Assembly: GCF_003312875.1 (NCBI RefSeq)
Contig: NZ_CP015163.1
Coordinates: 7,006,001-7,070,000 of the forward strand
Direction of reading: 5' to 3'
Length of the DNA: 64,000 nucleotides
DNA from: Amycolatopsis albispora
GTDB lineage: Bacteria; Actinomycetota; Actinomycetes; Mycobacteriales; Pseudonocardiaceae
Of the stretch, positions 1 through 64,000 are shown one piece after another; within the stretch, counting starts at the first letter, position 1, and the number at the start of each line of letters is the position of its first letter. The notes below the pieces were generated by a model. It saw only the letters and a program-made list of their open reading frames with translations, did not search any database and was not told the DNA's origin. The translations under genes and the position numbers were made by a program.

Positions 1-7
1 TTACGCG

Positions 8-850
8 GTGCCGCCGCGTGCCCCGCGCCGCCGGGGCAGCCCGGTGCGCCGGTCCGCGCCGCCGAAGCGCGAGGAGCACACCGAGCAGATCCCGGTGGTG
101 CCGGACGAGCCGGACAACGGCCCGCCCAGCGGGTACAACAGCGGTTATGCGAGCGGGTACGCCAGCGGTTACCAGAGCGGGTTCGCCCCGCGCCCGCCGC
201 AGGAGCCGCCGTTCGAGCCCGAGCCGGAGCCCGACGAGCCGCCCGCCGGGCTGTCCGGCTGGCGCCAGCGCCGCGAGCAGGCGCGCCTGGAGGACACCCA
301 GGCCGCGATGGCGCCGGTGGACGACGACCCGCTCGACGACGGCCCGCCCGGTGACCCGTACGCCGGCGGGCAGTACGCCTCCGGCCGGTTCAGCACCGGC
401 GACTTCGAAGCCGTGCAGCGGCCGGTCGCCGGGGAACTCGGCGGTCCCGCGTACGCCGACGACTACGACGACCCGCGCCACGCACCCGGCTACGACGACC
501 GCTTCGACGCCGAACTCGAGCCCGACGAGCTGGACGACTCCTACGACGGCGTCGCCGGGGTCGACGAGCTGCCCGAGGAAGAGGCGTCACCGGGCAAGCA
601 GTGGCTGGCGATGGCGGCCCAGCTGACGCTGGGCGTGATCGGCGGCGCCGGGGTCTGGCTGGGCTTCAACTGGCTGTGGGGCAGGCTGCCCGCCGCCGCG
701 CTGATCGCCGCGCTGGTGGTGATCGTCGCGCTGGTCTGGATCGTGCGGAAGATCCGGCGGGCCGACGACATGCAGACCACCGTGCTCGCCGTGCTGGTCG
801 GCCTGGTGGTCACGGTGTCACCCGCCGCACTGCTCCTACTGTCCAAGTAG
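8..850 (+). CDS. Conserved membrane protein with long disordered acidic N-terminus (Rv0497-like; 5' end uncertain)
   Basis: Residues 1 to about 195 are rich in Pro, Asp, Glu and Gly, with a short Tyr-Gly repeat (YNSGY, YASGY, YQSGF type, residues about 45-60), and look disordered. Residues about 198-280 hold three hydrophobic segments separated by a basic KIRR loop, so the protein should be anchored in the membrane with a long soluble tail. The frame is open to the left edge of the window, so the real start may lie outside; the GTG used is only the first available. It directly precedes a TIM-barrel gene, as Rv0497 precedes Rv0498 in mycobacteria. Function unknown. Confidence 0.7.
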   Translation: MPPRAPRRRGSPVRRSAPPKREEHTEQIPVVPDEPDNGPPSGYNSGYASGYASGYQSGFAPRPPQEPPFEPEPEPDEPPAGLSGWRQRREQARLEDTQAAMAPVDDDPLDDGPPGDPYAGGQYASGRFSTGDFEAVQRPVAGELGGPAYADDYDDPRHAPGYDDRFDAELEPDELDDSYDGVAGVDELPEEEASPGKQWLAMAAQLTLGVIGGAGVWLGFNWLWGRLPAAALIAALVVIVALVWIVRKIRRADDMQTTVLAVLVGLVVTVSPAALLLLSK

Positions 851-862
851 GACCATTCCGGC

Positions 863-1654
863 GTGACGATTCCCATCGGCCTGTCCACCGCATCGGTGTG
901 GCCGCTGAAGGCGGGCGCCGCCTTCGAGCTGGCCGCCGACCTCGGCTACGACGGGGTCGAGGTGATGGTCTGGGCGGATTCGGTCAGCCAGGACGTCGGC
1001 GCGCTGAAGAAGCTGTCGAAGCGCACCGGCATGCCGGTGCTGTCGGTGCACTCGCCGTCGCTGCTGATCACGCAGCGCGTGTGGTCGCCCGATCCGGTGG
1101 TCCGGCTGCGCCGCAGCGTGGAGGCCGCCCAGGAGCTGGGCGCGCGGACGGTGGTGGTGCACCCGCCGTTCCGCTGGCAGCGCCGCTACGGCGACGGCTT
1201 CGCCGACCTGGTCGCCGAGCTGGAGGACACCAGCGGCGTGGCGGTCGCGGTGGAGAACATGTTCAAGGTCCGGCCGCCGGGCGGGAACCGGGACGCGCGG
1301 GTGTCGGCGTTCCGGCCGTCGATCGACCCGACCGACGTGGGTTACCGCAACTACACGCTCGACCTGTCGCACACCGCGGCCGCGCGAATGGACCCGATCG
1401 CGCTGGCCGGCCGCATGGGACCGGGGCTGACGCACCTGCACCTGGCCGACGGCACCGGCGTGCCGAAGGACGAGCACCTGGTGCCCGGCCGCGGTGGCCA
1501 GCCGTGCGCGGAGGTGCTCGAACTGCTGCGCGGCAGCGGGTTCGACGGGCAGGTGGTGCTGGAGGTCAACACGCGGCGGGCCGGTGAGCGGGCGCGCCGG
1601 GTCAAGGATCTGGCCGAGGCGCTGCTGTACGCGCGTTTGCACCTCGGGCAGTAA
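863..1654 (+). CDS. Sugar phosphate isomerase/epimerase family TIM-barrel protein
   Basis: The 263-residue protein has the xylose-isomerase-like (AP endonuclease 2) TIM-barrel pattern: an early LGYDGVEVMVWAD strand, SVHSPS, VVVHPPF, VAVENMF and a late LDLSHTA segment with acidic and His residues suited to metal binding. Substrate is not evident. GTG 863 lies 12 bases after the previous stop, suggesting co-transcription with the membrane protein upstream. The pair matches Rv0497-Rv0498 order in M. tuberculosis. Family call is firm, precise reaction unknown. Confidence 0.8.
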   Translation: MTIPIGLSTASVWPLKAGAAFELAADLGYDGVEVMVWADSVSQDVGALKKLSKRTGMPVLSVHSPSLLITQRVWSPDPVVRLRRSVEAAQELGARTVVVHPPFRWQRRYGDGFADLVAELEDTSGVAVAVENMFKVRPPGGNRDARVSAFRPSIDPTDVGYRNYTLDLSHTAAARMDPIALAGRMGPGLTHLHLADGTGVPKDEHLVPGRGGQPCAEVLELLRGSGFDGQVVLEVNTRRAGERARRVKDLAEALLYARLHLGQ

Positions 1655-1733
1655 CCTACCAAGATCATCTTTACCGGCGGGCAGGCCGCCGGGTGACTCG
1701 GTTTCGGCCGACCGAACACGTAAGGTTTCCGGC

Positions 1734-2654
1734 GTGAACCTCGTGCGCTCGACGATACTCGCCGCGGCAGGCAGCAACCGCCTGCGGCGGCTGGTCTCCA
1801 CCGCACCGGGCACGCGGTCGGTGGTCGAGCGCTTCGTCGCCGGGGAGAGCTGCGCGCGGGCGGTCGAGGTGGTGCGCGGGCTGGCCGCCGACGGGCTCAA
1901 CACCACCCTGGACTACCTCGGCGAGGACACCACCGACGTCGAGCAGGCCGAGCACACCGTGCGGACCTACCTGAACCTGCTGGACCAGTTGCACGGCGAG
2001 GGGCTGGCACCGCACGCGGAGGTGAGCGTCAAGCTGTCGGCCATCGGGCAGAAGCTCTCCGGGCGGCTGAGCGTGGACAACGCCTACCGGATCTGCGCGG
2101 CGGCCGAGCAGTGCGGCACCACGGTCACCTTCGACATGGAGGACCACACCACCACCGACGCCACCCTGGCCACGGTCGCGGAGCTGCGCCGCACCTGGCC
2201 GTGGGCGGGGGCGGTGCTGCAGTCGTACCTGCGCCGGACCGAGGCCGACGCGCTGGCGCTCGCCGGTTCCCGCGTCCGGTTGTGCAAGGGGGCCTACGCC
2301 GAACCGGAGTCGGTGGCCTTCGGCACCGCGCACGAGGTGGACCTGAGCTACGTGCGGTCGGCGAACGCGCTGCTCGCCGGGGACGGGTACCCGATGTTCG
2401 CCACCCACGACCCGCGGCTGGTGGACATCCTCGGGGAGCGGGCGCGCTGGTACGGGCGCAAGCAGGGCAGCTACGAGTTCCAGATGTTGTACGGGATCCG
2501 GCCGGACGAGCAGCGCCGGCTGGCCGGGGAGGGGGAGACCGTGCGGGTGTACGTCCCGTTCGGGGAGCAGTGGTACGGCTACCTGATGCGGCGCCTCGCC
2601 GAGCGCCCGGCGAACCTCGGCTTTTTCCTGCGCGCGCTGGCCAGCCGTTCGTGA
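1734..2654 (+). CDS. Proline dehydrogenase (monofunctional, FAD-dependent)
   Basis: Oxidises L-proline to pyrroline-5-carboxylate, passing electrons to FAD and then to the respiratory chain. The 306-residue protein shows the PRODH barrel: SVKLSAIGQ, VTFDMEDHTTTD, LQSYLRRTEADA, RLCKGAYAEP, ATHDPRL and, near the C-terminus, EFQMLYGIR and VRVYVPFG-QWYGYLMRRLAERPAN, which are family hallmarks of substrate and FAD binding. GTG 1734 gives a family-like N-terminus; the frame stays open further upstream but that part is unlike the family. No P5C dehydrogenase is nearby. The stop overlaps the next start by four bases (GTGA). Confidence 0.9.
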   Translation: MNLVRSTILAAAGSNRLRRLVSTAPGTRSVVERFVAGESCARAVEVVRGLAADGLNTTLDYLGEDTTDVEQAEHTVRTYLNLLDQLHGEGLAPHAEVSVKLSAIGQKLSGRLSVDNAYRICAAAEQCGTTVTFDMEDHTTTDATLATVAELRRTWPWAGAVLQSYLRRTEADALALAGSRVRLCKGAYAEPESVAFGTAHEVDLSYVRSANALLAGDGYPMFATHDPRLVDILGERARWYGRKQGSYEFQMLYGIRPDEQRRLAGEGETVRVYVPFGEQWYGYLMRRLAERPANLGFFLRALASRS

Positions 2655-3472
2655 GCGCAGCGGAAGAGGCCGTGCCGTTCGGTGCGGCGATCTCGGTCCG
2701 CTCGCTGGGCGACGGCACGTTCACCGCCGATCTGCGGCCGGAGTGGTCGATCGGCGCGCATCCGCACGGCGGTTTCCTGCTGGCGCTGCTGGCCAGGTCG
2801 GCGCAGGCGGCGCTGGCCGAACGCGGTGAGCCGCAGGCGGAACCGCTGGTGGTCTCGACGGAGTTCCTGCACCCGCCGGCGATCGGGCCGGTGCTGCTGC
2901 GCACCGAGCTGCACAAGCTCGGCCGCCGCGCCACGGTGGTCGGGGTGCGGCTGGAGCAGCGCGGGCGCAGTTGTGTCGAGGCACGGGTGACCACCGGGCG
3001 GCTGCCCACGCGGCGTCCGGAGTGGACGGACGTGCCGCCGGTGCCGGCCGAGCCGCCGCCGGGCGCGATCCAGATCGGGGCGAACACCGCCGAAGGCGCG
3101 TTCAACCTGGCGAAGGCCTGCGACGTCCGGCTCGACCCGTCGACCGTCGGCTACCTGGCCGGGCGGACCGCGGACGCGCCGCGGATCCGGCTGTGGGTGC
3201 GGCCGCGCACCGGGCAGCCGGACGCGTACTTCGCGCTGCTGGCCGGGGACGTGAACCCGCCGGTGGTGTTCAACGTGGGCCGGATGGGCTGGGCGCCGAC
3301 CGTCCAGCTGACCGCGCTGATCCGGTGCCGCCCCGCGCCCGGCTGGCTCCGCGTGCAGGTCGACTGCCGGGCCATCCACGAATCCTGGTTCGACTCGGAC
3401 GCCACCGTGATCGACTCGGCGGGCCGCCTGATCTGCCAGGCCCGCCAGCTCGCCCTGGCCCCCGGCCCCTGA
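2651..3472 (+). CDS. Acyl-CoA thioesterase-like protein (double hotdog fold)
   Basis: The 273-residue protein begins after a short leader with WSIGAHPHGGFLLALLARS, the hotdog helix signature, followed by the VVSTEFLHPPAIGPVLLRTELHKLGRRATVV strands; the second half repeats a hotdog-like pattern (VVFNVGRMGWAPTVQLTALIRC, WLRVQVDCRAIHESWFDSDATVID). This is the TesB-like tandem-hotdog (4HBT_3) layout for hydrolysis of acyl-CoA esters. The start overlaps the proline dehydrogenase stop, so the two are translationally coupled although no metabolic link is obvious. Substrate chain length cannot be read. Confidence 0.75.
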   Translation: MSAAEEAVPFGAAISVRSLGDGTFTADLRPEWSIGAHPHGGFLLALLARSAQAALAERGEPQAEPLVVSTEFLHPPAIGPVLLRTELHKLGRRATVVGVRLEQRGRSCVEARVTTGRLPTRRPEWTDVPPVPAEPPPGAIQIGANTAEGAFNLAKACDVRLDPSTVGYLAGRTADAPRIRLWVRPRTGQPDAYFALLAGDVNPPVVFNVGRMGWAPTVQLTALIRCRPAPGWLRVQVDCRAIHESWFDSDATVIDSAGRLICQARQLALAPGP

Positions 3473-3525
3473 CCCGCTGCCCCCGCCGCCCGGCGGTCGC
3501 AGGGGCGCCGGTGATAATCGACGGC

Positions 3526-4332
3526 ATGGCTGTCATCGCGGTGCTCGGAGCGGGAAAGATCGGCGAGGCCCTCCTGTCGGGGCTGCTGCACGGCGGGCGC
3601 AAGCCCGGCGAGCTGCTGTTCACCGAGCGGTACCCGGAGCGCGCCGAGGAGCTGACCCGCCGCTACGGCGTCCGCGGTGTCGACGTGCCCGAGGCCGCGA
3701 AGCTGGCCGACGTGCTGATCGTCGCGGTCAAGCCCCAGGACATCGAGCCGCTGCTCGACGAGCTGGGCCCGCTGCTGCGCCCCGAGACCCTGGTCGTCTC
3801 GCTCTGCGCCGGGCTGCCGACCGCGCTGTACGAACGCCGCCTGGCCGAGGGCACGCCCGTCGTCCGGGTGATGCCGAACACCCCGATGGTGGTCGGTGCG
3901 GCGATGAGCGCGATTTCACCCGGCCGGTACGCCACGCCCGAGCATCTCGCCCTGGTCGAGGAGCTGCTGGCCTGCGTCGGCAGCGTGGTCCGCGTGCCCG
4001 AATCGCAGCAGGACGCGGTCACCGCGTTGTCCGGCTCCGGTCCGGCCTACTTCTTCTTCCTGGTCGAGGCCATGATCGACGCGGGCATCCTGCTCGGCCT
4101 GCCCCGCAACATCGCCGAGAAGCTGATCGTGCAGTCGGCGGTCGGCGCGGCGAAGATGCTCGCGGAGACCGGCGAGCACCCGGTCACGCTGCGTGAGGCC
4201 GTCACCTCGCCGGCGGGCACCACGATCAACGCGATCCGCGAACTGGAGAACCACGGGGTGCGCGCGGCGCTGCTCGCGGCCATCGAAGCGGCCCGTGACC
4301 GGTCGGTCGAATTGGGCAAGGCGCACGACTGA
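3526..4332 (+). CDS. proC: Pyrroline-5-carboxylate reductase
   Basis: Last step of proline synthesis: NAD(P)H reduction of pyrroline-5-carboxylate. The 268-residue protein opens with a Rossmann motif (VLGAGKIGEALLSGLL), contains VVRVMPNTPMVVGAAMSA and LSGSGPAYFFFLVEAM, and ends with the family block EAVTSPAGTTINAIRELENHGVRAALLAAIEAA. ATG 3526 is preferred over an in-frame GTG at 3511 because the Rossmann strand then starts at residue 3 as in homologues. It follows proline dehydrogenase and the thioesterase and precedes a small HTH gene, as in M. tuberculosis Rv0500-Rv0500A. Confidence 0.95.
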   Translation: MAVIAVLGAGKIGEALLSGLLHGGRKPGELLFTERYPERAEELTRRYGVRGVDVPEAAKLADVLIVAVKPQDIEPLLDELGPLLRPETLVVSLCAGLPTALYERRLAEGTPVVRVMPNTPMVVGAAMSAISPGRYATPEHLALVEELLACVGSVVRVPESQQDAVTALSGSGPAYFFFLVEAMIDAGILLGLPRNIAEKLIVQSAVGAAKMLAETGEHPVTLREAVTSPAGTTINAIRELENHGVRAALLAAIEAARDRSVELGKAHD

Positions 4333-4342
4333 CCGCCCCCCG

Positions 4343-4375
4343 TTCGCCCAGGTGGCTGGCCAGCAAACGGGCGAA
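4343..4375 (+). terminator. Possible hairpin after proC
   Basis: Seven-base arms TTCGCCC (4343-4349) and GGGCGAA (4369-4375) enclose a 10-base self-complementary stretch. It lies 11 bases after the proC stop and has no T tract, as is common in actinobacteria. A weak call. Confidence 0.35.
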
Positions 4376-4528
4376 TGTTGGCGATATCGGGCCTGGTTGG
4401 GGCCATTTCCGGTGACAGGCGTCGCATTAGTCTCACCTGTCCCGCTACCCTCGCTAGAAGCACGTGCGTGTCGGTACCGCCGGTGGGGAAGCCGAGCGGC
4501 GCGACACGTGTCGAAGGACGCGGTGACT

Positions 4529-4747
4529 ATGCCGACGAAGAAGAAACAAGAGGACCTGACACCACCACGTCAGGTCCAGTTCCTGACAGTTGCCGAGGTG
4601 GCCACGCTGATGCGGGTCTCCAAGATGACCGTCTACCGGCTCGTGCACTCGGGCGAACTCCCGGCCGTGAGAGTCGGGAAATCGTTCCGGGTGCCGGAGA
4701 AGGCGGTGCACGAATACCTGGACAGCGCCTACTACGACGTGGGATGA
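4529..4747 (+). CDS. Small excisionase/BldC-type helix-turn-helix DNA-binding protein (Rv0500A-like)
   Basis: The 72-residue protein has a basic N-terminus (MPTKKK), then FLTVAEVATLMRVSKMTVYRLVHSGELPAVRVGKSFRVPEKAVHEYL, a MerR/excisionase-type winged helix (HTH_17). It is a single DNA-binding domain with no effector domain, so it probably acts as a small architectural or regulatory protein. Its position between proC and the bS22 gene is conserved with mycobacteria. It is a distant relative of the BldC copy encoded at 37280-37492. ATG 4529 is chosen because the upstream frame is not family-like. Targets unknown. Confidence 0.88.
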   Translation: MPTKKKQEDLTPPRQVQFLTVAEVATLMRVSKMTVYRLVHSGELPAVRVGKSFRVPEKAVHEYLDSAYYDVG

Positions 4748-4865
4748 GACCTCCCCCGCCGACCGGTGGCCGCCCGGCCACCGGTAACCTAGTAGGCCGC
4801 TCGTCCGGTAGCGCCGCAGATCGCGCCTGGCCGGGTGATCACTGACGAGAGGTTAAGGAGCACCT

Positions 4866-4967
4866 GTGGGCTCGGTCATCAAGAAGCGCCGCAAGCGCAT
4901 GTCCAAGAAGAAGCACCGCAAGCTGTTGCGCCGCACGCGGATGCAGCGTCGCAAGCAGGGCAAGTGA
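4866..4967 (+). CDS. Small ribosomal subunit protein bS22 (33 aa)
   Basis: A 33-codon gene starting GTG, with an AAGGAG-type ribosome binding site just upstream (4855-4860). The product is almost all Lys and Arg ([18 protein letters not shown] then [14 protein letters not shown]), the AURKAIP1/COX24 motif of the actinobacterial ribosomal protein bS22, annotated as Rv0500B in M. tuberculosis. It lies after the small HTH gene exactly as in that genome. In mycobacterial ribosome structures this protein sits near the decoding region of 16S rRNA. A strong hairpin follows it. Confidence 0.93.
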
Positions 4968-4997
4968 GCGGCGAACCACAGGTTCCACCTGCTGTGT

Positions 4998-5027
4998 GAA
5001 GCATCGCGAAGCACCACGAAGCAACAC
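4998..5027. repeat. Three tandem decamers
   Basis: Three head-to-tail copies of GAAGCANNRC-like 10-mers (GAAGCATCGC, GAAGCACCAC, GAAGCAACAC) follow the bS22 stop. Purpose unknown; the ten-base period equals about one helical turn. Confidence 0.5.
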
Positions 5028-5033
5028 AGCGAA

Positions 5034-5062
5034 CGGCCCGTCCGGCTCAGCCGGGCGGGCCG
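5034..5062 (+). terminator. Terminator hairpin after bS22
   Basis: Thirteen-base arms CGGCCCGTCCGGC and GCCGGGCGGGCCG pair fully (one G-T pair) around a TCA loop. There is no T tract. The rest of the 306-base gap before the epimerase gene (5063-5273) shows no further structure or gene that I can support. Confidence 0.7.
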
Positions 5063-5273
5063 CCGCCATTAGTGTGGTCCGTCCCCGAAACCGGTTGAGC
5101 CGCGTTAACAGCAGGTAAGACGGTCTTCCGGCCAGCCCGTCGCGGGGTAACATCGCGGGTGCGCCAGCGCGATACGGTCTTGCGTAACCAGCCGCGCACT
5201 GAGTGACAGCGTCCGGAGTTGCGGCTGTCCCGCCCGAGAGATCGATGTCCGCACAATCCCGCCAGGGGGCCGA

Positions 5274-6323
5274 ATGCCGTCCAGAATCGTGCTCGTCACC
5301 GGAGTCGGCGGTGAGCTCGGCGGGCGCCTGCTCGCCCGGCTCGGCTGCCACCCCGACTTCGAGCGCGTGATCGGCGTCGACACCACCGCACCGGCGAAGT
5401 CCGTGCTGCAGCGCATGGGCAAGGCCGAGTTCGTGCGCGCCGACATCCGCAACCCGCTGATCGCCAAGGTCATCAGCACCGCGCAGGTGGACACCGTGGT
5501 GCACGCCTCCACCACCTGCCACCCGGCCGCCCCCGGCCGCCGGTCGGCGATCAAGGAGGTGAACGTGATCGGCACCATGCGCCTGCTCGCCGCGTGCCAG
5601 CGGTCACCGCAGGTGCGCAAGCTGGTGGTGAAGTCCACCGCCGCGGTGTACGGCGCGAGTTCCCGGTCACAGGCGGTGTTCACCGAGGATTCCGAGCTCA
5701 TTCCCACCTCGACCAGCGGTTACGCCAAGGACGCGGTGGAGATGGAGGGCTACGTGCGCGGGCTGTCGCGCCGCCGCCCGGACATCATCGTCACCATGGC
5801 GCGGTTCACCAACCTGATCGGTCCCGAGGTGGACACCGTGCTCTCGCGGTACTTCTCGCTGCCGGTGGTGCCGACCGTGTTCGGCTACGACGCGCGGATG
5901 CAGCTGCTGCACTCCTCGGACGCACTGGCCGTGCTGGAGCAGGCCACGCTCGAGGACAAGCCGGGCGTGTTCAACGTGGGCAGCGAAGGGGTGCTGACGC
6001 TGTCGCAGGCGATCCGGCGGGCCGGCCGGGTCGAGCTGCCGATGCCGCGCGGGGTGGTGCCGTCGGTCGGCAAGGTGCTGCGCGGGGCCAAGCTGGTGGA
6101 CTTCTCCGCCGATCAGGTGCGGTTGCTCAATTTCGGCCGGGTGGTGGACACCACCAAGCTGAAGCAGGAATTCGGGTACACCCCGCGATGGACCACGCGG
6201 GAAGCTTTCGACGACTACGTACAGGGTCGCGGGCTGCGGCCGGTGCTCGACGGCCCGCGGCTGGCCAAGCTCGCCGGGAAGGTGGCCGTCGCCGCCGCCA
6301 CCGGTCAGGCCGGCGGGCGATGA
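5274..6323 (+). CDS. NAD-dependent epimerase/dehydratase family protein (extended SDR, Rv0501-like)
   Basis: The 349-residue protein starts with a Rossmann motif IVLVTGVGGELGGRLLARL and follows the nucleotide-sugar epimerase pattern: VIGVDT, FVRADIRN, DTVVHAST, EVNVIGTMRLL, VVKSTAAVYG, MARFTNLIG and LHSSDALAVLEQA. The usual catalytic YxxxK is not evident; the corresponding region reads TSGYAKDAVEMEGY, where the residue four after Tyr is Ala. This may be normal for the subfamily (M. tuberculosis galE2, Rv0501, has the same place in the order), so epimerase activity should not be assumed. Translationally coupled to the acyltransferase downstream (ATGA overlap). Confidence 0.8.
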   Translation: MPSRIVLVTGVGGELGGRLLARLGCHPDFERVIGVDTTAPAKSVLQRMGKAEFVRADIRNPLIAKVISTAQVDTVVHASTTCHPAAPGRRSAIKEVNVIGTMRLLAACQRSPQVRKLVVKSTAAVYGASSRSQAVFTEDSELIPTSTSGYAKDAVEMEGYVRGLSRRRPDIIVTMARFTNLIGPEVDTVLSRYFSLPVVPTVFGYDARMQLLHSSDALAVLEQATLEDKPGVFNVGSEGVLTLSQAIRRAGRVELPMPRGVVPSVGKVLRGAKLVDFSADQVRLLNFGRVVDTTKLKQEFGYTPRWTTREAFDDYVQGRGLRPVLDGPRLAKLAGKVAVAAATGQAGGR

Positions 6324-7387
6324 GCCGCGCGGACGGGGTCAGGGACAGAAGGGAAGGCAGGGCGCAGGAAGTGACCACGAGCACGAGCGCGCAGGTGATT
6401 CCGCTGCACGGACCGGGTCGCGAGAAGGCCCCCGAGCCGACGGCCGCCAGGCCGGAAGGCGCCGCGGAGGAAGCGACCCGGCTCGCCGACGCTCCGGTTT
6501 TCCCGTTCCCGAAGGCGCCGGCCCCGGCGGTCGCGGCTGACGAGGCCGAGCTACCGGACGCGCTGGTCACCCTGCTCAAGTTCGTGCGCAACCGGCTCAC
6601 CGGCGACTACACGGTGGACGAGTTCGGCTTCGACGTGGAGCTGACCGACGCGCTGCTGATGCCGCCGTTCCGCGCGCTGTACGAGAAGTGGTTCCGGGTC
6701 AGCACGCACGGTGTGCACAACCTGCCGGTCGAGGGCGGGGCGCTGCTGGTCAGCAACCACTCGGGCACCATTCCGCTGGACGCGGTGATGACCGCGGTCG
6801 CGGTGCACGACGAGCACCCGGAGCACCGGCACCTGCGCGGGCTGGGTGCCGACCTGGTGTTCCGCATGCCGCTGGTGGGTTCGCTGGCGCGCAAGTCGGG
6901 GCAGACGCTGGCCTGCAACCCGGACGCGGAGCGGCTGCTGCGTGCCGGTGAGCTGGTCGGGGTGTGGCCGGAGGGCTTCAAGGGCATCGGGAAGCCGTTC
7001 TCGTCGCGGTACAAGCTGCAACGCTTCGGCCGCGGCGGCTTCGTCTCGGCGGCGATGCGGGCCGGGGTGCCGATCATCCCGTGCTCGGTGGTCGGTGCCG
7101 AGGAGATCTATCCGAAGATCGGCGACATCAAGCCGCTGGCGCGGCTGCTGGGGCTGCCGTACTTCCCGGTGACGCCGTTCTTCCCGCTGCTGGGGCCGCT
7201 GGGCGCGATCCCGCTGCCGACGAAGTGGCACATCGAGTTCGGCGAGCCGATCCGCACCGACCAGTTCGGCCCGGACGCCGAGGACGATCCGATGCTGGTG
7301 TTCAACCTGACCGACCAGGTGCGCGAGTCGATCCAGCACACCCTGTACCGCCGCCTCTCGCAACGCCGCAGCATCTTCCGGGACTGA
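6320..7387 (+). CDS. PlsC-like lysophospholipid acyltransferase (Rv0502-like)
   Basis: A 1-acylglycerol-3-phosphate acyltransferase family protein of up to 355 residues. The first ~90 residues are low-complexity Pro/Ala/Glu; the acyltransferase domain follows, with ALLVSNHSGTIPLDAVM (the His block, here a spaced H-x6-D variant), GADLVFRMPLVGSLARKSG, GVWPEGFKGIGK (the EG block) and IIPCSVVGAEEIYP. ATG 6320 overlaps the epimerase stop; an in-frame GTG at 6371 with an AGGAA site is an equally good start and would trim the disordered tail. The coupling with the epimerase suggests a shared role in envelope lipid or glycolipid making, which is inference. Confidence 0.8.
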   Translation: MSRADGVRDRREGRAQEVTTSTSAQVIPLHGPGREKAPEPTAARPEGAAEEATRLADAPVFPFPKAPAPAVAADEAELPDALVTLLKFVRNRLTGDYTVDEFGFDVELTDALLMPPFRALYEKWFRVSTHGVHNLPVEGGALLVSNHSGTIPLDAVMTAVAVHDEHPEHRHLRGLGADLVFRMPLVGSLARKSGQTLACNPDAERLLRAGELVGVWPEGFKGIGKPFSSRYKLQRFGRGGFVSAAMRAGVPIIPCSVVGAEEIYPKIGDIKPLARLLGLPYFPVTPFFPLLGPLGAIPLPTKWHIEFGEPIRTDQFGPDAEDDPMLVFNLTDQVRESIQHTLYRRLSQRRSIFRD

Positions 7388-7516
7388 CTTCTTCGCGGGC
7401 TGCGCGCCTGAAGATCGACGGCGTGGACCACGTGTCCCGGTGCTGGTGACGCCGCCTGCCACCGGTACCGCGCTCGCCTGCCGCAACCAGCACGCTCGTC
7501 TCGAGCGCCTATCTCG

Positions 7517-7554
7517 TATATGTACTTGCGTGTATATGTGTCGCGGTATATAGT
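7517..7554 (+). promoter_or_regulatory. Promoter and likely operator of the arsR gene (leaderless transcript)
   Basis: TTGCGT (7526-7531), 17 bases, then TATAGT (7549-7554) form a good -35/-10 pair; the start point would fall next to GTG 7562, so the mRNA is probably leaderless. The promoter is unusually AT-rich and contains a repeated TATATGT...GCG element at 7517-7530 and 7533-7546, then TATATA at 7547-7552: a plausible binding site for the regulator encoded just downstream. Confidence 0.6.
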
Positions 7555-7561
7555 CACTGGT

Positions 7562-7894
7562 GTGGCCAGCAAGGTGCAACAGCGGATGACAGCGATCTCG
7601 GAGCCGAACCGGTTCCGGATCGTCGAACTGCTCAAGGGTGGCCCCCGGTCGGTGGGCGCCATCGTGGACGCGCTCGGCCTCGGGCAGCCGCAGGTGTCGC
7701 GGCATCTGCGGCTGCTCGCCGAGGCGGGCGTGGTCGACGTGACCAAGCAGGCGCAGCAGCGCATCTACCACCTGCGCCCCGAAGCGATGCGTGAGCTGAG
7801 CGACTGGGTGGCGGGCTTCGCCGGACTGTGGACGGCGCGGATGGACCGCCTGGGCGCCTTCCTCAACGAGACAGCGGACCAAGAGGGGGATTGA
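7562..7894 (+). CDS. ArsR/SmtB-family winged-helix transcriptional regulator
   Basis: The 110-residue protein has ISEPNRFRIVELLKGGPRSVGAIVDALGLGQPQVSRHLRLLAEAGVVDVTKQAQQRIYHLRPEA, a typical ArsR winged helix. No CxC metal-binding motif is visible, so it is of the non-metal class often paired with SRPBCC (AHSA1) genes. GTG 7562 is chosen over an upstream ATG at 7520, which lies inside the promoter. The next gene starts four bases after its stop, so the two are one operon, probably autoregulated through the AT-rich repeats in the promoter. Confidence 0.88.
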   Translation: MASKVQQRMTAISEPNRFRIVELLKGGPRSVGAIVDALGLGQPQVSRHLRLLAEAGVVDVTKQAQQRIYHLRPEAMRELSDWVAGFAGLWTARMDRLGAFLNETADQEGD

Positions 7895-7897
7895 CCA

Positions 7898-9223
7898 ATG
7901 CCGGAAGGCATCACGATCGACCGGGCACGCAACACCGTGCACATCAGCCGGACCTACCGGTCGGGGCTCGGCCGGGTCTGGTGGGCCTGGACCGACGCCG
8001 AGGCGATCAGCCAGTGGTGGGGGCCGGAGGGCTGGGCCGCCACCGTGTACGAGATGGACGTGCGGCCGGGCGGGCGCTGGCGGTTCCGGATGGCGCCGGC
8101 GGACGAGTCGGCCGATCCGGTCCGCATCGTCGCCACCTACGGGTCCGTCGTGCCCCGCGCCGAACTGTCCTATGAGGACACATTTGCCGACGAGACCTGG
8201 GAGGCCGACGGCACGGGGACGTTCCCGACCACCGTCACCTTCACCCCAGCGGACACCGGCTGCACCGTCGAGGTGTCCGCCACCTTCCCCGACGCCGCCG
8301 CGCTGCGGCGGGCCGTCGAACTCCAGATGGCCGAAGGCTACGCCGAAGCGCTCGACCGCCTGGCCGACCTGATCGAACCGAAGACTTCCGAAGGAGCAAC
8401 GACCATGTCCGACAACATGTCCACCCTCACCTCAGCCGACGGCACCACGATCGCCTACCGGAAGACCGGTTCCGGCCCGGCGATCATCGTGGTCAGCAAC
8501 GTCGCCGAGGACCACACCGGCGTCGCGGGCCTGGCCGCCGCGCTCTCCGAGCACTTCACGGTGATCAGCTTCGACCGCCGCGGCCGCGGCGCCAGCGGTG
8601 ACCCGCAGCCCTACGACCCGGCACGCGAGATCGAGGACATCGCCGCGTTGATCGAGGTCGCGGGTGGCTCCGCGGCGCTGACCAGCGGGTCCGGCGGCAG
8701 CGGGCTCACGCTGGACGCGGCGAGCGCGCTGGGCGGCAAGGTGACCGGGGTCTACCTCTACGAGCCGCCGTTCATCGTCGACGACTCGCGGCCGCCGGCC
8801 CCCGCCGACTACGTCGAGCACCTGGAAGCGCTGGTCGGGGCGGGCAAGCGCAGCGAGGCCGTCGAGTACTTCATGACCAGGATGATCCGGGTGCCCGCCG
8901 AGTACCTCCCGGCGATGAAGGAGGACCCGTCCTGGGACGAAATGGCCAAGTACGCGCACACCTACGCCTACGACGCGCGGATCCTCCGCGGGCTGCAGGA
9001 AGGCAAGCCGTTGCCCGCCGACCGGTGGTCCATCGACGCGCCGATCGCGGTCTCCGTCGGCAGCAACGGGGAGGACTTCATCCGGGCGGGAGCGGCCGCG
9101 CTGGCCGAGACCCTGCCGAACGTCACCGTGCTGACGCTGCCCGGCCAGGACCACTCCGCGTTCTGGATGGCGCCGGAGCCGGTGGCGGAGCAGGCGCGGG
9201 AGTTCCTGCTCGGCCGAGGCTGA
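7898..9223 (+). CDS. In-frame fusion of an SRPBCC/AHSA1 domain and an alpha/beta hydrolase
   Basis: Residues 1-~165 form an AHSA1/SRPBCC domain (ISRTYRSGLGRVWWAWTDAEAISQWWGPEG, VRPGGRWRFRM, AEGYAEALDRLADLIE). Residues ~170-441 form an alpha/beta hydrolase: FDRRGRGASGD, a nucleophile elbow reading SGSGG, and a C-terminal GQDHSAF His. The two parts are usually separate genes. Here no stop separates them, yet AAGGAG (8391-8396) sits eight bases before an in-frame ATG at 8405 (codon 170), so a free hydrolase may also be made. Small-molecule hydrolysis or lipid binding is likely; substrate unknown. Confidence 0.75.
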   Translation: MPEGITIDRARNTVHISRTYRSGLGRVWWAWTDAEAISQWWGPEGWAATVYEMDVRPGGRWRFRMAPADESADPVRIVATYGSVVPRAELSYEDTFADETWEADGTGTFPTTVTFTPADTGCTVEVSATFPDAAALRRAVELQMAEGYAEALDRLADLIEPKTSEGATTMSDNMSTLTSADGTTIAYRKTGSGPAIIVVSNVAEDHTGVAGLAAALSEHFTVISFDRRGRGASGDPQPYDPAREIEDIAALIEVAGGSAALTSGSGGSGLTLDAASALGGKVTGVYLYEPPFIVDDSRPPAPADYVEHLEALVGAGKRSEAVEYFMTRMIRVPAEYLPAMKEDPSWDEMAKYAHTYAYDARILRGLQEGKPLPADRWSIDAPIAVSVGSNGEDFIRAGAAALAETLPNVTVLTLPGQDHSAFWMAPEPVAEQAREFLLGRG

Positions 9224-9242
9224 GGCCCACGGCGCAAGCCTC

Positions 9243-9274
9243 GCGGCGGCTGCCGACACAACGGCAGCCGCCGC
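9243..9274. terminator. Perfect 13-bp hairpin, bidirectional terminator
   Basis: GCGGCGGCTGCCG (9243-9255), a six-base ACACAA loop, and the exact complement at 9262-9274. It lies 20 bases after the hydrolase stop, with the HAD gene converging from the right. Confidence 0.75.
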
Positions 9275-9287
9275 AGCCAGCGGTGCA

Positions 9288-9580
9288 GGCTTCGTGGTCG
9301 GCGGGGCGGCCTGGTGACTCGGCGGCGGGGCTCGCGGTCAGCGGTGGCTGGTACCTCAGCGGCGGCCTGCGGTCTGCGGTCAGTGGCGCAGGGCCCGCGG
9401 TCGGCTGTGGCTGGCGGCCCAGCGGCAGCCTGCAGTCGGCGGCGGCCCGCGGTCTGCGGTCGGTGGCAGGGCTCGTGGTCGGCGGCCGCGACCCAGCGGC
9501 GGCTGCCGACGCAGCGGCGTGAGGCTCGCGGTCGGCGGCGCGGGTGTGGTGGGTGGGGCGTGGGCTGGTGGCTCAGCGGC
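9288..9580. repeat. Degenerate tandem array between convergent genes
   Basis: The motif GGCYCGYGGTC recurs at 9329, 9392, 9444, 9470 and 9523 (a variant at 9288); the last four intervals are 63, 52, 26 and 53, so most spacings are near multiples of 26. CAGCGGCGGC-type blocks alternate with it. The tract fills the gap between the terminator and the end of the HAD gene and makes spurious open frames in several phases; no gene is supported here. Confidence 0.6.
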
Positions 9581-10565
9581 GGCGGTAGGCGAGCCCCGCG
9601 GCGACGGCGCCCGCTACCGCGCCCGCGCCCAGTACCGAAGGCACGCCGATCTTGGCGGCCTTCCGCCCCGTGCGGAAGTCGCGGATTTCCCAGCCCCGCG
9701 CCCGCGCCACCTCGCGCAGGCCCGAGTCCGGGTTCACCGCGACCGACGTGCCGACCGCCGACAGCATCGGAATATCGTTCGAGGAGTCGGAATACGCCGT
9801 GCAGCGGCGCAGGTTCAGGCCCTCCCTGGCGGCCAGCGCCCGCACGGCGTGTGCCTTCGCCCGGCCGTGCAGCAGGTCGCCGACGAGCCGTCCGGTGTAG
9901 ACGCCGTCCACGCTTTCGGCGACCGTGCCGAGCGCGCCGGTCAGGCCGAGGCGGCGCGAGATGATCGCGGCCAGCTCCACCGGCGTCGCGGTGACCAGCC
10001 ACACGCGCTGGCCGGCGTCCAGGTGCATCTGCGCCAGCGCCCTGGTGCCCGACCAGATCTTCTCGGCCATCAGCTCGTCGTAGATCTCCTCGCCGACGTC
10101 GACCATCTCCTGCACCGTCCGACCGGCCACAAAGGACAGTCCCTTTTCCCGGTGCGACTTGATGTCGTCGTGGTTCTCGCGCCCGCCGACCCGGAACTTC
10201 AGCTGCTGCCAGGCGAATCCGGCCAGGTCGGAGGTGGTGAAGAAGTTCCGCGAGGCCAGCCCGCGGACGAAGTGGAAGATCGACGCGCCCATCATCATCG
10301 TGTTGTCCACGTCGAAGAAGGCGGCGGCGGTCAGGTCCGGCGGTGCGGCGGCGGCCGGCGGCTCGGCCCGGCCGGCCTCTTCCGGCCCGGCGACCGGCTC
10401 CGGCGCCACCTCCCCGGCGGCCAGTTCCTGCGCGGGCACGGTCAGCACGGCGGAAGGAGCCTGCTCCATCGCGACGGCGGCCTCGGCGGAGGCTTCACCA
10501 GCCATTTCCGCGAGCCGCTCCAGCTCCTGACTCTTATCCTTGCCACTCCACCGCGACACGCTCAC
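9573..10565 (-). CDS. HAD-IB family phosphatase (SerB1-like, Rv0505c-like)
   Basis: The 330-residue protein has a ~75-residue Ala/Glu/Pro-rich leader, then the HAD motifs: [11 protein letters not shown] (nucleophile Asp), [10 protein letters not shown], and [15 protein letters not shown] (acidic metal site), ending in an Ala/Gly-rich hydrophobic stretch ([18 protein letters not shown]) that may be a membrane anchor. Subclass IB matches phosphoserine phosphatase-like enzymes, but in actinobacteria many act on other phosphates, including lysophosphatidate. GTG 10559 has better spacing to the GGAGG site than GTG 10565. In Streptomyces and mycobacteria similar genes hold the same place. Confidence 0.82.
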
Positions 10566-10625
10566 CGCCTCCGATTTTGTGCGGAACGCCTGTGCACAGG
10601 GTAGCGAGCCGGAGTGGCCGACGGG

Positions 10626-11660
10626 TTACCAGCCGACCCTCACCTCGGGCAATCCCGGCAACAGTGGGGGAAGTCTCAGCAGTTCGCCAGGTGGCGGCGG
10701 GATTACCGGCGGACGCGGCCGCGTGACGGGAGGTGGCACTTCGGTCACGGGCGGTGCCGGTGCCTCGGGCACGTCGAGCACCGGCGTGGCGGTCTCCGGG
10801 CGGTTGTCGACGGGCGGCGTGGCGACCGTCCGCGACTCGCCCCGATCGACCGGCACCGCGGGCGGCTCCTCGGGTTCGGCCGGTGGCGGACCCGGTTTCG
10901 CGCAACCGCCGGTGGCGGGCAGCGCGCCGAGATCGTCGTGCCTGCCGGAGGTGATCTGGTAGCAGCTCATCCGCTCGGCGAGCGCGGCCGCGCGCTCATC
11001 GACCCGGCCCACCAGCGCGACAGCGTTGTCATGGGCGACGCTCGCGCCCTCGGGCACCACGGGCCGCAGTTCGGCCAGCAGGCGCGACTGCTCGGCGGCC
11101 CAGCCCCGCAGGCCGGACAGCTGCGCGCCCGAGCTGCCGGTGGCGACCGCGGTCAGCTCGGCGGTGCCCTCCCGGGTCGCCTGCGCGAAACTTTCCAGCG
11201 TGGCGCGGAATTCGGCGGGACCGCGCCCGCGGATCTCGCGGAGTTCGGCCAGCCGGGCGCCCGCGTGGTCGAGGCGCTTGCCAGCGCGGGCCTCGTCGTC
11301 GAAGGTCAGTCCGACCGTGGCCGTCTCCCCGGCCAGTTTCATGCCATAGAGGGAATCCCCGGGCAGCGAGTCCGCGGCGAGCGCCACGCCGAGACTGCCG
11401 ACGCCGACCAACCCGGCCAGCCCGCCCGCGAGCACGGGACCCAGCCGCCGTCGGCGGCGCGGCTCGGGCACCACGGCCGGACGCGCTTCGATGGCGGCGG
11501 CGATGCGTTGCCTGGTCTCCGGGCCGGGTGACGCCGCGTTGCCGAGCCTGCGGAGCTGACCGACCAGGTCCAGCTCACGCCGGAACTCGTCGTCGTCCGA
11601 CGACGGGTCCTCGACGGCGCGCGCGAACCGGTCGTGCTCGCGCTCCCACGGCAACTTCAC
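10626..11660 (-). CDS. DUF5667-type membrane protein, probable anti-sigma factor partner (RsbN-like)
   Basis: The 344-residue protein has a soluble N-terminus with conserved EFRRELDLVGQLRRLG, one membrane segment (LGPVLAGGLAGLVGVGSLGVALAAD), then PGDSLYGMKLAGETATVGLTFDDEARAGKRLDHAGARLAELREI, the DUF5667 signature, a helical region, and a long Pro-rich tail. It lies directly downstream of the BldN-like sigma gene on the same strand. In Streptomyces the gene after bldN encodes the membrane anti-sigma factor RsbN, so the N-terminal cytoplasmic part here is a likely sigma-binding domain. That role is inferred from context. Confidence 0.75.
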   Translation of the reverse strand: MKLPWEREHDRFARAVEDPSSDDDEFRRELDLVGQLRRLGNAASPGPETRQRIAAAIEARPAVVPEPRRRRRLGPVLAGGLAGLVGVGSLGVALAADSLPGDSLYGMKLAGETATVGLTFDDEARAGKRLDHAGARLAELREIRGRGPAEFRATLESFAQATREGTAELTAVATGSSGAQLSGLRGWAAEQSRLLAELRPVVPEGASVAHDNAVALVGRVDERAAALAERMSCYQITSGRHDDLGALPATGGCAKPGPPPAEPEEPPAVPVDRGESRTVATPPVDNRPETATPVLDVPEAPAPPVTEVPPPVTRPRPPVIPPPPGELLRLPPLLPGLPEVRVGW

Positions 11661-11720
11661 GGCTGGCTAACGAACAGCCGATAACGACAGTTACGGCGTA
11701 CCCGCCAGTATCAACCGGGA

Positions 11721-12401
11721 CTACCGGAAACCACTCGGCAGGAGCTGGGCCAGCCGCCGGACCGCCCGGTGCTGCAACGCCTTGATGGCGCCCTCGTTGC
11801 GGTTCATGATCTCCGCCGTCTCGGCCACCGAAAGCCCCTGCATGAACCGCAGCAGAATGCATTCGCGCTGGTCGCTGCCCAGTTCGTCGATGCAGCGGAA
11901 CAGCTCGGAGTTGGTCGCGCGGCTGATCACCTGCTGCTCGGGACCGGCCGGGCCCGGCGCGGTGGAGCCGGTGAACGGGCTGGCCCCGCCCTCGGCGACC
12001 TCGTCGGTGACCACCTCGAGGCGGAACCGGCTGGACTTGACGTGGTCGAGGATCAGGTTGCGGGCGATGGTGACGAACCAGGCGCCGACGTCCCGGCCCT
12101 GGTAGCTGACCGAGGTGATCCGGCGCAGCGCGCGCAGGAAGGTCTCGCTGGTCACGTCCTCGGCCAGGTCGCGGTCGCCGAGGCGGAAGAGCACGTACCG
12201 GAAGACCATGTCGACGTACCGGTCGTACAGCTTGCCGAAGGCGCCGGCATCACCCTGCTGGGCGGCGTGCACGAGGTCCCACGCCTCGGCCTTGACGGCT
12301 TCGGCCCTGGCGGCACGCTGCGCGGCGAGGTCGCCGCGGGCCGGCACGCTCGTGCCGATGAGTGCCCCCGAACCGCCGGCCACGGCGACTTGCAGGCTCA
12401 T
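11721..12401 (-). CDS. ECF RNA polymerase sigma factor, BldN-like
   Basis: The 226-residue protein has a ~50-residue Ala-rich leader, then sigma region 2 (LYDRYVDMVFRYVLFRLGDRDLAEDVTSETFLRALRRI), a linker, and region 4 (LGSDQRECILLRFMQGLSVAETAEIMNRNEGAIKALQHRAVRRL). ATG 12401 has a GGGAGG site nine bases upstream; an open extension to 12464 is less likely. The N-terminal leader recalls the pro-sequence of Streptomyces BldN. Placement beside a DUF5667 protein and near glutaredoxin-rex-hem matches the bldN neighbourhood. It probably controls differentiation or surface genes together with the downstream partner. Confidence 0.85.
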   Translation of the reverse strand: MSLQVAVAGGSGALIGTSVPARGDLAAQRAARAEAVKAEAWDLVHAAQQGDAGAFGKLYDRYVDMVFRYVLFRLGDRDLAEDVTSETFLRALRRITSVSYQGRDVGAWFVTIARNLILDHVKSSRFRLEVVTDEVAEGGASPFTGSTAPGPAGPEQQVISRATNSELFRCIDELGSDQRECILLRFMQGLSVAETAEIMNRNEGAIKALQHRAVRRLAQLLPSGFR

Positions 12402-12617
12402 CGATTCGCACCTCCCAGGCCCCATCGGCAAGGCGTCGGCTGGTTCCCGAGTGATCAAGACCACCCTCAGGACCAGTGCAGCATACGTGTTGTTACCGCG
12501 AAGTAGGTAGTGGTGTTCCCGTGACGTAACGGGCGGGACCGCGCTTTATCCCCGCTTCGGGGGATGGGGATGACAGACTGGTTACGGTGTGAGTGCGCTC
12601 GCGGAAGGGGTTGGGAT

Positions 12618-14168
12618 TTGTCGTCCGAACAGGGGAATCACCAGGACCACCAGTGGTCGTCCGGCACCGCGGGCAACGTCTCGGAGCTGGTTTCGGCGGC
12701 CGCCGGACGCCGCCCGGATTCACTCGCACTTATCGATTCAGGAACCGAGCGGCGGCTCACCTGGGCACAGGCCGACGCGGCGGTGAACGCCGAAGCGCGG
12801 CGCCTCACCGAGGCCGGACTGCACCCGGGTGATCGGGTGGTCGTCCGGCTGCCGACCTCGACCGCCTTCGCGGTGACGTTGTTCGCCGTGGTGCGGGCCG
12901 GTGGCATCGCCGTGCCGCTGTCCCCGCAGGCCCCGGCCGCCGAGATCCGGCCGCTGGCCGAGCACTGCGGTGCCACGCTGGTGGTCAGCCACGACCCGGA
13001 CGCCGAGGAACTGGCGGACGAGGTCACCGTGCTGCCCGCACCCGACGCCACCGGAGAGGCGGCCGAGCCGGTCGCGCCGGTGGGCAGCGGCGAGGACATC
13101 GCGGTGCTCTCGTACACCTCGGGGACCACCGGCCCGCCGCGTGGCGTGATGCTGTCGCACCGGGCGCTCCTGGCCAACGTCGAGCAGCTCTCGGCGGTGC
13201 GGCCCGCCGTGCTCCAGGCTTCCGACCGGGTGTTCATCGCGATCCCGCTGTTCCACGTCTACGGGCTGGGACCCGGCCTGCTGCAGGCCGCCGCGGTGGG
13301 CGCCACCGTGGTGCTGTCCGAGCGCTTCGACGCGCGACGCGCGCTGGCCGACTGCGCCGAGTTCCGCGTCACCACGATCGCCGGGGTGCCCGCGATGTAC
13401 GCCGAGTTCGCCGCGCTGGACGCCGACGAACTGGGCGCCGGGCTGGCCACCGTGCGCCGGATGACCTCGGGGGCGGCGCCGCTGCACCCCAAGGTGCTGG
13501 CCGCGATCCGGGCCGCCACCGGCATGGACGTCTACGAGGGCTACGGGCTGACCGAGGCCGCGCCCGTGGTGACCACCACGCTGGTCACCGGCTATCCCAA
13601 GCCCGGCTCGGTCGGCCGTCCGCTGCCCGGCATCGAGCTGCGGCTGGTGGACAGCGACGGCACCGCCGGGCCGGTGCCGTCCGATCCGGACGACCTGGTG
13701 GACAGCTTCGACGAGGAGGACGGCGGCACCGGGCTGGTCGCGCTGCGTGGCGCCAACCTGTTCTCCGGGTACTGGCCGGACGGCGCGCACGGGCCGGACG
13801 CCGAGGGCTGGTTCCGCACCGGCGACGTCGGCTACCTGGACACCGACGGCGACCTGCACCTGGTCGACCGCGCCAACGACCTGATCATCGTGAACGGGTT
13901 CAACGTGTACCCGAACGAGGTCGAGTCGGTGCTCACCGAACTGCCGGAGGTGATCGAGGCGGCGGTGGTCGGCGTGGTCGACGAACGCAGCGGCGAGGCG
14001 GTCAAGGCGGTCGTGGTGGTCGCGCCGGGTGCTTCGCTGTCCGCGCAGCAGGTGGTGGACCACTGCGCGGGCAAGCTCGCCGGGTACAAGGTGCCGCACA
14101 GCGTCGAGTTCGCCGACAGCCTGCCGCATTCGGCGACCGGCAAGCTGCGCCGTCTCCGGCTCCGGTAG
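12618..14168 (+). CDS. AMP-dependent acyl-CoA synthetase/ligase
   Basis: An ANL-superfamily adenylating enzyme of about 516 residues. Motifs: VLSYTSGTTGPPRGVMLSHRAL (P-loop-like), GYGLTEAAPVV, WFRTGDVGYLDTDGDLHLVDRANDLIIVNGFNVYPNEVE (hinge and A8) and HSATGKLRRLRLR with the C-terminal catalytic Lys (A10). It activates a carboxylic acid, probably a medium- or long-chain fatty acid, to its CoA ester. TTG 12618 is preferred because GGAAGGGG lies seven bases upstream; in-frame ATGs at 12564 and 12570 are alternatives. The glutaredoxin gene starts nine bases after its stop. Confidence 0.82.
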   Translation: MSSEQGNHQDHQWSSGTAGNVSELVSAAAGRRPDSLALIDSGTERRLTWAQADAAVNAEARRLTEAGLHPGDRVVVRLPTSTAFAVTLFAVVRAGGIAVPLSPQAPAAEIRPLAEHCGATLVVSHDPDAEELADEVTVLPAPDATGEAAEPVAPVGSGEDIAVLSYTSGTTGPPRGVMLSHRALLANVEQLSAVRPAVLQASDRVFIAIPLFHVYGLGPGLLQAAAVGATVVLSERFDARRALADCAEFRVTTIAGVPAMYAEFAALDADELGAGLATVRRMTSGAAPLHPKVLAAIRAATGMDVYEGYGLTEAAPVVTTTLVTGYPKPGSVGRPLPGIELRLVDSDGTAGPVPSDPDDLVDSFDEEDGGTGLVALRGANLFSGYWPDGAHGPDAEGWFRTGDVGYLDTDGDLHLVDRANDLIIVNGFNVYPNEVESVLTELPEVIEAAVVGVVDERSGEAVKAVVVVAPGASLSAQQVVDHCAGKLAGYKVPHSVEFADSLPHSATGKLRRLRLR

Positions 14169-14177
14169 GAAGGTGCC

Positions 14178-14414
14178 ATGGCGCATGAGGTGACGGTCGT
14201 GACCAGGGAAGGCTGCTCGGCGTGCGTGCGCGCGGAGGCCGACGTGGCGCGGATCTGCGGTGAGCTGGGCGTCGCGTGGCGGACGTTCGATGTGGACAGT
14301 GACGCGGAATGGCGTGCCGAGTACGGCGACCGCGTGCCGGTGATCCTGGTCGACGGGGAAGAGCACGGGTACTGGTCGGTCGAGGAGGACCGGCTGCGCG
14401 CGGCGCTCGCGTAA
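14178..14414 (+). CDS. Glutaredoxin-family protein (Rv0508-like)
   Basis: The 78-residue thioredoxin-fold protein begins VTVVTREGCSACVRAEADVARIC, with a CxxC active site (CSAC), and keeps the cis-Pro strand (DRVPVILVDGEEHGYWSV). It is expected to be a small cytosolic thiol-disulfide reductase; genomes of this group lack glutathione, so mycothiol or thioredoxin reductase is the probable partner. In Streptomyces and mycobacteria this gene stands close to rex or hemA; here a 7.5-kb block separates it from rex. It shares a transcript with the acyl-CoA ligase. Confidence 0.88.
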   Translation: MAHEVTVVTREGCSACVRAEADVARICGELGVAWRTFDVDSDAEWRAEYGDRVPVILVDGEEHGYWSVEEDRLRAALA

Positions 14415-14471
14415 TCCACTCGTAAGGGCGCGAGGGCGGCTTTCCGGCTCGTCGGTGACCACGATGGAGGC

Positions 14472-15998
14472 ATGAGCACACGCCTTTCCCGTCCGCGCGC
14501 GGCCGCGATCGGGGTGGTCGCCGCCGGGGCGGCGGCCGCGGCCGGGCACCTGCTGTCCGCGTTCCTCGGGCGGAACTCGTCACCGGTGGTCGCGGTCGGG
14601 AACACCGTCGCCGAGTTCTCGCCGGGCTGGCTGACCGAGTTCGGCAAGGAAGTCTTCTACGTCTACGACAAGCTCGCGCTGTTCGTCGGCATGGGCCTGG
14701 TGATGCTGGTGCTGGCCGCGGTCGCCGGGCTGGTCTCGCGGGCGTCGCGCACGCCGGGGCTGGTGCTCATCGGGGCGTTCGGTGTGCTCGGTGTGCTGGC
14801 CGTGCTGCGGCGGCCGGATCTCGGGCAGCTGGCGATCCTCGCGCCGCTGGCCACGCTGGTCGTCGGCTGCGGGGTGTTCTCCTGGCTGCACGGGCGGGCC
14901 GTCGCGGAGGAGGCCGTGGACGGCGGGCTGACCCGGCGCCGGTTCCTGGTCGGCGGGGCCGGGGTCGCGGCGGGTGCCGGGGTGGCCGCGCTGACCGGTG
15001 AGGTGATCGGCGTGAGCCGCGACGCGGAGCTTTCGCGGGCAGAAGTCGGTTCGCTGGTGCCCGCGCGGCCCGCGCCGGCGATCCCGGCCGACGCCGACTT
15101 CCGCAAGCTCGGCACGCCCGCCTTCCTGACCCCGAACGCGGAGTTCTACAAGATCGACACCGCGTTGTCACTGCCGCAGGTGCGGGCCGAGGACTGGCGG
15201 TTGCGCATCCACGGCCTGGTAGACCGGGAAGTCACGGTCACCTACGCGGACATCCGTTCCCGGCCGCTGGTCGAACGCGCGGTCACGCTGTGCTGCGTGT
15301 CGAACGAGGTCGGCGGGGACCTGATCTCGACTGCCACCTTCGTCGGCGTGGACCTGGCCGACCTGCTCAACGAAGCGGGGGTGCGCCCGGGGGCCGAGCA
15401 GCTGTTCTCCACCAGTGCGGACGGCTGGACCTGCGGCACGCCGATCTCCGCCGTGCTGGACCCGGGGCGCGGCGCGATGCTGGCGCTCGGCATGAACGGG
15501 GAACCGCTGCCGGTGAAGCACGGCTTCCCGGCGCGGCTGGTGGTGCCGGGGCTGTACGGCTACGTGTCGGCCACCAAGTGGGTCACCGACCTGGAGGTGA
15601 CCACCTGGTCGGCGCGGCGGGCGTACTGGCTGGAGCGCGACTGGGCGCGGGAGGGGCCGGTGAAGACGCAGTCACGCATCGACGTGCCGAAGCCGTTCAC
15701 CACGCAGGCGGCGGGGAAGACCGTGGTCGCCGGGATCGCGTGGGCGCAGCACACCGGCATCGACCGGGTGGAGGTGCGGCTGGACCAGGGCCCGTGGGTG
15801 CCCGCGACGCTGACCACGGAGGTGAACGCGGACACCTGGCGGATGTGGTGGGTGCAGCTGGACGTGCCGCCGGGGCCGCACCAGGTGTACTGCCGGGCGG
15901 TGGACCGGTCGGGCTACGTGCAGACGGGGGAGGTCCAGGGCACCGTGCCGGACGGGGCCACCGGCTGGCACTCGATCTCCCTCACCGCGACGGCCTGA
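14472..15998 (+). CDS. Membrane-anchored molybdopterin-dependent oxidoreductase (sulfite-oxidase family)
   Basis: The 508-residue protein has four hydrophobic segments in residues ~10-140, then a Tat-like RRRFLVGGAGVAAGAGVAAL (residues ~153-175), the sulfite-oxidase-type Mo-binding domain (residues ~200-380, with AVTLCCVSNEVGGD carrying the Mo-ligand Cys) and an Ig-like Mo-co dimerisation domain (GIAWAQHTGIDRVEVRLD; C-terminal EVQGTVPDGATGWHS). The catalytic part should be outside the cell, exported folded with its cofactor. The electron partner is not encoded next to it. The gene ends against a palindromic repeat broken by an IS110 element. Confidence 0.88.
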   Translation: MSTRLSRPRAAAIGVVAAGAAAAAGHLLSAFLGRNSSPVVAVGNTVAEFSPGWLTEFGKEVFYVYDKLALFVGMGLVMLVLAAVAGLVSRASRTPGLVLIGAFGVLGVLAVLRRPDLGQLAILAPLATLVVGCGVFSWLHGRAVAEEAVDGGLTRRRFLVGGAGVAAGAGVAALTGEVIGVSRDAELSRAEVGSLVPARPAPAIPADADFRKLGTPAFLTPNAEFYKIDTALSLPQVRAEDWRLRIHGLVDREVTVTYADIRSRPLVERAVTLCCVSNEVGGDLISTATFVGVDLADLLNEAGVRPGAEQLFSTSADGWTCGTPISAVLDPGRGAMLALGMNGEPLPVKHGFPARLVVPGLYGYVSATKWVTDLEVTTWSARRAYWLERDWAREGPVKTQSRIDVPKPFTTQAAGKTVVAGIAWAQHTGIDRVEVRLDQGPWVPATLTTEVNADTWRMWWVQLDVPPGPHQVYCRAVDRSGYVQTGEVQGTVPDGATGWHSISLTATA

Positions 15999-16020
15999 TG
16001 TCACGAATGAAGCTTCTATG

Positions 16021-17049
16021 TCAAGTGAGGTCGGTGGTGAGTGCTCGGTAGATGGTGTTGGCGAGGTGGCGTTTGAGGGCGCGGAGGGCGGCTTTGGTGG
16101 TGGCGTGGGGGTGGTGTTTGGTCCAGTTGTCGCGGTAGGTGCGGGCGGGTGGGTGGTGGGTGAGTTGGGTGATGGCGATGCGGTGGAGGCAGGTGTTGAG
16201 TTGGCGGTTGCCGCCGCGGTTGAGGCGGTAGTGGGGTTTGTTGGCTGTCCAGGTGGGGATGGGTGCGGTGCCGGTGTGCATGGCGTAGGCGGCGGGTGAG
16301 CGGAAGCGGGTGATGCCGGCGGTTTCGCCGATGATTTTCGCGGCGAGGACGGTGCTGACGCCGGTGATGGCCAGCAGGGTGGGGGCCAGGGGCTGGACTC
16401 GGGTGCGGAGTTGGTGTTCGAGCTGGGTGATCTGCTGGGTCAGGGTGGTGATCTCGGTGAGCAGGTCCAGGGCGAGGTCGCGGCGGACGCTGGCGGGCAG
16501 GGTGGACAGGGCGGTGGTGAGGGTGTGCTGGGCGCGGGGCCCGGTCAGGCGGGGGTGGGTCTGGTCCAGGGCGGGGTCGAGGTCGTGCAGGTGCCAGCGC
16601 AGTTGGTTGATGCTGGCGGTGCGGCGGTTGACCAGGTGTTCGCGCCGGTCGGAGAGCAGGCGCAGGTCCAGGGCGGTCTGGTCCAGGTGTGCGGTGGGCA
16701 GGTCGGGTTCGCGCAGGGCGGCGCGGGCGATGGCCAGGGCGTCGATCGGGTCGGATTTACCGCGGGTGCGGGCGCTGGCGCGGCAGGCGGCCATCAGTTT
16801 GGGTGGGACCCAGACCACGGTGGCGCCGGTGCCGATCAGGGTGCGGACCAGTCGCCCGGCCACGCCGCGGCCGTCTTCGACCGCCCAGCGCGGCCCGGTG
16901 CCGAACTGGGTGGCCCAGGACCGCAGCCGCAGCAGCCCGTCGGGGTCGGCGGTCACGGTTTTCTGCCCCAGGCGGCGGCCGGTCTGATCGACCGCGACCG
17001 CGGTGTGGCTGGACTTGTGCGGATCGATGCCAATGACCACCATGGACAC
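16021..17049 (-). CDS. IS110-family transposase (DEDD RuvC-like plus Tnp domain)
   Basis: The 342-residue protein has the N-terminal RuvC-like DEDD set at D9 (VIGIDPHKSS), E58 (WAVEDGRG), D100 and D103 (KSDPIDALAIA), a helical middle, and the C-terminal Transposase_20 domain (LLAITGVSTVLAAKIIGETAGITRF ... LNRGGNRQLNTCLHRIAITQ). The residue aligning with the catalytic Ser of the family (the S in TAPI-x3-S) is Thr268 here (TAPIPTWTAN). GTG 17049 is chosen for its AGGAAC site; ATG 17043 is an alternative. Whether the element can still move is therefore uncertain. Confidence 0.9.
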   Translation of the reverse strand: MSMVVIGIDPHKSSHTAVAVDQTGRRLGQKTVTADPDGLLRLRSWATQFGTGPRWAVEDGRGVAGRLVRTLIGTGATVVWVPPKLMAACRASARTRGKSDPIDALAIARAALREPDLPTAHLDQTALDLRLLSDRREHLVNRRTASINQLRWHLHDLDPALDQTHPRLTGPRAQHTLTTALSTLPASVRRDLALDLLTEITTLTQQITQLEHQLRTRVQPLAPTLLAITGVSTVLAAKIIGETAGITRFRSPAAYAMHTGTAPIPTWTANKPHYRLNRGGNRQLNTCLHRIAITQLTHHPPARTYRDNWTKHHPHATTKAALRALKRHLANTIYRALTTDLT

Positions 17050-17089
17050 CGCGTGTGTTCCTTCCCTAGCCGGAGAACATGCGTCTTTT

Positions 17090-17250
17090 CCGGGCCGGGC
17101 TGGTCGGACACACCTCAGTCGAGGTTGATGGCGTATGCCCACGCTTCTATCAAGTCAGGCCAGCCAGGCCCGGACCTTGATCACGCTGGACAATTCGTTC
17201 GCAAGCCAGCAACGGCAGTGGCTTTCAGAGTCACCACGCGATCAAGACCG
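17090..17250 (-). ncRNA. Predicted IS110 bridge RNA
   Basis: Reading toward the transposase, the first loop is closed by CTTGATC/GATCAAG (plus 17240-17246 with 17176-17182) and holds GAAAGCCAC (17226-17218), equal to the left target half, then ACGAAT (17198-17193), complementary to the right target half. The second loop is closed by a 12-base stem with one mismatch (17160-17171 with 17092-17103) and holds ATAGAAGC (17150-17143), equal to the element's right end, then ACTGAG (17119-17114), complementary to its left end. Order and strand sense match the target-loop then donor-loop plan of IS621. Transcript ends are guesses. Confidence 0.8.
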
Positions 17251-17352
17251 GACCCTAACCGCCCACCACGAGCGGCCACACCAACCCTGACACTGAGTGG
17301 CTTTCGAGACGCGAAACGTCTCGAAAGCCACATTCGTGACATGGGGGGCGGC

Positions 17353-18159
17353 TCAGTTTCCGCCGCCTGCGCCCGCGCCGCCGGACGGGGCCTGTTGCCC
17401 CTCCCCGTCACCGCCGCGGCCGACGCCGCCCTCGGCGCCACCGCCCTGCTCGACGCCGCCTTCGCCGCCGTCGCCGCGTTCGACGCCGCCTTCCGAGCCA
17501 CCTTGGGTGCCGCCTTCGGCGCCACCGCCCTGCTCGACGCCGCCTTCGGCGCCGCCCTGGGTGCCGCCTTCGGCGGAGCCGGGGCTCCCGCTGCCCGCTT
17601 CCGCCTCACCCGGCTCCGGCAGCAGCGACTTGAACTTCTCCCGCAACTGGTCGACCTGCTGCTGGAAGTGCTGCGCGAGCCCGATGATCTCGTTGATCGC
17701 CTTGATCACGCGCTCTTCGTCCTCGGCCTCCGCGGTGCCCGCGGCCACCGCTTCGGCGGCGGGCCTGGCGCCGTTCGCGATGCCGCAGATCTGTTCGGAG
17801 GTCGAGATGACCAGCTGTTCCATCTCCCCGGCGACCCGGCTGATCTGGTCGACGATCGCGACCAGTTCCTTGCGGTCGGTTTCCAGCTCCGCGAGTTCCT
17901 TCTCCGCCTCGGCGATCGCGGCCTCCGAGCCTTCGCCCTCTTCCTGCTTCAGCTCGGCGATGGTGGCCTTCTCCTGGTCGATCGCCTTGTCCAGGTCGGC
18001 GATCGTGACGCGCAGCTCCTCGGCGTAGGACCGGATCGCCTCGGGGTCGCAGTCGATGTGCGCGAGCACCTCGAGCGGGTCGGCGGCGCCGAGCTGGTGC
18101 GCCGCCGCCGACAGCGGGCGGCAGGCGTCCATCGCCTTCTGCAGTGCGGGATGCGTCAT
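17353..18159 (-). CDS. Coiled-coil protein with Gly-rich repeat tail, type VII-secretion-like cassette
   Basis: The 268-residue protein has a short helical N-terminus, a long charged coiled coil (residues ~40-110, DLDKAIDQEKATIAELKQ, EAEKELAELETDRKELVAIV), a second helical part (residues ~135-180) and, from ~185, a tail of repeated GG-x-x-GG/EGG units (AEGGTQGG, SEGGVERG, AEGGVEQGG). The tail is encoded by tandem DNA repeats. No signal peptide is seen. It overlaps the preceding WXG-like gene by an ATGA. Helical substrates with flexible tails are common among ESX-type secreted proteins, so it may be a cargo, but this is inference; no known family was recognised. Confidence 0.6.
   Translation of the reverse strand: MTHPALQKAMDACRPLSAAAHQLGAADPLEVLAHIDCDPEAIRSYAEELRVTIADLDKAIDQEKATIAELKQEEGEGSEAAIAEAEKELAELETDRKELVAIVDQISRVAGEMEQLVISTSEQICGIANGARPAAEAVAAGTAEAEDEERVIKAINEIIGLAQHFQQQVDQLREKFKSLLPEPGEAEAGSGSPGSAEGGTQGGAEGGVEQGGGAEGGTQGGSEGGVERGDGGEGGVEQGGGAEGGVGRGGDGEGQQAPSGGAGAGGGN
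17396..17580. repeat. Tandem repeats coding the Gly-rich tail
   Basis: Repeated CTGCTCGACGCCGCCTTC/CTGGGTGCCGCCTTCGGC-type units, 18-30 bases long, encode GG-x-x-GG blocks of the coiled-coil protein; copy number is likely to vary between strains. Confidence 0.6.
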
Positions 18160-18479
18160 TGCTGCCGTCCCGCCGCCCGCAGGTCTTCCTGCGTCTCGGA
18201 CTCGGCGCGGTCGTAGTCGGCCGCGGCCACGTCGAGCTTCCCGGCGAACTCCCCGCGGCGCGCGTGCCGCGTGCGCAGGCGCTCCAGCCGGTGCCCCACG
18301 GCCTTCTCGATGTCGGCGGCCAGCTCCGGGCCCGGCCCGGAAATGCCGAACGCCGCCGTCGGCACCTTGGCCGCGGAAATCGCCGACACCGCGGTGCCGA
18401 CGGAATCGCCGCTCGCGCGGAACCCGGTGGCGGCGCCCCGGAGCCTGCCGGTGTCGACGCGGAATCCTGATCCGGTCAT
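18156..18479 (-). CDS. WXG100/ESX-type small helical protein
   Basis: The 107-residue protein reads FRVDTGRLRGAATGFRASGDSV, a long helix, then a turn and a second helix (ADIEKAVGHRLERLRTRHARRGEFAGKLDVAAADYDRAESETQEDL). Two amphipathic helices of about 100 residues with a leading VDTGRLR resemble the ESX/WXG100-like 'type VII secretion target' families of actinobacteria, although a clear WxG is absent (a GxxGP turn is present instead). It overlaps the coiled-coil gene and follows a 63-residue gene. Export by a type VII system is a hypothesis; no EccC-type ATPase is encoded here. Confidence 0.6.
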   Translation of the reverse strand: MTGSGFRVDTGRLRGAATGFRASGDSVGTAVSAISAAKVPTAAFGISGPGPELAADIEKAVGHRLERLRTRHARRGEFAGKLDVAAADYDRAESETQEDLRAAGRQQ

Positions 18480-18537
18480 GGTTTCCCCCTTCGTACTGGT
18501 TGGTGCGATCGTGCCGGGCCCCGCTTTCGGCGGACTT

Positions 18538-18729
18538 TCATCGCGGTGGCAGCTCGAACGACGGCACCAGCCAGGTCGACGGCGGCTCGTGGTCGTCGTC
18601 GGACCGCACCTGGACCACCGCCGGTGGCGCCGAGATCTCCCCGTCCGCCTTCACCCAGACCGCCTTCCCGGCGGCGGGCACGCGGACCTCGGCAGGCGCG
18701 TCCGCGCTCGCGCGCACCCACGGGCTCAT
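18538..18729 (-). CDS. Small hypothetical protein in the WXG-like cassette
   Basis: A 63-residue protein (SPWVRASADAPAEVRVPAAG ... STWLVPSFELPPR) of mostly beta character with a paired pattern of charged and hydrophobic residues. Its start overlaps the stop of the YbaB-like gene (18726-18728), which supports it as a translated part of the cassette. No family recognised. The conserved SPW and PSTWLVPSFE ends may be docking motifs, but nothing in the sequence proves this. Confidence 0.55.
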   Translation of the reverse strand: MSPWVRASADAPAEVRVPAAGKAVWVKADGEISAPPAVVQVRSDDDHEPPSTWLVPSFELPPR

Positions 18730-19052
18730 GTGCGGCCGAGGTGGTAGGCCCGGCGCTGTGCCACCAGTTCCGCGGCCGCGCGCTGGGCACCGGTGCTGGC
18801 CTGCAGGATCGCGTTCGCCAGCGTCTTGGCGTCGACCTTGCGCACCAGCGTCGAGTTCACCGAGACCGCGAGCACCTTGCCACCCGCGTCCACCTCCACC
18901 TCGACCAGGTCGCCGCGGTCGCGCGCGGTGACGGTCCGCTGGGCGAGGTCCTTGCGCAGCGCGAGCAGGCCCTCGTCGGCGCGGTTGTTGCGCGCGGCCA
19001 GTGCGTCCAGCGAACTCACCATGCCGGAAAGTGTGGCGCTTGCCGCTTTCAT
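18726..19052 (-). CDS. YbaB/EbfC-family protein
   Basis: The 108-residue protein has the YbaB/EbfC layout: an N-terminal helix (LSGMVSSLDALAARNN), a central beta part GDLVEVEVDAGGKVLAVSVNSTLVRKVDAKTLANAILQASTGAQRAAAE and a closing helix. Housekeeping YbaB lies near recR; the divergent copies beside WXG100-like genes in actinobacteria are common in type VII-like cassettes and their role is unknown. ATG 19052 fits the family start; the frame stays open further upstream inside the SARP gene end. Confidence 0.75.
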   Translation of the reverse strand: MKAASATLSGMVSSLDALAARNNRADEGLLALRKDLAQRTVTARDRGDLVEVEVDAGGKVLAVSVNSTLVRKVDAKTLANAILQASTGAQRAAAELVAQRRAYHLGRT

Positions 19053-19059
19053 CGCGGTT

Positions 19060-21732
19060 TCACCCGATCTCGGCAAGCAGTTTCCGCACTTCCGCGGCCT
19101 CCGGATCGCTTTGCCGCGTGAACACCTCCAGCGCCTCGCGCAGGCAGTCGCGGGCCTCGCCGTCACGTCCGGCGCTGTGCAGGACCGCGCCGAGGCGGGC
19201 CTGAACGCGGGCGGCGCGCCAGCTTTCGCCGAGGGAACGGCAGATTTCCAGCGCTTCCCGGTAGGCCTCCATGGCGCGCGCGGTGTCGCCGCTGTCGCGG
19301 TGCAGATCGCCCAGCGTGCACAGGGTGAAGCGGCGGGCGGGCGTGTCGGCGGCCCGCCGGTGCACCTCCATCGCCGCGCGCAGGTACGACTCGGCCTTCT
19401 CGAACGACTCCAGCTGCCGGTGCACGTCACCGAGGTTGTTCAGGCAGTACCCCTCACCACGCGGGTCGCCGAGCGCGCGGAACCGGCGCAGGCCGTCCTC
19501 GTAGCAGGCCGCGGCCTCGGTGAACCGCTTCGCGTTGTCGTACACCACACCCAGGTTGTTCAGGTTCCACGCGGCGGCCAGCCCGTCGTACTCGGCGTCG
19601 AACAGCTCGGCGGCCTCCAGGTGGCAGGCGATCGCGCGCTCGTGGTCGTGCAGGTCGTCGTAGGCGACACCGAGCCCGTTCAGCATGTGCGCGCGGCCCA
19701 GCGGTTCGGCGGCCGCCAGCGCGGTCCGGTGCGTGCCCAGCCAGTCGTCCCAGCGACGGCACGAATAGAAGTAGATGAGCAGGGCCGACGCCAGCTGCCA
19801 GGCGACCGTGGTGAACCCGCGGGCCACGGCGTCGCGGACGGCCGCGCCGAGGTTCGCGCGCTCCAGCTCGAACCAGGCGAGCGCCGCGTCGCGGTCGGCG
19901 AAGGCGGGCAGGTGCTCGGGCGGCTCGACGGCGTCACTCCACATCGGACGGGCGTGCGGGTCGAGCACGGCACGCGCGTTGATCGCCGAATGCAGGTACC
20001 AGCCGAGGATCCGCCGGGACGCCGCGTCGTCCGCACCAGCCGACTCCCCGGCATATGCCCGCAGAAGGTCGTGCATCGCGTACCGGCCGTCGGCGCTCGC
20101 CTCGACCAGGTTCGCCCGCCGGAGCTGCCCGAGCGCCCGCCGCGCGGTCCGCAGGTCGGTCCCGGCCAGCGCGGCGACCGCCTGCTCACCGGTGTCGTGC
20201 CCGGGGTGCAGCCCGAGCAGCCGGAACACCCGCGCGGCTTCCGCTGGCAAATGCTGGAACGACCACGAGAAGGCGGACCGGACCGCGGCCCGCGGATCGC
20301 CGTCGGCGTCCAGCAGGTCGAGCCGGGCGCGCTCGTCGGCCAACTCCTCGACCAGCGCGGCGATGCTGCGGGCCGGCCGGTCGCGAATGGACTCCGCGGC
20401 GATCCGCAGCGCCAGCGGGAGCCGGGCGCACAGCTCGATCACCTCGGCGGCGGCCTCGGGCTCGGCGTCGACCCGGTCGCCGGTCAGCTCGCGGAGCAGG
20501 GTGAGCGACGCCGCCGCGGGCAGCCGGTCCAGCTCGTGCCGCCGCGCGCCGTTGACCGCGGCCAGCCCGGTCAGCGTGTCGCGGCTGGTCACCAGCACCA
20601 CGCACGAACCGCTGCCGGGCAGCAGCGGCCGCACCTGCTCGGCGGTCCGCGCGTTGTCGAGCACGATCAGCAGCCGCCGCCGGGCGACCAGCGTGCGGAA
20701 CTTCGCCGACCGCTCGGCGAGCACCGGCGACAGCGCGGCGCCGTCCGCGCCCAGCGCACGCAGGAAGCCGGCGAGCACGTCGGCCGGGTCGGCGGGCCGG
20801 TCGGGGCCGTACCCGTGCAGGTCGGCGTAGAGCTGCCCGTCGGGGAACCGGTCGCGCGTGCGGTGGGCCCAGCGCAGCGCGAGCGCCGTCTTGCCCGCGC
20901 CCGCGGTGCCGGTGATCACCGACAGCGGGGTGAGTTCGTCCAGTTCGGCGAGTTCGCGCTCGCGGCCGGTGAACCCGCGTGCCTGCGCCGGGAGCTGTGC
21001 CGGAACGGGTGACGCCCCGGCGGGCTCGGCCTCGCGGCCTTCGAGGATCGCCTGCTCCAGCTCCCGCAGTTCGGCGCCCGGCTCCAGGCCCAGCTCCTCG
21101 CGCAGCACCCGGCGGGCGGTGCGGCACGCGGCGAGCGCGTCGGCCTGCCTGCCACCGCGGTACAGCGCACGCACGAGCAGCGCGTGCAGCCGTTCCCGCA
21201 GCGGGTGCGCCGCGGCCAGCGCGCCCAGCTCACCCACCACGGCCAGGTGCCGCCCGGCGCTCAGCTCCGCTTCGAACAACGCCTCCAGCAGGTTCAGCCT
21301 GGTTTCGGCGAGCCGCCGCGCCTCGTCCGTGAGCAACGGCACGTCGAGTCCCTCGAACGGGGTGCCCTGCCACAGGTCGAGCGCCTTCCTGGCCAGCGCC
21401 GGATCGGTGACGGCCTCGGCGGCGAGTGATTCGAATCTCTCCGCGTCCAGCTCACCGGGCAGCACGCGCAGCAGGTAACCGCCCGAGTCGAAGATCAGCC
21501 GGGTGGGTGCGCCGAGCAACGCGCGCAGCCGGTGGACGTGCAGCTGGAGCTTCTGCGCGGCCCGGCGATCGGCCCGCTCACCCCACAGCGCGTCGGTCAG
21601 CACGTCCACGGGGACCGGACGGTTCGCCCTGGTCAGCAGCACTCCGAGCAGGATCCGCTGCAGCTTTCCGGCCGGCTGGGACGGCCCGTCGGCCCGGCGG
21701 ACGCGCATCGGCCCGAGCACCTCGAACTCCAT
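19060..21732 (-). CDS. AfsR/SARP-family regulator with NB-ARC ATPase and TPR domains
   Basis: The ~890-residue protein has an OmpR-type winged helix (residues ~1-90, FEVLGPMRVRRADGP ... LQLHVHRLRALLG), a bacterial transcriptional activation domain (~95-240), an NB-ARC ATPase with P-loop GTAGAGKTALALRW (~273-286) and DNARTAEQVRPLLPGSGSCVVLVTSRD, and a C-terminal array of TPRs (~640-880, repeated LNNLG...Y units). This is the AfsR plan: nucleotide and TPR signals gate DNA binding by a SARP domain. It is the first gene of the minus-strand cassette and its likely regulator. ATG 21732 is used; GTG 21753 is possible. Confidence 0.9.
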   Translation of the reverse strand: MEFEVLGPMRVRRADGPSQPAGKLQRILLGVLLTRANRPVPVDVLTDALWGERADRRAAQKLQLHVHRLRALLGAPTRLIFDSGGYLLRVLPGELDAERFESLAAEAVTDPALARKALDLWQGTPFEGLDVPLLTDEARRLAETRLNLLEALFEAELSAGRHLAVVGELGALAAAHPLRERLHALLVRALYRGGRQADALAACRTARRVLREELGLEPGAELRELEQAILEGREAEPAGASPVPAQLPAQARGFTGRERELAELDELTPLSVITGTAGAGKTALALRWAHRTRDRFPDGQLYADLHGYGPDRPADPADVLAGFLRALGADGAALSPVLAERSAKFRTLVARRRLLIVLDNARTAEQVRPLLPGSGSCVVLVTSRDTLTGLAAVNGARRHELDRLPAAASLTLLRELTGDRVDAEPEAAAEVIELCARLPLALRIAAESIRDRPARSIAALVEELADERARLDLLDADGDPRAAVRSAFSWSFQHLPAEAARVFRLLGLHPGHDTGEQAVAALAGTDLRTARRALGQLRRANLVEASADGRYAMHDLLRAYAGESAGADDAASRRILGWYLHSAINARAVLDPHARPMWSDAVEPPEHLPAFADRDAALAWFELERANLGAAVRDAVARGFTTVAWQLASALLIYFYSCRRWDDWLGTHRTALAAAEPLGRAHMLNGLGVAYDDLHDHERAIACHLEAAELFDAEYDGLAAAWNLNNLGVVYDNAKRFTEAAACYEDGLRRFRALGDPRGEGYCLNNLGDVHRQLESFEKAESYLRAAMEVHRRAADTPARRFTLCTLGDLHRDSGDTARAMEAYREALEICRSLGESWRAARVQARLGAVLHSAGRDGEARDCLREALEVFTRQSDPEAAEVRKLLAEIG

Positions 21733-21874
21733 CACGTTCGCGCCGTTCGACACCGCCACCCCGCCCCACCTGTCCTTCCGCCCAGTGTGACGTGGAATAC
21801 CGGCGTCCGGTTGCCGTTTTTCGGCGGATGGAAGATCGGCGGGTAACCTCGGTTCAAGCGCTCTACCAGTCACT

Positions 21875-21903
21875 TTGTGCATGCGTTCACAAGTGGCTAC
21901 CGT
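21875..21903 (+). promoter_or_regulatory. Promoter of rex-hemACD overlapped by a Rex operator
   Basis: TTGTGC-ATGCGT-TCACAA (21875-21892) matches the Rex consensus TTGTGA-N6-TCACAA at 11 of 12 positions. The same TTGTGC can serve as -35, with TACCGT (21898-21903) as -10 after 17 bases, so bound Rex would block polymerase. Autoregulation of rex is known in Streptomyces. The rest of the 286-base gap between the SARP gene and rex shows nothing else clear. Confidence 0.82.
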
Positions 21904-22018
21904 AGTGCCATCGCCCCGCGCGGCGCCGGGTATCGAACACTGCGCCGGCCGCCGGGTCAAGGGTTGATTTTTCAACCCGGTTCTGGCAGCAGGAACGGCA
22001 TCAACGAGGAGATCAGGC

Positions 22019-22834
22019 GTGGTCGCACAGCGGGGCCGCCGAGGCGGGTCGGCCAGGCAGGCGGGCACCCCCGACGCCGACAACGCGCCGACCGCCGAGA
22101 TGCCGACCGTGGCCGACGCGCCGGTGAACGGCGCCGCCGTCGCCGACCCGGTCCGCGCCCGGTCCATTCCCGAGGCCGCCGTCGCCCGCCTCGCCGTCTA
22201 CCTGCGGGTGCTCTCCGCGATGGCCGAGCAGGGCGCGACCACGGTCTCCAGCGAAGAACTCTCCGCGGCCGCCGGGGTGAACTCGGCGAAGCTGCGCAAG
22301 GACCTCTCCTACCTGGGCTCCTACGGCACGCGCGGGGTCGGCTACGAGGTTTCCGTGCTGGTCGGCCAGATCGAGCGCACGCTCGGGCTGACCCGCAAGC
22401 ACAAGGTGGCCGTGGTCGGCATCGGCAACCTGGGCCACGCGCTGGCGAACTACGGCGGCTTCCCGGGGCGCGGCTTCCCGGTCGAGGCCCTGTTCGACCT
22501 GGACCCGGACCTGATCGGCGTGCCCGTCGGCGGGCTGCCGGTGTCCCACCTGGACGAGATCCCGCAGGTGTGCGCCGAGCGGGAGATCTCCATCGGCGTG
22601 ATCGCCACCCCGCCCACCGCGGCGCAGTCGGTGTGCGACCGGCTGGTCGCCGGGGGCGTGCAGTGCATCCTCAACTTCGCGCCGGTGGTGCTCCAGGCTC
22701 CACCGCACGTCGAGGTCAGGAAGGTAGACCTGGCGGTGGAACTGCAGATCCTCTCGTTCCACGTGGCGCGCAGGGCGGATCAAGAAGCGAGTGAGAACGG
22801 CGTGGCGAACAACGGCATGGTGGTGCGATCGTGA
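22019..22834 (+). CDS. rex: Redox-sensing transcriptional repressor Rex
   Basis: Senses the NADH/NAD+ ratio; NADH binding releases it from DNA. The 271-residue protein has a ~45-residue Ala/Pro-rich leader, a winged helix ([33 protein letters not shown]), a Rossmann domain ([17 protein letters not shown]) and the C-terminal swapped helix region ([18 protein letters not shown]). GTG 22019 follows a GAGGAG site. A Rex-type operator overlaps its promoter. The stop overlaps hemA by a GTGA, so rex, hemA, hemC are one coupled operon, the same as in Streptomyces. Two more Rex sites lie before nuoA. Confidence 0.95.
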
Positions 22835-24153
22835 GCATTCTGGCCATCGGGCTCTCCCACCGCACCGCGGACCTGACCATGCTGGAGCGCGCCGCCGTGC
22901 CCGCCGCCGAGCTGGGCAAGGTACTGCACGAGCTGCAGCAGGCACCGCACATCGCCGAGGTGATGGTGCTCTCGACCTGCAACCGCATCGAGGTCTTCGC
23001 GGTGGTCGACGCCTTCCACGGCGGGCTGTCCGACGTCTCGGCGGTGCTCGCGCGCCAGGCCGGGGTCGAGCCGGCCGCGTTGTACGACAACCTCTACGTG
23101 CACTACGCCGGTGCCGCCGTGGAGCACATGTTCTCGGTCGCCTCCGGCCTCGACTCGATGGTGATCGGCGAGTCGCAGATCCTCGGCCAGGTCCGCGCCG
23201 CCTACGCCTCCGCGCGTGAGGCGGGCACGGTCGGCCGCGTGCTGCACGAGCTGACCCAGACCACGCTGCGGGTCGGCAAGCGCGTGCAGACCGAGACCGG
23301 GCTCGGTGAGCTGGGTGCCTCCGTGGTGTCCGAGGCGCTGCGCGCCGCCGGTGAACTCGAGGGCAAGCACGCGCTGGTGATCGGCGCGGGTTCGATGGGC
23401 GCGCTGACCGGGTCCCACCTGCGTCGCGCCGGGATCGGCTCGATCACCGTGGCGAACCGCACGCTGGCCAACGCCCAGCGCCTGGCCGCTTCGATCGCCG
23501 AGCAGGGCGTGCCCGCCACCGCGGTGCCGATGACCGAGCTGACCGGCGCGGTCACCAAGGCCGACGTGGTGGTCTCCAGCACCGGCGCGGCCGACGCCGT
23601 GCTCGACTCCTCGCACGTGCTCCCGCGCGAAGGCCGGGAGCTGGTCATCTGCGACCTCGGGCTGCCGAGGGACGTCGAACCGGCCGTCGCCGAGCTGGCC
23701 GGCGTCCGCGTGGTCGACCTGGAGACCGTCCGCCGCCGGATGAGCGCGGCGACCGGCACCTCGGAGACCGACCGCCAGCTCGCCAAGGCCACCGGCATCG
23801 TGCTCGACGAGGTGCGCGAGTACCTCGCCGGCCAGCGCAGCGCCGAGGTCACGCCGACCGTCACCGCCCTGCGCAAGCGGGCCGCGGAGGTGGTCGACGC
23901 CGAGCTGCTGCGGCTGGACAACCGGCTGCCGGAGCTCGACTCCACGGTCCGCGAGGAGCTGGGCCGCACCGTCCGCCGCGTGGTGGACAAGCTCCTGCAC
24001 GCGCCGACCGTGCGCGTGAAGCAACTCGCCGGGCAGGACGCCGGAACCGACTACGCCAGCGCGCTGCGCGAGCTGTTCGAGCTCGACCCCGCCGCGCCGC
24101 AGGTGGTCGCGCGTCCGTCCGAGAACCCAGAAACCCACGGTGAAACCCAGTGA
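22831..24153 (+). CDS. hemA: Glutamyl-tRNA reductase
   Basis: First committed step of C5-pathway tetrapyrrole synthesis: NADPH reduction of glutamyl-tRNA to glutamate-1-semialdehyde. The 440-residue protein begins [20 protein letters not shown], has the catalytic Cys50 in [12 protein letters not shown], the [18 protein letters not shown] block, a Rossmann domain ([19 protein letters not shown]) and the C-terminal dimerisation helix. It overlaps rex upstream and hemC downstream, and is expected to respond to Rex. Its product passes to HemL, encoded seven kilobases downstream. Confidence 0.97.
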
Positions 24154-25091
24154 GCAGGACCATCAGGATCGGCACGCGCGGCAGCAAGCTGGCGCTGGCC
24201 CAGACCGGCACCGTGGCCAAGGCGCTGGAAGACGCCGGCGCCGAGGTCGAGCTGGTCACCATCTCCACCCCCGGCGACCGCTCCAGCGCGCCGATCACCG
24301 AGATCGGCATCGGGGTGTTCACCTCCGCGCTGCGTGACGCGCTCACCGCCGGTGAGATCGACGTCGCCGTGCACTCGTACAAGGACCTCCCCACGGCGCC
24401 CGCGCCGGGACTGGTGATCGCGGCGGTCCCGCCGCGTGCCGACCCGCGTGACGCGCTGATCGCCCGTGACGGCCTCACCCTCGGCGAACTGCCGCCGGGG
24501 TCGACCGTGGGCACCGGCTCGCCGCGGCGCACCGCGCAGCTGCGCGCGCTGGGCCTCGGTTTGGAAATCGTGCCGATCCGGGGCAACATCGACACCCGCA
24601 TGGGCAAGGTGTCCGGCGGTGAGCTGGACGCCGTGGTGCTCGCCAGGGCCGGGCTGGCCAGGGTCGGCAGGCTCGCGGAGATCACCGAGACGCTCGACCC
24701 GATCCAGCTGCTGCCCGCGCCCGCACAGGGCGCGCTGGCGGTGGAGTGCCGGGCGGACGACGCGGACGTGGCGCGGCTGCTTCAGTCCACTTTGGACGAT
24801 GAGGCGACCAGGGTGGCGGTCACCGCGGAGCGGGCCATGCTGGCCGCGCTCGAAGCCGGGTGCAGTGCCCCGGTCGGGGCGCTGGCCGAAGTGGTGGAGG
24901 ACCTCGACGAGAACGGTTCGGTGGTCGAGCGGGTCTCCCTGCGGGGTACCGCGGCCGTCGCCGGTGACGGCGAGGCGGTCGAGATGCTGCGGGCTTCCGC
25001 GGTGGCCGGGAAGGCCGAGGCCGACAAGCTCGGCCGCGAGCTCGCCGCCGAACTGCTCGACCTGGGCGCGGGCGCGCTGACCGCGAACTGA
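24150..25091 (+). CDS. hemC: Hydroxymethylbilane synthase (porphobilinogen deaminase)
   Basis: Joins four porphobilinogens into hydroxymethylbilane on a dipyrromethane cofactor. The 313-residue protein has the N-terminal [56 protein letters not shown] and the cofactor-binding Cys238 in [11 protein letters not shown], with standard length. GTG 24150 overlaps the hemA stop. Next comes the fused hemD gene, after about 90 bases. Confidence 0.97.
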
Positions 25092-25184
25092 CCGATTTTC
25101 GTTTTCCCTGGTCGGACCGGGGAGAATGCTTGCCAGCTGGCCGAGGTGTTCAGGCGGCCGATTGTAAAGAGGAGAGACGTGGAA

Positions 25185-26717
25185 ATGACCCCCGCGCGCA
25201 AGACCACCGGGCGCGTCGCCTTCGTGGGCTCGGGCCCCGGCGACGCCGGTCTGCTGACCGTCCGCGCCCAGGAGTTGCTGGGCAAGGCCGAGGTCGTGGT
25301 GACCGATCCGGACGTACCCGCCGGCGTGCTGGCGTTCGCCCACCCCGACGCCGAGGTGCGCCCCGCCGTGGGGGACCCGGCCGAGGTGGCCAAGGACCTG
25401 GTCAACGAGGCGAAGTCGGGCCGGCTGGTGCTCCGCCTGGTCGCCGGTGACCCGCTGACCCAGCCCGCCGCGGTGGCCGAGGTGCAGGCCGTGGCCAAGA
25501 CCAGCGCCGTGTTCGACGTGGTGCCCGGGGTTTCGCCCGGCGCCGCCGTGCCCGCCTACGCCGGGGTCGCGCTCGGCGGCACGCACACCGAGGTCGACCT
25601 GCGCGGTGAGGTCGACTGGGCCGCGCTGGCCGCCACCGGTGGCCCGCTGGTGCTGCACGCCACCTCCAGCCACCTCGCCGAAGCCGCCTCCGCGCTGACC
25701 GAGCACGGGCTCGCGCCGGCCACCCCGGTCGCGGTCACCTCGAACGGCACCATCAACACCCAGCGCACGGTGGACTCGACGCTGGCCTCGCTGTCGGCCG
25801 ACGCCGGTGAGCTGGTCGGCCCGCTGGTGGTCACCGTCGGGCAGGCCGCCGGGCAGCGCTCGAAGCTGTCCTGGTGGGAGTCGCGCGCGCTGTACGGCTG
25901 GAAGGTGCTGGTGCCGCGGACCAAGGAGCAGGCCGGCGACATGGCCGACCGGCTGCACAGCCACGGCGCCACCTCGCACGAGGTGCCGACCATCTCGGTC
26001 GAGCCGCCGCGCAGCCCGGCGCAGATGGAGCGCTCGGTCAAGGGCCTGGTCGACGGCCGCTACCAGTGGCTGGTGTTCACCTCCACCAACGCGGTGCGCG
26101 CGGTGTGGGAGAAGTTCGAGGAGTTCGGCCTGGACGCGCGGGCGTTCTCCGGCGTGAAGATCGCCTGCGTCGGCGAGGCCACCGCGGCGAAGGTGCGCTC
26201 GTTCGGCATCATTCCCGAGCTGGTGCCGACCGGTGAGCAGTCCTCGGAGGGCCTGCTGGCCGAGTTCCCGCCGTACGACGACGTGCTGGACCCGGTCGAC
26301 CGGGTGCTGCTGCCGCGGGCGGACATCGCCACCGAGACGCTGTCGGCCGGGCTGCGCGAGCGCGGCTGGGAGATCGACGACGTGACGGCCTACCGGACCG
26401 TCCGCGCCGCGCCGCCGCCAGCCGAGACCCGCGAGATGATCAAGACCGGCGGTTTCGACGCGGTGTGCTTCACCTCGTCGTCCACCGTGCGGAACCTGGT
26501 CGGCATCGCGGGCAAGCCGCACACCCGCACCCTGGTGGCCTGCATCGGCCCGAAGACCGCGGAGACGGCGACCGAGTTCGGCCTGCGCGTGGACGTGCAG
26601 CCGGAGGTCCCGAACGTGACCGCGCTGGTGGACGCGCTCGCCGCGCACGCCGCGCGCCTGCGTGCCGAGGGCGCACTGCCCCCGCCGCGCAAGGCCAAGC
26701 GCGCCCGCCGTTCGTAA
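25185..26717 (+). CDS. hemD: Bifunctional uroporphyrinogen-III C-methyltransferase / uroporphyrinogen-III synthase
   Basis: The 510-residue protein joins a SUMT (CobA-type) methylase domain (residues ~10-245: VAFVGSGPGDAGLLTVRAQELLG, VLRLVAGDP, PLVLHATSSHLAEAA) to a HemD synthase domain (~255-505: LYGWKVLVPRTKEQAGDMADRLHSHG, VFTSTNAVRAVW, CVGEATAAKVRSFG, CFTSSSTVRNLVG). It closes the uroporphyrinogen III ring and can divert it to sirohaem or corrinoids. The fusion is usual in actinobacteria. ATG 25185 is eight bases from the GAGGAGAG site; GTG 25179 is also possible. A large AT-rich hairpin follows. Confidence 0.93.
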   Translation: MTPARKTTGRVAFVGSGPGDAGLLTVRAQELLGKAEVVVTDPDVPAGVLAFAHPDAEVRPAVGDPAEVAKDLVNEAKSGRLVLRLVAGDPLTQPAAVAEVQAVAKTSAVFDVVPGVSPGAAVPAYAGVALGGTHTEVDLRGEVDWAALAATGGPLVLHATSSHLAEAASALTEHGLAPATPVAVTSNGTINTQRTVDSTLASLSADAGELVGPLVVTVGQAAGQRSKLSWWESRALYGWKVLVPRTKEQAGDMADRLHSHGATSHEVPTISVEPPRSPAQMERSVKGLVDGRYQWLVFTSTNAVRAVWEKFEEFGLDARAFSGVKIACVGEATAAKVRSFGIIPELVPTGEQSSEGLLAEFPPYDDVLDPVDRVLLPRADIATETLSAGLRERGWEIDDVTAYRTVRAAPPPAETREMIKTGGFDAVCFTSSSTVRNLVGIAGKPHTRTLVACIGPKTAETATEFGLRVDVQPEVPNVTALVDALAAHAARLRAEGALPPPRKAKRARRS

Positions 26718-26741
26718 GCCCGAGGCCGCCGTGTTTTTTGG

Positions 26742-26800
26742 TGACGAATTGTCAGAAAAGCGCGGGCTCATTTTCTGACAATTCGTCATTAAAATGAGCC
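26742..26800. promoter_or_regulatory. Two overlapping, mutually exclusive AT-rich hairpins between hemD and hemB
   Basis: Hairpin A: perfect 18-base arms TGACGAATTGTCAGAAAA (26742-26759) and its complement (26771-26788), loop 11. Hairpin B: GGCTCATTTT (26765-26774) pairs with AAAATGAGCC (26791-26800). B uses four bases of A's right arm and encloses the rest, so both cannot form together. The stretch is far richer in A and T than its surroundings. It may terminate hemD transcripts or act as an attenuator before hemB. Confidence 0.65.
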
Positions 26801-26828
26801 TTCAGCCTGCTGGCCCCTGAGGTCGGGA

Positions 26829-26883
26829 TGTCACGAATGTGGCTTTCGAGACGCGAGACGTCTCGAAAGCCACATTCGTGACA
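26829..26883. repeat. Palindrome copy R2 (intact, 55 bp)
   Basis: Perfect 25-base arms (TGTCACGAATGTGGCTTTCG then AGACG, and its complement) around a CGAGA loop. This is the reference copy for the family; it lies between the AT-rich hairpins and hemB. Confidence 0.92.
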
Positions 26884-26933
26884 CCAGGCGGCGGAACGGG
26901 GGCGGGCATTTCCGCGGAATAACGGGGAGTACC

Positions 26934-27914
26934 GTGGAAAGGGTGTTTCCCGAGCATCGTCCCCGCCGGTTGCGTGTCACTCCCGCGATGCGGCGCCTCG
27001 TCAGTGAGACCACGCTCCGTCCGCGGCAGCTGATCCTGCCGATGTTCGTGGCCGAGGGCGCCGACGCGCCCCGCCCGATCGCGAGCATGCCCGGCGTGGT
27101 CCAGCACACCCGTGACTCCCTGCGCAAGGCCGCGGTGGACGCGGTCCGCGCCGGGGTCGGCGGGCTGATGCTGTTCGGCATTCCCGAGCACCACGACGCC
27201 ATCGGTTCCGGGGCCACCGACGAAAACGGCATTCTCAACGTCGCGCTTCGCGACCTCAAGGCCGAACTCGGCGACGAGACCGTGCTGATGGCCGACACCT
27301 GCCTCGACGAGTTCACCGACCACGGCCACTGCGGTGTGCTCGACGCGAACGGCGGCGTGGACAACGACGCCACCCTCGAGCGCTACGCGGAAATGGCGCT
27401 CGCGCAGGCCCGCGCGGGCGCGCACCTGCTCGGCCCGAGCGGCATGATGGACGGCCAGGTCGGCGTGATCCGCCGCGCGCTGGACGACGCGGGCTTCACC
27501 GACACCGGCATTCTCGCCTACTCCGCCAAGTACTCCAGCGCCTTCTTCGGCCCGTTCCGCGAGGCGGTCAACTCGCAGCTCAAGGGCGATCGCAAGACCT
27601 ACCAGCAGGACCCGGGCAACGCGCGCGAGGCGATCCGCGAAATCGAGCTGGACGTGGCCGAGGGCGCGGACATGGTGATGGTCAAGCCCGCGCTCGCCTA
27701 CCTGGACATCGTGCGTGCCGCCGCCGAGGTCTCGCCGGTGCCGGTGGCCGCGTACAACATCTCCGGTGAGTACGCCATGGTCGAGGCCGCCGTGGCGAAC
27801 GGCTGGCTGAACCGCGAGGCGACGATTCTCGAGGTGCTGACCTCCATCCGCCGCGCCGGTGCGGACTCGATCCTCACCTATTGGGCGGCCGAAGCCGCGC
27901 GCTGGCTGGACTGA
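26934..27914 (+). CDS. hemB: Delta-aminolevulinic acid dehydratase (porphobilinogen synthase)
   Basis: Condenses two 5-aminolevulinates into porphobilinogen. The 326-residue protein carries the Schiff-base lysines K199 (YSAKYSS) and K251 (MVMVKPAL) and the metal-binding [14 protein letters not shown] segment with three Cys/His ligands, so it is of the zinc-using type. GTG 26934 fits the family N-terminus. It is separated from hemD by two repeat structures, so it may have its own promoter. Confidence 0.97.
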
Positions 27915-27993
27915 CGCCCCACACCGTCGCCCACCGCCACCCTCAACGGAGCGTTCCGCGCCAAACCCTCTTCGAGTAACTAGGCTCTCCGCC

Positions 27994-28497
27994 GTGACCG
28001 AGACCCCCGAACCAGAAGGCCTGCCCAAGGCGCCCGCCCTGTCCGGAGACGACGCGAAGCAGGTGGCGGGCCCGATGCCGCAGCCGGTGAAGGCGTCCTG
28101 GTACCTGTGGATCGCCGCCAGCGTGGTGATGGTGCTCGGCTTTGTGCTGTCGCTGGCGCTGAAGCAGCAGATCATCGACCTGACGCTGGACCTCCCGCGC
28201 GACCCGCGGCTGACCGCCGAGCAGGTGGCCGGCGGCATCACCACCGTGCTGTGGACCTTCCTGGTCGGCGCGATCGTGTTCGCCGCGTTGTTCCTGCTGT
28301 TCGCCTGGAAGGCCAAGGACGGCACGCGCTCGGCGCGCACCGTGCTGACCGTGCTCGCCGTGGTGACCGTGGTGTTCCAGGTGCTGTTCTTCACCAACGA
28401 GGCCAAGCTGCTGGCGTGCGCGCTGATCATCGCCGCCACGGTCTGCCTCTACCTGCCCAGCGCGCGGCCCTACTTCCCGAAGCTGCCGAAGCGGTGA
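27994..28497 (+). CDS. Conserved four-helix membrane protein
   Basis: The 167-residue protein has a Pro/Glu-rich cytoplasmic leader (~30 residues) and four hydrophobic segments (LWIAASVVMVLGFVLSLAL, VLWTFLVGAIVFAALFLLFAW, TVLTVLAVVTVVFQVLFF, ACALIIAATVCLYLP). It sits between hemB and hemL where mycobacteria also have a membrane protein after hemB (Rv0513). GTG 27994 is used. The stop overlaps the next start. Function unknown. Confidence 0.75.
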   Translation: MTETPEPEGLPKAPALSGDDAKQVAGPMPQPVKASWYLWIAASVVMVLGFVLSLALKQQIIDLTLDLPRDPRLTAEQVAGGITTVLWTFLVGAIVFAALFLLFAWKAKDGTRSARTVLTVLAVVTVVFQVLFFTNEAKLLACALIIAATVCLYLPSARPYFPKLPKR

Positions 28498-28952
28498 CCG
28501 AGCCCCGGGTGCTGCTCGACGAGCCGGGTGCCGGGGGCGCGCCGCTGCTGTGGGGACCCGGGTTCGCGCTCGCCGGGTTCCTGCTCGAACTGCTCGCCGG
28601 CGGCCCGGTGCACGGCATCGAGTGGGTGCTGGTCGGGCTGGTGCTGCTCGGCGTGACCATGCTCTGGGTGTACGCGCGGCGCCGGTTCCTCAGCGTCAAA
28701 GTGACCACCGAAGCGCTGTGGCAGGGCCGCGAAAGCCTGCCGGTGGAACGGATCAAGGAACTCGACGACGTCGGCGCGCCGGTGGGCGCGAAGGTGCTCG
28801 GCGGTGGCCCGGCGGTGCCGCGCAAGTTCGACGGCGTGCCGCTCCGGCTCGACGACGGCAGCGTGGTGCTCGCCTGGGCGCGGGACGCGGAAAAGTTGCG
28901 CGCCGCGTTGCGCAGGGTCACCGGCATCGTGAGAGAGTCTGACGGTGAGTGA
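28494..28952 (+). CDS. Small membrane protein with C-terminal cytoplasmic domain (DUF3093-like?)
   Basis: The 152-residue protein has two close hydrophobic segments (residues ~15-58) followed by a soluble beta-rich part (SVKVTTEALWQGRESLPVERIKELDDVG ... LRLDDGSVVLAWARDAEKLRAALRRV), a PH-like arrangement seen in several actinobacterial DUFs, of which DUF3093 is the best guess. It overlaps both neighbours, so it belongs to a three-gene membrane-protein operon between hemB and hemL. Function unknown. Confidence 0.65.
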   Translation: MTEPRVLLDEPGAGGAPLLWGPGFALAGFLLELLAGGPVHGIEWVLVGLVLLGVTMLWVYARRRFLSVKVTTEALWQGRESLPVERIKELDDVGAPVGAKVLGGGPAVPRKFDGVPLRLDDGSVVLAWARDAEKLRAALRRVTGIVRESDGE

Positions 28953-29292
28953 AACCGAGCCGGACTGGCCGCCGGAGCCGCCGACCACCCCGCAGCGCCT
29001 GCACCGCCCCTGGCGCGCGATCGTCGCGGCGGCCGAACTGGTGCTCGCCGCGGTGGCGGTCTGGCTGGCGACCCTGGCGTGGGACGCGTCGCTCAGCACC
29101 GTGCGGGTCCAGGCCTCGGACGGCGCCGAGCTGACCTCCTACCACTACGCGGGCAACTGGGTGCTCGCCGCGATCGTGCTCGGCGTCACGGCCACGCTGC
29201 TGGTGGTGGACGCGGTGCGGCAGTTCCTGCTCGCGGCGCGCGCCCGGCCGCGCAAACCACGCGGGGAACCGCGTCCCGTCACCGCTGACTGA
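28945..29292 (+). CDS. Small two-helix membrane protein
   Basis: The 115-residue protein has a Pro-rich leader, a first membrane helix (AIVAAAELVLAAVAVWLATLAW), a short extracytoplasmic part, a second helix (WVLAAIVLGVTATLLVVDAV) and a basic tail. GTG 28945 overlaps the previous gene by eight bases. No family recognised; membership of the hem-region operon is the only clue. Confidence 0.65.
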   Translation: MSETEPDWPPEPPTTPQRLHRPWRAIVAAAELVLAAVAVWLATLAWDASLSTVRVQASDGAELTSYHYAGNWVLAAIVLGVTATLLVVDAVRQFLLAARARPRKPRGEPRPVTAD

Positions 29293-29329
29293 CCACAGTG
29301 GACAGTGAACGGCGGCTACCCGGCCGCTG

Positions 29330-30670
29330 GTGACCGCACTGCCGGTCAGCTCTGTCAGACTGGCGAACGTGACAGTCGAACAGTCCAAGGAATGGTTCGC
29401 GCGCGCGTCGGCCGCCACCCCGGGTGGGGTCAACTCGCCGGTGCGCGCGTTCAGCGCGGTCGGCGGCACGCCGAGGTTCATGGTGCGCGGCGAGGGCGCG
29501 TACCTCTGGGACGCCGACGGCAACCGGTACGTCGACCTGGTCTCCTCGTGGGGGCCGATGATCCTCGGGCACGCGCACCCGGCCGTGGTCGAAGCCGCGC
29601 GCGAGGCCGCGAGCAGCGGGCTGTCCTTCGGCACGCCGACCATCGGCGAGGTCGAGCTGGCCGAGGAGATCATCGCCAGGGTGGAGCCGGTGCAGCAGGT
29701 GCGCCTGGTCAACTCGGGCACCGAGGCGACGATGAGCGCGATCCGGCTGGCCCGCGGCTTCACCGGGCGGTCCAAGATCATCAAGTTCGCCGGTTGTTAC
29801 CACGGCCACGTCGACGCGCTGCTCGCGCAGGCGGGCTCCGGGGTGGCCACGCTCGGCCTGCCGACCTCACCCGGTGTCACGGGTGCGCAGGCCGCGGACA
29901 CGATCGTGCTGCCCTACAACAACATCGACGCCGTGCGGGCCGCGTTCGCGGACAACCCCGGCGAGATCGCCGCGATCATCACCGAGGCCGCCGCGGGCAA
30001 CATGGGCGCGGTCGCCCCGGACCAGGGCTTCAACGCCGCACTGCGGGAGACCGCGCACGAAAACGGCGCGCTGCTGATCATGGACGAGGTGATGACCGGC
30101 TTCCGCGTGAACGCGGCGGGCTGGTTCGGCATCGACGCCGTGGCGGGCGATCTCTACACCTTCGGCAAGGTCATGTCCGGCGGCCTGCCCGCGGCGGCCT
30201 TCGGCGGCCGCACCGACGTGATGGCGCGCCTCGCCCCGACCGGCCCGGTCTACCAGGCGGGCACGCTGTCCGGGAACCCGGTGGCGGTGGCCTCGGGCCT
30301 GGCCACGCTGCGCCATGCCGACGACGCGGTCTACCGCGCGCTGGACGCGAACTCGCAGCGGCTCGGCGCGTTGTTCGGCCGGGCGCTCTCGGCCGCCGGG
30401 GTGGCGCACCACGTGGCCTACGCGGGCAACCTGGTCAGCGTGTTTTTCACCGAGGAGCCGGTGCGGAACTACCACGACGCGACCACCGCGGAGACCTGGC
30501 GCTTCCCGGCGTTCTTCCACGCGCTGCTCGAGCGCGGGGTGTACGCGCCGCCGAGCGCCTTCGAAGCGTGGTTCGTCAACGCCGCCATGGACGACGCCGC
30601 GTTCGAGCAGATCGAAGCCGCGCTGACCCCGGCCGCGGAGGCCGCCGCGGCCGCGAAGCAGGCGTCATGA
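29330..30670 (+). CDS. hemL: Glutamate-1-semialdehyde 2,1-aminomutase
   Basis: Converts glutamate-1-semialdehyde, the HemA product, to 5-aminolevulinate. The 446-residue PLP enzyme of aminotransferase class III has [60 protein letters not shown] and the PLP Lys280 in [19 protein letters not shown] 29330 is used; GTG 29369 (VTVEQSKEW) is an alternative start. The next gene overlaps its stop (ATGA), starting the hemL-phosphatase-tlpA operon that is conserved with Rv0524-Rv0526. Confidence 0.96.
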
Positions 30671-31293
30671 CCACGATCGTCCACGTGCTCCGCCACGGCG
30701 AAGTGCACAACCCGGAGGGCATCCTGTACGGCCGCCTGCCCGGGTTCCGGCTGTCCGGGCGCGGGCAGCGGCAGGCACTCACCGTGGCCGAAGCGCTGGC
30801 GGGGCACCAGATCGTGCACGTGGTGGCCTCGCCGCTGCAACGCGCGCAGGAGACCGCCGCGCCGATCGCCGACGCGCACCGGCTCGACGTGGCCACCGAC
30901 GAGCGGCTGATCGAGGCGGGAAACCTGTTCGAGGGCAAGCGGGTCGCGGTCGGCGACGGCGCGCTCCGGCAGCCGCGGCACTGGCCGAAGCTGGTCAACC
31001 CGTTCAAGCCGTCGTGGGGTGAGCCCTACATCGAGATCGCGCACCGCATGCTCGGCGCGATCCACCGCGCGCGCACCGAGGCCGAGGGCTTCGAGGCGTT
31101 GTGCGTTTCACACCAGCTGCCGATCTGGACGCTGCGCCGGTTCCTGGAGCGGCGCGTGCTCTGGCACGACCCGCGTCAGCGGCAGTGCTCGCTGGCGTCG
31201 CTGACCAGCCTGGTCTTCGAAGGCGACCGGCTCGACCGGATCGTCTACAGCGAGCCCGCCGGGTACACCGATCCGAAGGTGACCGGGGCATGA
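30667..31293 (+). CDS. Histidine phosphatase (phosphoglycerate-mutase-like) family protein
   Basis: The 208-residue protein begins [33 protein letters not shown], the RHG active-site motif with the catalytic His, and has [11 protein letters not shown] and the second catalytic His in [14 protein letters not shown]. It belongs to the branch found beside hemL and cytochrome c biogenesis genes in actinobacteria (Rv0525). Substrate unknown. Coupled at both ends by ATGA overlaps. Confidence 0.88.
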
Positions 31294-31859
31294 GGAAGCT
31301 CACGGCCGTGTTTTCCGCGCTGGTTCTCCTGGTCGCGGGCTGCTCCACCGGGACCGACGCGGTCACGCGCGGCACGAACTTCGAGTTCGTCTCGCCGGGC
31401 GGTCAGGTCGACATCACTTACGAAGGCGACCAGCGCAAGCCGCTGCCGCCGCTGTCCGGTGAGGACCTGATGACCGAGGGGAAGCAGATCTCGGTTTCGG
31501 ATTTCGCGGGCAAGGTCGTGGTGATCAACCTGTGGGGTTCGTGGTGCCCGCCGTGCCGCACCGAGGCGCCGGAGCTGGAGCGGGTGCAGCGCGAGGTGCC
31601 CGGTGTGCAGGTGCTCGGCCTCGACGTCCGCGAGGACAACCGCAACGCACCGCAGGACTTCGTGCGTGACCGCGGTCTCACCTACCCGTCCATCTACGAC
31701 CCGCCGGGCCGGTCGCTGCTGATGCTGAAGGGCTACCCGCGCAACGCCGTGCCGTCCACGATCGTGCTGGACAAGCAGCACCGGGTGGCCATGGTCTTCC
31801 TGCGGGGCCTGCTCGCCAGCGACCTGATCCCGGTGGTGCAGCGGCTCGCGGCGGAGTGA
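31290..31859 (+). CDS. TlpA-like thioredoxin-family lipoprotein
   Basis: The 189-residue protein has a lipoprotein signal (LTAVFSALVLLVAGC, lipid on Cys18) and an extracytoplasmic thioredoxin domain with W85-C-P-P-C89 in VINLWGSWCPPCRTEAPELE, plus a cis-Pro loop (NAVPSTIVLDKQHR). It probably reduces apocytochrome c haem-binding thiols outside the membrane, taking electrons from CcdA, encoded next. The order hemL, phosphatase, TlpA, CcdA, ResB, CcsB is conserved (Rv0524-Rv0529). Confidence 0.92.
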   Translation: MRKLTAVFSALVLLVAGCSTGTDAVTRGTNFEFVSPGGQVDITYEGDQRKPLPPLSGEDLMTEGKQISVSDFAGKVVVINLWGSWCPPCRTEAPELERVQREVPGVQVLGLDVREDNRNAPQDFVRDRGLTYPSIYDPPGRSLLMLKGYPRNAVPSTIVLDKQHRVAMVFLRGLLASDLIPVVQRLAAE

Positions 31860-31905
31860 GGGGTTTCCCGTGATGGGTTTTCCACCCCGGTAGTCGATTG
31901 TGACG

Positions 31906-31965
31906 ACGGCGAAGAACCCCTTGTCAAGGCTGGGAAGCGTGCCTTGACAAGGGGTTCTTCGCCGT
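31906..31965 (+). terminator. Long perfect hairpin (25-bp arms) after tlpA
   Basis: ACGGCGAAGAACCCC followed by TTGTCAAGGC (31906-31930), a ten-base loop, and the exact complement (31941-31965), then GTTTTGGG. It is a strong factor-independent terminator for the hemL-tlpA operon. The rest of the 343-base gap holds repeat R3 and, next to the ccdA start, a possible TACCCT -10 (32191-32196). Confidence 0.82.
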
Positions 31966-32062
31966 GTTTTGGGCTTTGGACCGGGATGGGGAGGGGCTGG
32001 GTGGGGTTTGTGGGCACCTTGGGCGCCCGGCTTCCGGCTGGGGCACGGGGGTGCGGCGCGAG

Positions 32063-32117
32063 TGTCACGAATGTGGCTTTCGAGGCGTTGAGCGTCTCGA
32101 ATGTGGCTTTCGTGACA
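32063..32117. repeat. Palindrome copy R3, right-arm core inverted
   Basis: Same 55-bp plan as R2 (7-bp outer, 11-bp core, 7-bp inner, 5-base loop, mirror), but the right core reads AATGTGGCTTT instead of AAAGCCACATT, so both cores point the same way and only the outer and inner 7-mers can pair (inner with one change). Confidence 0.88.
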
Positions 32118-32202
32118 GCGGCGTAGGCACGGCGGCCATCTGGCCTGGTGGGCTAACCAGGGCCGCTCGGTTCACGGGTTTTTCATTCCTTACCCTGATC
32201 GG

Positions 32203-32976
32203 GTGGACCCAGTGACCGAGCTAGCGACCTCCGGTCCGCTGCTGCTCGCCGCCGGGGTGGCCCTGCTGGCCGGGGCGGTCTCGTTCGCCTCGCCGTGTGT
32301 GGTGCCGCTGGTGCCCGGTTACCTCGCCTACCTGTCCGCGCTGGTCGGCGCCGACGCCCCCGCGGTCAGCCCGGACGAGGCGCCCAAGAAGGGCCGCTTC
32401 GCCGTGGTCGGCGCGGCCGGGTTGTTCATTCTCGGCTTCACCGTGGTGTTCACGCTCGGGCTCGGCAGCCTGGTCTGGATCTCCGACGCGCTCCTGGTCA
32501 ACCAGGACCTGCTGCAGCGCATCGGCGGCGTCGTCACGATCGCCATGGGCCTGGTCTTCCTCGGCCTGATCCCCGCGCTGCAGAAGGACATCCGCTCGCA
32601 CCGCCTGCCGCGGGGCGGGCTGTGGGGGGCGCCGCTGCTCGGCGCGGTCTTCGGCCTCGGCTGGACCCCGTGCATCGGCCCCACCCTGACCGGCGTGCTG
32701 GTGCTGGCCAGCTCCACCGGCGACACCGCGGCCCGCGGTTTCCTGCTCATCCTGCTCTACTGCCTCGGCCTCGGCGTGCCGTTCCTGCTCATCGCGCTGG
32801 GCGCGCGCTGGGCCGTGCGCGCCACCGGCTGGCTGCGCCGCAACGGCCGCCGCGTGCAGGTCTTCGGCGGCGCGCTGCTGCTGGTGGTCGGCCTGCTGCT
32901 GGTCACCGGGCTGTGGGGCGAGCTGGTCGGCTGGCTGCGGGTGGCGTTCATCAGCGAAGTGGAGCTGCCACTGTGA
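32203..32976 (+). CDS. ccdA: Cytochrome c biogenesis protein CcdA (DsbD-type thiol transporter)
   Basis: Carries reducing power across the membrane to TlpA/ResA-type proteins. The 257-residue protein has six hydrophobic segments and the two conserved Cys-Pro elements, AVSFASPCVVPLVPGYLAY in helix 1 and GLGWTPCIGPTLTGVLVLAS in helix 4. GTG 32203 lies only six bases after a TACCCT -10-like box, so the transcript may be leaderless. It overlaps resB by four bases. Confidence 0.93.
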   Translation: MDPVTELATSGPLLLAAGVALLAGAVSFASPCVVPLVPGYLAYLSALVGADAPAVSPDEAPKKGRFAVVGAAGLFILGFTVVFTLGLGSLVWISDALLVNQDLLQRIGGVVTIAMGLVFLGLIPALQKDIRSHRLPRGGLWGAPLLGAVFGLGWTPCIGPTLTGVLVLASSTGDTAARGFLLILLYCLGLGVPFLLIALGARWAVRATGWLRRNGRRVQVFGGALLLVVGLLLVTGLWGELVGWLRVAFISEVELPL

Positions 32977-34574
32977 CGGTCACCTCGGACGCGCCCCCGC
33001 AGCGCCCGTACCGCGAGACCCCGGTCCGCCGCGCGCTGGGCTTCGTCCGCAACACCTGGCGTGGGCTGACCTCCATGCGCACCGCGCTGATCCTGCTCTT
33101 CCTGCTGGCGCTGGCCGCGCTGCCCGGTGCCCTGCTGCCGCAGCGCGCGCTGAACGCGCCGAAGACCGACCAGTACATCACCGACCACGGCTGGTGGGGT
33201 GAGCTGCTCGACCGGCTGCAGTTCTTCGAGGTCTACTCCAGCGTCTGGTTCTCCGCGATCTACCTGCTGCTGATGGTGTCGCTGGTCGGCTGCCTCGCCC
33301 CGCGCAGCGTCGACTACGTGCGCGCGATGCGGGCGAAGCCGGTGCTCACCCCGCGCCGGCTGTCGCGCATGCCGCACCACCACCACTTCGAGACCGCGGC
33401 GAGCGCCGACGAGGTGACCGCGACCGTCCGAACGCGACTGCGTGGCTGGCGCATGATCGAGCGTGCGGAAGAGGGCGGCGTCCGCACGATCAGCGCGGAA
33501 CGCGGCTACCTGCGCGAGACCGGCAACCTGCTGTTCCACTTCGCCATGCTCGGGCTGATCGTGTTCTTCGCGATCGGCAAGATGTTCGGCTACGAGGGCC
33601 AGGTCACCGTGCTGGCCAACGGTTCCCAGTTCTGCAACTCGGGCATCTACGCCTACGACGCCTTCGAGCCCGGCCTCCAGGTGGACGGCACCGAGCTGAA
33701 CCCGTTCTGCGTGAAGGTCAACAAGTTCACCGCGGAGTACACCGAGCAGCTGCAGCCGATCCACTACCAGGCCGACATCGAGTACCAGACCGCCGCGGAC
33801 CTGGAGACCGGCACCTGGCACCCGTACCAGGTGAAGATGAACGAGCCGCTGCGCATGGGCCAGGACCGCGTCTACGTGCTCGGCTACGGCTACGCGCCGA
33901 AGTTCACCGTGACCTATCCCGACGGCACCACGCGCACGCAGGCCATCCAGTGGCGCCTGGTCGATCCGGGCACGATGCTGTCCGAGGGCGCCACCAAGTT
34001 CGACCCGCCGGGCATCACCGACACCGAGGAGCGCCGGAAGAAGCAGCTGGCGGTCACCGGCCTGTTCGCGCCGACCGCCTTCGTGCACGGCAACGTGCTC
34101 AGCTCGTCGAGCCCGGTGCTCACCGAGCCGGGCGTCGCGGTGGACGTGCTGCGCGGTGACCTCGGCATCGACTCCGGCCGCGGCCAGTCCATCTTCGAGG
34201 TCAACCAGTCCATGGTGGACAGTGGGCGGCTGGTCAAGGTGGCCCGCGAGAACCTGATGCTGGGCCAGGAGATCACCCTCGACGACGGCACCAGGATCCG
34301 CTTCGACGGGGTGGAGAACTACGCCTCGCTCCAGGTGTCCTACGACCCGACGCAGCTGTGGGTGCTGGTCTGCGCGATCGCCATGCTGCTCGGGCTGGTC
34401 GGCTCGCTGCTGGTCAAGCGCCGCCGGTTCTGGGTGCGCATCACCCCGCCCGCCGAGGACGCCGAGCTACGACGTACTGTAGTAGAAGTGGGCGGGCTGG
34501 CCAGGACGGACCAGGCCGGCTACGGCGAGGAGTTCAACCGGATCGCGGTCTCGCTCCACGAGAAGAAGGACTAG
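32973..34574 (+). CDS. resB: Cytochrome c biogenesis protein ResB
   Basis: Part of the system II haem export and ligation complex with CcsB. The 533-residue protein has three N-terminal membrane helices (LILLFLLALAALPGALLPQ; AIYLLLMVSLVGCLAP; LLFHFAMLGLIVFFAIG), a large extracytoplasmic beta-rich domain and a final helix (LWVLVCAIAMLLGLVGSLLV) followed by a cytoplasmic tail. A PHHHHFE stretch lies in the first cytoplasmic loop and could bind haem or metal. Starts inside the ccdA stop; ccsB follows after two bases. Confidence 0.93.
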   Translation: MTVTSDAPPQRPYRETPVRRALGFVRNTWRGLTSMRTALILLFLLALAALPGALLPQRALNAPKTDQYITDHGWWGELLDRLQFFEVYSSVWFSAIYLLLMVSLVGCLAPRSVDYVRAMRAKPVLTPRRLSRMPHHHHFETAASADEVTATVRTRLRGWRMIERAEEGGVRTISAERGYLRETGNLLFHFAMLGLIVFFAIGKMFGYEGQVTVLANGSQFCNSGIYAYDAFEPGLQVDGTELNPFCVKVNKFTAEYTEQLQPIHYQADIEYQTAADLETGTWHPYQVKMNEPLRMGQDRVYVLGYGYAPKFTVTYPDGTTRTQAIQWRLVDPGTMLSEGATKFDPPGITDTEERRKKQLAVTGLFAPTAFVHGNVLSSSSPVLTEPGVAVDVLRGDLGIDSGRGQSIFEVNQSMVDSGRLVKVARENLMLGQEITLDDGTRIRFDGVENYASLQVSYDPTQLWVLVCAIAMLLGLVGSLLVKRRRFWVRITPPAEDAELRRTVVEVGGLARTDQAGYGEEFNRIAVSLHEKKD

Positions 34575-34576
34575 CC

Positions 34577-35551
34577 ATGGTCAACGAGACGCTGTCGCAG
34601 TTCAGCGACCTGTCCTACACCACATCCGTCGCCGTGTACGTGCTGGCGATGATGTTCTTCCTGGTCGAGCAGTCCTTCGGGCGCAAGGGCAGGCAGGCGG
34701 CCCAGCGCACCAAGGAGCGGGCGGCGGTCGGCGGCGGTGGCACCGCCGTGCTGGCCACCACCGTGCCCCCGGTGGACGAGGCGCCGTCCCGGCGTGAGCG
34801 GGCCGAGCGGATCGGCCGCATGGGCGTGGCGCTGACCGTGCTCGGCGTGCTGCTGCACCTGGCCGCGCTGGTGCTGCGCGGGTTCGCCACGCAGCGCGTG
34901 CCCTGGGGCAATATGTACGAATACATCATGGCGGTCTGCCTGATCGCCGTGGCGACCTGGCTGGTGGTGCTGCGCAAGTCCGACATCCGGCACCTGTCGG
35001 CGTTCGTGCTGCTGCCGGTGGTCATCCTGATGTTCGTCGGCGGCACCATGCTCTACGCGGTCGCCGCGCCGGTGCAGCCCGCGCTCCAGTCGTACTGGCT
35101 GATCATCCACGTCTCCGCGGCCATCGTCGCCTCCGGTGTGTTCCTGGTGCCCGGCGTGGCCAGCGTGTTCTACCTGATCCGCAGCAAGCACGAGAAGAAC
35201 CCGGCGAAGTTCGCCCGCTTCGGCCCCAAGCTGCCCGCGCTGGACGTGCTGGACCGCGTCGCCTACCGGACCACCGTGTTCGCCTTCCCGGTGTTCACCT
35301 TCGGCGTGCTGTGCGGCGCGGTGTGGGCCGAGGCCGCGTGGGGCCGGTTCTGGGGCTGGGACCCCAAGGAGACGGTCGCCTTCATCGCCTGGGTGATCTA
35401 CGCGGCCTACCTGCACTCGCGGGCCACCGCCGGCTGGCGCGGCAACCGGGCGGCCTGGATCAACGTGCTGGGCTTCTCGGCCACCGTGTTCAACCTGTTC
35501 TTCGTGAACCTCGTCACCACCGGTCTGCACTCCTACGCCGGGGTCGGCTGA
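34577..35551 (+). CDS. ccsB: System II cytochrome c synthase subunit CcsB/CcsA
   Basis: The 324-residue membrane protein has about eight hydrophobic segments and the haem-handling WWD signature WGRFWGWDPKET, plus conserved extracytoplasmic and membrane His (LIIHVSAAI, AAYLHSRAT). With ResB it attaches haem to apocytochromes c outside the membrane. ATG 34577 follows the resB stop closely. Needed for the bc1 cytochromes downstream of menaquinone in this kind of respiratory chain. Confidence 0.94.
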   Translation: MVNETLSQFSDLSYTTSVAVYVLAMMFFLVEQSFGRKGRQAAQRTKERAAVGGGGTAVLATTVPPVDEAPSRRERAERIGRMGVALTVLGVLLHLAALVLRGFATQRVPWGNMYEYIMAVCLIAVATWLVVLRKSDIRHLSAFVLLPVVILMFVGGTMLYAVAAPVQPALQSYWLIIHVSAAIVASGVFLVPGVASVFYLIRSKHEKNPAKFARFGPKLPALDVLDRVAYRTTVFAFPVFTFGVLCGAVWAEAAWGRFWGWDPKETVAFIAWVIYAAYLHSRATAGWRGNRAAWINVLGFSATVFNLFFVNLVTTGLHSYAGVG

Positions 35552-35611
35552 CATCTCGCGGCGATCCCGGCTACCGTCGTGCCCAGTACGACTTGAGGGA
35601 GGATCGCGAAG

Positions 35612-36922
35612 GTGACCGGATCTGACGAGGTGCCCGGTCAGCAGCCGGAACCCGGGGACGAGCCCACCCAGTGGCAGCCCGCGCCCCCACCGCCGGCGGC
35701 CCAGCAGCCCGCTGGCGACCAGGCGCACTTCTCCGAGGAGCGCACCGACTCGGCGCCCCACCCGGCGGCCGGGTCCACGTCAGGACCGTACGACGTGCCC
35801 CAGGTGCCGCCGTACCAGCGGCCCTACGCCGACCCGTACGACCAGCAGCTGCCGCCGCTGCACCCGCAGCAGCAGTACGCCCAGCCCGGGTACGAGCAGC
35901 AGCCGCCGCCGCTGCCGCAGCCGCAGACCCCGCAGGGTCCGCCCGCGCCGGTGCTGCCGCCGGGCATGCTGCCCCAGCCGCAGCACGGCAGGCAGCCGCT
36001 GCCCGGGGACGACCTAACCACCGCGCACCTGGTCAAGCCCACCAAGCGCCGTCCGCAGTCCGGCTGGCGCAAGGCGCTCTACGTCGGTTCCGGCAAGCTG
36101 ATCAACCCGGGTGAGAGCCCGGCCGACCGGCGCCGCCGCGAGCTGATCGCGCAGGTCAACCAGCCGCTGCGGGGCTGCTACAAGATCGCCATGCTGAGCC
36201 TGAAGGGCGGGGTCGGCAAAACCACCACGACCACCACGCTCGGCGCCACCTTCGCCTCGCTGCGGGGTGACCGCGTGGTCGCGGTGGACGCGAACCCGGA
36301 CCGCGGCACGCTGTCGCAGAAGATCCCGATCGAGACCACCGCCACCGTGCGCCACCTGCTGCGGGACGCGGACAAGATCACGCGCTACAGCGACGTCCGC
36401 TCGTACACCTCGCAGGGTTCGAGCCGGCTGGAGATCCTGGCCAGCGAGCAGGACCCGGCGGTTTCGGAGGCCTTCTCCGAGGACGACTACCGGCGCACGG
36501 TCAACCTGCTGGAGCACTTCTACAACATCGTGCTCACCGACTGCGGGACCGGCCTGATGCACTCGGCGATGAAGGGTGTGCTCGACGTCGCCGACTCGCT
36601 GGTGGTGGTCTCGTCCGGCTCGGTGGACGGCGCGCGCAGCGCATCGGCCACTTTGGACTGGCTGGACGCGCACGGTTACGGCGACCTGGTGAAGCGCTCG
36701 GTCGCGGTGATCAACTCGGTGCGGCCGAAGGGTGGCTCGGTCGACCTGGACAAGCTCGCCGCGCACTTCGCCGCGCGGGTGCGCGGGGTGTGCCGCATCC
36801 CGTTCGACCCGCACCTGGAAGAGGGCGCCGAGATCGAACTGGACCGCCTGCAGGCGGACACCCGCCTGGCGCTGCTGGAACTGGCGGCCACCGTGGCCGA
36901 CGGGTTCGCCGTCGAACGGTAA
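35612..36922 (+). CDS. MinD/ParA-family ATPase with long Pro/Gln-rich N-terminal tail (Rv0530-like)
   Basis: Residues 1-~135 are very rich in Pro, Gln and Tyr (disordered); residues ~180-436 are a deviant Walker A ATPase: LSLKGGVGKTTTTTTLG (Lys198, Lys203), VVAVDANPDRGTLSQ, IVLTDCGTGLMHSAM and VVVSSGSVDGARSASATLDWL. This plan resembles the EspI/ParA-like proteins of ESX loci and Rv0530, which also follows the ccs genes. Actinobacterial proteins of this kind are thought to control localisation or secretion, but no partner is defined here. GTG 35612 follows a GAGGGAGG site. Confidence 0.83.
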   Translation: MTGSDEVPGQQPEPGDEPTQWQPAPPPPAAQQPAGDQAHFSEERTDSAPHPAAGSTSGPYDVPQVPPYQRPYADPYDQQLPPLHPQQQYAQPGYEQQPPPLPQPQTPQGPPAPVLPPGMLPQPQHGRQPLPGDDLTTAHLVKPTKRRPQSGWRKALYVGSGKLINPGESPADRRRRELIAQVNQPLRGCYKIAMLSLKGGVGKTTTTTTLGATFASLRGDRVVAVDANPDRGTLSQKIPIETTATVRHLLRDADKITRYSDVRSYTSQGSSRLEILASEQDPAVSEAFSEDDYRRTVNLLEHFYNIVLTDCGTGLMHSAMKGVLDVADSLVVVSSGSVDGARSASATLDWLDAHGYGDLVKRSVAVINSVRPKGGSVDLDKLAAHFAARVRGVCRIPFDPHLEEGAEIELDRLQADTRLALLELAATVADGFAVER

Positions 36923-36931
36923 AGCCCGGTT

Positions 36932-37129
36932 TTACTTCGGGTCGTCGTCCTCGCGGGTCTTCTGCTGCTGCCGCCGCTGCTGCTCGGCTAGGCCGCGGAG
37001 GAAGTCCGGGTCGTCATCGGGGGCGACGGGCGGCTGTGACGACGGGACTCCGGGGCGCGGGGCGCCGAATGTTCGCCACAGGACAACGGCGACCGTCAGT
37101 GCTCCGATCGCCGCGAGCAGGTAGAGCAT
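36932..37129 (-). CDS. Small single-pass membrane protein
   Basis: A 65-residue protein with one N-terminal membrane helix (MLYLLAAIGALTVAVVLWRTFG) and a charged Gln/Arg/Asp-rich tail (GLAEQQRRQQQKTREDDDPK). ATG 37129 has an AAGGGA site; the longer open frame upstream is not family-like. Convergent with the ATPase gene, with only nine bases between stops. Function unknown; Rv0531 holds a comparable position. Confidence 0.7.
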   Translation of the reverse strand: MLYLLAAIGALTVAVVLWRTFGAPRPGVPSSQPPVAPDDDPDFLRGLAEQQRRQQQKTREDDDPK

Positions 37130-37279
37130 GCTCGATCCCTTCTGGCCTTGGTGCGCGGATGTGCTTCCCCCGAGGTTAACCCTTTTGCCGGGTTTGCGGG
37201 TGCCGGGTGTGCGATGCCCCCCGCGTCGTGACATGCGAACGGGGATGTCGTGAGACATCCCCGTTGGTTCGCAGGCCGA

Positions 37280-37492
37280 TCAGACGCGGCGGGCGGGCTC
37301 GCTGGCGTCCGTGGTCAGCTCGGCGAGCAGCTCGTTCACTTCGGCTTCCCGGAACCGGCGGTGCCCGCCCGGGGTGCGGATGGAACCGATCCGCCCGGCG
37401 GTGGCCCAGCGGGTCACGGTCTTCGGATCGACTCGGAACAACGCGGCGACCTCACCCGGGGTGAGCAGTCGTCCTCCGACGGTCGCGGTCAC
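37280..37492 (-). CDS. bldC: BldC-family developmental regulator
   Basis: The 70-residue MerR-like protein LLTPGEVAALFRVDPKTVTRWATAGRIGSIRTPGGHRRFREAEVNELLAEL is nearly the textbook BldC winged helix, with GGHRR wing. In Streptomyces BldC binds DNA by head-to-tail assembly on direct repeats and holds back sporulation. It is transcribed divergently from the Lrp/AsnC gene across a 176-base gap that may hold both promoters. A related small HTH gene is at 4529-4747. Confidence 0.92.
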   Translation of the reverse strand: MTATVGGRLLTPGEVAALFRVDPKTVTRWATAGRIGSIRTPGGHRRFREAEVNELLAELTTDASEPARRV

Positions 37493-37668
37493 TTTCCGCC
37501 TCCTTCACGACCTCGCGGCTATACCGGTAGGTAGCTAGCCGGCTCTCAACGGGGCAATCGTCGCACTTACCCCGCCAGGTACTCGAACGGTTGTCGAAGA
37601 GTAAAGAGGTAGTAAGGGATAAACGGCGCGACTCGGACATCCACCCGGGCTGGTTAGGGTGAGCCGCT

Positions 37669-38142
37669 ATGGACGCACTCGATCGCAGGATCATCGCCGC
37701 GCTGCGGCTCAACGGGCGGGCCACCTACGCCGAGCTGGGCCGGACCGTGGGGCTGTCGGCGTCCTCGGTGCACGAGCGCGTCGGCAAGCTGGAGGCCGCC
37801 GGGGTGATCACCGGGTACCACGCGGTGGTCGACCCGAGCACGGTCGGCCTCGGCGTGACCGCGCTGGTGGGCATCCAGCCGACCGACACCGCCGCCGACG
37901 ACGACGTGGCCGAGGCGCTCGGCAAGCTCGGCGAGGTGGAGAGCTGCTACGCGGTGGCCGGCGACGAGGCTTTTGTGGTCAAGGTCCGGGTGTCCACCGT
38001 CGACGAGCTGGAGCGCACGCTCGGCAGGCTCCGCCGGATCGACGGGGTGGCGCGCACGCGGACCACCGTGGTGCTGTCCACCCGGTTCGAGGGCAGGCCC
38101 AACAACGAAGGCCTGGACGAGGCCGCCGAAGATGACGCGTAA
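37669..38142 (+). CDS. Lrp/AsnC-family transcriptional regulator
   Basis: The 157-residue protein has an N-terminal HTH (LDRRIIAALRLNGRATYAELGRTVGLSASSVHERVGKLEAAGVITGYHAVVDP) and a C-terminal RAM ligand-binding domain (VESCYAVAGDEAFVVKVRVSTVDELERTLGRLRRIDGVARTRTTVVLS). Such proteins form octamers and respond to amino acids. The gene two downstream encodes a cysteine desulfhydrase-like enzyme, so cysteine or another amino acid is a reasonable effector guess. Confidence 0.9.
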   Translation: MDALDRRIIAALRLNGRATYAELGRTVGLSASSVHERVGKLEAAGVITGYHAVVDPSTVGLGVTALVGIQPTDTAADDDVAEALGKLGEVESCYAVAGDEAFVVKVRVSTVDELERTLGRLRRIDGVARTRTTVVLSTRFEGRPNNEGLDEAAEDDA

Positions 38143-38153
38143 CCTGCATAGAT

Positions 38154-38441
38154 GTGAGTGACGCTGCTGTGCCCGGCCACCTGGGTCGTGACCTGACCCT
38201 GTACCTGCTCGCGCGCTTCGGCCTGGTGGCCGTGGTCGCCGCGCTCCTGCTGCTGGTCAACGTGCCGCTGCTGGTGGCGCTCGCGGTCGGCCTGGTGGTC
38301 GGCCTGCCGCTGGGGCTGCTCGCCTTCCGCGGGCTCAACTCCCGGGTCACCGCGCAGCTGGCCAAGCGCAACGAGAAGCGCGCCCGTGAGCGCGCGAAGC
38401 TCCGCGCCCAGCTGCGGGGCGAGTCGAGCGAAGCCGAATGA
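38154..38441 (+). CDS. DUF4229 family small membrane protein
   Basis: A 95-residue protein with two membrane helices ([37 protein letters not shown]) and a strongly charged C-terminal helix ([26 protein letters not shown]), the DUF4229 pattern. Its stop overlaps the next start (ATGA). GTG 38154. Function unknown. Confidence 0.8.
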
Positions 38442-39511
38442 ACCAGCAGAACCGCGCGTGGACCCGTGAGGCCGTGCGGATCATCGAGGCCGACGCGAAC
38501 CGCAGCGCCGACACCCACCTGCACGTGTTCCCGCTGCCGCCGGAATGGGGCGTCGATCTTTACCTCAAGGACGAGTCGGTGCACCCGACCGGCTCGCTCA
38601 AGCACCGGCTGGCCCGCTCGCTGTTCCTGTACGGCCTGGTCAACGGGCACATCGGCCCGGACACCGTGTTGATCGAGGCGTCCAGCGGCTCGACCGCGGT
38701 GTCCGAGGCGTACTTCGCGCGCATGCTGGGCCTGGAGTTCGTCACCGTGGTGCCGCGCAAGACCAGCCCGGAGAAGGTCGCGCTGATCGAGTTCTACGGC
38801 GGCCGCTGCCACTTCGTCGACGTGCCCGCCGAGATGTACACCGAGGCCGAGCGCCTGGCCGCCGAGTGCAACGGGCACTACCTCGACCAGTTCACCTACG
38901 CCGAGCGCGCGACCGACTGGCGTGGCAACAACAACATCGCCGAGTCGGTGTTCGCGCAGCTGCGGGCCGAGCGGCACCCGGTGCCCTCGTGGATCGTGGT
39001 CGGCGCCGGGACCGGCGGCACCAGCGCCACCTTCGGCCGGTACGTGCGCTACCGGCGGCACACCACGAAGATCGCCGTGGTCGATCCGGAGAACTCGTCG
39101 TTCTACGGCGCCTGGGAGACCGGGGCGCTCGACTACGCCACCGGCATGCCGTCGCGGATCGAGGGCATCGGCAGGCCGCGCTGCGAACCTTCGTTCGTGC
39201 CGAGCGTGATCGACGAGATGTTCCAGGTCCCGGACGCCGCTTCGCTCGCGGCGATCCGGCTGCTGCGCGAGCACACCGGGCACTGGGCCGGTGGCTCGAC
39301 CGGGACCAGCCTGTACGGCGCGTTCAAGCTGATCTCACGCATGGTGTCCGAGGGGCAGGCGGGCAGCGTGGTGACCCTGCTCTGCGACAGCGGCGACCGG
39401 TACGCGCACACCTACTACAACGACGACTGGGTGGCCGCGCAGGGCTTCGACCTGGCCCCCCACCGCGCCGCGATGGAGGAATTCCTGGTCAGCGGCAAGT
39501 TCCTGCCGTAA
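38438..39511 (+). CDS. Cysteine synthase-like PLP enzyme, L-cysteine desulfhydrase Cds1-like
   Basis: The 357-residue fold-type II PLP enzyme has the PLP Lys55 in [15 protein letters not shown], the Ser-rich [19 protein letters not shown] substrate loop, and [16 protein letters not shown] for the phosphate. The layout, with [15 protein letters not shown] and [16 protein letters not shown], matches the Rv3684/Cds1 branch, which degrades cysteine to pyruvate, ammonia and sulfide, rather than CysK. Coupled to the DUF4229 gene. Sulfide from this enzyme can feed respiration in mycobacteria. Confidence 0.83.
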
Positions 39512-39536
39512 TTTTGGCCGCGCCTCCGGCGCGGCG

Positions 39537-39629
39537 GCGAGGTCGCTTTTGAGCCGGTCGCTGGGCCGAGGCGCGCCGTGCCGCTGGGCGGCCCGGCCCA
39601 CCTCAGCCCAGCGACCGGCGCGACCTCGC
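39537..39629. terminator. Extended bidirectional terminator between convergent genes
   Basis: GCGAGGTCGC (39537-39546) and GCCGGTCGCTGGGC (39553-39566) pair with GCCCAGCGACCGGC (39606-39619) and GCGACCTCGC (39620-39629); a TTTTGA bulge splits the left arm. It serves the cysteine desulfhydrase-like gene and menA, which converge here. Confidence 0.75.
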
Positions 39630-39636
39630 GGGCTGC

Positions 39637-40512
39637 CTAGAGCAGAACGAGCGCGAGCGCGGTCAGCACGGCCCAGGCCAGCATGGCCAGCCCGGTGTCC
39701 TTGAGTGCCGGGATCAGGCCGGGGCCGGTGGCGCCCGAGCGGATCGCGCGCACCGGGCGGATCAGCAGGGCACCCGCCAGCACGCCGATCACCAGCCGCG
39801 GATCGACCGCCAGGCCGAGGGCGAAGCTCAGCACGAACGGCACGGCGACCAACACCAGGTAGAACCGGCGCGTGCCCTCGTCGCCGAGGCGGACGGCCAG
39901 CGTGCGCTTGCCGGAGGTGACGTCGGTCGGGATGTCGCGCAGGTTGTTCGCGGTGAGCACGGCGGTGGAGAAGCAGCCGATGGCGACCGCGCAGGCCAGC
40001 GCCTCCCAGCTGATCCGGCCCGCCTGGATGTAGACCGTGCCGAGCACGGCGGCGAGCCCGAAGAAGACAAAAACCGCCACCTCGCCGAAACCGTGGTACC
40101 CGTACGGCCGCCGCCCGCCGGTGTAGAACCACGCGCCGAGCAGGCAGGCCGCGCCCACCGCGAGCAGCCACCAGTACCCGCTCGCGGCCACGAGCACCAG
40201 GCCGAGCACACCGGCCAGGGCGAGCGAGGTGAGCGCGGCGGCGAGCACCGCCTTCGGCTTCGCCGTGCCCGAGCCGACCAGCCGCAACGGGCCGACGCGC
40301 TCGGTGTCGGTGCCGCGGATGCCGTCGGAGTAGTCGTTGGCGTAGTTGACCCCGATGATCAGCGCGAGCGACACGCCCAGCGCGAGCAGCGAACGCCACC
40401 AGGAGAACGCGTCGAGCGCCGTCGCCGCCCCGATCCCGGCGACCACCGGTGCCACCGCGTTCGGCAGCGTCCGCGGCCGCGCCCCCTCGATCCATTCGGT
40501 CAGCGTCGCCAT
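39637..40512 (-). CDS. menA: 1,4-dihydroxy-2-naphthoate polyprenyltransferase
   Basis: Adds the polyprenyl tail to dihydroxynaphthoate, giving demethylmenaquinone. The 291-residue membrane protein (UbiA family, about nine helices) has both Asp-rich motifs: [14 protein letters not shown] and [19 protein letters not shown] 40512 gives the usual short N-terminus ([17 protein letters not shown]). It stands apart from menE-menB, with a secreted-protein gene between, all on the minus strand. Confidence 0.95.
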
Positions 40513-40555
40513 ACCGCTCATTCTGGTCACCGGCGCGCCCGGCCGGTCACCAGGG

Positions 40556-41671
40556 TCAGCAGGCGGGTGGTGGCTGCGCCAGCCGCACGTACGCGCCCGA
40601 GACGTACATGCCGTGCGCCAGCCGGTGCCACCGGTCGGTGGTGCCCTCGGTGCCGGTGACCGGCTGACCCGCCGCCGCGCATTCGATCCGGATCTGCGCG
40701 TGCCGCGCGGCCAGCCCCACCTGCCGCTCGCCGCTGTGCGGGCCGGTGCGCACGTTCAGCGAGTCCAGCGAGGTCACCGTGCCCCACGGCCCGCCGCCGG
40801 TCCACTGGTAGGTCACGTCCACCCAGGCGTTGTCCTTCAGCTTCAGCCCGTCCCAGAAGGTGCCGTCGGCCAGGTCGATGCCCGCCGGGTTCGCCACCTT
40901 CCGGCCGAACTGGTCCCGGCCGCCGTTGTGCCCGTGCTGGTAGGCGGCCTGCGCCTGCGGCAGCCCGCGCGGCAGCTCACCCCAGCTCAGCCGCTCGACG
41001 CTCCAGTAGTCGTCCTTGATGTTCCACGGCCCGACGTCCCACACCGGCGCCCATTCGCACCGCGCGTGGTCGGCGGTGCACACCTTCACCGAGTAGTTGC
41101 CCTGCCCCTTGCCCGCCAGCCCGCGTCGCGACGGCAGCGCCACGAAGTGGTCGCGCTGCACGATCTTGTGCCCGTTCGCGGTGGTCCCGCCGACCAGGCC
41201 CTCCCGGGTGGCGAAAACCCGGTAGGTGGCGGCGAGCGTCGGGTCGGTCACCTCGGTGCCCGCGCGCCAGGCGGTCAGCCCGATCGGACCGACGGCCGTG
41301 CCGACCGGCCCGGTCAGCACCAGCCGCGCCTGCACCGACCGCGTCGCGCTCGGCAGCACGGTCGGCGCACCCGGTACCGCCTCGACCCATTCGGTCCACC
41401 TCCCGTCCGGCCGCTGCCCACGCAGGTCCACCGCCACCCCGGGGGTGCCGAACTCCGCCCGCACGGTGTCCACTTCGGACTCAAGTGCCCTGGCGGGCAG
41501 TTCCTCGACGCTCAGCGGCGACGCGCTGGCCGGCGTGCCCGGCACCGGGTCGATCCGGCCACGCGGCGGTTCGACGGTCCAGCTCACCGGGCCGGTGGCG
41601 AAGGCGGGGGTGGTCAGGCAGGTGAGGGCGAGCAGCACGCACAGGGTGACCGCCCGGGTTCTCTTGATCAC
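40556..41671 (-). CDS. Secreted protein with C-terminal SH3-like domain
   Basis: The 371-residue protein has a Sec signal peptide ([17 protein letters not shown], cleavage near residue 26). The middle resembles the N-terminal part of actinobacterial amidase-like secreted proteins ([23 protein letters not shown]), followed by a region rich in Trp and Asn/Gly ([42 protein letters not shown]) and a bacterial SH3-like end ([15 protein letters not shown] ... [16 protein letters not shown]). A cell-wall role is likely but no catalytic motif was recognised. Confidence 0.7.
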
Positions 41672-41727
41672 GGAACGCCAGCCAAAACCACGCTTCGTGA
41701 TCTGTCAATCAACCATCCCCGACCGTG

Positions 41728-42843
41728 TTATCCCTGTTCAAAAAGGTGCCGCACGGCGCTACGGTCCACCTTGCCCGGCCCCCGCAGCGGAAGCTCGGCC
41801 AGTACCAGCACCCGTTTCGGCACCGCCGCGGCGCCCGCTTCCGCACGCACGAGCGCCCGCAGTTCGTCCTCCGGAAGGGGCTCTGCCGCAGGCACCACGG
41901 CGGCCACCACGGCCTCACCCCACTCCGGATCCGGCACGCCGACCACGCAGGCCGCCCGCACCGCCGGATGCGTCAGCAGCGCCTTCTCCACCGCGGCCGC
42001 GGGCACCTTCACCCCGCCGGTGTTGATCACGTCGTCGGCGCGGCCGAGCACCTCCAGGCGCCCACCGTCGAACCGGCCGAGGTCGCTGGTGCGGAACCAG
42101 CCATCCACAAAGGACTCCGCGGTCAGCTCCTGGTTCAGCCGGTACCCGTGCGCCAGCACCGGCCCGGCGATCTCCACCCGGCCGCCGTCACCGATCCGGA
42201 TGTCCACTCCGGACAGTGGAACGCCCTGGTAGACGCAGCCGCTGGCGGTCTCGCTCATGCCGTACGCGGGCACGGCGGTGATGCCCGCCTCGGCCGCGCG
42301 CTCGGCGAGCCGGGGGTCCAGCGCGGCCCCGCCGAGCACGATCGCGTCCAGCTTCGCCACCTCGCGGGTCACCTCCGGGCCCGCGTCCACCAGCCGCGAA
42401 AGCTGCGTCGGCACCAGCGCGCTGTAGTGCGGACCCGGCTGCCGGACCAGCTCGCGCACGCCGTCGGCGAAGGCCGCGGCCCGGAACCCGGCGCTGGTGT
42501 CGAGCACCACCGGCGACGTCCCGGCGAGCATCGAGCGCACCAGCACCTGCAGCCCGCCGATGTACTGCGGCGGCGTCGCGAGCAGCCAGCGGCCGGGACC
42601 GCCGAGCCGCTCGTGCGTGGCCTCGGCCGACGCCCGCAGCGCCGCCGCGGAGAGCAGCACGCCCTTCGGCGCCCCGGTCGAGCCCGAGGTCGCGATGATC
42701 ACCGCGGTGCCGTCCTCGACCGGGAGGTCCGGCCGCATCGCCTCGGCCAGCGCGGGATCGCCGACCGGCAGCACGGCCGGACCGCCGTCCAGCGCGTCGG
42801 CCAGCGCGCCCGGCAGCTCTGCGACCGAGGTGACCAGGCGCAT
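41728..42843 (-). CDS. menE: o-Succinylbenzoate-CoA ligase
   Basis: Activates o-succinylbenzoate with CoA and ATP in menaquinone synthesis. The 371-residue ANL enzyme is short for the superfamily but normal for actinobacterial MenE: VIIATSGSTGAPKGVLLS, VPAYGMSETASGCVY, WFRTSDLGRFDGGRLEVLGRADDVINTGGVKV, and LRGPGKVDRSAVR with the A10 Lys. ATG 42843 overlaps the menB stop, so menB-menE are coupled. Confidence 0.93.
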   Translation of the reverse strand: MRLVTSVAELPGALADALDGGPAVLPVGDPALAEAMRPDLPVEDGTAVIIATSGSTGAPKGVLLSAAALRASAEATHERLGGPGRWLLATPPQYIGGLQVLVRSMLAGTSPVVLDTSAGFRAAAFADGVRELVRQPGPHYSALVPTQLSRLVDAGPEVTREVAKLDAIVLGGAALDPRLAERAAEAGITAVPAYGMSETASGCVYQGVPLSGVDIRIGDGGRVEIAGPVLAHGYRLNQELTAESFVDGWFRTSDLGRFDGGRLEVLGRADDVINTGGVKVPAAAVEKALLTHPAVRAACVVGVPDPEWGEAVVAAVVPAAEPLPEDELRALVRAEAGAAAVPKRVLVLAELPLRGPGKVDRSAVRHLFEQG

Positions 42844-43766
42844 CAGTAGTAGTACGGGTAGCCGGACCAGTCCGGTTCGCGCTTCTGCAGGAAGGAGTCG
42901 CGGCCCTCGACCGCCTCGTCCTGCATGTACGCCAGCCGGGTGGTCTCACCGGCGAACAGCTGCTGCCCCACCAGCCCGTCGTCGATCAGGTTGAACGCGT
43001 ACTTGAGCATGCGCTGCGCGGTCGGCGACTTGCCGTTGATCTCCCACGCCCAGCGCAGCGCCTCGGCCTCCAGCTCGGCGTGCGGCACCACCGCGTTGAC
43101 CGCGCCCATCGCGTGCATCTGCTCGGCGGTGTAGGACCGGCCGAGGAAGAAGATCTCGCGGGCGAACTTCTGCCCGACCTGCCGGGCGAGGTAGGCCGAG
43201 CCGTAACCGCCGTCGAACGAGCCGACGTCGGCGTCGGTCTGCTTGAACCGCGCGTGCTCGGCCGAGGCGAGCGTGAGATCGCACACCACGTGCAGCGAGT
43301 GCCCGCCGCCCGCCGCCCAGCCCGGCACCACCGCTACTACGACTTTCGGCATGAACCGGATCAGCCGCTGCACCTCGAGGATGTGCAGCCTGCCCGCCCG
43401 CGCGGGGTCCACCGTGTCGGAGGTCTCCCCGTCCGCGTACTGATACCCGGACCGACCGCGAATACGCTGGTCACCACCGGAGCAGAAGGCCCACCCGCCG
43501 TCCCGCGGCGACGGACCGTTGCCGGTGAGCAGCACACAGCCGACGTCCGAGCTCATCCGCGCGTGGTCGAGGGCGCGGTACAGCTCGTCGACGGTGTGCG
43601 GCCGGAAGGCGTTGCGCACGCCCGGCCGGTCGAATGCCACCCGGACGACGCGTTTGCCGGAGCGGCTCTCCGTGGAACGGTGGTAGGTGATGTCGGTGAA
43701 GTCGAAACCTTCGACCTCGGACCACGAGGCGGGGTCGAACAGCTCGGAAACTTGGGCGTCATCCAC
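42843..43766 (-). CDS. menB: 1,4-dihydroxy-2-naphthoyl-CoA synthase
   Basis: Crotonase-fold enzyme closing the second ring of the naphthoquinone. The 307-residue protein has FDRPGVRNAFRPHTVDELYRALDHAR, CSGGDQRIRGRSGYQYADG, VPGWAAGGGHSLHVVCDLTLAS, and DADVGSFDGGYGSAYLARQVGQKFAREI with the catalytic Asp/Tyr region, ending in the MenB-type DWSGYPYYY. GTG 43766 is used. Divergent from menD across only 57 bases, which must hold both promoters. Confidence 0.95.
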   Translation of the reverse strand: MDDAQVSELFDPASWSEVEGFDFTDITYHRSTESRSGKRVVRVAFDRPGVRNAFRPHTVDELYRALDHARMSSDVGCVLLTGNGPSPRDGGWAFCSGGDQRIRGRSGYQYADGETSDTVDPARAGRLHILEVQRLIRFMPKVVVAVVPGWAAGGGHSLHVVCDLTLASAEHARFKQTDADVGSFDGGYGSAYLARQVGQKFAREIFFLGRSYTAEQMHAMGAVNAVVPHAELEAEALRWAWEINGKSPTAQRMLKYAFNLIDDGLVGQQLFAGETTRLAYMQDEAVEGRDSFLQKREPDWSGYPYYY

Positions 43767-43823
43767 GCCTGGGAGAATAGGACCTATGGCTATGCGCGCG
43801 GACGACCTGCCGGGGGATGCCCG

Positions 43824-45488
43824 GTGAACCCGTCGACCGCGCAGGCCAGGGTCATCGTGGACGAGCTGATCCGCAACACCGTGTCGCACGTGGTGCTCTG
43901 CCCCGGCTCCCGCAACGCGCCGCTGTCGCTGGCGCTCTACGACGCCGCGTCCACCGGGAAGCTGCGGCTGCACGTCCGGATCGACGAGCGCAGCGCCGCC
44001 TTCCTCGCGCTCGGCATCGCCGCGCGCACCGGCCGCCCGGTCGCCGTGCTGTGCACCTCGGGCACCGCCGCGTCGAACTTCCACCCGGCCGTGCTCGAAG
44101 CCGACCGCGCGGGCGTGCCGCTGATCGTGCTCACCGCCGACCGCCCGCCCGAGCTGCGCGCGGCCGGTGCCAACCAGGTCATCGACCAGCGCCGGTTGTA
44201 CGGCGACGCGGTCCGCTACGGCGACGAGCTGGCCGTGGCCGAACGCCGTGCCGGGCAGAACTCGTACTGGCGCAGCCAGGTCTGCCGGGCGTGGAACGCG
44301 GCCTACGGCGAATGGCGCAGCGGGCCGGTCCACCTGAACATCCCCTTTCGCGAGCCGCTGGTCCCCGACGAGGAGGACGGCGAGTGGTACGAGTCGCTGG
44401 AGGGCCGTCCCGGCGGTGCCCGGTGGACCGAGCTGCCCGACTTCGGCGCGCTGCCCGCGTTCGTGGTGCCGTCCGCGCGGCACGGGCTGGTCATCGCGTG
44501 TGACACCGGGGTGGGCGCGGCCAGCGAATGGGCCGAGCAGCACGGCTGGCCGGTGGTCTCGGAGACCGGCGGCATCGGGCTGACCGGGTCGACCGCGATC
44601 GGCGCCGGGGCCTGGCTGCTCGGGGTGCCGGAGTTCATCGAGCGGCACAAGCCGGAGCAGGTGCTCTGCCTCGGCAGGCCGACGGTGTTCCGGCAGGTGC
44701 AGGCGCTGCTCTCGGACGCCGACGTGGAGGTGCTGCTGGTCCGGCCGGATTCGGACTGGCCGGCGCCCGCGCACAACGTGCGGCAGGTGGGCCAGTGGTT
44801 TGCCGAGCCGACCAAGCCCGCCGATCCGGAGTGGCTGGCGAGCTGGCAGCGCGCGGACGCGGCGGCGAAGGCCGCGGTGCGTGAGGCGCTGGCGGAGGAG
44901 CCGTGGCCGACCGGGCTGCGCCTGGCGGCGGAGCTGGTGGCGGCGCTGCCCGAGGACGCGATGCTGGTGGTCGGCCCGTCGAACCCGACGCGGGACATCG
45001 CGCTCGCCGGTGGCATGCGGCCGGACGTGCTGGTCCACCGCAACCGCGGCGTGGCGGGCATCGACGGCGCGGTGTCCACCGCGATCGGCGCCGCCAGTGT
45101 CCACAAGGGACCGTCGTACGCGCTGCTCGGCGACCTGACCTTCCTGCACGACATCAACGGACTGCTGACCGGGCCCGCCGAGTCGCGGCCGGACCTGACC
45201 ATCGTCGTGCTCAACGACGACGGCGGGGGCATCTTCACCCTGCTGGAGCAGGGCGCGCCGGAGCACAGCGCCGGGTTCGAGCGGGTTTTCGGCACACCGC
45301 ACGGGGCTGACCTGGGCGCTTTGTGCGCGGGGTACCGGGTGCCGCACGTGGTCGCGGAAACGCTTACGGAGTTCCGGGCGGCGCTACGGCCCGCGCCGGG
45401 GCTGCGGGTGATCGAGGTCCGGGTGGACCGGGCACGCCACCGGGACCTGCACGCCCGCCTACGAGCCGCCGTCTCCGCCGCCGTCTGA
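43824..45488 (+). CDS. menD: 2-succinyl-5-enolpyruvyl-6-hydroxy-3-cyclohexene-1-carboxylate synthase
   Basis: Thiamine-diphosphate enzyme joining 2-oxoglutarate and isochorismate. The 554-residue protein has VVLCPGSRNAPLSLAL, CTSGTAASNFHPAVLEADRAGVPLIVLTADRPPELR, and the ThDP/Mg site GDLTFLHDINGL ... IVVLNDDGGGIFTLLEQG. GTG 43824 starts at the family N-terminus. menF, menC and menH are not in the window. A group of palindromic repeats lies after the stop. Confidence 0.95.
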   Translation: MNPSTAQARVIVDELIRNTVSHVVLCPGSRNAPLSLALYDAASTGKLRLHVRIDERSAAFLALGIAARTGRPVAVLCTSGTAASNFHPAVLEADRAGVPLIVLTADRPPELRAAGANQVIDQRRLYGDAVRYGDELAVAERRAGQNSYWRSQVCRAWNAAYGEWRSGPVHLNIPFREPLVPDEEDGEWYESLEGRPGGARWTELPDFGALPAFVVPSARHGLVIACDTGVGAASEWAEQHGWPVVSETGGIGLTGSTAIGAGAWLLGVPEFIERHKPEQVLCLGRPTVFRQVQALLSDADVEVLLVRPDSDWPAPAHNVRQVGQWFAEPTKPADPEWLASWQRADAAAKAAVREALAEEPWPTGLRLAAELVAALPEDAMLVVGPSNPTRDIALAGGMRPDVLVHRNRGVAGIDGAVSTAIGAASVHKGPSYALLGDLTFLHDINGLLTGPAESRPDLTIVVLNDDGGGIFTLLEQGAPEHSAGFERVFGTPHGADLGALCAGYRVPHVVAETLTEFRAALRPAPGLRVIEVRVDRARHRDLHARLRAAVSAAV

Positions 45489-45508
45489 CCGGGACGCCCC
45501 CTCGCGGA

Positions 45509-45559
45509 ACACGAATGTGGCTTTGGGGGCCGATTCCGCCCCGAAAGCCACATTCGTGT
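45509..45559. repeat. Palindrome copy R4 (GGGG-type variant)
   Basis: ACACGAATGTGGCTTT with GGGGG (45509-45529) pairs with CCCCGAAAGCCACATT and CGTGT (45539-45559), with one mismatch. It differs from the R2 type in the inner part (GGGG in place of CGAGACG) and resembles R7. It starts 21 bases after the menD stop and likely terminates it. Confidence 0.85.
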
Positions 45560-45572
45560 CCAGGCAGCGCCC

Positions 45573-45592
45573 CGGAAGCCACATTCGTGTCC
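45573..45592. repeat. Half palindrome R5
   Basis: CGGAAGCCACATTCGTGTCC, a single right arm without a partner. With the right arm of R4 it forms an imperfect 31-base direct duplication (45539-45569 and 45570-45600). Confidence 0.75.
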
Positions 45593-45599
45593 AGGGCGG

Positions 45600-45654
45600 C
45601 GTCACGAAAGCCACATTCGAGACGCCAGACGTCTCGAAAGCCACATTCGTGACA
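45600..45654. repeat. Palindrome copy R6, left-arm core inverted
   Basis: Outer GTCACG, core AAAGCCACATT, inner CGAGACG, loop CCAGA, inner CGTCTCG, core AAAGCCACATT, outer CGTGACA. Relative to R2 the left core is inverted. It is nearest the end of pxpA, which converges from the right. Confidence 0.88.
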
Positions 45655-45713
45655 TCGGCCCCGCCTGCCGAACGGCCCAGGCGCGCGCCGCTCGGGCCCC
45701 GCCGCCGCTCGGC

Positions 45714-46466
45714 TCAGGCGAAGGCTTGGGGCGTGATGCCTGCCGCTTCCAGGGCTGCGCGTACCGCGCGGGCGATTTCCACCGCACCGGGCGTGTCCCC
45801 GTGGACGCAGATCGAGCGCGCCCCGACCGTCACCGTGGAGCCGTCGATGGCGGTGATCCGCCCGTGCGTGGCCAGGTCGACGCACCGCGCGGCGATCGCC
45901 GAGGCGTCGTGCAGGACCGCGCCCGGCTCCCGCCGCGAGACCAGGTGGCCGTCCGGGGTGTACGCGCGGTCGGCGAACGCCTCGGTCACCGTCGCCAGTC
46001 CGGCGGCTTCCGCGGCCGAAAGCAGCGCCGAGCCCGGCAGCCCCAGCACCGGCAGCGAGCCGTACCGGCGCACGCCCTCGACGACGCCCTCCGCCTGCGC
46101 CGAGTCCGTGACCACCGTGTTGTACAGCGCGCCGTGCGGTTTCACGTAAGCCACCCGCGTCCCGGCCGCGCGCGCGAACGCGTCCAGCGCGCCGATCTGG
46201 TAGGTGACCTCGTCCGCGAGCCGGTCCGGTGGCACGTCCATCCGCTGCCTGCCGAAGCCCGCGAGATCGCGGTACGACACCTGCGCGCCGATCACCACAC
46301 CCGACCTGGCCGCGCGTTCACAGGTGTCGCGCATGATCGTCGGGTCGCCGGCATGGAAGCCGCAGGCGACGTTCGCGCTGGTCACCACGTCGAGCAGGGC
46401 CTCGTCGTCACCGAGGGTCCAGATCCCGAAGCCCTCGCCCAGATCACTGTTGAGGTCGACCGTCAA
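45714..46466 (-). CDS. pxpA: LamB/YcsF family protein, 5-oxoprolinase subunit A
   Basis: A 250-residue protein beginning [23 protein letters not shown], with [47 protein letters not shown] and [12 protein letters not shown], all PxpA/YcsF hallmarks. PxpA works with PxpB and PxpC to hydrolyse 5-oxoproline to glutamate; pxpBC are not nearby. Start is uncertain: TTG 46466 fits homologues, but AGGAGG at 46500-46505 could serve TTG 46496, and the frame is open to GTG 46526. Confidence 0.87.
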
Positions 46467-46579
46467 ATTCCCGGTTGGACCGTTCTCAGCAGGCAAGACC
46501 CTCCTTTTGGTAGTTCCTCGGGCCACCGCGCGGCGATAGGTTCGCCGCAGCTCGAGCCACGGACACCTGGAGGGTATAG

Positions 46580-48172
46580 ATGCGGCTGAGAACTCGCGCG
46601 GGAGCCGGTGCGGTGGCCACCGGCCTCGCCTCGATCCTGCTGGCCACTTCGGCCAGCGCCGCCCCCGCGCCCGGCGCGCCCGGAGCGGGGGACCCCTACT
46701 ACCCGGGTGCCGGCAACGGCGGTTACGACGTCCAGCACTACGACATCAGGCTGACCTACCAGCCGCAGACCGACCAGCTGTCCGGGCAGACGACCATCCT
46801 GGCCACCACCACGCAGGAGCTGTCGTCGCTGAACCTGGACTTCGCGCTCAAGGTCAGCTCGGTGCGGGTGAACAACGCCCCCGCCCAGTTCAGCAAGGAC
46901 ACCAAGGACCCGAGCGAGCTGGTGGTCAAGCCGGTCAAGCCGCTGGCGAAGAACCAGTTCGTCACCATCGTGGTCAGCTACGCCGACACGCCGTCGAAGG
47001 TGGTTGTCGACGGCGCCACGGCCTGGCGCAAGACGCCGACCGGCGCCGAGGTGGTGGACGAGCCGTTCAGCTCCGAGTGGTGGTACCCCGCCAACGACCA
47101 CCCCACCGACAAGGCCACCTTCGACGTCTCCGTCGAGGTGCCCGACGCGGTTTCGGCCATCTCCAACGGCAACCTCGTGCGCAAGACCAAGCAGCGCACC
47201 GGCTGGACGCGCTGGAACTGGCGCAGCACCCAGCCGCAGGCCACCTACCTGGCGTTCCTCGCGGTCGGCGGCTTCGAGGTGCTGCAGTCGACCACGCCGA
47301 GCGGGCAGCCGTTCCTGTCCGCCTACGACCCGGCGCTGGGCGCCGCGCTGCCCGCGGCGAAGGCCAGCATCGAACGCACGCCCGAGGTCACCGAGTTCCT
47401 GGCGACCCAGTTCGGGCCCTACCCGTTCGAGGCGCAGGGCGGCGTGGCGTCCAACGCGATCGGCTTCGCGCTGGAGAACCAGACGCGCTCGGTCTACGGC
47501 AACAGCTTCTGGCGCAACGGCTCGAACACCTCGGTGGTCGCGCACGAGGTGGCGCACCAGTGGTTCGGCGACTCGGTTTCGCTGGGCAAGTGGAGCGACA
47601 TCTGGCTGAACGAGGGTTTCGCCAGCTACGCGGAGTTCCTGTGGTCGGAGAGCATCGGCGAGGGCACGGCCGACGAGCTGGCCGAGTACCTCTACAACTC
47701 CTACCCGGCGGACAGCCCGTTCTGGCAGGTCAAGCCGGGTGACCCGGGTGCGGACAAGCAGTTCGACGCGGCCGTCTACGACCGCGGCGCGCTGGCCGTG
47801 CACGCGTTGCGCAAGGCGGTCGGCGACGAGAGCTTCTTCCAGATCCTGCAGACCTGGCAGGCGCAGAAGAAGGGCACGCACGCGACCATTCCGGAGTTCA
47901 TCGCGCTCGCGGAGAAGCTCTCCGGCAAGCCGCTGTACGACCTGTTCCAGACGTGGCTGTACACCCCGGGACGCCCGGAGTTCAGCCCGGCCGGGCAGCC
48001 CGCGGCGGCTTCGGCGGCGACGGTGGCCCGCGCGGCCGACGGCAAGCCCGCCGAGCCGAAGTCGTGGTCGAAGATCCGCCTGACCCACGCCGAACTGGCC
48101 GAGCACGGGCACGCCCACGCCCACGGCGAGGCCCACACCGACGGGCACGACACGGGAGGCCGGGACTTCTAG
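46580..48172 (+). CDS. Secreted M1-family zinc metallopeptidase with His-rich tail
   Basis: The 530-residue protein has a signal peptide (residues 1-~28, ending SASAAPAP), an N-terminal beta domain (residues ~45-240), a GxxEN-type substrate motif (GFALENQT) and the zinc site H322-E-V-A-H326 ... E345 ([12 protein letters not shown] ... DIWLNEGF). It lacks the large C-terminal helical domain of aminopeptidase N, so it is a short, secreted M1 peptidase. The last ~25 residues are rich in His ([17 protein letters not shown]) and could bind zinc or other metals. Confidence 0.9.
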
Positions 48173-48243
48173 CCCGCTCCCCGGCTCGCGGGCGTTCCAG
48201 CGACTGCCCACGCCCGCGAGCCAGGGGTGGCTAGGGTGTCCCC

Positions 48244-48699
48244 ATGTCCCCCAGGAGTGAGAAGCTGCTGCGGATCGGCGTCCGCGTGCTGGTCGGCGTC
48301 GCGGCCGTGCTCACCCTGCTGTGCGTGACCCTGTTCTTCGCCGCGGTGCGCAACGACAGCGCGATCAGCGACCACCGCGGCCTCGCCGACGCCGAGGTGC
48401 TGTCGGTTTCCTTCGACCGGACGCTGATCCGGTTCGTGACCCCGGACGGCGTGGCGCACACGCCGTCGCTGGGCGTGCTCTACCCGGAGGGGCTGGAGGC
48501 CGGTCAGCTGGTGCGGGTCGAATACAACACCGAGGACCCGGAGCTGGCGCGGGTGGCCGGGCGCAGCGCGTCGCTGACCCTGCTGCCGCTGGGCACGACG
48601 ATCCTGTTCACCTGGCTGGTGGTGGGCCCGGCGTGGTGGTTCGCCCGCCGCCTGCTGCGCCGCGCGGCGGAGGCGAAGTCGGAGTCCGAGCCTGCCTAG
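48244..48699 (+). CDS. DUF3592 domain membrane protein
   Basis: The 151-residue protein has two membrane helices (VLVGVAAVLTLLCVTLFFAAV; LGTTILFTWLVVGPAWWFA) around an extracytoplasmic beta domain (ADAEVLSVSFDRTLIRFVTPDGVAHTPSLG ... GQLVRVEYNTEDPELARVAG), the DUF3592 layout. ATG 48244. Its stop codon and that of the convergent phosphatase gene share a CTAG overlap. Function unknown. Confidence 0.82.
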   Translation: MSPRSEKLLRIGVRVLVGVAAVLTLLCVTLFFAAVRNDSAISDHRGLADAEVLSVSFDRTLIRFVTPDGVAHTPSLGVLYPEGLEAGQLVRVEYNTEDPELARVAGRSASLTLLPLGTTILFTWLVVGPAWWFARRLLRRAAEAKSESEPA

Positions 48700-49538
48700 C
48701 CCCGGCTGAGGGCGGTGCCACGCCACCAGTCGAGCACCACTTCCGCCAGGCCCGGTGCCGCCACCAGCAGGCCGTCCGACGGCAGCGCGTTGCCTTCCCC
48801 GTGCCGGTCCATCACCACCGCGCCCGATTCGATGGCCAGCGCGACCGCGCCCGCGACGTCCCATTCGTGGTAGCTGTGCAGCACGGCCGCCCCCGCGTGC
48901 CCCAGCGCGACCTGCGCCACCGACAACGCCGCCGAGCCCAGCACCCGGACCCCGGCGTGCGCGGCGGACGCCTGCTCGATGAACCCCGCCATGCCCGGCC
49001 ACGCGCCACCCCGGCCCAGCTCGGTGCAGATGATCGCGCCGGTGGTCCGCACCGGCTCCCCGGACAACCGCACCGGCGTGCCGTTCGCCCGCGCGCCCCG
49101 ACCGCGCGCGGCCGCGTAGATCTGGCCCCGGTACGGGTCCGCGATCACCCCGACCACCGGCCCCGACGAGTCGACCAGCGCCAGGCTGAACGCGCACCAC
49201 GGCATGCCGGCCACGTAGTTCGCGGTGCCGTCCACCGGGTCCACCACCCAGCGGTACTCGGCCACGTCCGCGCCCAGGTCGGCGCCGAACTCCTCGCCGA
49301 CCACCGGCACCCCGGGGAACTCGGCGGTCAGCACCCGCCGGGTGTGCCGCTCCAGGATCCGTTCGGTGTCGGTGACCCAGTCGAAGGGCGTGTCCCCGGT
49401 CTCCGGCCGGGCCCCCCGCCCGGCGGTCGCGGTGATCACGTCGGTGGCGTCGTTGGCCAGGCGTCCGGCGACTTCGAGGGCCTTGGACAGCAGGGCGGGC
49501 TCGACGGGCCGGGCCGGACGTGAGGACAAGAGGGTCAC
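48696..49538 (-). CDS. Inositol monophosphatase family protein
   Basis: The 280-residue protein has the Mg-dependent phosphatase motifs VVGEEFGAD, WVVDPVDGTANYVAGMPWCAFSLAL and, near the C-terminus, YHEWDVAGAVALAIESGAVV. It may act on inositol phosphate (mycothiol and phosphatidylinositol supply), histidinol phosphate or another sugar phosphate; the sequence alone does not decide. Divergent from the mannosyltransferase gene, which is compatible with a role in inositol or mannose lipid metabolism. Confidence 0.88.
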   Translation of the reverse strand: MTLLSSRPARPVEPALLSKALEVAGRLANDATDVITATAGRGARPETGDTPFDWVTDTERILERHTRRVLTAEFPGVPVVGEEFGADLGADVAEYRWVVDPVDGTANYVAGMPWCAFSLALVDSSGPVVGVIADPYRGQIYAAARGRGARANGTPVRLSGEPVRTTGAIICTELGRGGAWPGMAGFIEQASAAHAGVRVLGSAALSVAQVALGHAGAAVLHSYHEWDVAGAVALAIESGAVVMDRHGEGNALPSDGLLVAAPGLAEVVLDWWRGTALSRG

Positions 49539-49704
49539 GCCGCTCTAGCATGGCCGCGCTCGGTGACCGGAACCCGACGATGAGGTGACCGGGCCATGGC
49601 GAGTTCGCACTAAGCGGACCAGAAGCCGACCAGGAGCCGAGGAGTTCGAACGCCGTTGGCCGGTGCGTCACCCGGCGGCCGAGCACGCGTGCGACAGTCC
49701 GATC

Positions 49705-50823
49705 GTGCGTATCGCCATCGTCACCGAAAGCTTCCTGCCGCAGGTCAACGGCGTCACCAACTCCGTGCTGCGGGTGGTCGAGCACCTGCGCGACCGGGCG
49801 CACGAGGTGCTCGTGATCGCCCCCGGCGCCGGTCCGGCGGAGTACCGGGGCGCGCCGGTGGTGCGCATTCCCGCGCTCGGCCTGCCGGTGGTCAACTCGC
49901 TGCCGATCGGGGTGCCGACCAGGACCGTGCTCACCGCGATGGCGCAGTTCCAGCCGGACGTGGTGCACCTGGCGTCCCCGTTCGTCGTCGGCGCACGGGG
50001 GCTCGCCGCGGCCCGGCGGCTGCGCGTGCCGTCGATCGCGGTCTACCAGACCGACATCGCCGGGTTCGCCGCCGCGTACGGCCTCGGCCTGGGCGCGCGG
50101 GCGGCCTGGCGCTGGGTGCGGCGGGTGCACTCGCGGGCCGACCGCACGCTCGCGCCGTCCAGCGATTCGGTGCGGGAACTCCAGGCGCACGGCGTGCCGC
50201 GCGTGCACCGCTGGGGCCGTGGTGTGGACATCGAGCGGTTCTCGCCGTCGCACGCCGACCCGGCGCTGCGGGCCGAACTCGCGCCCAACGGCGAGCTGCT
50301 GGTCGGCTTTGTCGGCAGGCTGGCCCCGGAAAAGGAGGTCGACCGGCTGACCGCGCTGGCCGGGGTGCCCGGCATCCGGGTGGTGGTGGTCGGTGACGGT
50401 CCCGATCTCGAAGGCCTGCGTGACCGCCTGCCCGGCGCTGCCTTCCTCGGCGCGAAGTACGGCGACGAGCTGTCCACCGCCTACGCCAGCCTCGACGTTT
50501 TTGTGCACACCGGCCCGCACGAGACCTTCTGCCAGGCGGTCCAGGAGGCGATGGCCTCCGGGCTGCCGGTGCTCGCGCCGGACGCGGGCGGCCCGCGTGA
50601 CCTGGTGCTGCACGGGCGCACCGGCTTCCTCCTGCCCGCCGACCGCGAGCGGTTCGCCACCCAGCTGGTGGCCAGGGTGAACGAGCTGCGTGACGCCGCG
50701 TTGCGCGAACGGCTCGGCGGCAAGGCGCGCAAGGTGGTGCTCGGCCGGACCTGGCCCGCGGTGTGCGGTGAGCTGATGGGCCACTACGAAGCGGTGGCCG
50801 GCCGGGCGGCGCAGGCGGCCTGA
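49705..50823 (+). CDS. GT4-family glycosyltransferase, alpha-mannosyltransferase MgtA-like
   Basis: The 372-residue retaining glycosyltransferase starts [27 protein letters not shown], the N-terminus of GDP-mannose-dependent mannosyltransferases such as Rv0557 (MgtA/PimB). The sugar-nucleotide part has [33 protein letters not shown] and the E-x7-E motif in [28 protein letters not shown]. Probable role: mannosylating a glucuronosyl-diacylglycerol or phosphatidylinositol mannoside lipid. GTG 49705 is preferred to the open upstream extension. The next gene follows with no gap. Confidence 0.86.
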
Positions 50824-51930
50824 GTGCACATCGTCCAGCTCGCCAACTTCTACGGGCCGCGGTCGGGCGGGCTGCGCACCGCGCTGCACCACCTCGGCGC
50901 CGGGTACGTCGCGGGCGGTCACGAGGTGACGCTGGTGGTGCCGGGGCGGCGTTACGCCGAGGAGGTGCTGCCCACCGGGGTGCGCCGGTTCCAGCTGCCG
51001 GCGCCGCGGATCCCGGGCACCGGCGGGTACCGCGCGGTCGATCCGCACCGCGTGCGCTGGGTGCTGCGCGGGCTGCGGCCGGACCGGCTGGAGGTGTCCG
51101 ACCGGCTGACCCTGCGTGGCATGGGGACCTGGGCTCGCAGGCACGGCGTGCCGAGCGTGGTCATCTCGCACGAGCGGCTGGACCGGCTGCTGGAGCAGTT
51201 CCTGGTGCCCGCGCCGGTGGCCAGGCACTGGGCGGACGCGGCGAACCGCCGGATGGCGGGCAGTTACGACACGGTGGTCTGCACCACCGCCTTCGCGCGG
51301 GCCGAATTCGACCGGATCGGCGTGCCGAACGTGCGCCGGGTGCCACTCGGCGTGGACCTGCTGGCGTTCGCCCCGCACCTGCGCGACCACGCGCTGCGCG
51401 CCGAACTGCTCGGCGGCGCCGACGCGCTCATCGTCCACTGTGGACGGCTGTCGCCGGAGAAGCACGTGGAACGCAGCGTGGACACCGTGGCCGAGCTGAC
51501 CGAGTCCGGAGTGGACGTCCGGCTGGTGGTGGCCGGGGACGGGCCGCGGCGGCGGGCGCTGGAGCGCCGGGCCCGCGGGCTGCCGGTGACCTTCCTCGGC
51601 TTTGTCAGCGAACGCGCCGAGGTGGCCAGGCTGCTGGCGTCGGCGGACGTCTCGCTCGCGCCCGGCCCGCACGAGACCTTCGGCCTGGCCGCGCTCGAAG
51701 CTCTCGCGTCGGGCACGCCCGCGGTGGTCTCGGCGTCGTCCGCGCTGCGTGAAATCGTGCGGCCGCCCGGTGGCGCGGCCGTCGACGACCACGCACCCGC
51801 CTTCGCCGCCGGGGTCACCGCCGTGCTCGACCGGCCGGAACCGGAACGCCGCGCGGCCGCCAGGTCGCGGGCCGAGCAGTTCACCTGGCCGAGCGCGGTC
51901 CGGGGCATGTTGCGCGTGATGGGCGGGTAG
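50824..51930 (+). CDS. GT4-family glycosyltransferase
   Basis: A 368-residue paralogue of the preceding enzyme: HIVQLANFYGPRSGGLRTALHHLGAGYVAGGHEV, VHCGRLSPEKHVERSVD, LVVAGDGPRRRALERRA and HETFGLAALEALASGTPAVVSASSALREIV. Starts at the base after the previous stop, so the two enzymes probably act in turn in one glycolipid pathway. Donor and acceptor sugars are not evident. Confidence 0.86.
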   Translation: MHIVQLANFYGPRSGGLRTALHHLGAGYVAGGHEVTLVVPGRRYAEEVLPTGVRRFQLPAPRIPGTGGYRAVDPHRVRWVLRGLRPDRLEVSDRLTLRGMGTWARRHGVPSVVISHERLDRLLEQFLVPAPVARHWADAANRRMAGSYDTVVCTTAFARAEFDRIGVPNVRRVPLGVDLLAFAPHLRDHALRAELLGGADALIVHCGRLSPEKHVERSVDTVAELTESGVDVRLVVAGDGPRRRALERRARGLPVTFLGFVSERAEVARLLASADVSLAPGPHETFGLAALEALASGTPAVVSASSALREIVRPPGGAAVDDHAPAFAAGVTAVLDRPEPERRAAARSRAEQFTWPSAVRGMLRVMGG

Positions 51931-51947
51931 CGACGTAATGTGGCGGC

Positions 51948-52652
51948 ATGTCCCGAGCCAGCCTCGACAAGGATCCGCACGAAGTCGCCGCCATGTTCGA
52001 CGGCGTCGCCGACGGGTACGACCGCGCGAACTCGTTCATGACCTTCGGCTTCGACCGCCGCTGGCGGATCACCACCTCGCGGGTGCTCGACGCCAAGCGC
52101 GGTGAGAAGGTGCTCGACCTGGCCGCCGGCACCGGCGTGTCCACCACCGAGTACGCCGCGAACGGCGCGTGGTGCCTGGCCGCGGACTTCTCGCTGGGCA
52201 TGCTGCGCGCGGGGCTGCACCGCAAGGTGCCGATGGTCGCCGCGGACGCGCTGCACCTGCCGTTCGCCGACGGCAGCTTCGACGCCGCCACGGTCTCGCT
52301 GGGCATCCGGAACTTCGTCGACACCAAGGCCGCGCTGCAGGAGCTGGCGCGGGTGGTGCGGCCGGGCGGGCGGCTGGTCATCTGCGAGGTGTCCACCCCC
52401 ACCTTCCCGCCGATCCGGTTCATCTACCGCAAGTTCATGCTGCGGCTGCTGACCTGGGTCGGCCGCCGGGTCTCGTCCAATCCGGACGCCTACGGCTACC
52501 TCGCCGAATCCATGCTGACCTGGCCCGCGCAACGCGAGTTCGGCGAGATCATCGCCTCCGCCGGCTGGACCGACGTGGAGTGGATGAACCTCACATTCGG
52601 CGTCGTAGCAATCCATCGGGCCACCAAGCCGCCCGTACACTCGCCTGCATGA
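51948..52652 (+). CDS. menG: Demethylmenaquinone methyltransferase
   Basis: S-adenosylmethionine-dependent last step of menaquinone synthesis (also called MenH or UbiE). The 234-residue protein has DKDPHEVAAMFDGVADGYDRANSFMTFGFDRRWR, the SAM motif VLDLAAGTGVSTTEYAANGA, DALHLPFADGSFDAATVSLGIRNF and LARVVRPGGRLVICEVSTP. It overlaps the reductase gene by four bases, tying methylation and tail reduction together. Confidence 0.94.
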   Translation: MSRASLDKDPHEVAAMFDGVADGYDRANSFMTFGFDRRWRITTSRVLDAKRGEKVLDLAAGTGVSTTEYAANGAWCLAADFSLGMLRAGLHRKVPMVAADALHLPFADGSFDAATVSLGIRNFVDTKAALQELARVVRPGGRLVICEVSTPTFPPIRFIYRKFMLRLLTWVGRRVSSNPDAYGYLAESMLTWPAQREFGEIIASAGWTDVEWMNLTFGVVAIHRATKPPVHSPA

Positions 52653-53932
52653 ACAGTCTTCAGCAGCGCGATGCCGAGGTGATCGTGGTGGGCGCGGGCC
52701 CGGCGGGCTCCACCGTCGCCACCTATCTCGCCAGGGCCGGCGTGGACGTGCTGCTGCTGGAGAAGACGGTCTTCCCGCGCGAGAAGGTCTGCGGTGACGG
52801 GCTCACCCCGCGTGGCGTGAAGCAGCTGATCGACCTGGGCATCGACACCAGCGAGGACGCGGGCTGGGTGCACAGCCGCGGCCTGCGCATCCTCACCGGG
52901 GACCTGACCCTGGAGCTGGACTGGCCGGAGCTGACCAGCTACCCGCCCTACGGCGTTTCCCGCACCCGCCAGGACTTCGACGACCTGCTGGCGAAAACCG
53001 CGGTCAAGGCGGGCGCGCGGCTGCTGGAGCGCACCACGGTCACCGGCGCGATCACCGACGCCACCGGGCGCGTGGTCGGCGTCGAAGCGAAGACCGGCGA
53101 GGACAAGCGCGAGGTCAGCTACCGCGCGCCGCTGGTGCTGGCGTGCGACGGCGTGTCCGCGCGGCTCGCGCTGAGCGTGGGCATCGGCAAGAACGAGAAG
53201 CGCCCCATGGGTGTGGCCGTGCGGCGCTACTACAAGAGCTCGCGGCACGACGACCCGTTCATCGAAGGTCACCTGGAGCTGTGGGACCGCAGCGATCCCG
53301 CGCGCCCGAAGCTGCTGCCGGGTTACGGCTGGGCGTTCCCGCTCGGCGACGGCACGGTGAACGTCGGCCTCGGCATGCTGTCCACCTCGAAGGCCTTCCG
53401 CAGCACCGACTACCGCGCGCTGCTGCGCCAGTGGCTCGACGGCACGCCCGAGGAATGGGGCTACCGCGAGGAGAACGCGATCGGCAAGGTCGGCGGCGCC
53501 GGGTTGCCGATGGGCTTCAACCGCACCCCGCACTACCGCGACGGCCTGCTGCTGCTCGGCGACGCGGGCGGCATGGTCAGCCCGTTCAACGGGGAGGGCA
53601 TTTCGGCCGCGATGGAGTCGGCGCAGCTGGCCGCCGAAGCCGTGGTCCAGGCGCTCGCGCGGCCGGAAGGCTCCTCGCGCGAGCGCGCGTTGCAGGGCTA
53701 CCCGATGGCCGTCGCCGAGCTGATGGGCGGCTACTACCGGCTCGGCAACGTGTTCGCGAAGCTGATCGGCAAACCGGCCGTGATGCGGGCGGCGACCAAG
53801 TACGGGCTGCGCATCAACGCCCTGCTTCCCTTGGTGTACAAGGGACTTTCCGGCTGCTACGACGCGAAGGGCGGCGACGTGGTCGACCGCCTGATCGCCG
53901 CGGCCGCGCGCGCCACCCCCAGCCCGCGCTGA
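52649..53932 (+). CDS. menJ: Geranylgeranyl reductase family flavoprotein, menaquinone reductase MenJ-like
   Basis: The 427-residue FAD enzyme has an N-terminal dinucleotide fold (VIVVGAGPAGSTVATYLARAGVDVLLLEK), FPREKVCGDGLTPRGVKQLIDLG with the family Cys-Gly-Asp, and LLLGDAGGMVSPFNGEGISAAMES. It matches Rv0561c (MenJ), which saturates one isoprene of the menaquinone tail. Overlap with menG supports a menaquinone role. A palindromic repeat starts ten bases after the stop. Confidence 0.9.
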   Translation: MNSLQQRDAEVIVVGAGPAGSTVATYLARAGVDVLLLEKTVFPREKVCGDGLTPRGVKQLIDLGIDTSEDAGWVHSRGLRILTGDLTLELDWPELTSYPPYGVSRTRQDFDDLLAKTAVKAGARLLERTTVTGAITDATGRVVGVEAKTGEDKREVSYRAPLVLACDGVSARLALSVGIGKNEKRPMGVAVRRYYKSSRHDDPFIEGHLELWDRSDPARPKLLPGYGWAFPLGDGTVNVGLGMLSTSKAFRSTDYRALLRQWLDGTPEEWGYREENAIGKVGGAGLPMGFNRTPHYRDGLLLLGDAGGMVSPFNGEGISAAMESAQLAAEAVVQALARPEGSSRERALQGYPMAVAELMGGYYRLGNVFAKLIGKPAVMRAATKYGLRINALLPLVYKGLSGCYDAKGGDVVDRLIAAAARATPSPR

Positions 53933-53941
53933 GCGACCCCT

Positions 53942-53996
53942 GGACACGAATGTGGCTTTCGGGGCGAAATCGGCCCCCAAAGCCACATTCGTGTCC
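53942..53996. repeat. Palindrome copy R7 (GGGG-type variant)
   Basis: GGACACGAATGTGGCTTTCG and GGG (53942-53964) against CCCCCAAAGCCACATT and CGTGTCC (53974-53996): 23-base arms with one mismatch, nine-base loop. Likely the menG-menJ terminator. Confidence 0.87.
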
Positions 53997-54141
53997 TCGG
54001 CAGGCGGCCGCCTTCTCGGTTGGCGTGTGTTACCTCACACCGGACAAACCGTGTCAGCGCCTGGAATGGGCGCGTTCAGTCCCTTTGTCGCAGGTCTGCG
54101 AGCTGTGACGCAGTACGGGCGTTCCGTGATCACCCCGGAAG

Positions 54142-54160
54142 TTAGGTAAGCCTTATACCA
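54142..54160 (+). promoter_or_regulatory. Possible iron box upstream of nuo
   Basis: TTAGGTAAGCCTTATACCA resembles the DtxR/IdeR iron box (TTAGGTTAGGCTAACCTAA) in its left half. A weak match, noted because nuo proteins use much iron. The 470-base gap 53933-54402 otherwise holds R7, a TACACT -10-like box (54194-54199) and the two Rex operators. Confidence 0.3.
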
Positions 54161-54210
54161 CGGGGGATGGCGACAAGGGTGTGACTCGCGTCCTACACTG
54201 ACGCCGTGCC

Positions 54211-54228
54211 TTGTGAACCGCTTCACAA
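54211..54228. promoter_or_regulatory. Rex operator 1 upstream of nuoA
   Basis: TTGTGA-ACCGCT-TCACAA, a perfect match to the Rex consensus. It lies about 190 bases before nuoA and just downstream of the TACACT -10-like box at 54194-54199. Confidence 0.9.
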
Positions 54229-54242
54229 TAACGACGGCACGC

Positions 54243-54260
54243 TTGTGAACTTTTTCACAA
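54243..54260. promoter_or_regulatory. Rex operator 2 upstream of nuoA
   Basis: TTGTGA-ACTTTT-TCACAA, a second perfect consensus, centred 32 bases (three helical turns) from the first, so two Rex dimers could bind on one face of the DNA. Confidence 0.9.
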
Positions 54261-54402
54261 GCGGCCGCCGAGGTCGCGGGCCATAACGCACCGGCAGTAA
54301 GGCTGCCCTAACGCTCGGAGGTGTGATCCGGGTCGCTTAGGGTGCGCCACGAGGCACTCAGACCAAGTTCGATCGCAGCGGCGCGGAAGGGATGGACGAA
54401 CC

Positions 54403-54828
54403 GTGCTGGCGTTGCAACCACCACACTTCGCGGGACAACTCGCTCAGGGGGCCGCCGCTCCCACGTTGGACGTGTACCTCCCGCTGGTCATCCTGTTCGT
54501 GCTGGCGATCGCGTTCGCCGTGCTCTCGGTGCTGCTGGGCCCGCTCGTCGGCCCCAGCCGCTACAACAAGGCGAAACTTTCGGCCTACGAATGCGGGATC
54601 GAACCCTCGCCGCAGCCGGTGGTCGGCGGCGGCCGGATGCCGATCGCCTACTACGTCACGGCGATGCTGTTCATCCTGTTCGACATCGAGATGGTGTTCC
54701 TCTACCCGTTCGCGGTCTCCGCGGACGCGCTGGGCCTGTTCGGCCTGGTGGAGATCGTTCTGTTCATCGCCACGGTCGGTTTCGCCTACGCCTACGTGTG
54801 GCGGCGCGGCGGCCTCGACTGGAACTAG
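54403..54828 (+). CDS. nuoA: NADH-quinone oxidoreductase subunit A
   Basis: Small membrane subunit near the quinone site of complex I. The 141-residue protein has three helices and the conserved [20 protein letters not shown] loop (with the Cys of the active/deactive switch region), followed by [30 protein letters not shown] 54403. First gene of the nuo operon, preceded by tandem Rex operators. Confidence 0.95.
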
Positions 54829-54837
54829 GGGCAAAGC

Positions 54838-55386
54838 ATGGGTCTCGAAGAGAAACTCCCGAACGGAATCCTGCTGGCCAGCCTGGAGGGCCTGGTCAAC
54901 TGGGCGCGCAAGAACTCGATGTGGCCCGCCACCTTCGGGCTCGCCTGCTGCGCCATCGAGATGATGACCGTCGGCGGCTCGCGCTACGACATCGCGCGCT
55001 TCGGCATGGAGCGCTTCAGCGCCACCCCGCGCCAGGCGGACCTGATGATCGTCGCCGGCCGCGTGACGCAGAAGATGGCGCCGGTGCTCCGCCAGATCTA
55101 CGACCAGATGGCCGAGCCCAAGTGGGTGCTGGCGATGGGCGTGTGCGCCTCGTCCGGCGGCATGTTCAACAACTACGCGGTGGTGCAGGGCGTGGACCAC
55201 ATCGTGCCGGTGGACATGTACCTGCCCGGCTGCCCGCCGCGGCCGGAGATGCTGCTCGACGCGATCCTCAAGCTGCACGCCAAGATCCAGGACGAACCGC
55301 TCAACGCCCGGCGCGCCGAACTGCGCGCGGCCAGCGGTGCCCGCACCGAGCTGATCCCGTCCTCCATCAAGTACGCGAAGAAGTGA
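54838..55386 (+). CDS. nuoB: NADH-quinone oxidoreductase subunit B
   Basis: Carries the terminal [4Fe-4S] cluster N2 that reduces menaquinone. Of 182 residues; the ligands C37-C38 ([11 protein letters not shown]), C103 (GVCASSGG) and C132 (PGCPPRPE) have the same spacing as in E. coli NuoB. The next gene overlaps its stop. Confidence 0.96.
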
Positions 55387-56150
55387 CGCAGATGCCCGAG
55401 GAAGAAAAGCCGGTCCCCGGCGGAGAACAGTCCAGCGCCGAGCGCGCCGAGTCGGCCGAGCTGCGGCCCGCCGGCCCGCGCCCGGCCGAACCGGTGGTGG
55501 CCGGGCGCGAGCGCAAGGGCATGTTCGGCGTCTCCGGCACCGGGGACACCTCCGGTTACGGCGGCCTGCGGCTCCCGGCGTACTCGCCGCCCCCGGCGGA
55601 ACGCCCGTACGGCGGCTGGTTCGACGAGTTCGCCGACGAGTTCTTCGCCGCACTGGGCGAAAACGGCATCCCGGCCGAGGCGATCCAGCAGGTCACCGTC
55701 GACCGCGGCGAGATCACCTTCTACGTCGCGCGCGAGCACCTGCTGGAGATCTGCCGGACCCTGCGCAACGACGGCGGGCTGCGGTTCGAGCTGTGCAGCT
55801 CGGTCTCCGGCGTGGACTACGGCGTGGACGTGCCGCAGCGCCTGCACTCGGTCTACCACCTGACCTCGATGACCTTCCGCCGCCGCATCCGGCTGGAGGT
55901 CGCGGTGGACGTGGACGACCCGCACATCCCGTCCGTGGTCGAGGTCTACCCGACCGCCGACTGGCAGGAGCGGGAGGCCTACGACATGTTCGGCATCGTC
56001 TACGACGGCCACCCGGCGCTGACCCGGATCCTGATGCCGGACGACTGGGACGGCCACCCGCAGCGCAAGGACTACCCGCTCGGCGGGATTCCCGTGGAGT
56101 ACAAGGGCGCGGAGATCCCGCCGCCGGACCAGCGGAGGTCTTACTCGTGA
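55383..56150 (+). CDS. nuoC: NADH-quinone oxidoreductase subunit C
   Basis: Peripheral-arm subunit (30-kDa family). The 255-residue protein has a ~75-residue acidic/Pro-rich leader not found in short homologues, then [44 protein letters not shown] and the signature [48 protein letters not shown] 55383 overlaps nuoB; ATG 55392 is an alternative. Confidence 0.95.
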
Positions 56151-57532
56151 GCAGCACCGAAAAGATCTCGGACGTCGAGACCGGCACCGACACCTCGCCG
56201 TCCGGCTCGTCCAGCCAGCAGGCCTACGCCGAAGAGCGCCGCACCACCGAAGGCCCGGTCTACACGGTTTCCGGTGGTGACTGGGACGACGTGCTCTCCG
56301 ACGCCGAGCACGACGACCGCATGGTCATCAACATGGGCCCGCAGCACCCGTCCACGCACGGCGTGCTCCGGCTCGTGCTGGAGATGGAGGGCGAGACCGT
56401 CACCCAGCTCCGCTCGGTGATCGGCTACCTGCACACCGGGATCGAGAAGAACTGCGAATACCGGACCTGGACCCAGGGCGTCACCTTCGTCACGCGGATG
56501 GACTACCTGGCACCGCTGTCCACCGAGATGGCCTACTGCCTCGCGGTGGAGAAGCTGCTCGGCATCAAGGCGCCGCCGCGGGCCGAGCTGCTGCGCGTGC
56601 TGCTGCTGGAGATCAACCGGATCGGCTCGCACCTGGTCTACATCGCCACCGGCGGCATGGAACTCGGGGCCACCACGGCGATGACGCTCGGCTTCCGCGA
56701 GCGCGAAGAGGTGCTGCACCTGCTCGAGCACCTGACCGGCCTGCGGATGAACCACGCGTTCATCCGGCCCGGCGGGCTCGCCCAGGACATGCCGGAGGAC
56801 TACCAGGAGGCGGTGTCCGCCTTCGTCAAGACGATGGAGGAGCGGCTTCCGCTCTACGACAAGCTGTTCACCGGCCAGCCGATCTGGCGCAACCGGCTCA
56901 AGGACGTCGGCTTCCTGCCGGTGGACGCCTGCCTTTCGCTCGGCGTGACCGGACCGGTGCTGCGGTCGGCCGGGCTGCCGTGGGACCTGCGCAAGACCGA
57001 GCCGTACTCGCGGTACGACGAGTTCAAGTTCGACGTGCCGACCTCGACCGACGCGGACTGCTGGGCGCGCTACCTGATCCGCGTGCAGGAGATGCGCGAG
57101 AGCCTGAAGATCATCAAGCAGGCGCTGAAGAAGCTGGCCGACGAGGGCCCCGGCCCGGTGATGGTGGACGACGCGAAGGTGGCCTGGCCCGCGCAGCTGT
57201 CGCTGGGCAGCGACGGGCTCGGCAACTCGCTCGAGCACGTCCGCAAGATCATGGGCCAGTCGATGGAATCGCTGATCCACCACTTCAAGCTGGTCACCGA
57301 GGGCTTCAAGGTGCCGCCGGGCCAGGCCTACGTGCCGGTCGAGTCGCCGCGCGGGGAGCTGGGCGCGCACCTGGTCTCCGACGGCGGCACCCGCCCGATG
57401 CGCGTGCACATCAGGGAACCGAGCTTCGTGAACCTGCAGTCGATGCCCGCGATGGCCGAAGGCGGGCTGGTGGCGGACGTGATCGCGGCGATCGCGTCGA
57501 TCGACCCCGTGATGGGGGGAGTGGACCGATGA
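56147..57532 (+). CDS. nuoD: NADH-quinone oxidoreductase subunit D
   Basis: 49-kDa subunit forming the quinone cavity with NuoB. The 461-residue protein starts with a charged leader (~55 residues), then [47 protein letters not shown]-type and [25 protein letters not shown], ending with DPVMGGVDR. The family His and Tyr of the quinone site lie in GPQHPSTHG and in the middle part. Overlaps nuoC and nuoE by four bases. Confidence 0.95.
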
Positions 57533-58389
57533 CCTCTTCGACGGAACGCCCGGAGCCGGGCCCCGACTACGCCGACCAGACGCACGTCGCGGCCGGTGGT
57601 GACGTGGACGTGCGCGGCATCGCCCCCGGCGACTCGGCGTCCATTTTGGACACCGCGGTGCTGGAGGACCCGTTCGGCCCCGACATCGTGGACAAGGCGC
57701 AGCAGATCATCGCGCGCTACCCGGTGAGCCGGTCGGCGCTGCTGCCGATGCTGCACCTGGTGCAGTCGGTGCAGGGCTACGTCACGCAGGAGGGCATCGC
57801 CTTCTGCGCCAAGCAGCTCGACCTGTCCGACGCCGAGGTCAGCGCGGTCGCCACCTTCTACACCATGTACAAGCGCCGCCCGTGTGGTGAGCACCTGGTC
57901 AGCGTCTGCACCAACACGCTGTGCGCCGCGCTCGGCGGGGACGACATCTACAAAAAGCTCCAGACGCACCTCGGTTCCGAGGAAAAGCCGCTGGGGCACG
58001 AGGAAACCGCGGGCACGCCGGGTGAGCCCGGCTCGATCACGCTCGAGCACGCGGAATGCCTCGCCGCCTGCGACCTCGGCCCGGTCATCCAGGTCAACTA
58101 CGAGTACTTCGACAACCAGACCACGGACAAGGCGGTCGCGCTGGTCGACGCGCTGCGGGCGGGCAAGAAGCCGGCCCCGACGCGCGGTGCCCCGCTGACC
58201 GACTTCAAGGGCGCGGAACTGCAGCTCGCCGGGTTCTTCCCGGAGGACGAGCAGACCTACCGCGCCGACGTGGACGGGCCGTCGCAGGCCGTGGAAACCC
58301 TGCGGGGCGCCCAGGTCGCGCAGGAGCGCGGCTGGACCGCGCCGGTGATGGAAGACGTGCCGCTGCCCGCCGTCGAAGAGAAGAAGTGA
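57529..58389 (+). CDS. nuoE: NADH-quinone oxidoreductase subunit E
   Basis: 24-kDa subunit with the [2Fe-2S] cluster N1a. In the 286-residue protein the ligands are in [16 protein letters not shown] (C-x4-C) and [22 protein letters not shown] (C-x3-C). N-terminal (~55 residues) and C-terminal (~70 residues) extensions exceed the E. coli protein (166 residues), as is usual in actinobacteria. Confidence 0.95.
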
Positions 58390-58398
58390 GGCAAGCCG

Positions 58399-59679
58399 AT
58401 GGCTGACCCCATTACCCCGGTCCTCACCAAGCGCTGGCTTTCGCCGGAATCCTGGCGGCTGGCCACCTACGAACGCCTCGAGGGCTACACCGCGCTGCGC
58501 AAGGCGCTGGCCGGTACCCCGGAGCAGCTGGTCACGCTGATCAAGAACGCGGGCCTGCGCGGCCGCGGCGGTGCGGGCTTCCCGGCCGGTGTGAAGTGGT
58601 CGTTCATGCCGCCCAACGAGGACAAGCCGCACTACCTGGTGATCAACGCCGACGAGGGCGAGCCGGGGACCTGCAAGGACATCCCGCTGATGATGGCGGA
58701 CCCGCACTCGCTGATCGAGGGCTGCGTGATCGCCTCGTACGCGATGCGCTCGCACCACTGCTTCATCTACGTCCGCGGTGAGGCGCTGCACTGCATCCGC
58801 CGCCTCAACGCGGCCGTGCGCGAGGCATACGAAGCCGGCTACCTCGGCAAGAACATCGTCGGCAGCGGGTTCGATCTCGACATCACCGTGCACGCGGGCG
58901 CCGGTGCCTACATCTGCGGTGAGGAAACCGCGCTGCTCGACTCGCTGGAGGGCCGTCGTGGCCAGCCGCGGCTCAAGCCGCCGTTCCCCGCGGCCGCCGG
59001 CCTCTACGCCGCCCCGACCACGGTGAACAACGTGGAGACCATCGCCAGCGCGCCCTACATCGTCAACGCCGGTGCCGACTGGTTCCGCAAGATGGGCAGC
59101 GAGAAGTCACCCGGCCCGAAGATCTACTCGATCTCCGGGCACGTGACCAATCCCGGGCAGTACGAGTGTCCACTCGGGACGACGCTGCGCCAGCTGCTGG
59201 ACATGGCGGGTGGCATGAAGGACGGCATCCCGCTGAAGTTCTGGACCCCGGGTGGCTCGTCCACGCCGATGTTCACCGCGGAGCACCTGGACACCCCGCT
59301 GGACTTCGAAGGCGCCGCCGAGGCGGGCTCGATGCTCGGCACCACCGCGGTGATGGTGTTCAACGAGACGGTTTCCGTGCCGTGGGCGGTGATGAAGTGG
59401 ACGCAGTTCTACGAGCACGAGTCGTGCGGCAAGTGCACGCCGTGCCGCGAGGGCACCTACTGGCTGGCGCAGATCCTCGAGCGCATGGTCGAGGGCCGGG
59501 GCACCGAGGCCGACATCGACACCCTGCTCGACGTCTGCGACAACATCCTCGGCCGCTCGTTCTGCGCGCTCGGTGACGGCGCGGTCAGCCCGATCACCAG
59601 CGGTATCAAGTACTTCCGGGACGAGTTCCTGGCACTGTGTGAGAGCAACAAGCGCGAGCTGGTGGGAGCGCAGGCATGA
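58399..59679 (+). CDS. nuoF: NADH-quinone oxidoreductase subunit F
   Basis: 51-kDa NADH-binding subunit with FMN and cluster N3. In 426 residues: [18 protein letters not shown] (nucleotide), [26 protein letters not shown] (FMN), [25 protein letters not shown], and the cluster motif [22 protein letters not shown] with a late CALGDG Cys. This is where NADH enters, the same signal that Rex senses. Confidence 0.96.
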
Positions 59680-62138
59680 CCATCGCACCCGACAAGCCTT
59701 CGACCGAGGAAACCCCGGTCCCCGAAGGCCACGTCAAGCTGATCATGGACGGCGAGGAGGTCATCGCGCCGAAGGGTGAGCTGCTGATCCGCACCGCGGA
59801 GCGGCTCGGCACGGTGATCCCGCGCTTCTGCGACCACCCGCTGCTCGACCCGGCAGGCGCCTGCCGCCAGTGCCTGGTCGAGGTGGAGATGAACGGCCGC
59901 CCGATGCCGAAGCCGCAGGCCTCGTGCACGATGACGGTGGCCGACGGCATGGTGGTCAAGACCCAGCTGACCTCGCCGGTGGCGGACAAGGCGCAGCAGG
60001 GCGTGATGGAGCTGCTGCTGATCAACCACCCGCTGGACTGCCCGATCTGCGACAAGGGCGGTGAGTGCCCGCTGCAGAACCAGGCGCTGGCGCACGGCCG
60101 CGCGGACTCGCGGTTCGTGGACCGCAAGCGGACCTTCCCGAAGCCGCTGCCGATCTCCAGCCAGGTGCTGCTCGACCGCGAGCGCTGCGTGCTCTGCCAG
60201 CGCTGCACCCGGTTCTCCGCGCAGATCGCCGGTGACCCGTTCATCGAGCTGCTCGAACGCGGGGCGCACCAGCAGATCGGCACCGCGGAGACGGCCGACG
60301 TGCTGGACATGGCTTCGCGCACCACCAGCGGTCAGCCGTTCCAGAGCTACTTCTCCGGCAACACCATCCAGATCTGCCCGGTGGGCGCGCTGACCAGCGC
60401 GGCGTACCGGTTCCGGTCGCGGCCGTTCGACCTGGTGTCCTCGCCGAGCGTGTGCGAGCACTGCTCGTCGGGCTGCGCCGAGCGCACCGACTTCCGGCGC
60501 GGCAAGGTGATGCGCAAGCTCGCCGGGGACGACCCGCAGGTCAACGAGGAGTGGATCTGCGACAAGGGCCGGTTCGCCTTCCGCTACACCACCGCCGAGG
60601 ACAGGCTGCGCCGCCCGATGGTGCGTGACCCGGAATCCGGTGAGCTGAAGGAAGCCTCCTGGACCGACGCGCTGCGCGTGGCCGCCGAAGGCCTGGCCAA
60701 GGCCCGCGACGGCAAGGGCGCGGCCGTGCTGCCCGGCGGCAGGCTGACCGTCGAGGACGCCTACGCGTACTCGAAGTTCGCCCGGATCGCCTTGCGCACC
60801 AACGACATCGACTACCGCGCGCGGGCGCACTCGGCAGAGGAACTGGACTTCCTCACCGCGCACGTGGTCGGCACCACCCCCGAGACCGGGGTGACCTTCT
60901 CGGCCATCGAGAACGCGCCGACCGTGCTCTGCGTGGCCTTCGAGCCCGAGGAAGAGGCGCCGATCGTCTTCCTGCGGCTGCGCAAGGCCGCGCGCACGAA
61001 GCAGGCCAAGATCGTCCACTTGGGACAGTGGACCACCTCGTCGGTGCGCAAGACCTTCGGTGAGCTGCTCGCCTGCGTGCCCGGCGGGGAGGCGGCCGCG
61101 ATCGACGCGCTCGCCCAGCACGCGCCGGACCTCGACGAGGCGCTGGCCGCGGGCGGGGTGGTGCTCGTCGGCGAACGCGCCGCCGAGGTGCCCGGCCTGT
61201 TCTCCGCGCTGCTGCGGCTGACCGCCCGCACCGGGGCCCGGCTGGCGTGGATCCCGCGCCGCGCCGGTGAACGCGGGGCGGTCGAGGTCGGTGCGCTGCC
61301 GACCCTGCTGCCCGGCGGCCGCTCGGTCACCAGCATCGAGGACCGCGTCGAGGTGGCCAGGGCGTGGGGCGTGGACGGCCTGCCCGGCGAGCCCGGCCGC
61401 GACCTGACCGGCATTCTCGAGGCGGCTTCCGGCGGTCAGCTCGACGGCCTGCTCGTCGGCGGGGTGGACCCGGACGACCTGCCCGACCCGGACCTGGCGC
61501 GGCGCGCGCTGGCCAACGCGGGCTTCGTGGTCAGCCTGGAACTGCGCGCGAGCGCGGTCACCGAGCACGCCGACGTGGTGCTGCCGATCGCCCCGGCGGT
61601 CGAGAAGTCCGGCTCCTACCTCAACTGGGAGGGCCGCCGCCGCGAGTTCGCGGTCACCCTCGAAGGCACCGGCGCGCTGCCCGACTGCCGCGTGCTGGAC
61701 ACGCTCGCCGTCGAGATGGACGCCGACCTGTTCACCCAGACCCCGGCCGCCGCCGCGGGCGACCTGGCCCGGCTGGCCACCCGCCGCGGTGGCCAGGCCC
61801 CCGAGGTCCCGGCGGCGTCCGCGCCCAAGCCGGGCGCGGGCCAGGCGGTGCTGGCGACCTGGCGGCAGCTGCTCGACGAGGGCTCGCTGCAGGACGGTGA
61901 ACCGCACCTGGCCGGCACCGCCCGCCCGGTGGTGGCCCGGCTGTCCGCGGCCACCGCGAACGGCATGGAGACGGTGACCGTGTCGACCGAGCGCGGCGCC
62001 ATCACGCTGCCGGTCGAAGTGGCCGACCTGCCCGACGGCGTGGTCTGGCTGCCGGGCAACTCCGAAGGCTCCCGGGTCCGCGCCGCGCTCGCGGCCGGGC
62101 ACGGCTCGGTGGTCTCGATCGCTGGAGGTGCGCGGTGA
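59676..62138 (+). CDS. nuoG: NADH-quinone oxidoreductase subunit G
   Basis: 75-kDa iron-sulfur subunit, 820 residues. Cluster ligands: 2Fe-2S in [23 protein letters not shown] and a later Cys (ASCTM); 4Fe-4S in [17 protein letters not shown] and [19 protein letters not shown]; a further Cys set CEHCSSGC (N7-type cluster). Residues ~220 onward form a degenerate molybdopterin-oxidoreductase fold without cofactor. ATG 59676 overlaps nuoF. Confidence 0.95.
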
Positions 62139-63466
62139 CCCCGTTCCTGATGCAGGCCCAGGAAATGACCAGGGCCGAGATCCTCGCCGACGACCCGTGG
62201 TGGCTGGTGCTGATCAAGGCCGTGGTCATCCTGCTGATCGGCCCGATCCTGACGATTTTCCTGATCGTCTGGGAGCGCAAGGCGGTCGGCCGGATGCAGA
62301 ACCGGCCCGGCCCCAACCGGGTCGGCCCCGGCGGGTACCTGCAGTCGCTCGCGGACGCGCTGAAGCTGCCGTTCAAGGAACAGGTCATCCCGGACACCGC
62401 CGACCGCAAGGTCTACTTCCTGGCGCCGGTGCTGTCCGCGGTGCCCGCGCTGGTCGGGCTCTCGGCGATCCCGTTCGGCCCGGAGGTTTCGATCTTCGGT
62501 GAGCGGACCCTGCTGCAGCTGGTCGACCTGCCGGTCGGCGTGCTGGTGATCCTCGCCTGCTCCTCGATCGGCGTGTACGGCATCGTGCTGGCCGGCTGGT
62601 CGTCCGGTTCGCCGTACCCGCTGCTCGGTGGGCTGCGCTCGGCGGCGCAGGTGATCTCCTACGAGATCGCGATGGGCCTGTCGATCGTCGGCGTGATCCT
62701 GTACGCGCAGTCGATGTCCACCAGCGACATCGTCGCCTCGCAGCAGTCGGGCTGGTACTTCTACCTGCTGCTGCCGAGCTTCGTGATCTACCTGATCTCC
62801 ATGGTCGGCGAGACCAACCGCGCGCCGTTCGACCTGCCGGAGGCCGAATCCGAGCTGGTCGGCGGCTTCCACACCGAGTACAGCTCGATGAAGTTCGCCA
62901 TGTTCTTCCTCGCCGAGTACGTGAACATGGTGATCGTCTCGGCGTTCGCCACCACGTTGTTCCTCGGCGGCTGGATGTTCCCGTTCGTCGGCGCCGACCA
63001 CGCGCTGAACAGCGGCTGGCTGCCGGTCATCTGGTTCATGGCCAAGATGTTCGTGCTGCTGTTCGGCTTCATCTGGCTGCGCGGCACGCTGCCCCGGTAC
63101 CGCTACGACCAGTTCATGCGCTTGGGCTGGAAGGTGCTGGTCCCGCTGAACCTGGTGTGGATCGTCATGATCGCCACCATCCGGGCCATCCGCGGCACCG
63201 ACGAGGTGCCGCTGGGGGTGTGGATCGCGGTCGGCGCGGTGGTGCTCCTGGTGCTGGTCGTGATCGCGTTCATGGTGCCGGAGAAGCAGTTGCGCGACGC
63301 CGACAGCGTGCCGGTCACCGGCAGCGACTACCCGCTGCCCCCGCTCGACCTCAAGGTCCCCGAGACCACCCCGCGCCAACGGGCGCTCAAGGCCAAGGCA
63401 CGGGTGTCGAAGAAGCAGCCCGCCGCGGTCTCCGCCGGAAGGGAGAACACCGATGGGGATGTTTGA
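62135..63466 (+). CDS. nuoH: NADH-quinone oxidoreductase subunit H
   Basis: Membrane subunit joining the peripheral arm and the proton-pumping arm; lines the quinone channel. The 443-residue protein has eight or more helices, with [57 protein letters not shown] and [41 protein letters not shown] ~60-residue charged cytoplasmic tail follows the last helix and overlaps nuoI. Confidence 0.96.
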
Positions 63467-63980
63467 TCCCATCAAGGGCTTCGGCGTCACCTTCTCGATG
63501 ATGTTCAAGAAGGTGGCCACCGAGGAGTACCCGGAGGCCGGGGCGCCGGCGGCGCCGCGCTACCACGGGCGCCACCAGCTCAACCGGCACCCGGACGGGC
63601 TGGAGAAGTGCGTCGGCTGCGAGCTGTGCGCCTGGGCCTGCCCGGCCGACGCGATCTTCGTCGAGGGTGGTGACAACACCGAGGAGGAGCGCTACTCGCC
63701 CGGCGAGCGGTACGGCGCGGACTACCAGATCAACTACCTGCGCTGCATCGGCTGCGGCCTGTGCGTCGAGGCCTGCCCGACCCGGTCCCTGACGATGATC
63801 AACTTCTACGAGCTGGCCGACGACGACCGCCAGCGGCTGATCTACACCAAGGAGGACCTGCTCGCCCCGCTGCTGCCCGGCATGGAGCAGCCGCCGCACC
63901 CGATGCGGCTCGGTGAGAACGAGCAGGACTACTACGTGAACGGGCCGCAGCTGGCTCGTGAGCAAGGGAGCGCGTCATGA
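63453..63980 (+). CDS. nuoI: NADH-quinone oxidoreductase subunit I
   Basis: Ferredoxin-like subunit with clusters N6a and N6b, passing electrons to NuoB. The 175-residue protein has two CxxCxxCxxxCP sets: C53, C56, C59, C63 ([17 protein letters not shown]) and C98, C101, C104, C108 ([16 protein letters not shown]). The start lies within the end of nuoH. Confidence 0.96.
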
Positions 63981-64000
63981 TCACCGCGCTGCTCGCGCAG
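63977..64000 (+). CDS. nuoJ: NADH-quinone oxidoreductase subunit J (first 8 codons, cut by window edge)
   Basis: ATG 63977 overlaps the nuoI stop (ATGA) and reads MITALLAQ before the window ends. Named from its position after nuoI in the nuo operon; the sequence alone is too short to prove identity. Confidence 0.75.

Follow-up and report, generated by a model that had tools for sequence, protein, structure and literature searches.

In the window, a 64,000-nucleotide stretch of DNA, we identified an element that is best explained as a recently mobile member of the IS110 group, and whose left end would encode a bridge RNA aimed at the arm of a hairpin repeat (probability about 0.92). This reading draws on the anatomy of the element, a conserved RNA fold, guides that covary with their targets among relatives, complementary handshake bases and the position of 8/8 genomic copies on the same target. 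Counting against it are a mismatch in the right guide, the absence of the perfect target, a Thr-Ala pair in the recombinase and donor guides that hardly vary. In the proposed mechanism, the left noncoding end would be transcribed into the bridge RNA, whose target loop would pair with the two strands of GAAAGCCA-C-ATTCG in the hairpin arm and whose donor loop would pair with the joined ends of the element itself. Recombination between the circle junction and the hairpin arm would take place at a single C common to both and leave the target unduplicated, the recombinase presumably using a strand-exchange chemistry like that of IS621. The parts of the element are the following.

16010-17297, minus strand: complete IS110-group element of 1288 bp (ends shared by all 8 copies, flanks different in each; the shared core C is assigned to the left end at 17297)
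16021-17043, minus strand: recombinase gene, 340 aa plus stop, with DEDD residues D7, E56, D98 and D101 and T266-A267 at the nucleophile motif (Pfam, NCBIfam, motif)
17044-17297, minus strand: noncoding left end with the putative bridge RNA (two-loop fold conserved in 16 relatives)
16012-16019, minus strand: right end ATAGAAGC, matched by the left donor guide (sequence)
17292-17297, minus strand: left end CTCAGT, complementary to the right donor guide (sequence)
16019-16024, minus strand: TTGACA in the right end, possible -35 box of a circle-junction promoter (sequence; function by analogy with IS621)
17284-17289, minus strand: CAGGGT, possible weak -10 box, 17 nt after TTGACA in the joined circle (sequence)

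We infer RNA expression, a circle-junction promoter and present activity by analogy with IS621. The recombinase matched PF01548 and PF02371 (DEDD RuvC-like and Transposase_20 domains), both above the Pfam cut-off, and the NCBIfam model NF033542, 'IS110 family RNA-guided transposase', with 177.9 bits for a cut-off of 140. Its residues D7, E56, D98 and D101 are invariant among 10 aligned relatives. The noncoding DNA amounts to 254 nt upstream of tnp versus 11 nt from the stop codon to the right end, which is the long upstream noncoding region of the IS110 group. Eight full copies of the element were found in the host genome (9.12 Mb, single contig), differing by at most 2 bases from the window copy. 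L002 is identical to the window copy and the other six are 1 or 2 bases off; shared differences form the further pairs L003/L006, L004/L005 and L007/L008. Thus L001-L008 comprise four sequence variants with exactly two copies each. A segmental duplication was ruled out by the eight different flanks.

At the G--P----SG motif (described in PMC11187229), the window recombinase has T266-A267 and neither Ser-Gly nor Ser-Ser. Because the Ser-Gly pair of the IS110 group is lacking, the filing of the element in this group rests on its domains, its noncoding region and its target features. Among 125 scored loci we counted SG 74, SS 22, TA 6, AG 4, SA 2, TG 1 and QA 1, with 15 left unscored by the pattern; the scoring skipped 13 loci. 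All 6 TA loci belong to the window element and cover 5 of its 8 copies. The 4 AG loci are two copies from Pseudonocardia dioxanivorans counted twice, with identical tnp genes (0/1044 differences); in these loci, L183 and L170 (the same as L093 and L094), the nucleophile residue is Ala and the guides match their targets less well.

Thr-Ala could mean lost activity, the copies being relics of a decayed element. The prevalence of SG and SS among the scored relatives points this way, as does IS621, which has Ser-Gly where the window element has Thr-Ala and in which the serine is the essential nucleophile, its mutation abolishing recombination (PMC11208158). We nevertheless consider decay unlikely. 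The eight copies are nearly identical and none of their differences falls on the motif; therefore, the Thr-Ala version itself has spread. A protein search of the host genome at E <= 1e-60 returned only these 8 copies (10 candidates scored), and transposases of IS1111 elements are described as carrying SG or TG and occasionally TA (PMC11187229).

The hairpin repeat into which the window copy is inserted lies on both sides of it.

17297-17342, read on the minus strand: left part of the interrupted repeat, with left target GAAAGCCA plus core C (junctions of the 8 copies)
15998-16009, read on the minus strand: right part of the interrupted repeat, with right target CATTCG at 16004-16009 (junctions of the 8 copies)

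In 8/8 copies, the insertion site falls between GAAAGCCA and CATTCG, and the junctions read GAAAGCCA-CTCAGTG on the left and AGAAGCTT-CATTCG on the right. The coordinates, ends, orientation and target given in a preliminary description of this DNA were confirmed. When the flanks were rejoined, the repeat was restored without duplication in each of the 8 cases, the specific target and lack of duplication being those of IS110 elements. The 16-base target GAAAGCCACATTCGTG has 605 genomic sites (306 + 299), while its backwards control has 0 sites in the host genome. It belongs to a REP-like hairpin some 50-60 bp long, in which stem variants are compensated, and forms an arm of this hairpin, of which there are about 300 in the host genome; REP-like is used here in the general sense of an abundant extragenic palindrome rather than for a named REP family. 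Folding the empty site for 5 of the 8 insertions gave z-scores from -6.0 to -9.6. None of the 8 sites lies within an ORF passing the high-GC3 filter, and at L004, L005, L006 and L008 the nearest filter-passing ORFs are convergent. These many landing sites may be harmless for the host, as the preliminary description had proposed.

L002 was considered as an off-target copy and rejected, since one arm segment is flipped there while the guide-matched bases through CATTCG are kept. Flipped-arm repeats number 44 in the genome at up to 1 mismatch. At 32068-32112 and 45606-45650 of the window and at L205-L213, the middle segment of the hairpin arm is flipped between the 4-bp inverted ends CGAA/TTCG, and both arms therefore read in the same direction.

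We then located the putative guides and the stems that would enclose them in the noncoding left end.

17236-17246, minus strand: 5' side of the target-loop closing stem, CTTGATCGCGT (alignment of relatives)
17218-17226, minus strand: left target guide GAAAGCCAC (position; follows the target across relatives)
17196-17201, minus strand: right target guide CGAACG in the conserved register, pairing with CATTCG at 5/6 bases (register scan; handshake bases)
17194-17195, minus strand: presumed handshake bases AA, complementary to donor TT at 16010-16011 (complementary in 35/38 types)
17193-17198, minus strand: ACGAAT, right target guide of the preliminary description, in a register that the relatives do not support (register scan)
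17176-17186, minus strand: 3' side of the target-loop closing stem, GCGTGATCAAG (alignment of relatives)
17160-17173, minus strand: 5' side of the donor-loop closing stem (alignment of relatives)
17143-17150, minus strand: left donor guide ATAGAAGC (position; comparison of donor guides)
17114-17119, minus strand: right donor guide ACTGAG (position)
17090-17103, minus strand: 3' side of the donor-loop closing stem (alignment of relatives)

The left ends of 16 of the 27 listed loci were aligned, and the alignment gives a 5' stem-loop, then a target loop, then a donor loop, in the layout of IS621. In the consensus structure, 98.1% of the cells pair, versus 22-50% in slid registers, and two-sided changes were observed in 66 cells versus 22.8 +/- 4.1 in shuffles (0/500 as high); both values are biased in favour of the fold, which was tested on the alignment from which it had been derived. 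Compensatory two-sided changes occur at 10/13 pairs of the target-loop stem among the 16 relatives. The donor-loop stem is mostly invariant and is only weakly tested because it hardly varies. Thus, the two loops with closing stems previously described for the window sequence are conserved across relatives. The folding check that had been proposed gave a divided answer: covariation in relatives agrees with the structure, while the single-sequence fold is unremarkable (z -1.59, with 14/200 shuffles folding as well) and does not by itself support it. A first consensus fold, incomplete at the 3' side and pairing the left end with the donor loop, was replaced by the two-loop fold. An RNA described in Rfam was rejected, the only two matches being microRNAs far below their gathering scores.

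Read in the transposase sense, the 254-nt noncoding end contains, in this order, a single occurrence of each of the words GAAAGCCAC, ACGAAT, ATAGAAGC and ACTGAG. When these 254 nt were dinucleotide-shuffled 20,000 times, the words were present in 33, 622, 13 and 1470 shuffles respectively, and all four in order in 0/20,000. This agrees with the earlier statement that four ordered matches are unlikely by chance, in a test that is only rough because the words had been chosen beforehand in the preliminary description. From this and from the reassignments and permutations among relatives given below, we rejected chance as the origin of the guide matches. The same guides are carried by 8/8 copies, none of which sits in an unrelated target. 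As in IS621, guides are complementary to both target and donor, the right target guide with one mismatch. Three of the four guides first proposed stood (GAAAGCCAC, ATAGAAGC and ACTGAG); ACGAAT lies 4 nt off the conserved register.

This register was determined by a scan of 8 guide types from 14 loci. Pairing of the right guide was best with its last G on the core C, with a mean of 5.1/6, and the next-best register, its own one-base slide aside, reached 2.3-2.4/6. As the conserved register is by far the best in the 8 types, ACGAAT is displaced by 4 nt, and the right target guide is most likely CGAACG. In this register the window guide has one mismatch, a guide C opposite a target A, next to the core C; the site that would match perfectly, GAAAGCCACGTTCG, has 0 occurrences in the host genome, and GAAAGCCACATTCG has 647. 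The window element might instead use ACGAAT within an otherwise correct bridge RNA, and ACGAAT does pair at 6/6 bases (with ATTCGT) versus 5/6 in the conserved register. We consider this improbable, since the corresponding +4 register averages 2.3-2.4/6 versus 5.1 across the 8 types, part of the word lies within the backbone AAYTGTCC conserved in close relatives, and its use would break the AA/TT handshake complementarity.

Handshake guides are expected to be complementary to donor bases (PMC11208158). Among types with at least 5/6 right-target matches, taken in the register of best match, 35/38 show complementarity between the two bases that follow the right guide and the two donor bases that precede the core base (TT/AA 23, AA/TT 7, AT/AT 2, CT/AG 2 and TA/TA 1). 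Donor and target share one core base only in the window element, a C, and the preceding base agrees with the target at the left junction and with the donor at the right one. The target base after the core base varies between A, T, G and C over 14 loci. A shared two-base CT core was therefore rejected, unlike in IS621, where CT is strongly preferred in both donor and target (PMC11208160). The one-C core would fit IS621 top-strand cleavage after position 9, if this C corresponds to position 9.

With the bridge RNA as the preferred reading, guides should change with targets, a check that the preliminary description had suggested, and relatives with other guides were found at other, matching targets. 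For the 8 types of the register scan, 6/40320 reassignments of the left guide were at least as good when a one-base offset was allowed, the true order included (22/40320 without offset), and 2/40320 were at least as good for the right guide, the true order included. The wider set comprised those 61 of 133 loci that have both a recognisable left-guide anchor and a left junction, after duplicates were discarded, and 54 of them served for the right guide. Matches averaged 8.0/9 for the left guide versus 4.7 when permuted, and 5.5/7 for the right guide versus 3.5, each with 0/5000 permutations as good; both guides also held in relatives below 54% identity alone (45 and 40 rows, 0/5000), in permutations that ignore relatedness throughout. 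The left guide was matched at only 4/9 bases in L138, L122 and L161. Donor guides are nearly constant among relatives: the left donor guide equals the right end over 7 bases in 18/25 types, and the right-donor word matches at 6/6 in 6, 5/6 in 16 and 4/6 in 3 of 25 types.

The guides of several close relatives match the hairpin repeats of their own hosts. GAAAGCCACATTCG is present in 11/80 genus genomes, with 647 sites in the host (G000), 135 in G066, 49 in G074 and 10 in G004, and 0 in G007, G053 and G047. GAAAGCCACTTTCG has 295 sites in G007 and 139 in G053, where the elements carry the right guide GAAAG, and also 119 in G079. GAATGACNCATTC has 218 sites in G047, whose element carries the guides GAATGAC and GAATG, and 13 in G027. 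The flanks of L042 (G007) are the same as those of L087 from A. keratiniphila, and those of L043 (G047) the same as those of L088 from Amycolatopsis sp. 2-2; with two genus-mates tied to named records in this way, the host is probably an Amycolatopsis too. G066 has no element match at E <= 1e-20 despite its 135 sites. In G074, L071 retains only bases 149-447 of a closely related element and abuts a hairpin of the same kind. In G079, two copies (L082/L079 and L085/L074) each carry a further insertion of about 1.4 kb, at almost identical positions within tnp.

We folded 37 chosen sites, including 5 of the 8 window-type copies. The median z-score was -6.6 for 14 sites of elements with at least 70% identity versus -0.1 for the 23 chosen others. 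Among other hosts, the sites of L091 and L182 are hairpins (z -5.3 and -7.5), that of L043 is less clearly one (z -2.9), and no signal came from L169 (z -1.3), which is another site of the L182 type. The L070 type of G079 is inserted at AAATGTGGCGT, which is no hairpin (z 1.6, -0.4 and -0.5), and its target is rare, with 6 sites of AAATGTGGCGTG. G079 nevertheless has 119 sites of GAAAGCCACTTTCG, and the L070 type counts against tracking of host repeats. That the recombinase protein rather than an RNA recognises the hairpin, by shape or sequence, with guide matches as by-products or chance, is very improbable: most sites of close relatives are indeed hairpins, but guides change with the target even at non-hairpin sites such as those of the L070 type, and the ordered four words never arose in shuffles.

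The more distant relatives include a sister clade with another kind of target. Start codons were surveyed at 102 of the 133 loci (14 lack the right-end motif; the rest left out are duplicates or have short flanks). In 36 of the 85 distinct loci below 54% identity, the right-end AG[AG]AG is followed after 3-8 nt by a start codon with at least 60 open codons behind it, and the distance is exactly 6 nt in 34/36. A TAnnnT box 10-14 nt before the element's CAGTG is also present in 25 of the 55 loci with a left junction. The corresponding figures at 54% identity or above (n=17) are 4 and 1. Left guides of the sister clade often read TAGCGTCGC and right guides CATGCG. These elements sit between the TAnnnT box and the start codon, with guides matching both, and their right end sets AGGAG 6 nt before the host start.

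Sister-clade elements placed in this way: L044, L045, L046, L075, L080, L083, L086, L096, L101, L104, L106, L113, L128, L130, L135, L136, L141, L150 and others

The spacing from TAnnnT to the start would fit leaderless promoters. The sister clade is aimed at TAnnnT...ATG, apparently the start of leaderless genes. A limited literature search found no paper on an IS110 element with a leaderless-gene target. IS900, of the IS110 family, resembles the sister clade only, by its reported insertion at translation start signals, its motif being CATGNNNNNNTCTCCTT instead of TAnnnT and a start codon (PMC8141618).

Earlier publications have described both bridge RNAs and the targeting of REP sequences by IS110 elements. 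IS621 of E. coli likewise has a left-end bridge RNA with a target loop then a donor loop, left guides matching one strand and right guides the other, handshake bases, and insertion in a REP-like repeat (PMC11208160, PMC11208158). ISCro4, the one solved IS110-type chain found, matched the window protein weakly (E 0.00066). Copies of ISPpu9, ISPpu10, ISPa11 and ISRm19, of the IS110 family, lie in REP sequences (7/7, 7/7, 6/6 and 4/4), in other hosts and repeats and, in that account, at a time when guides were not known (PMC1525189). In ISEc11 and ISEc21, an RNA of the long noncoding region (seekRNA) selects the target, and natural re-aiming between relatives is described for ISEc11/ISXne4; their targets differ, and the noncoding region of IS1111 elements lies downstream of tnp (PMC11187229). 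The present case is ordinary in kind and, for a purely computed one, well supported. Its bridge RNA would be functional or recently functional and aimed at a genome-wide palindrome, as first proposed, with 8/8 copies lying in this palindrome.

Beyond the single element, we propose tentatively, at somewhat less than even odds, that an RNA-guided IS110 lineage re-aims its bridge RNA in each new host at an abundant and tolerable feature. The Amycolatopsis branch would be directed to species-specific hairpin repeats and the sister branch to the place where the -10 box of leaderless genes meets the start codon, its right end supplying a ribosome-binding-like AGGAG. The core would be a single base and, in the window element, the nucleophile a Thr. 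In this series, the recombinases of a single genus are closely related, yet they have guides to different repeats. It forms a clean natural set of guides and targets with which one may ask how bridge RNAs change target in nature, how much mismatch is tolerated, whether a CT core is needed and whether Thr can stand in for the catalytic Ser. This element and the related ones are also candidates for programmable recombinases of high-GC actinomycete origin.
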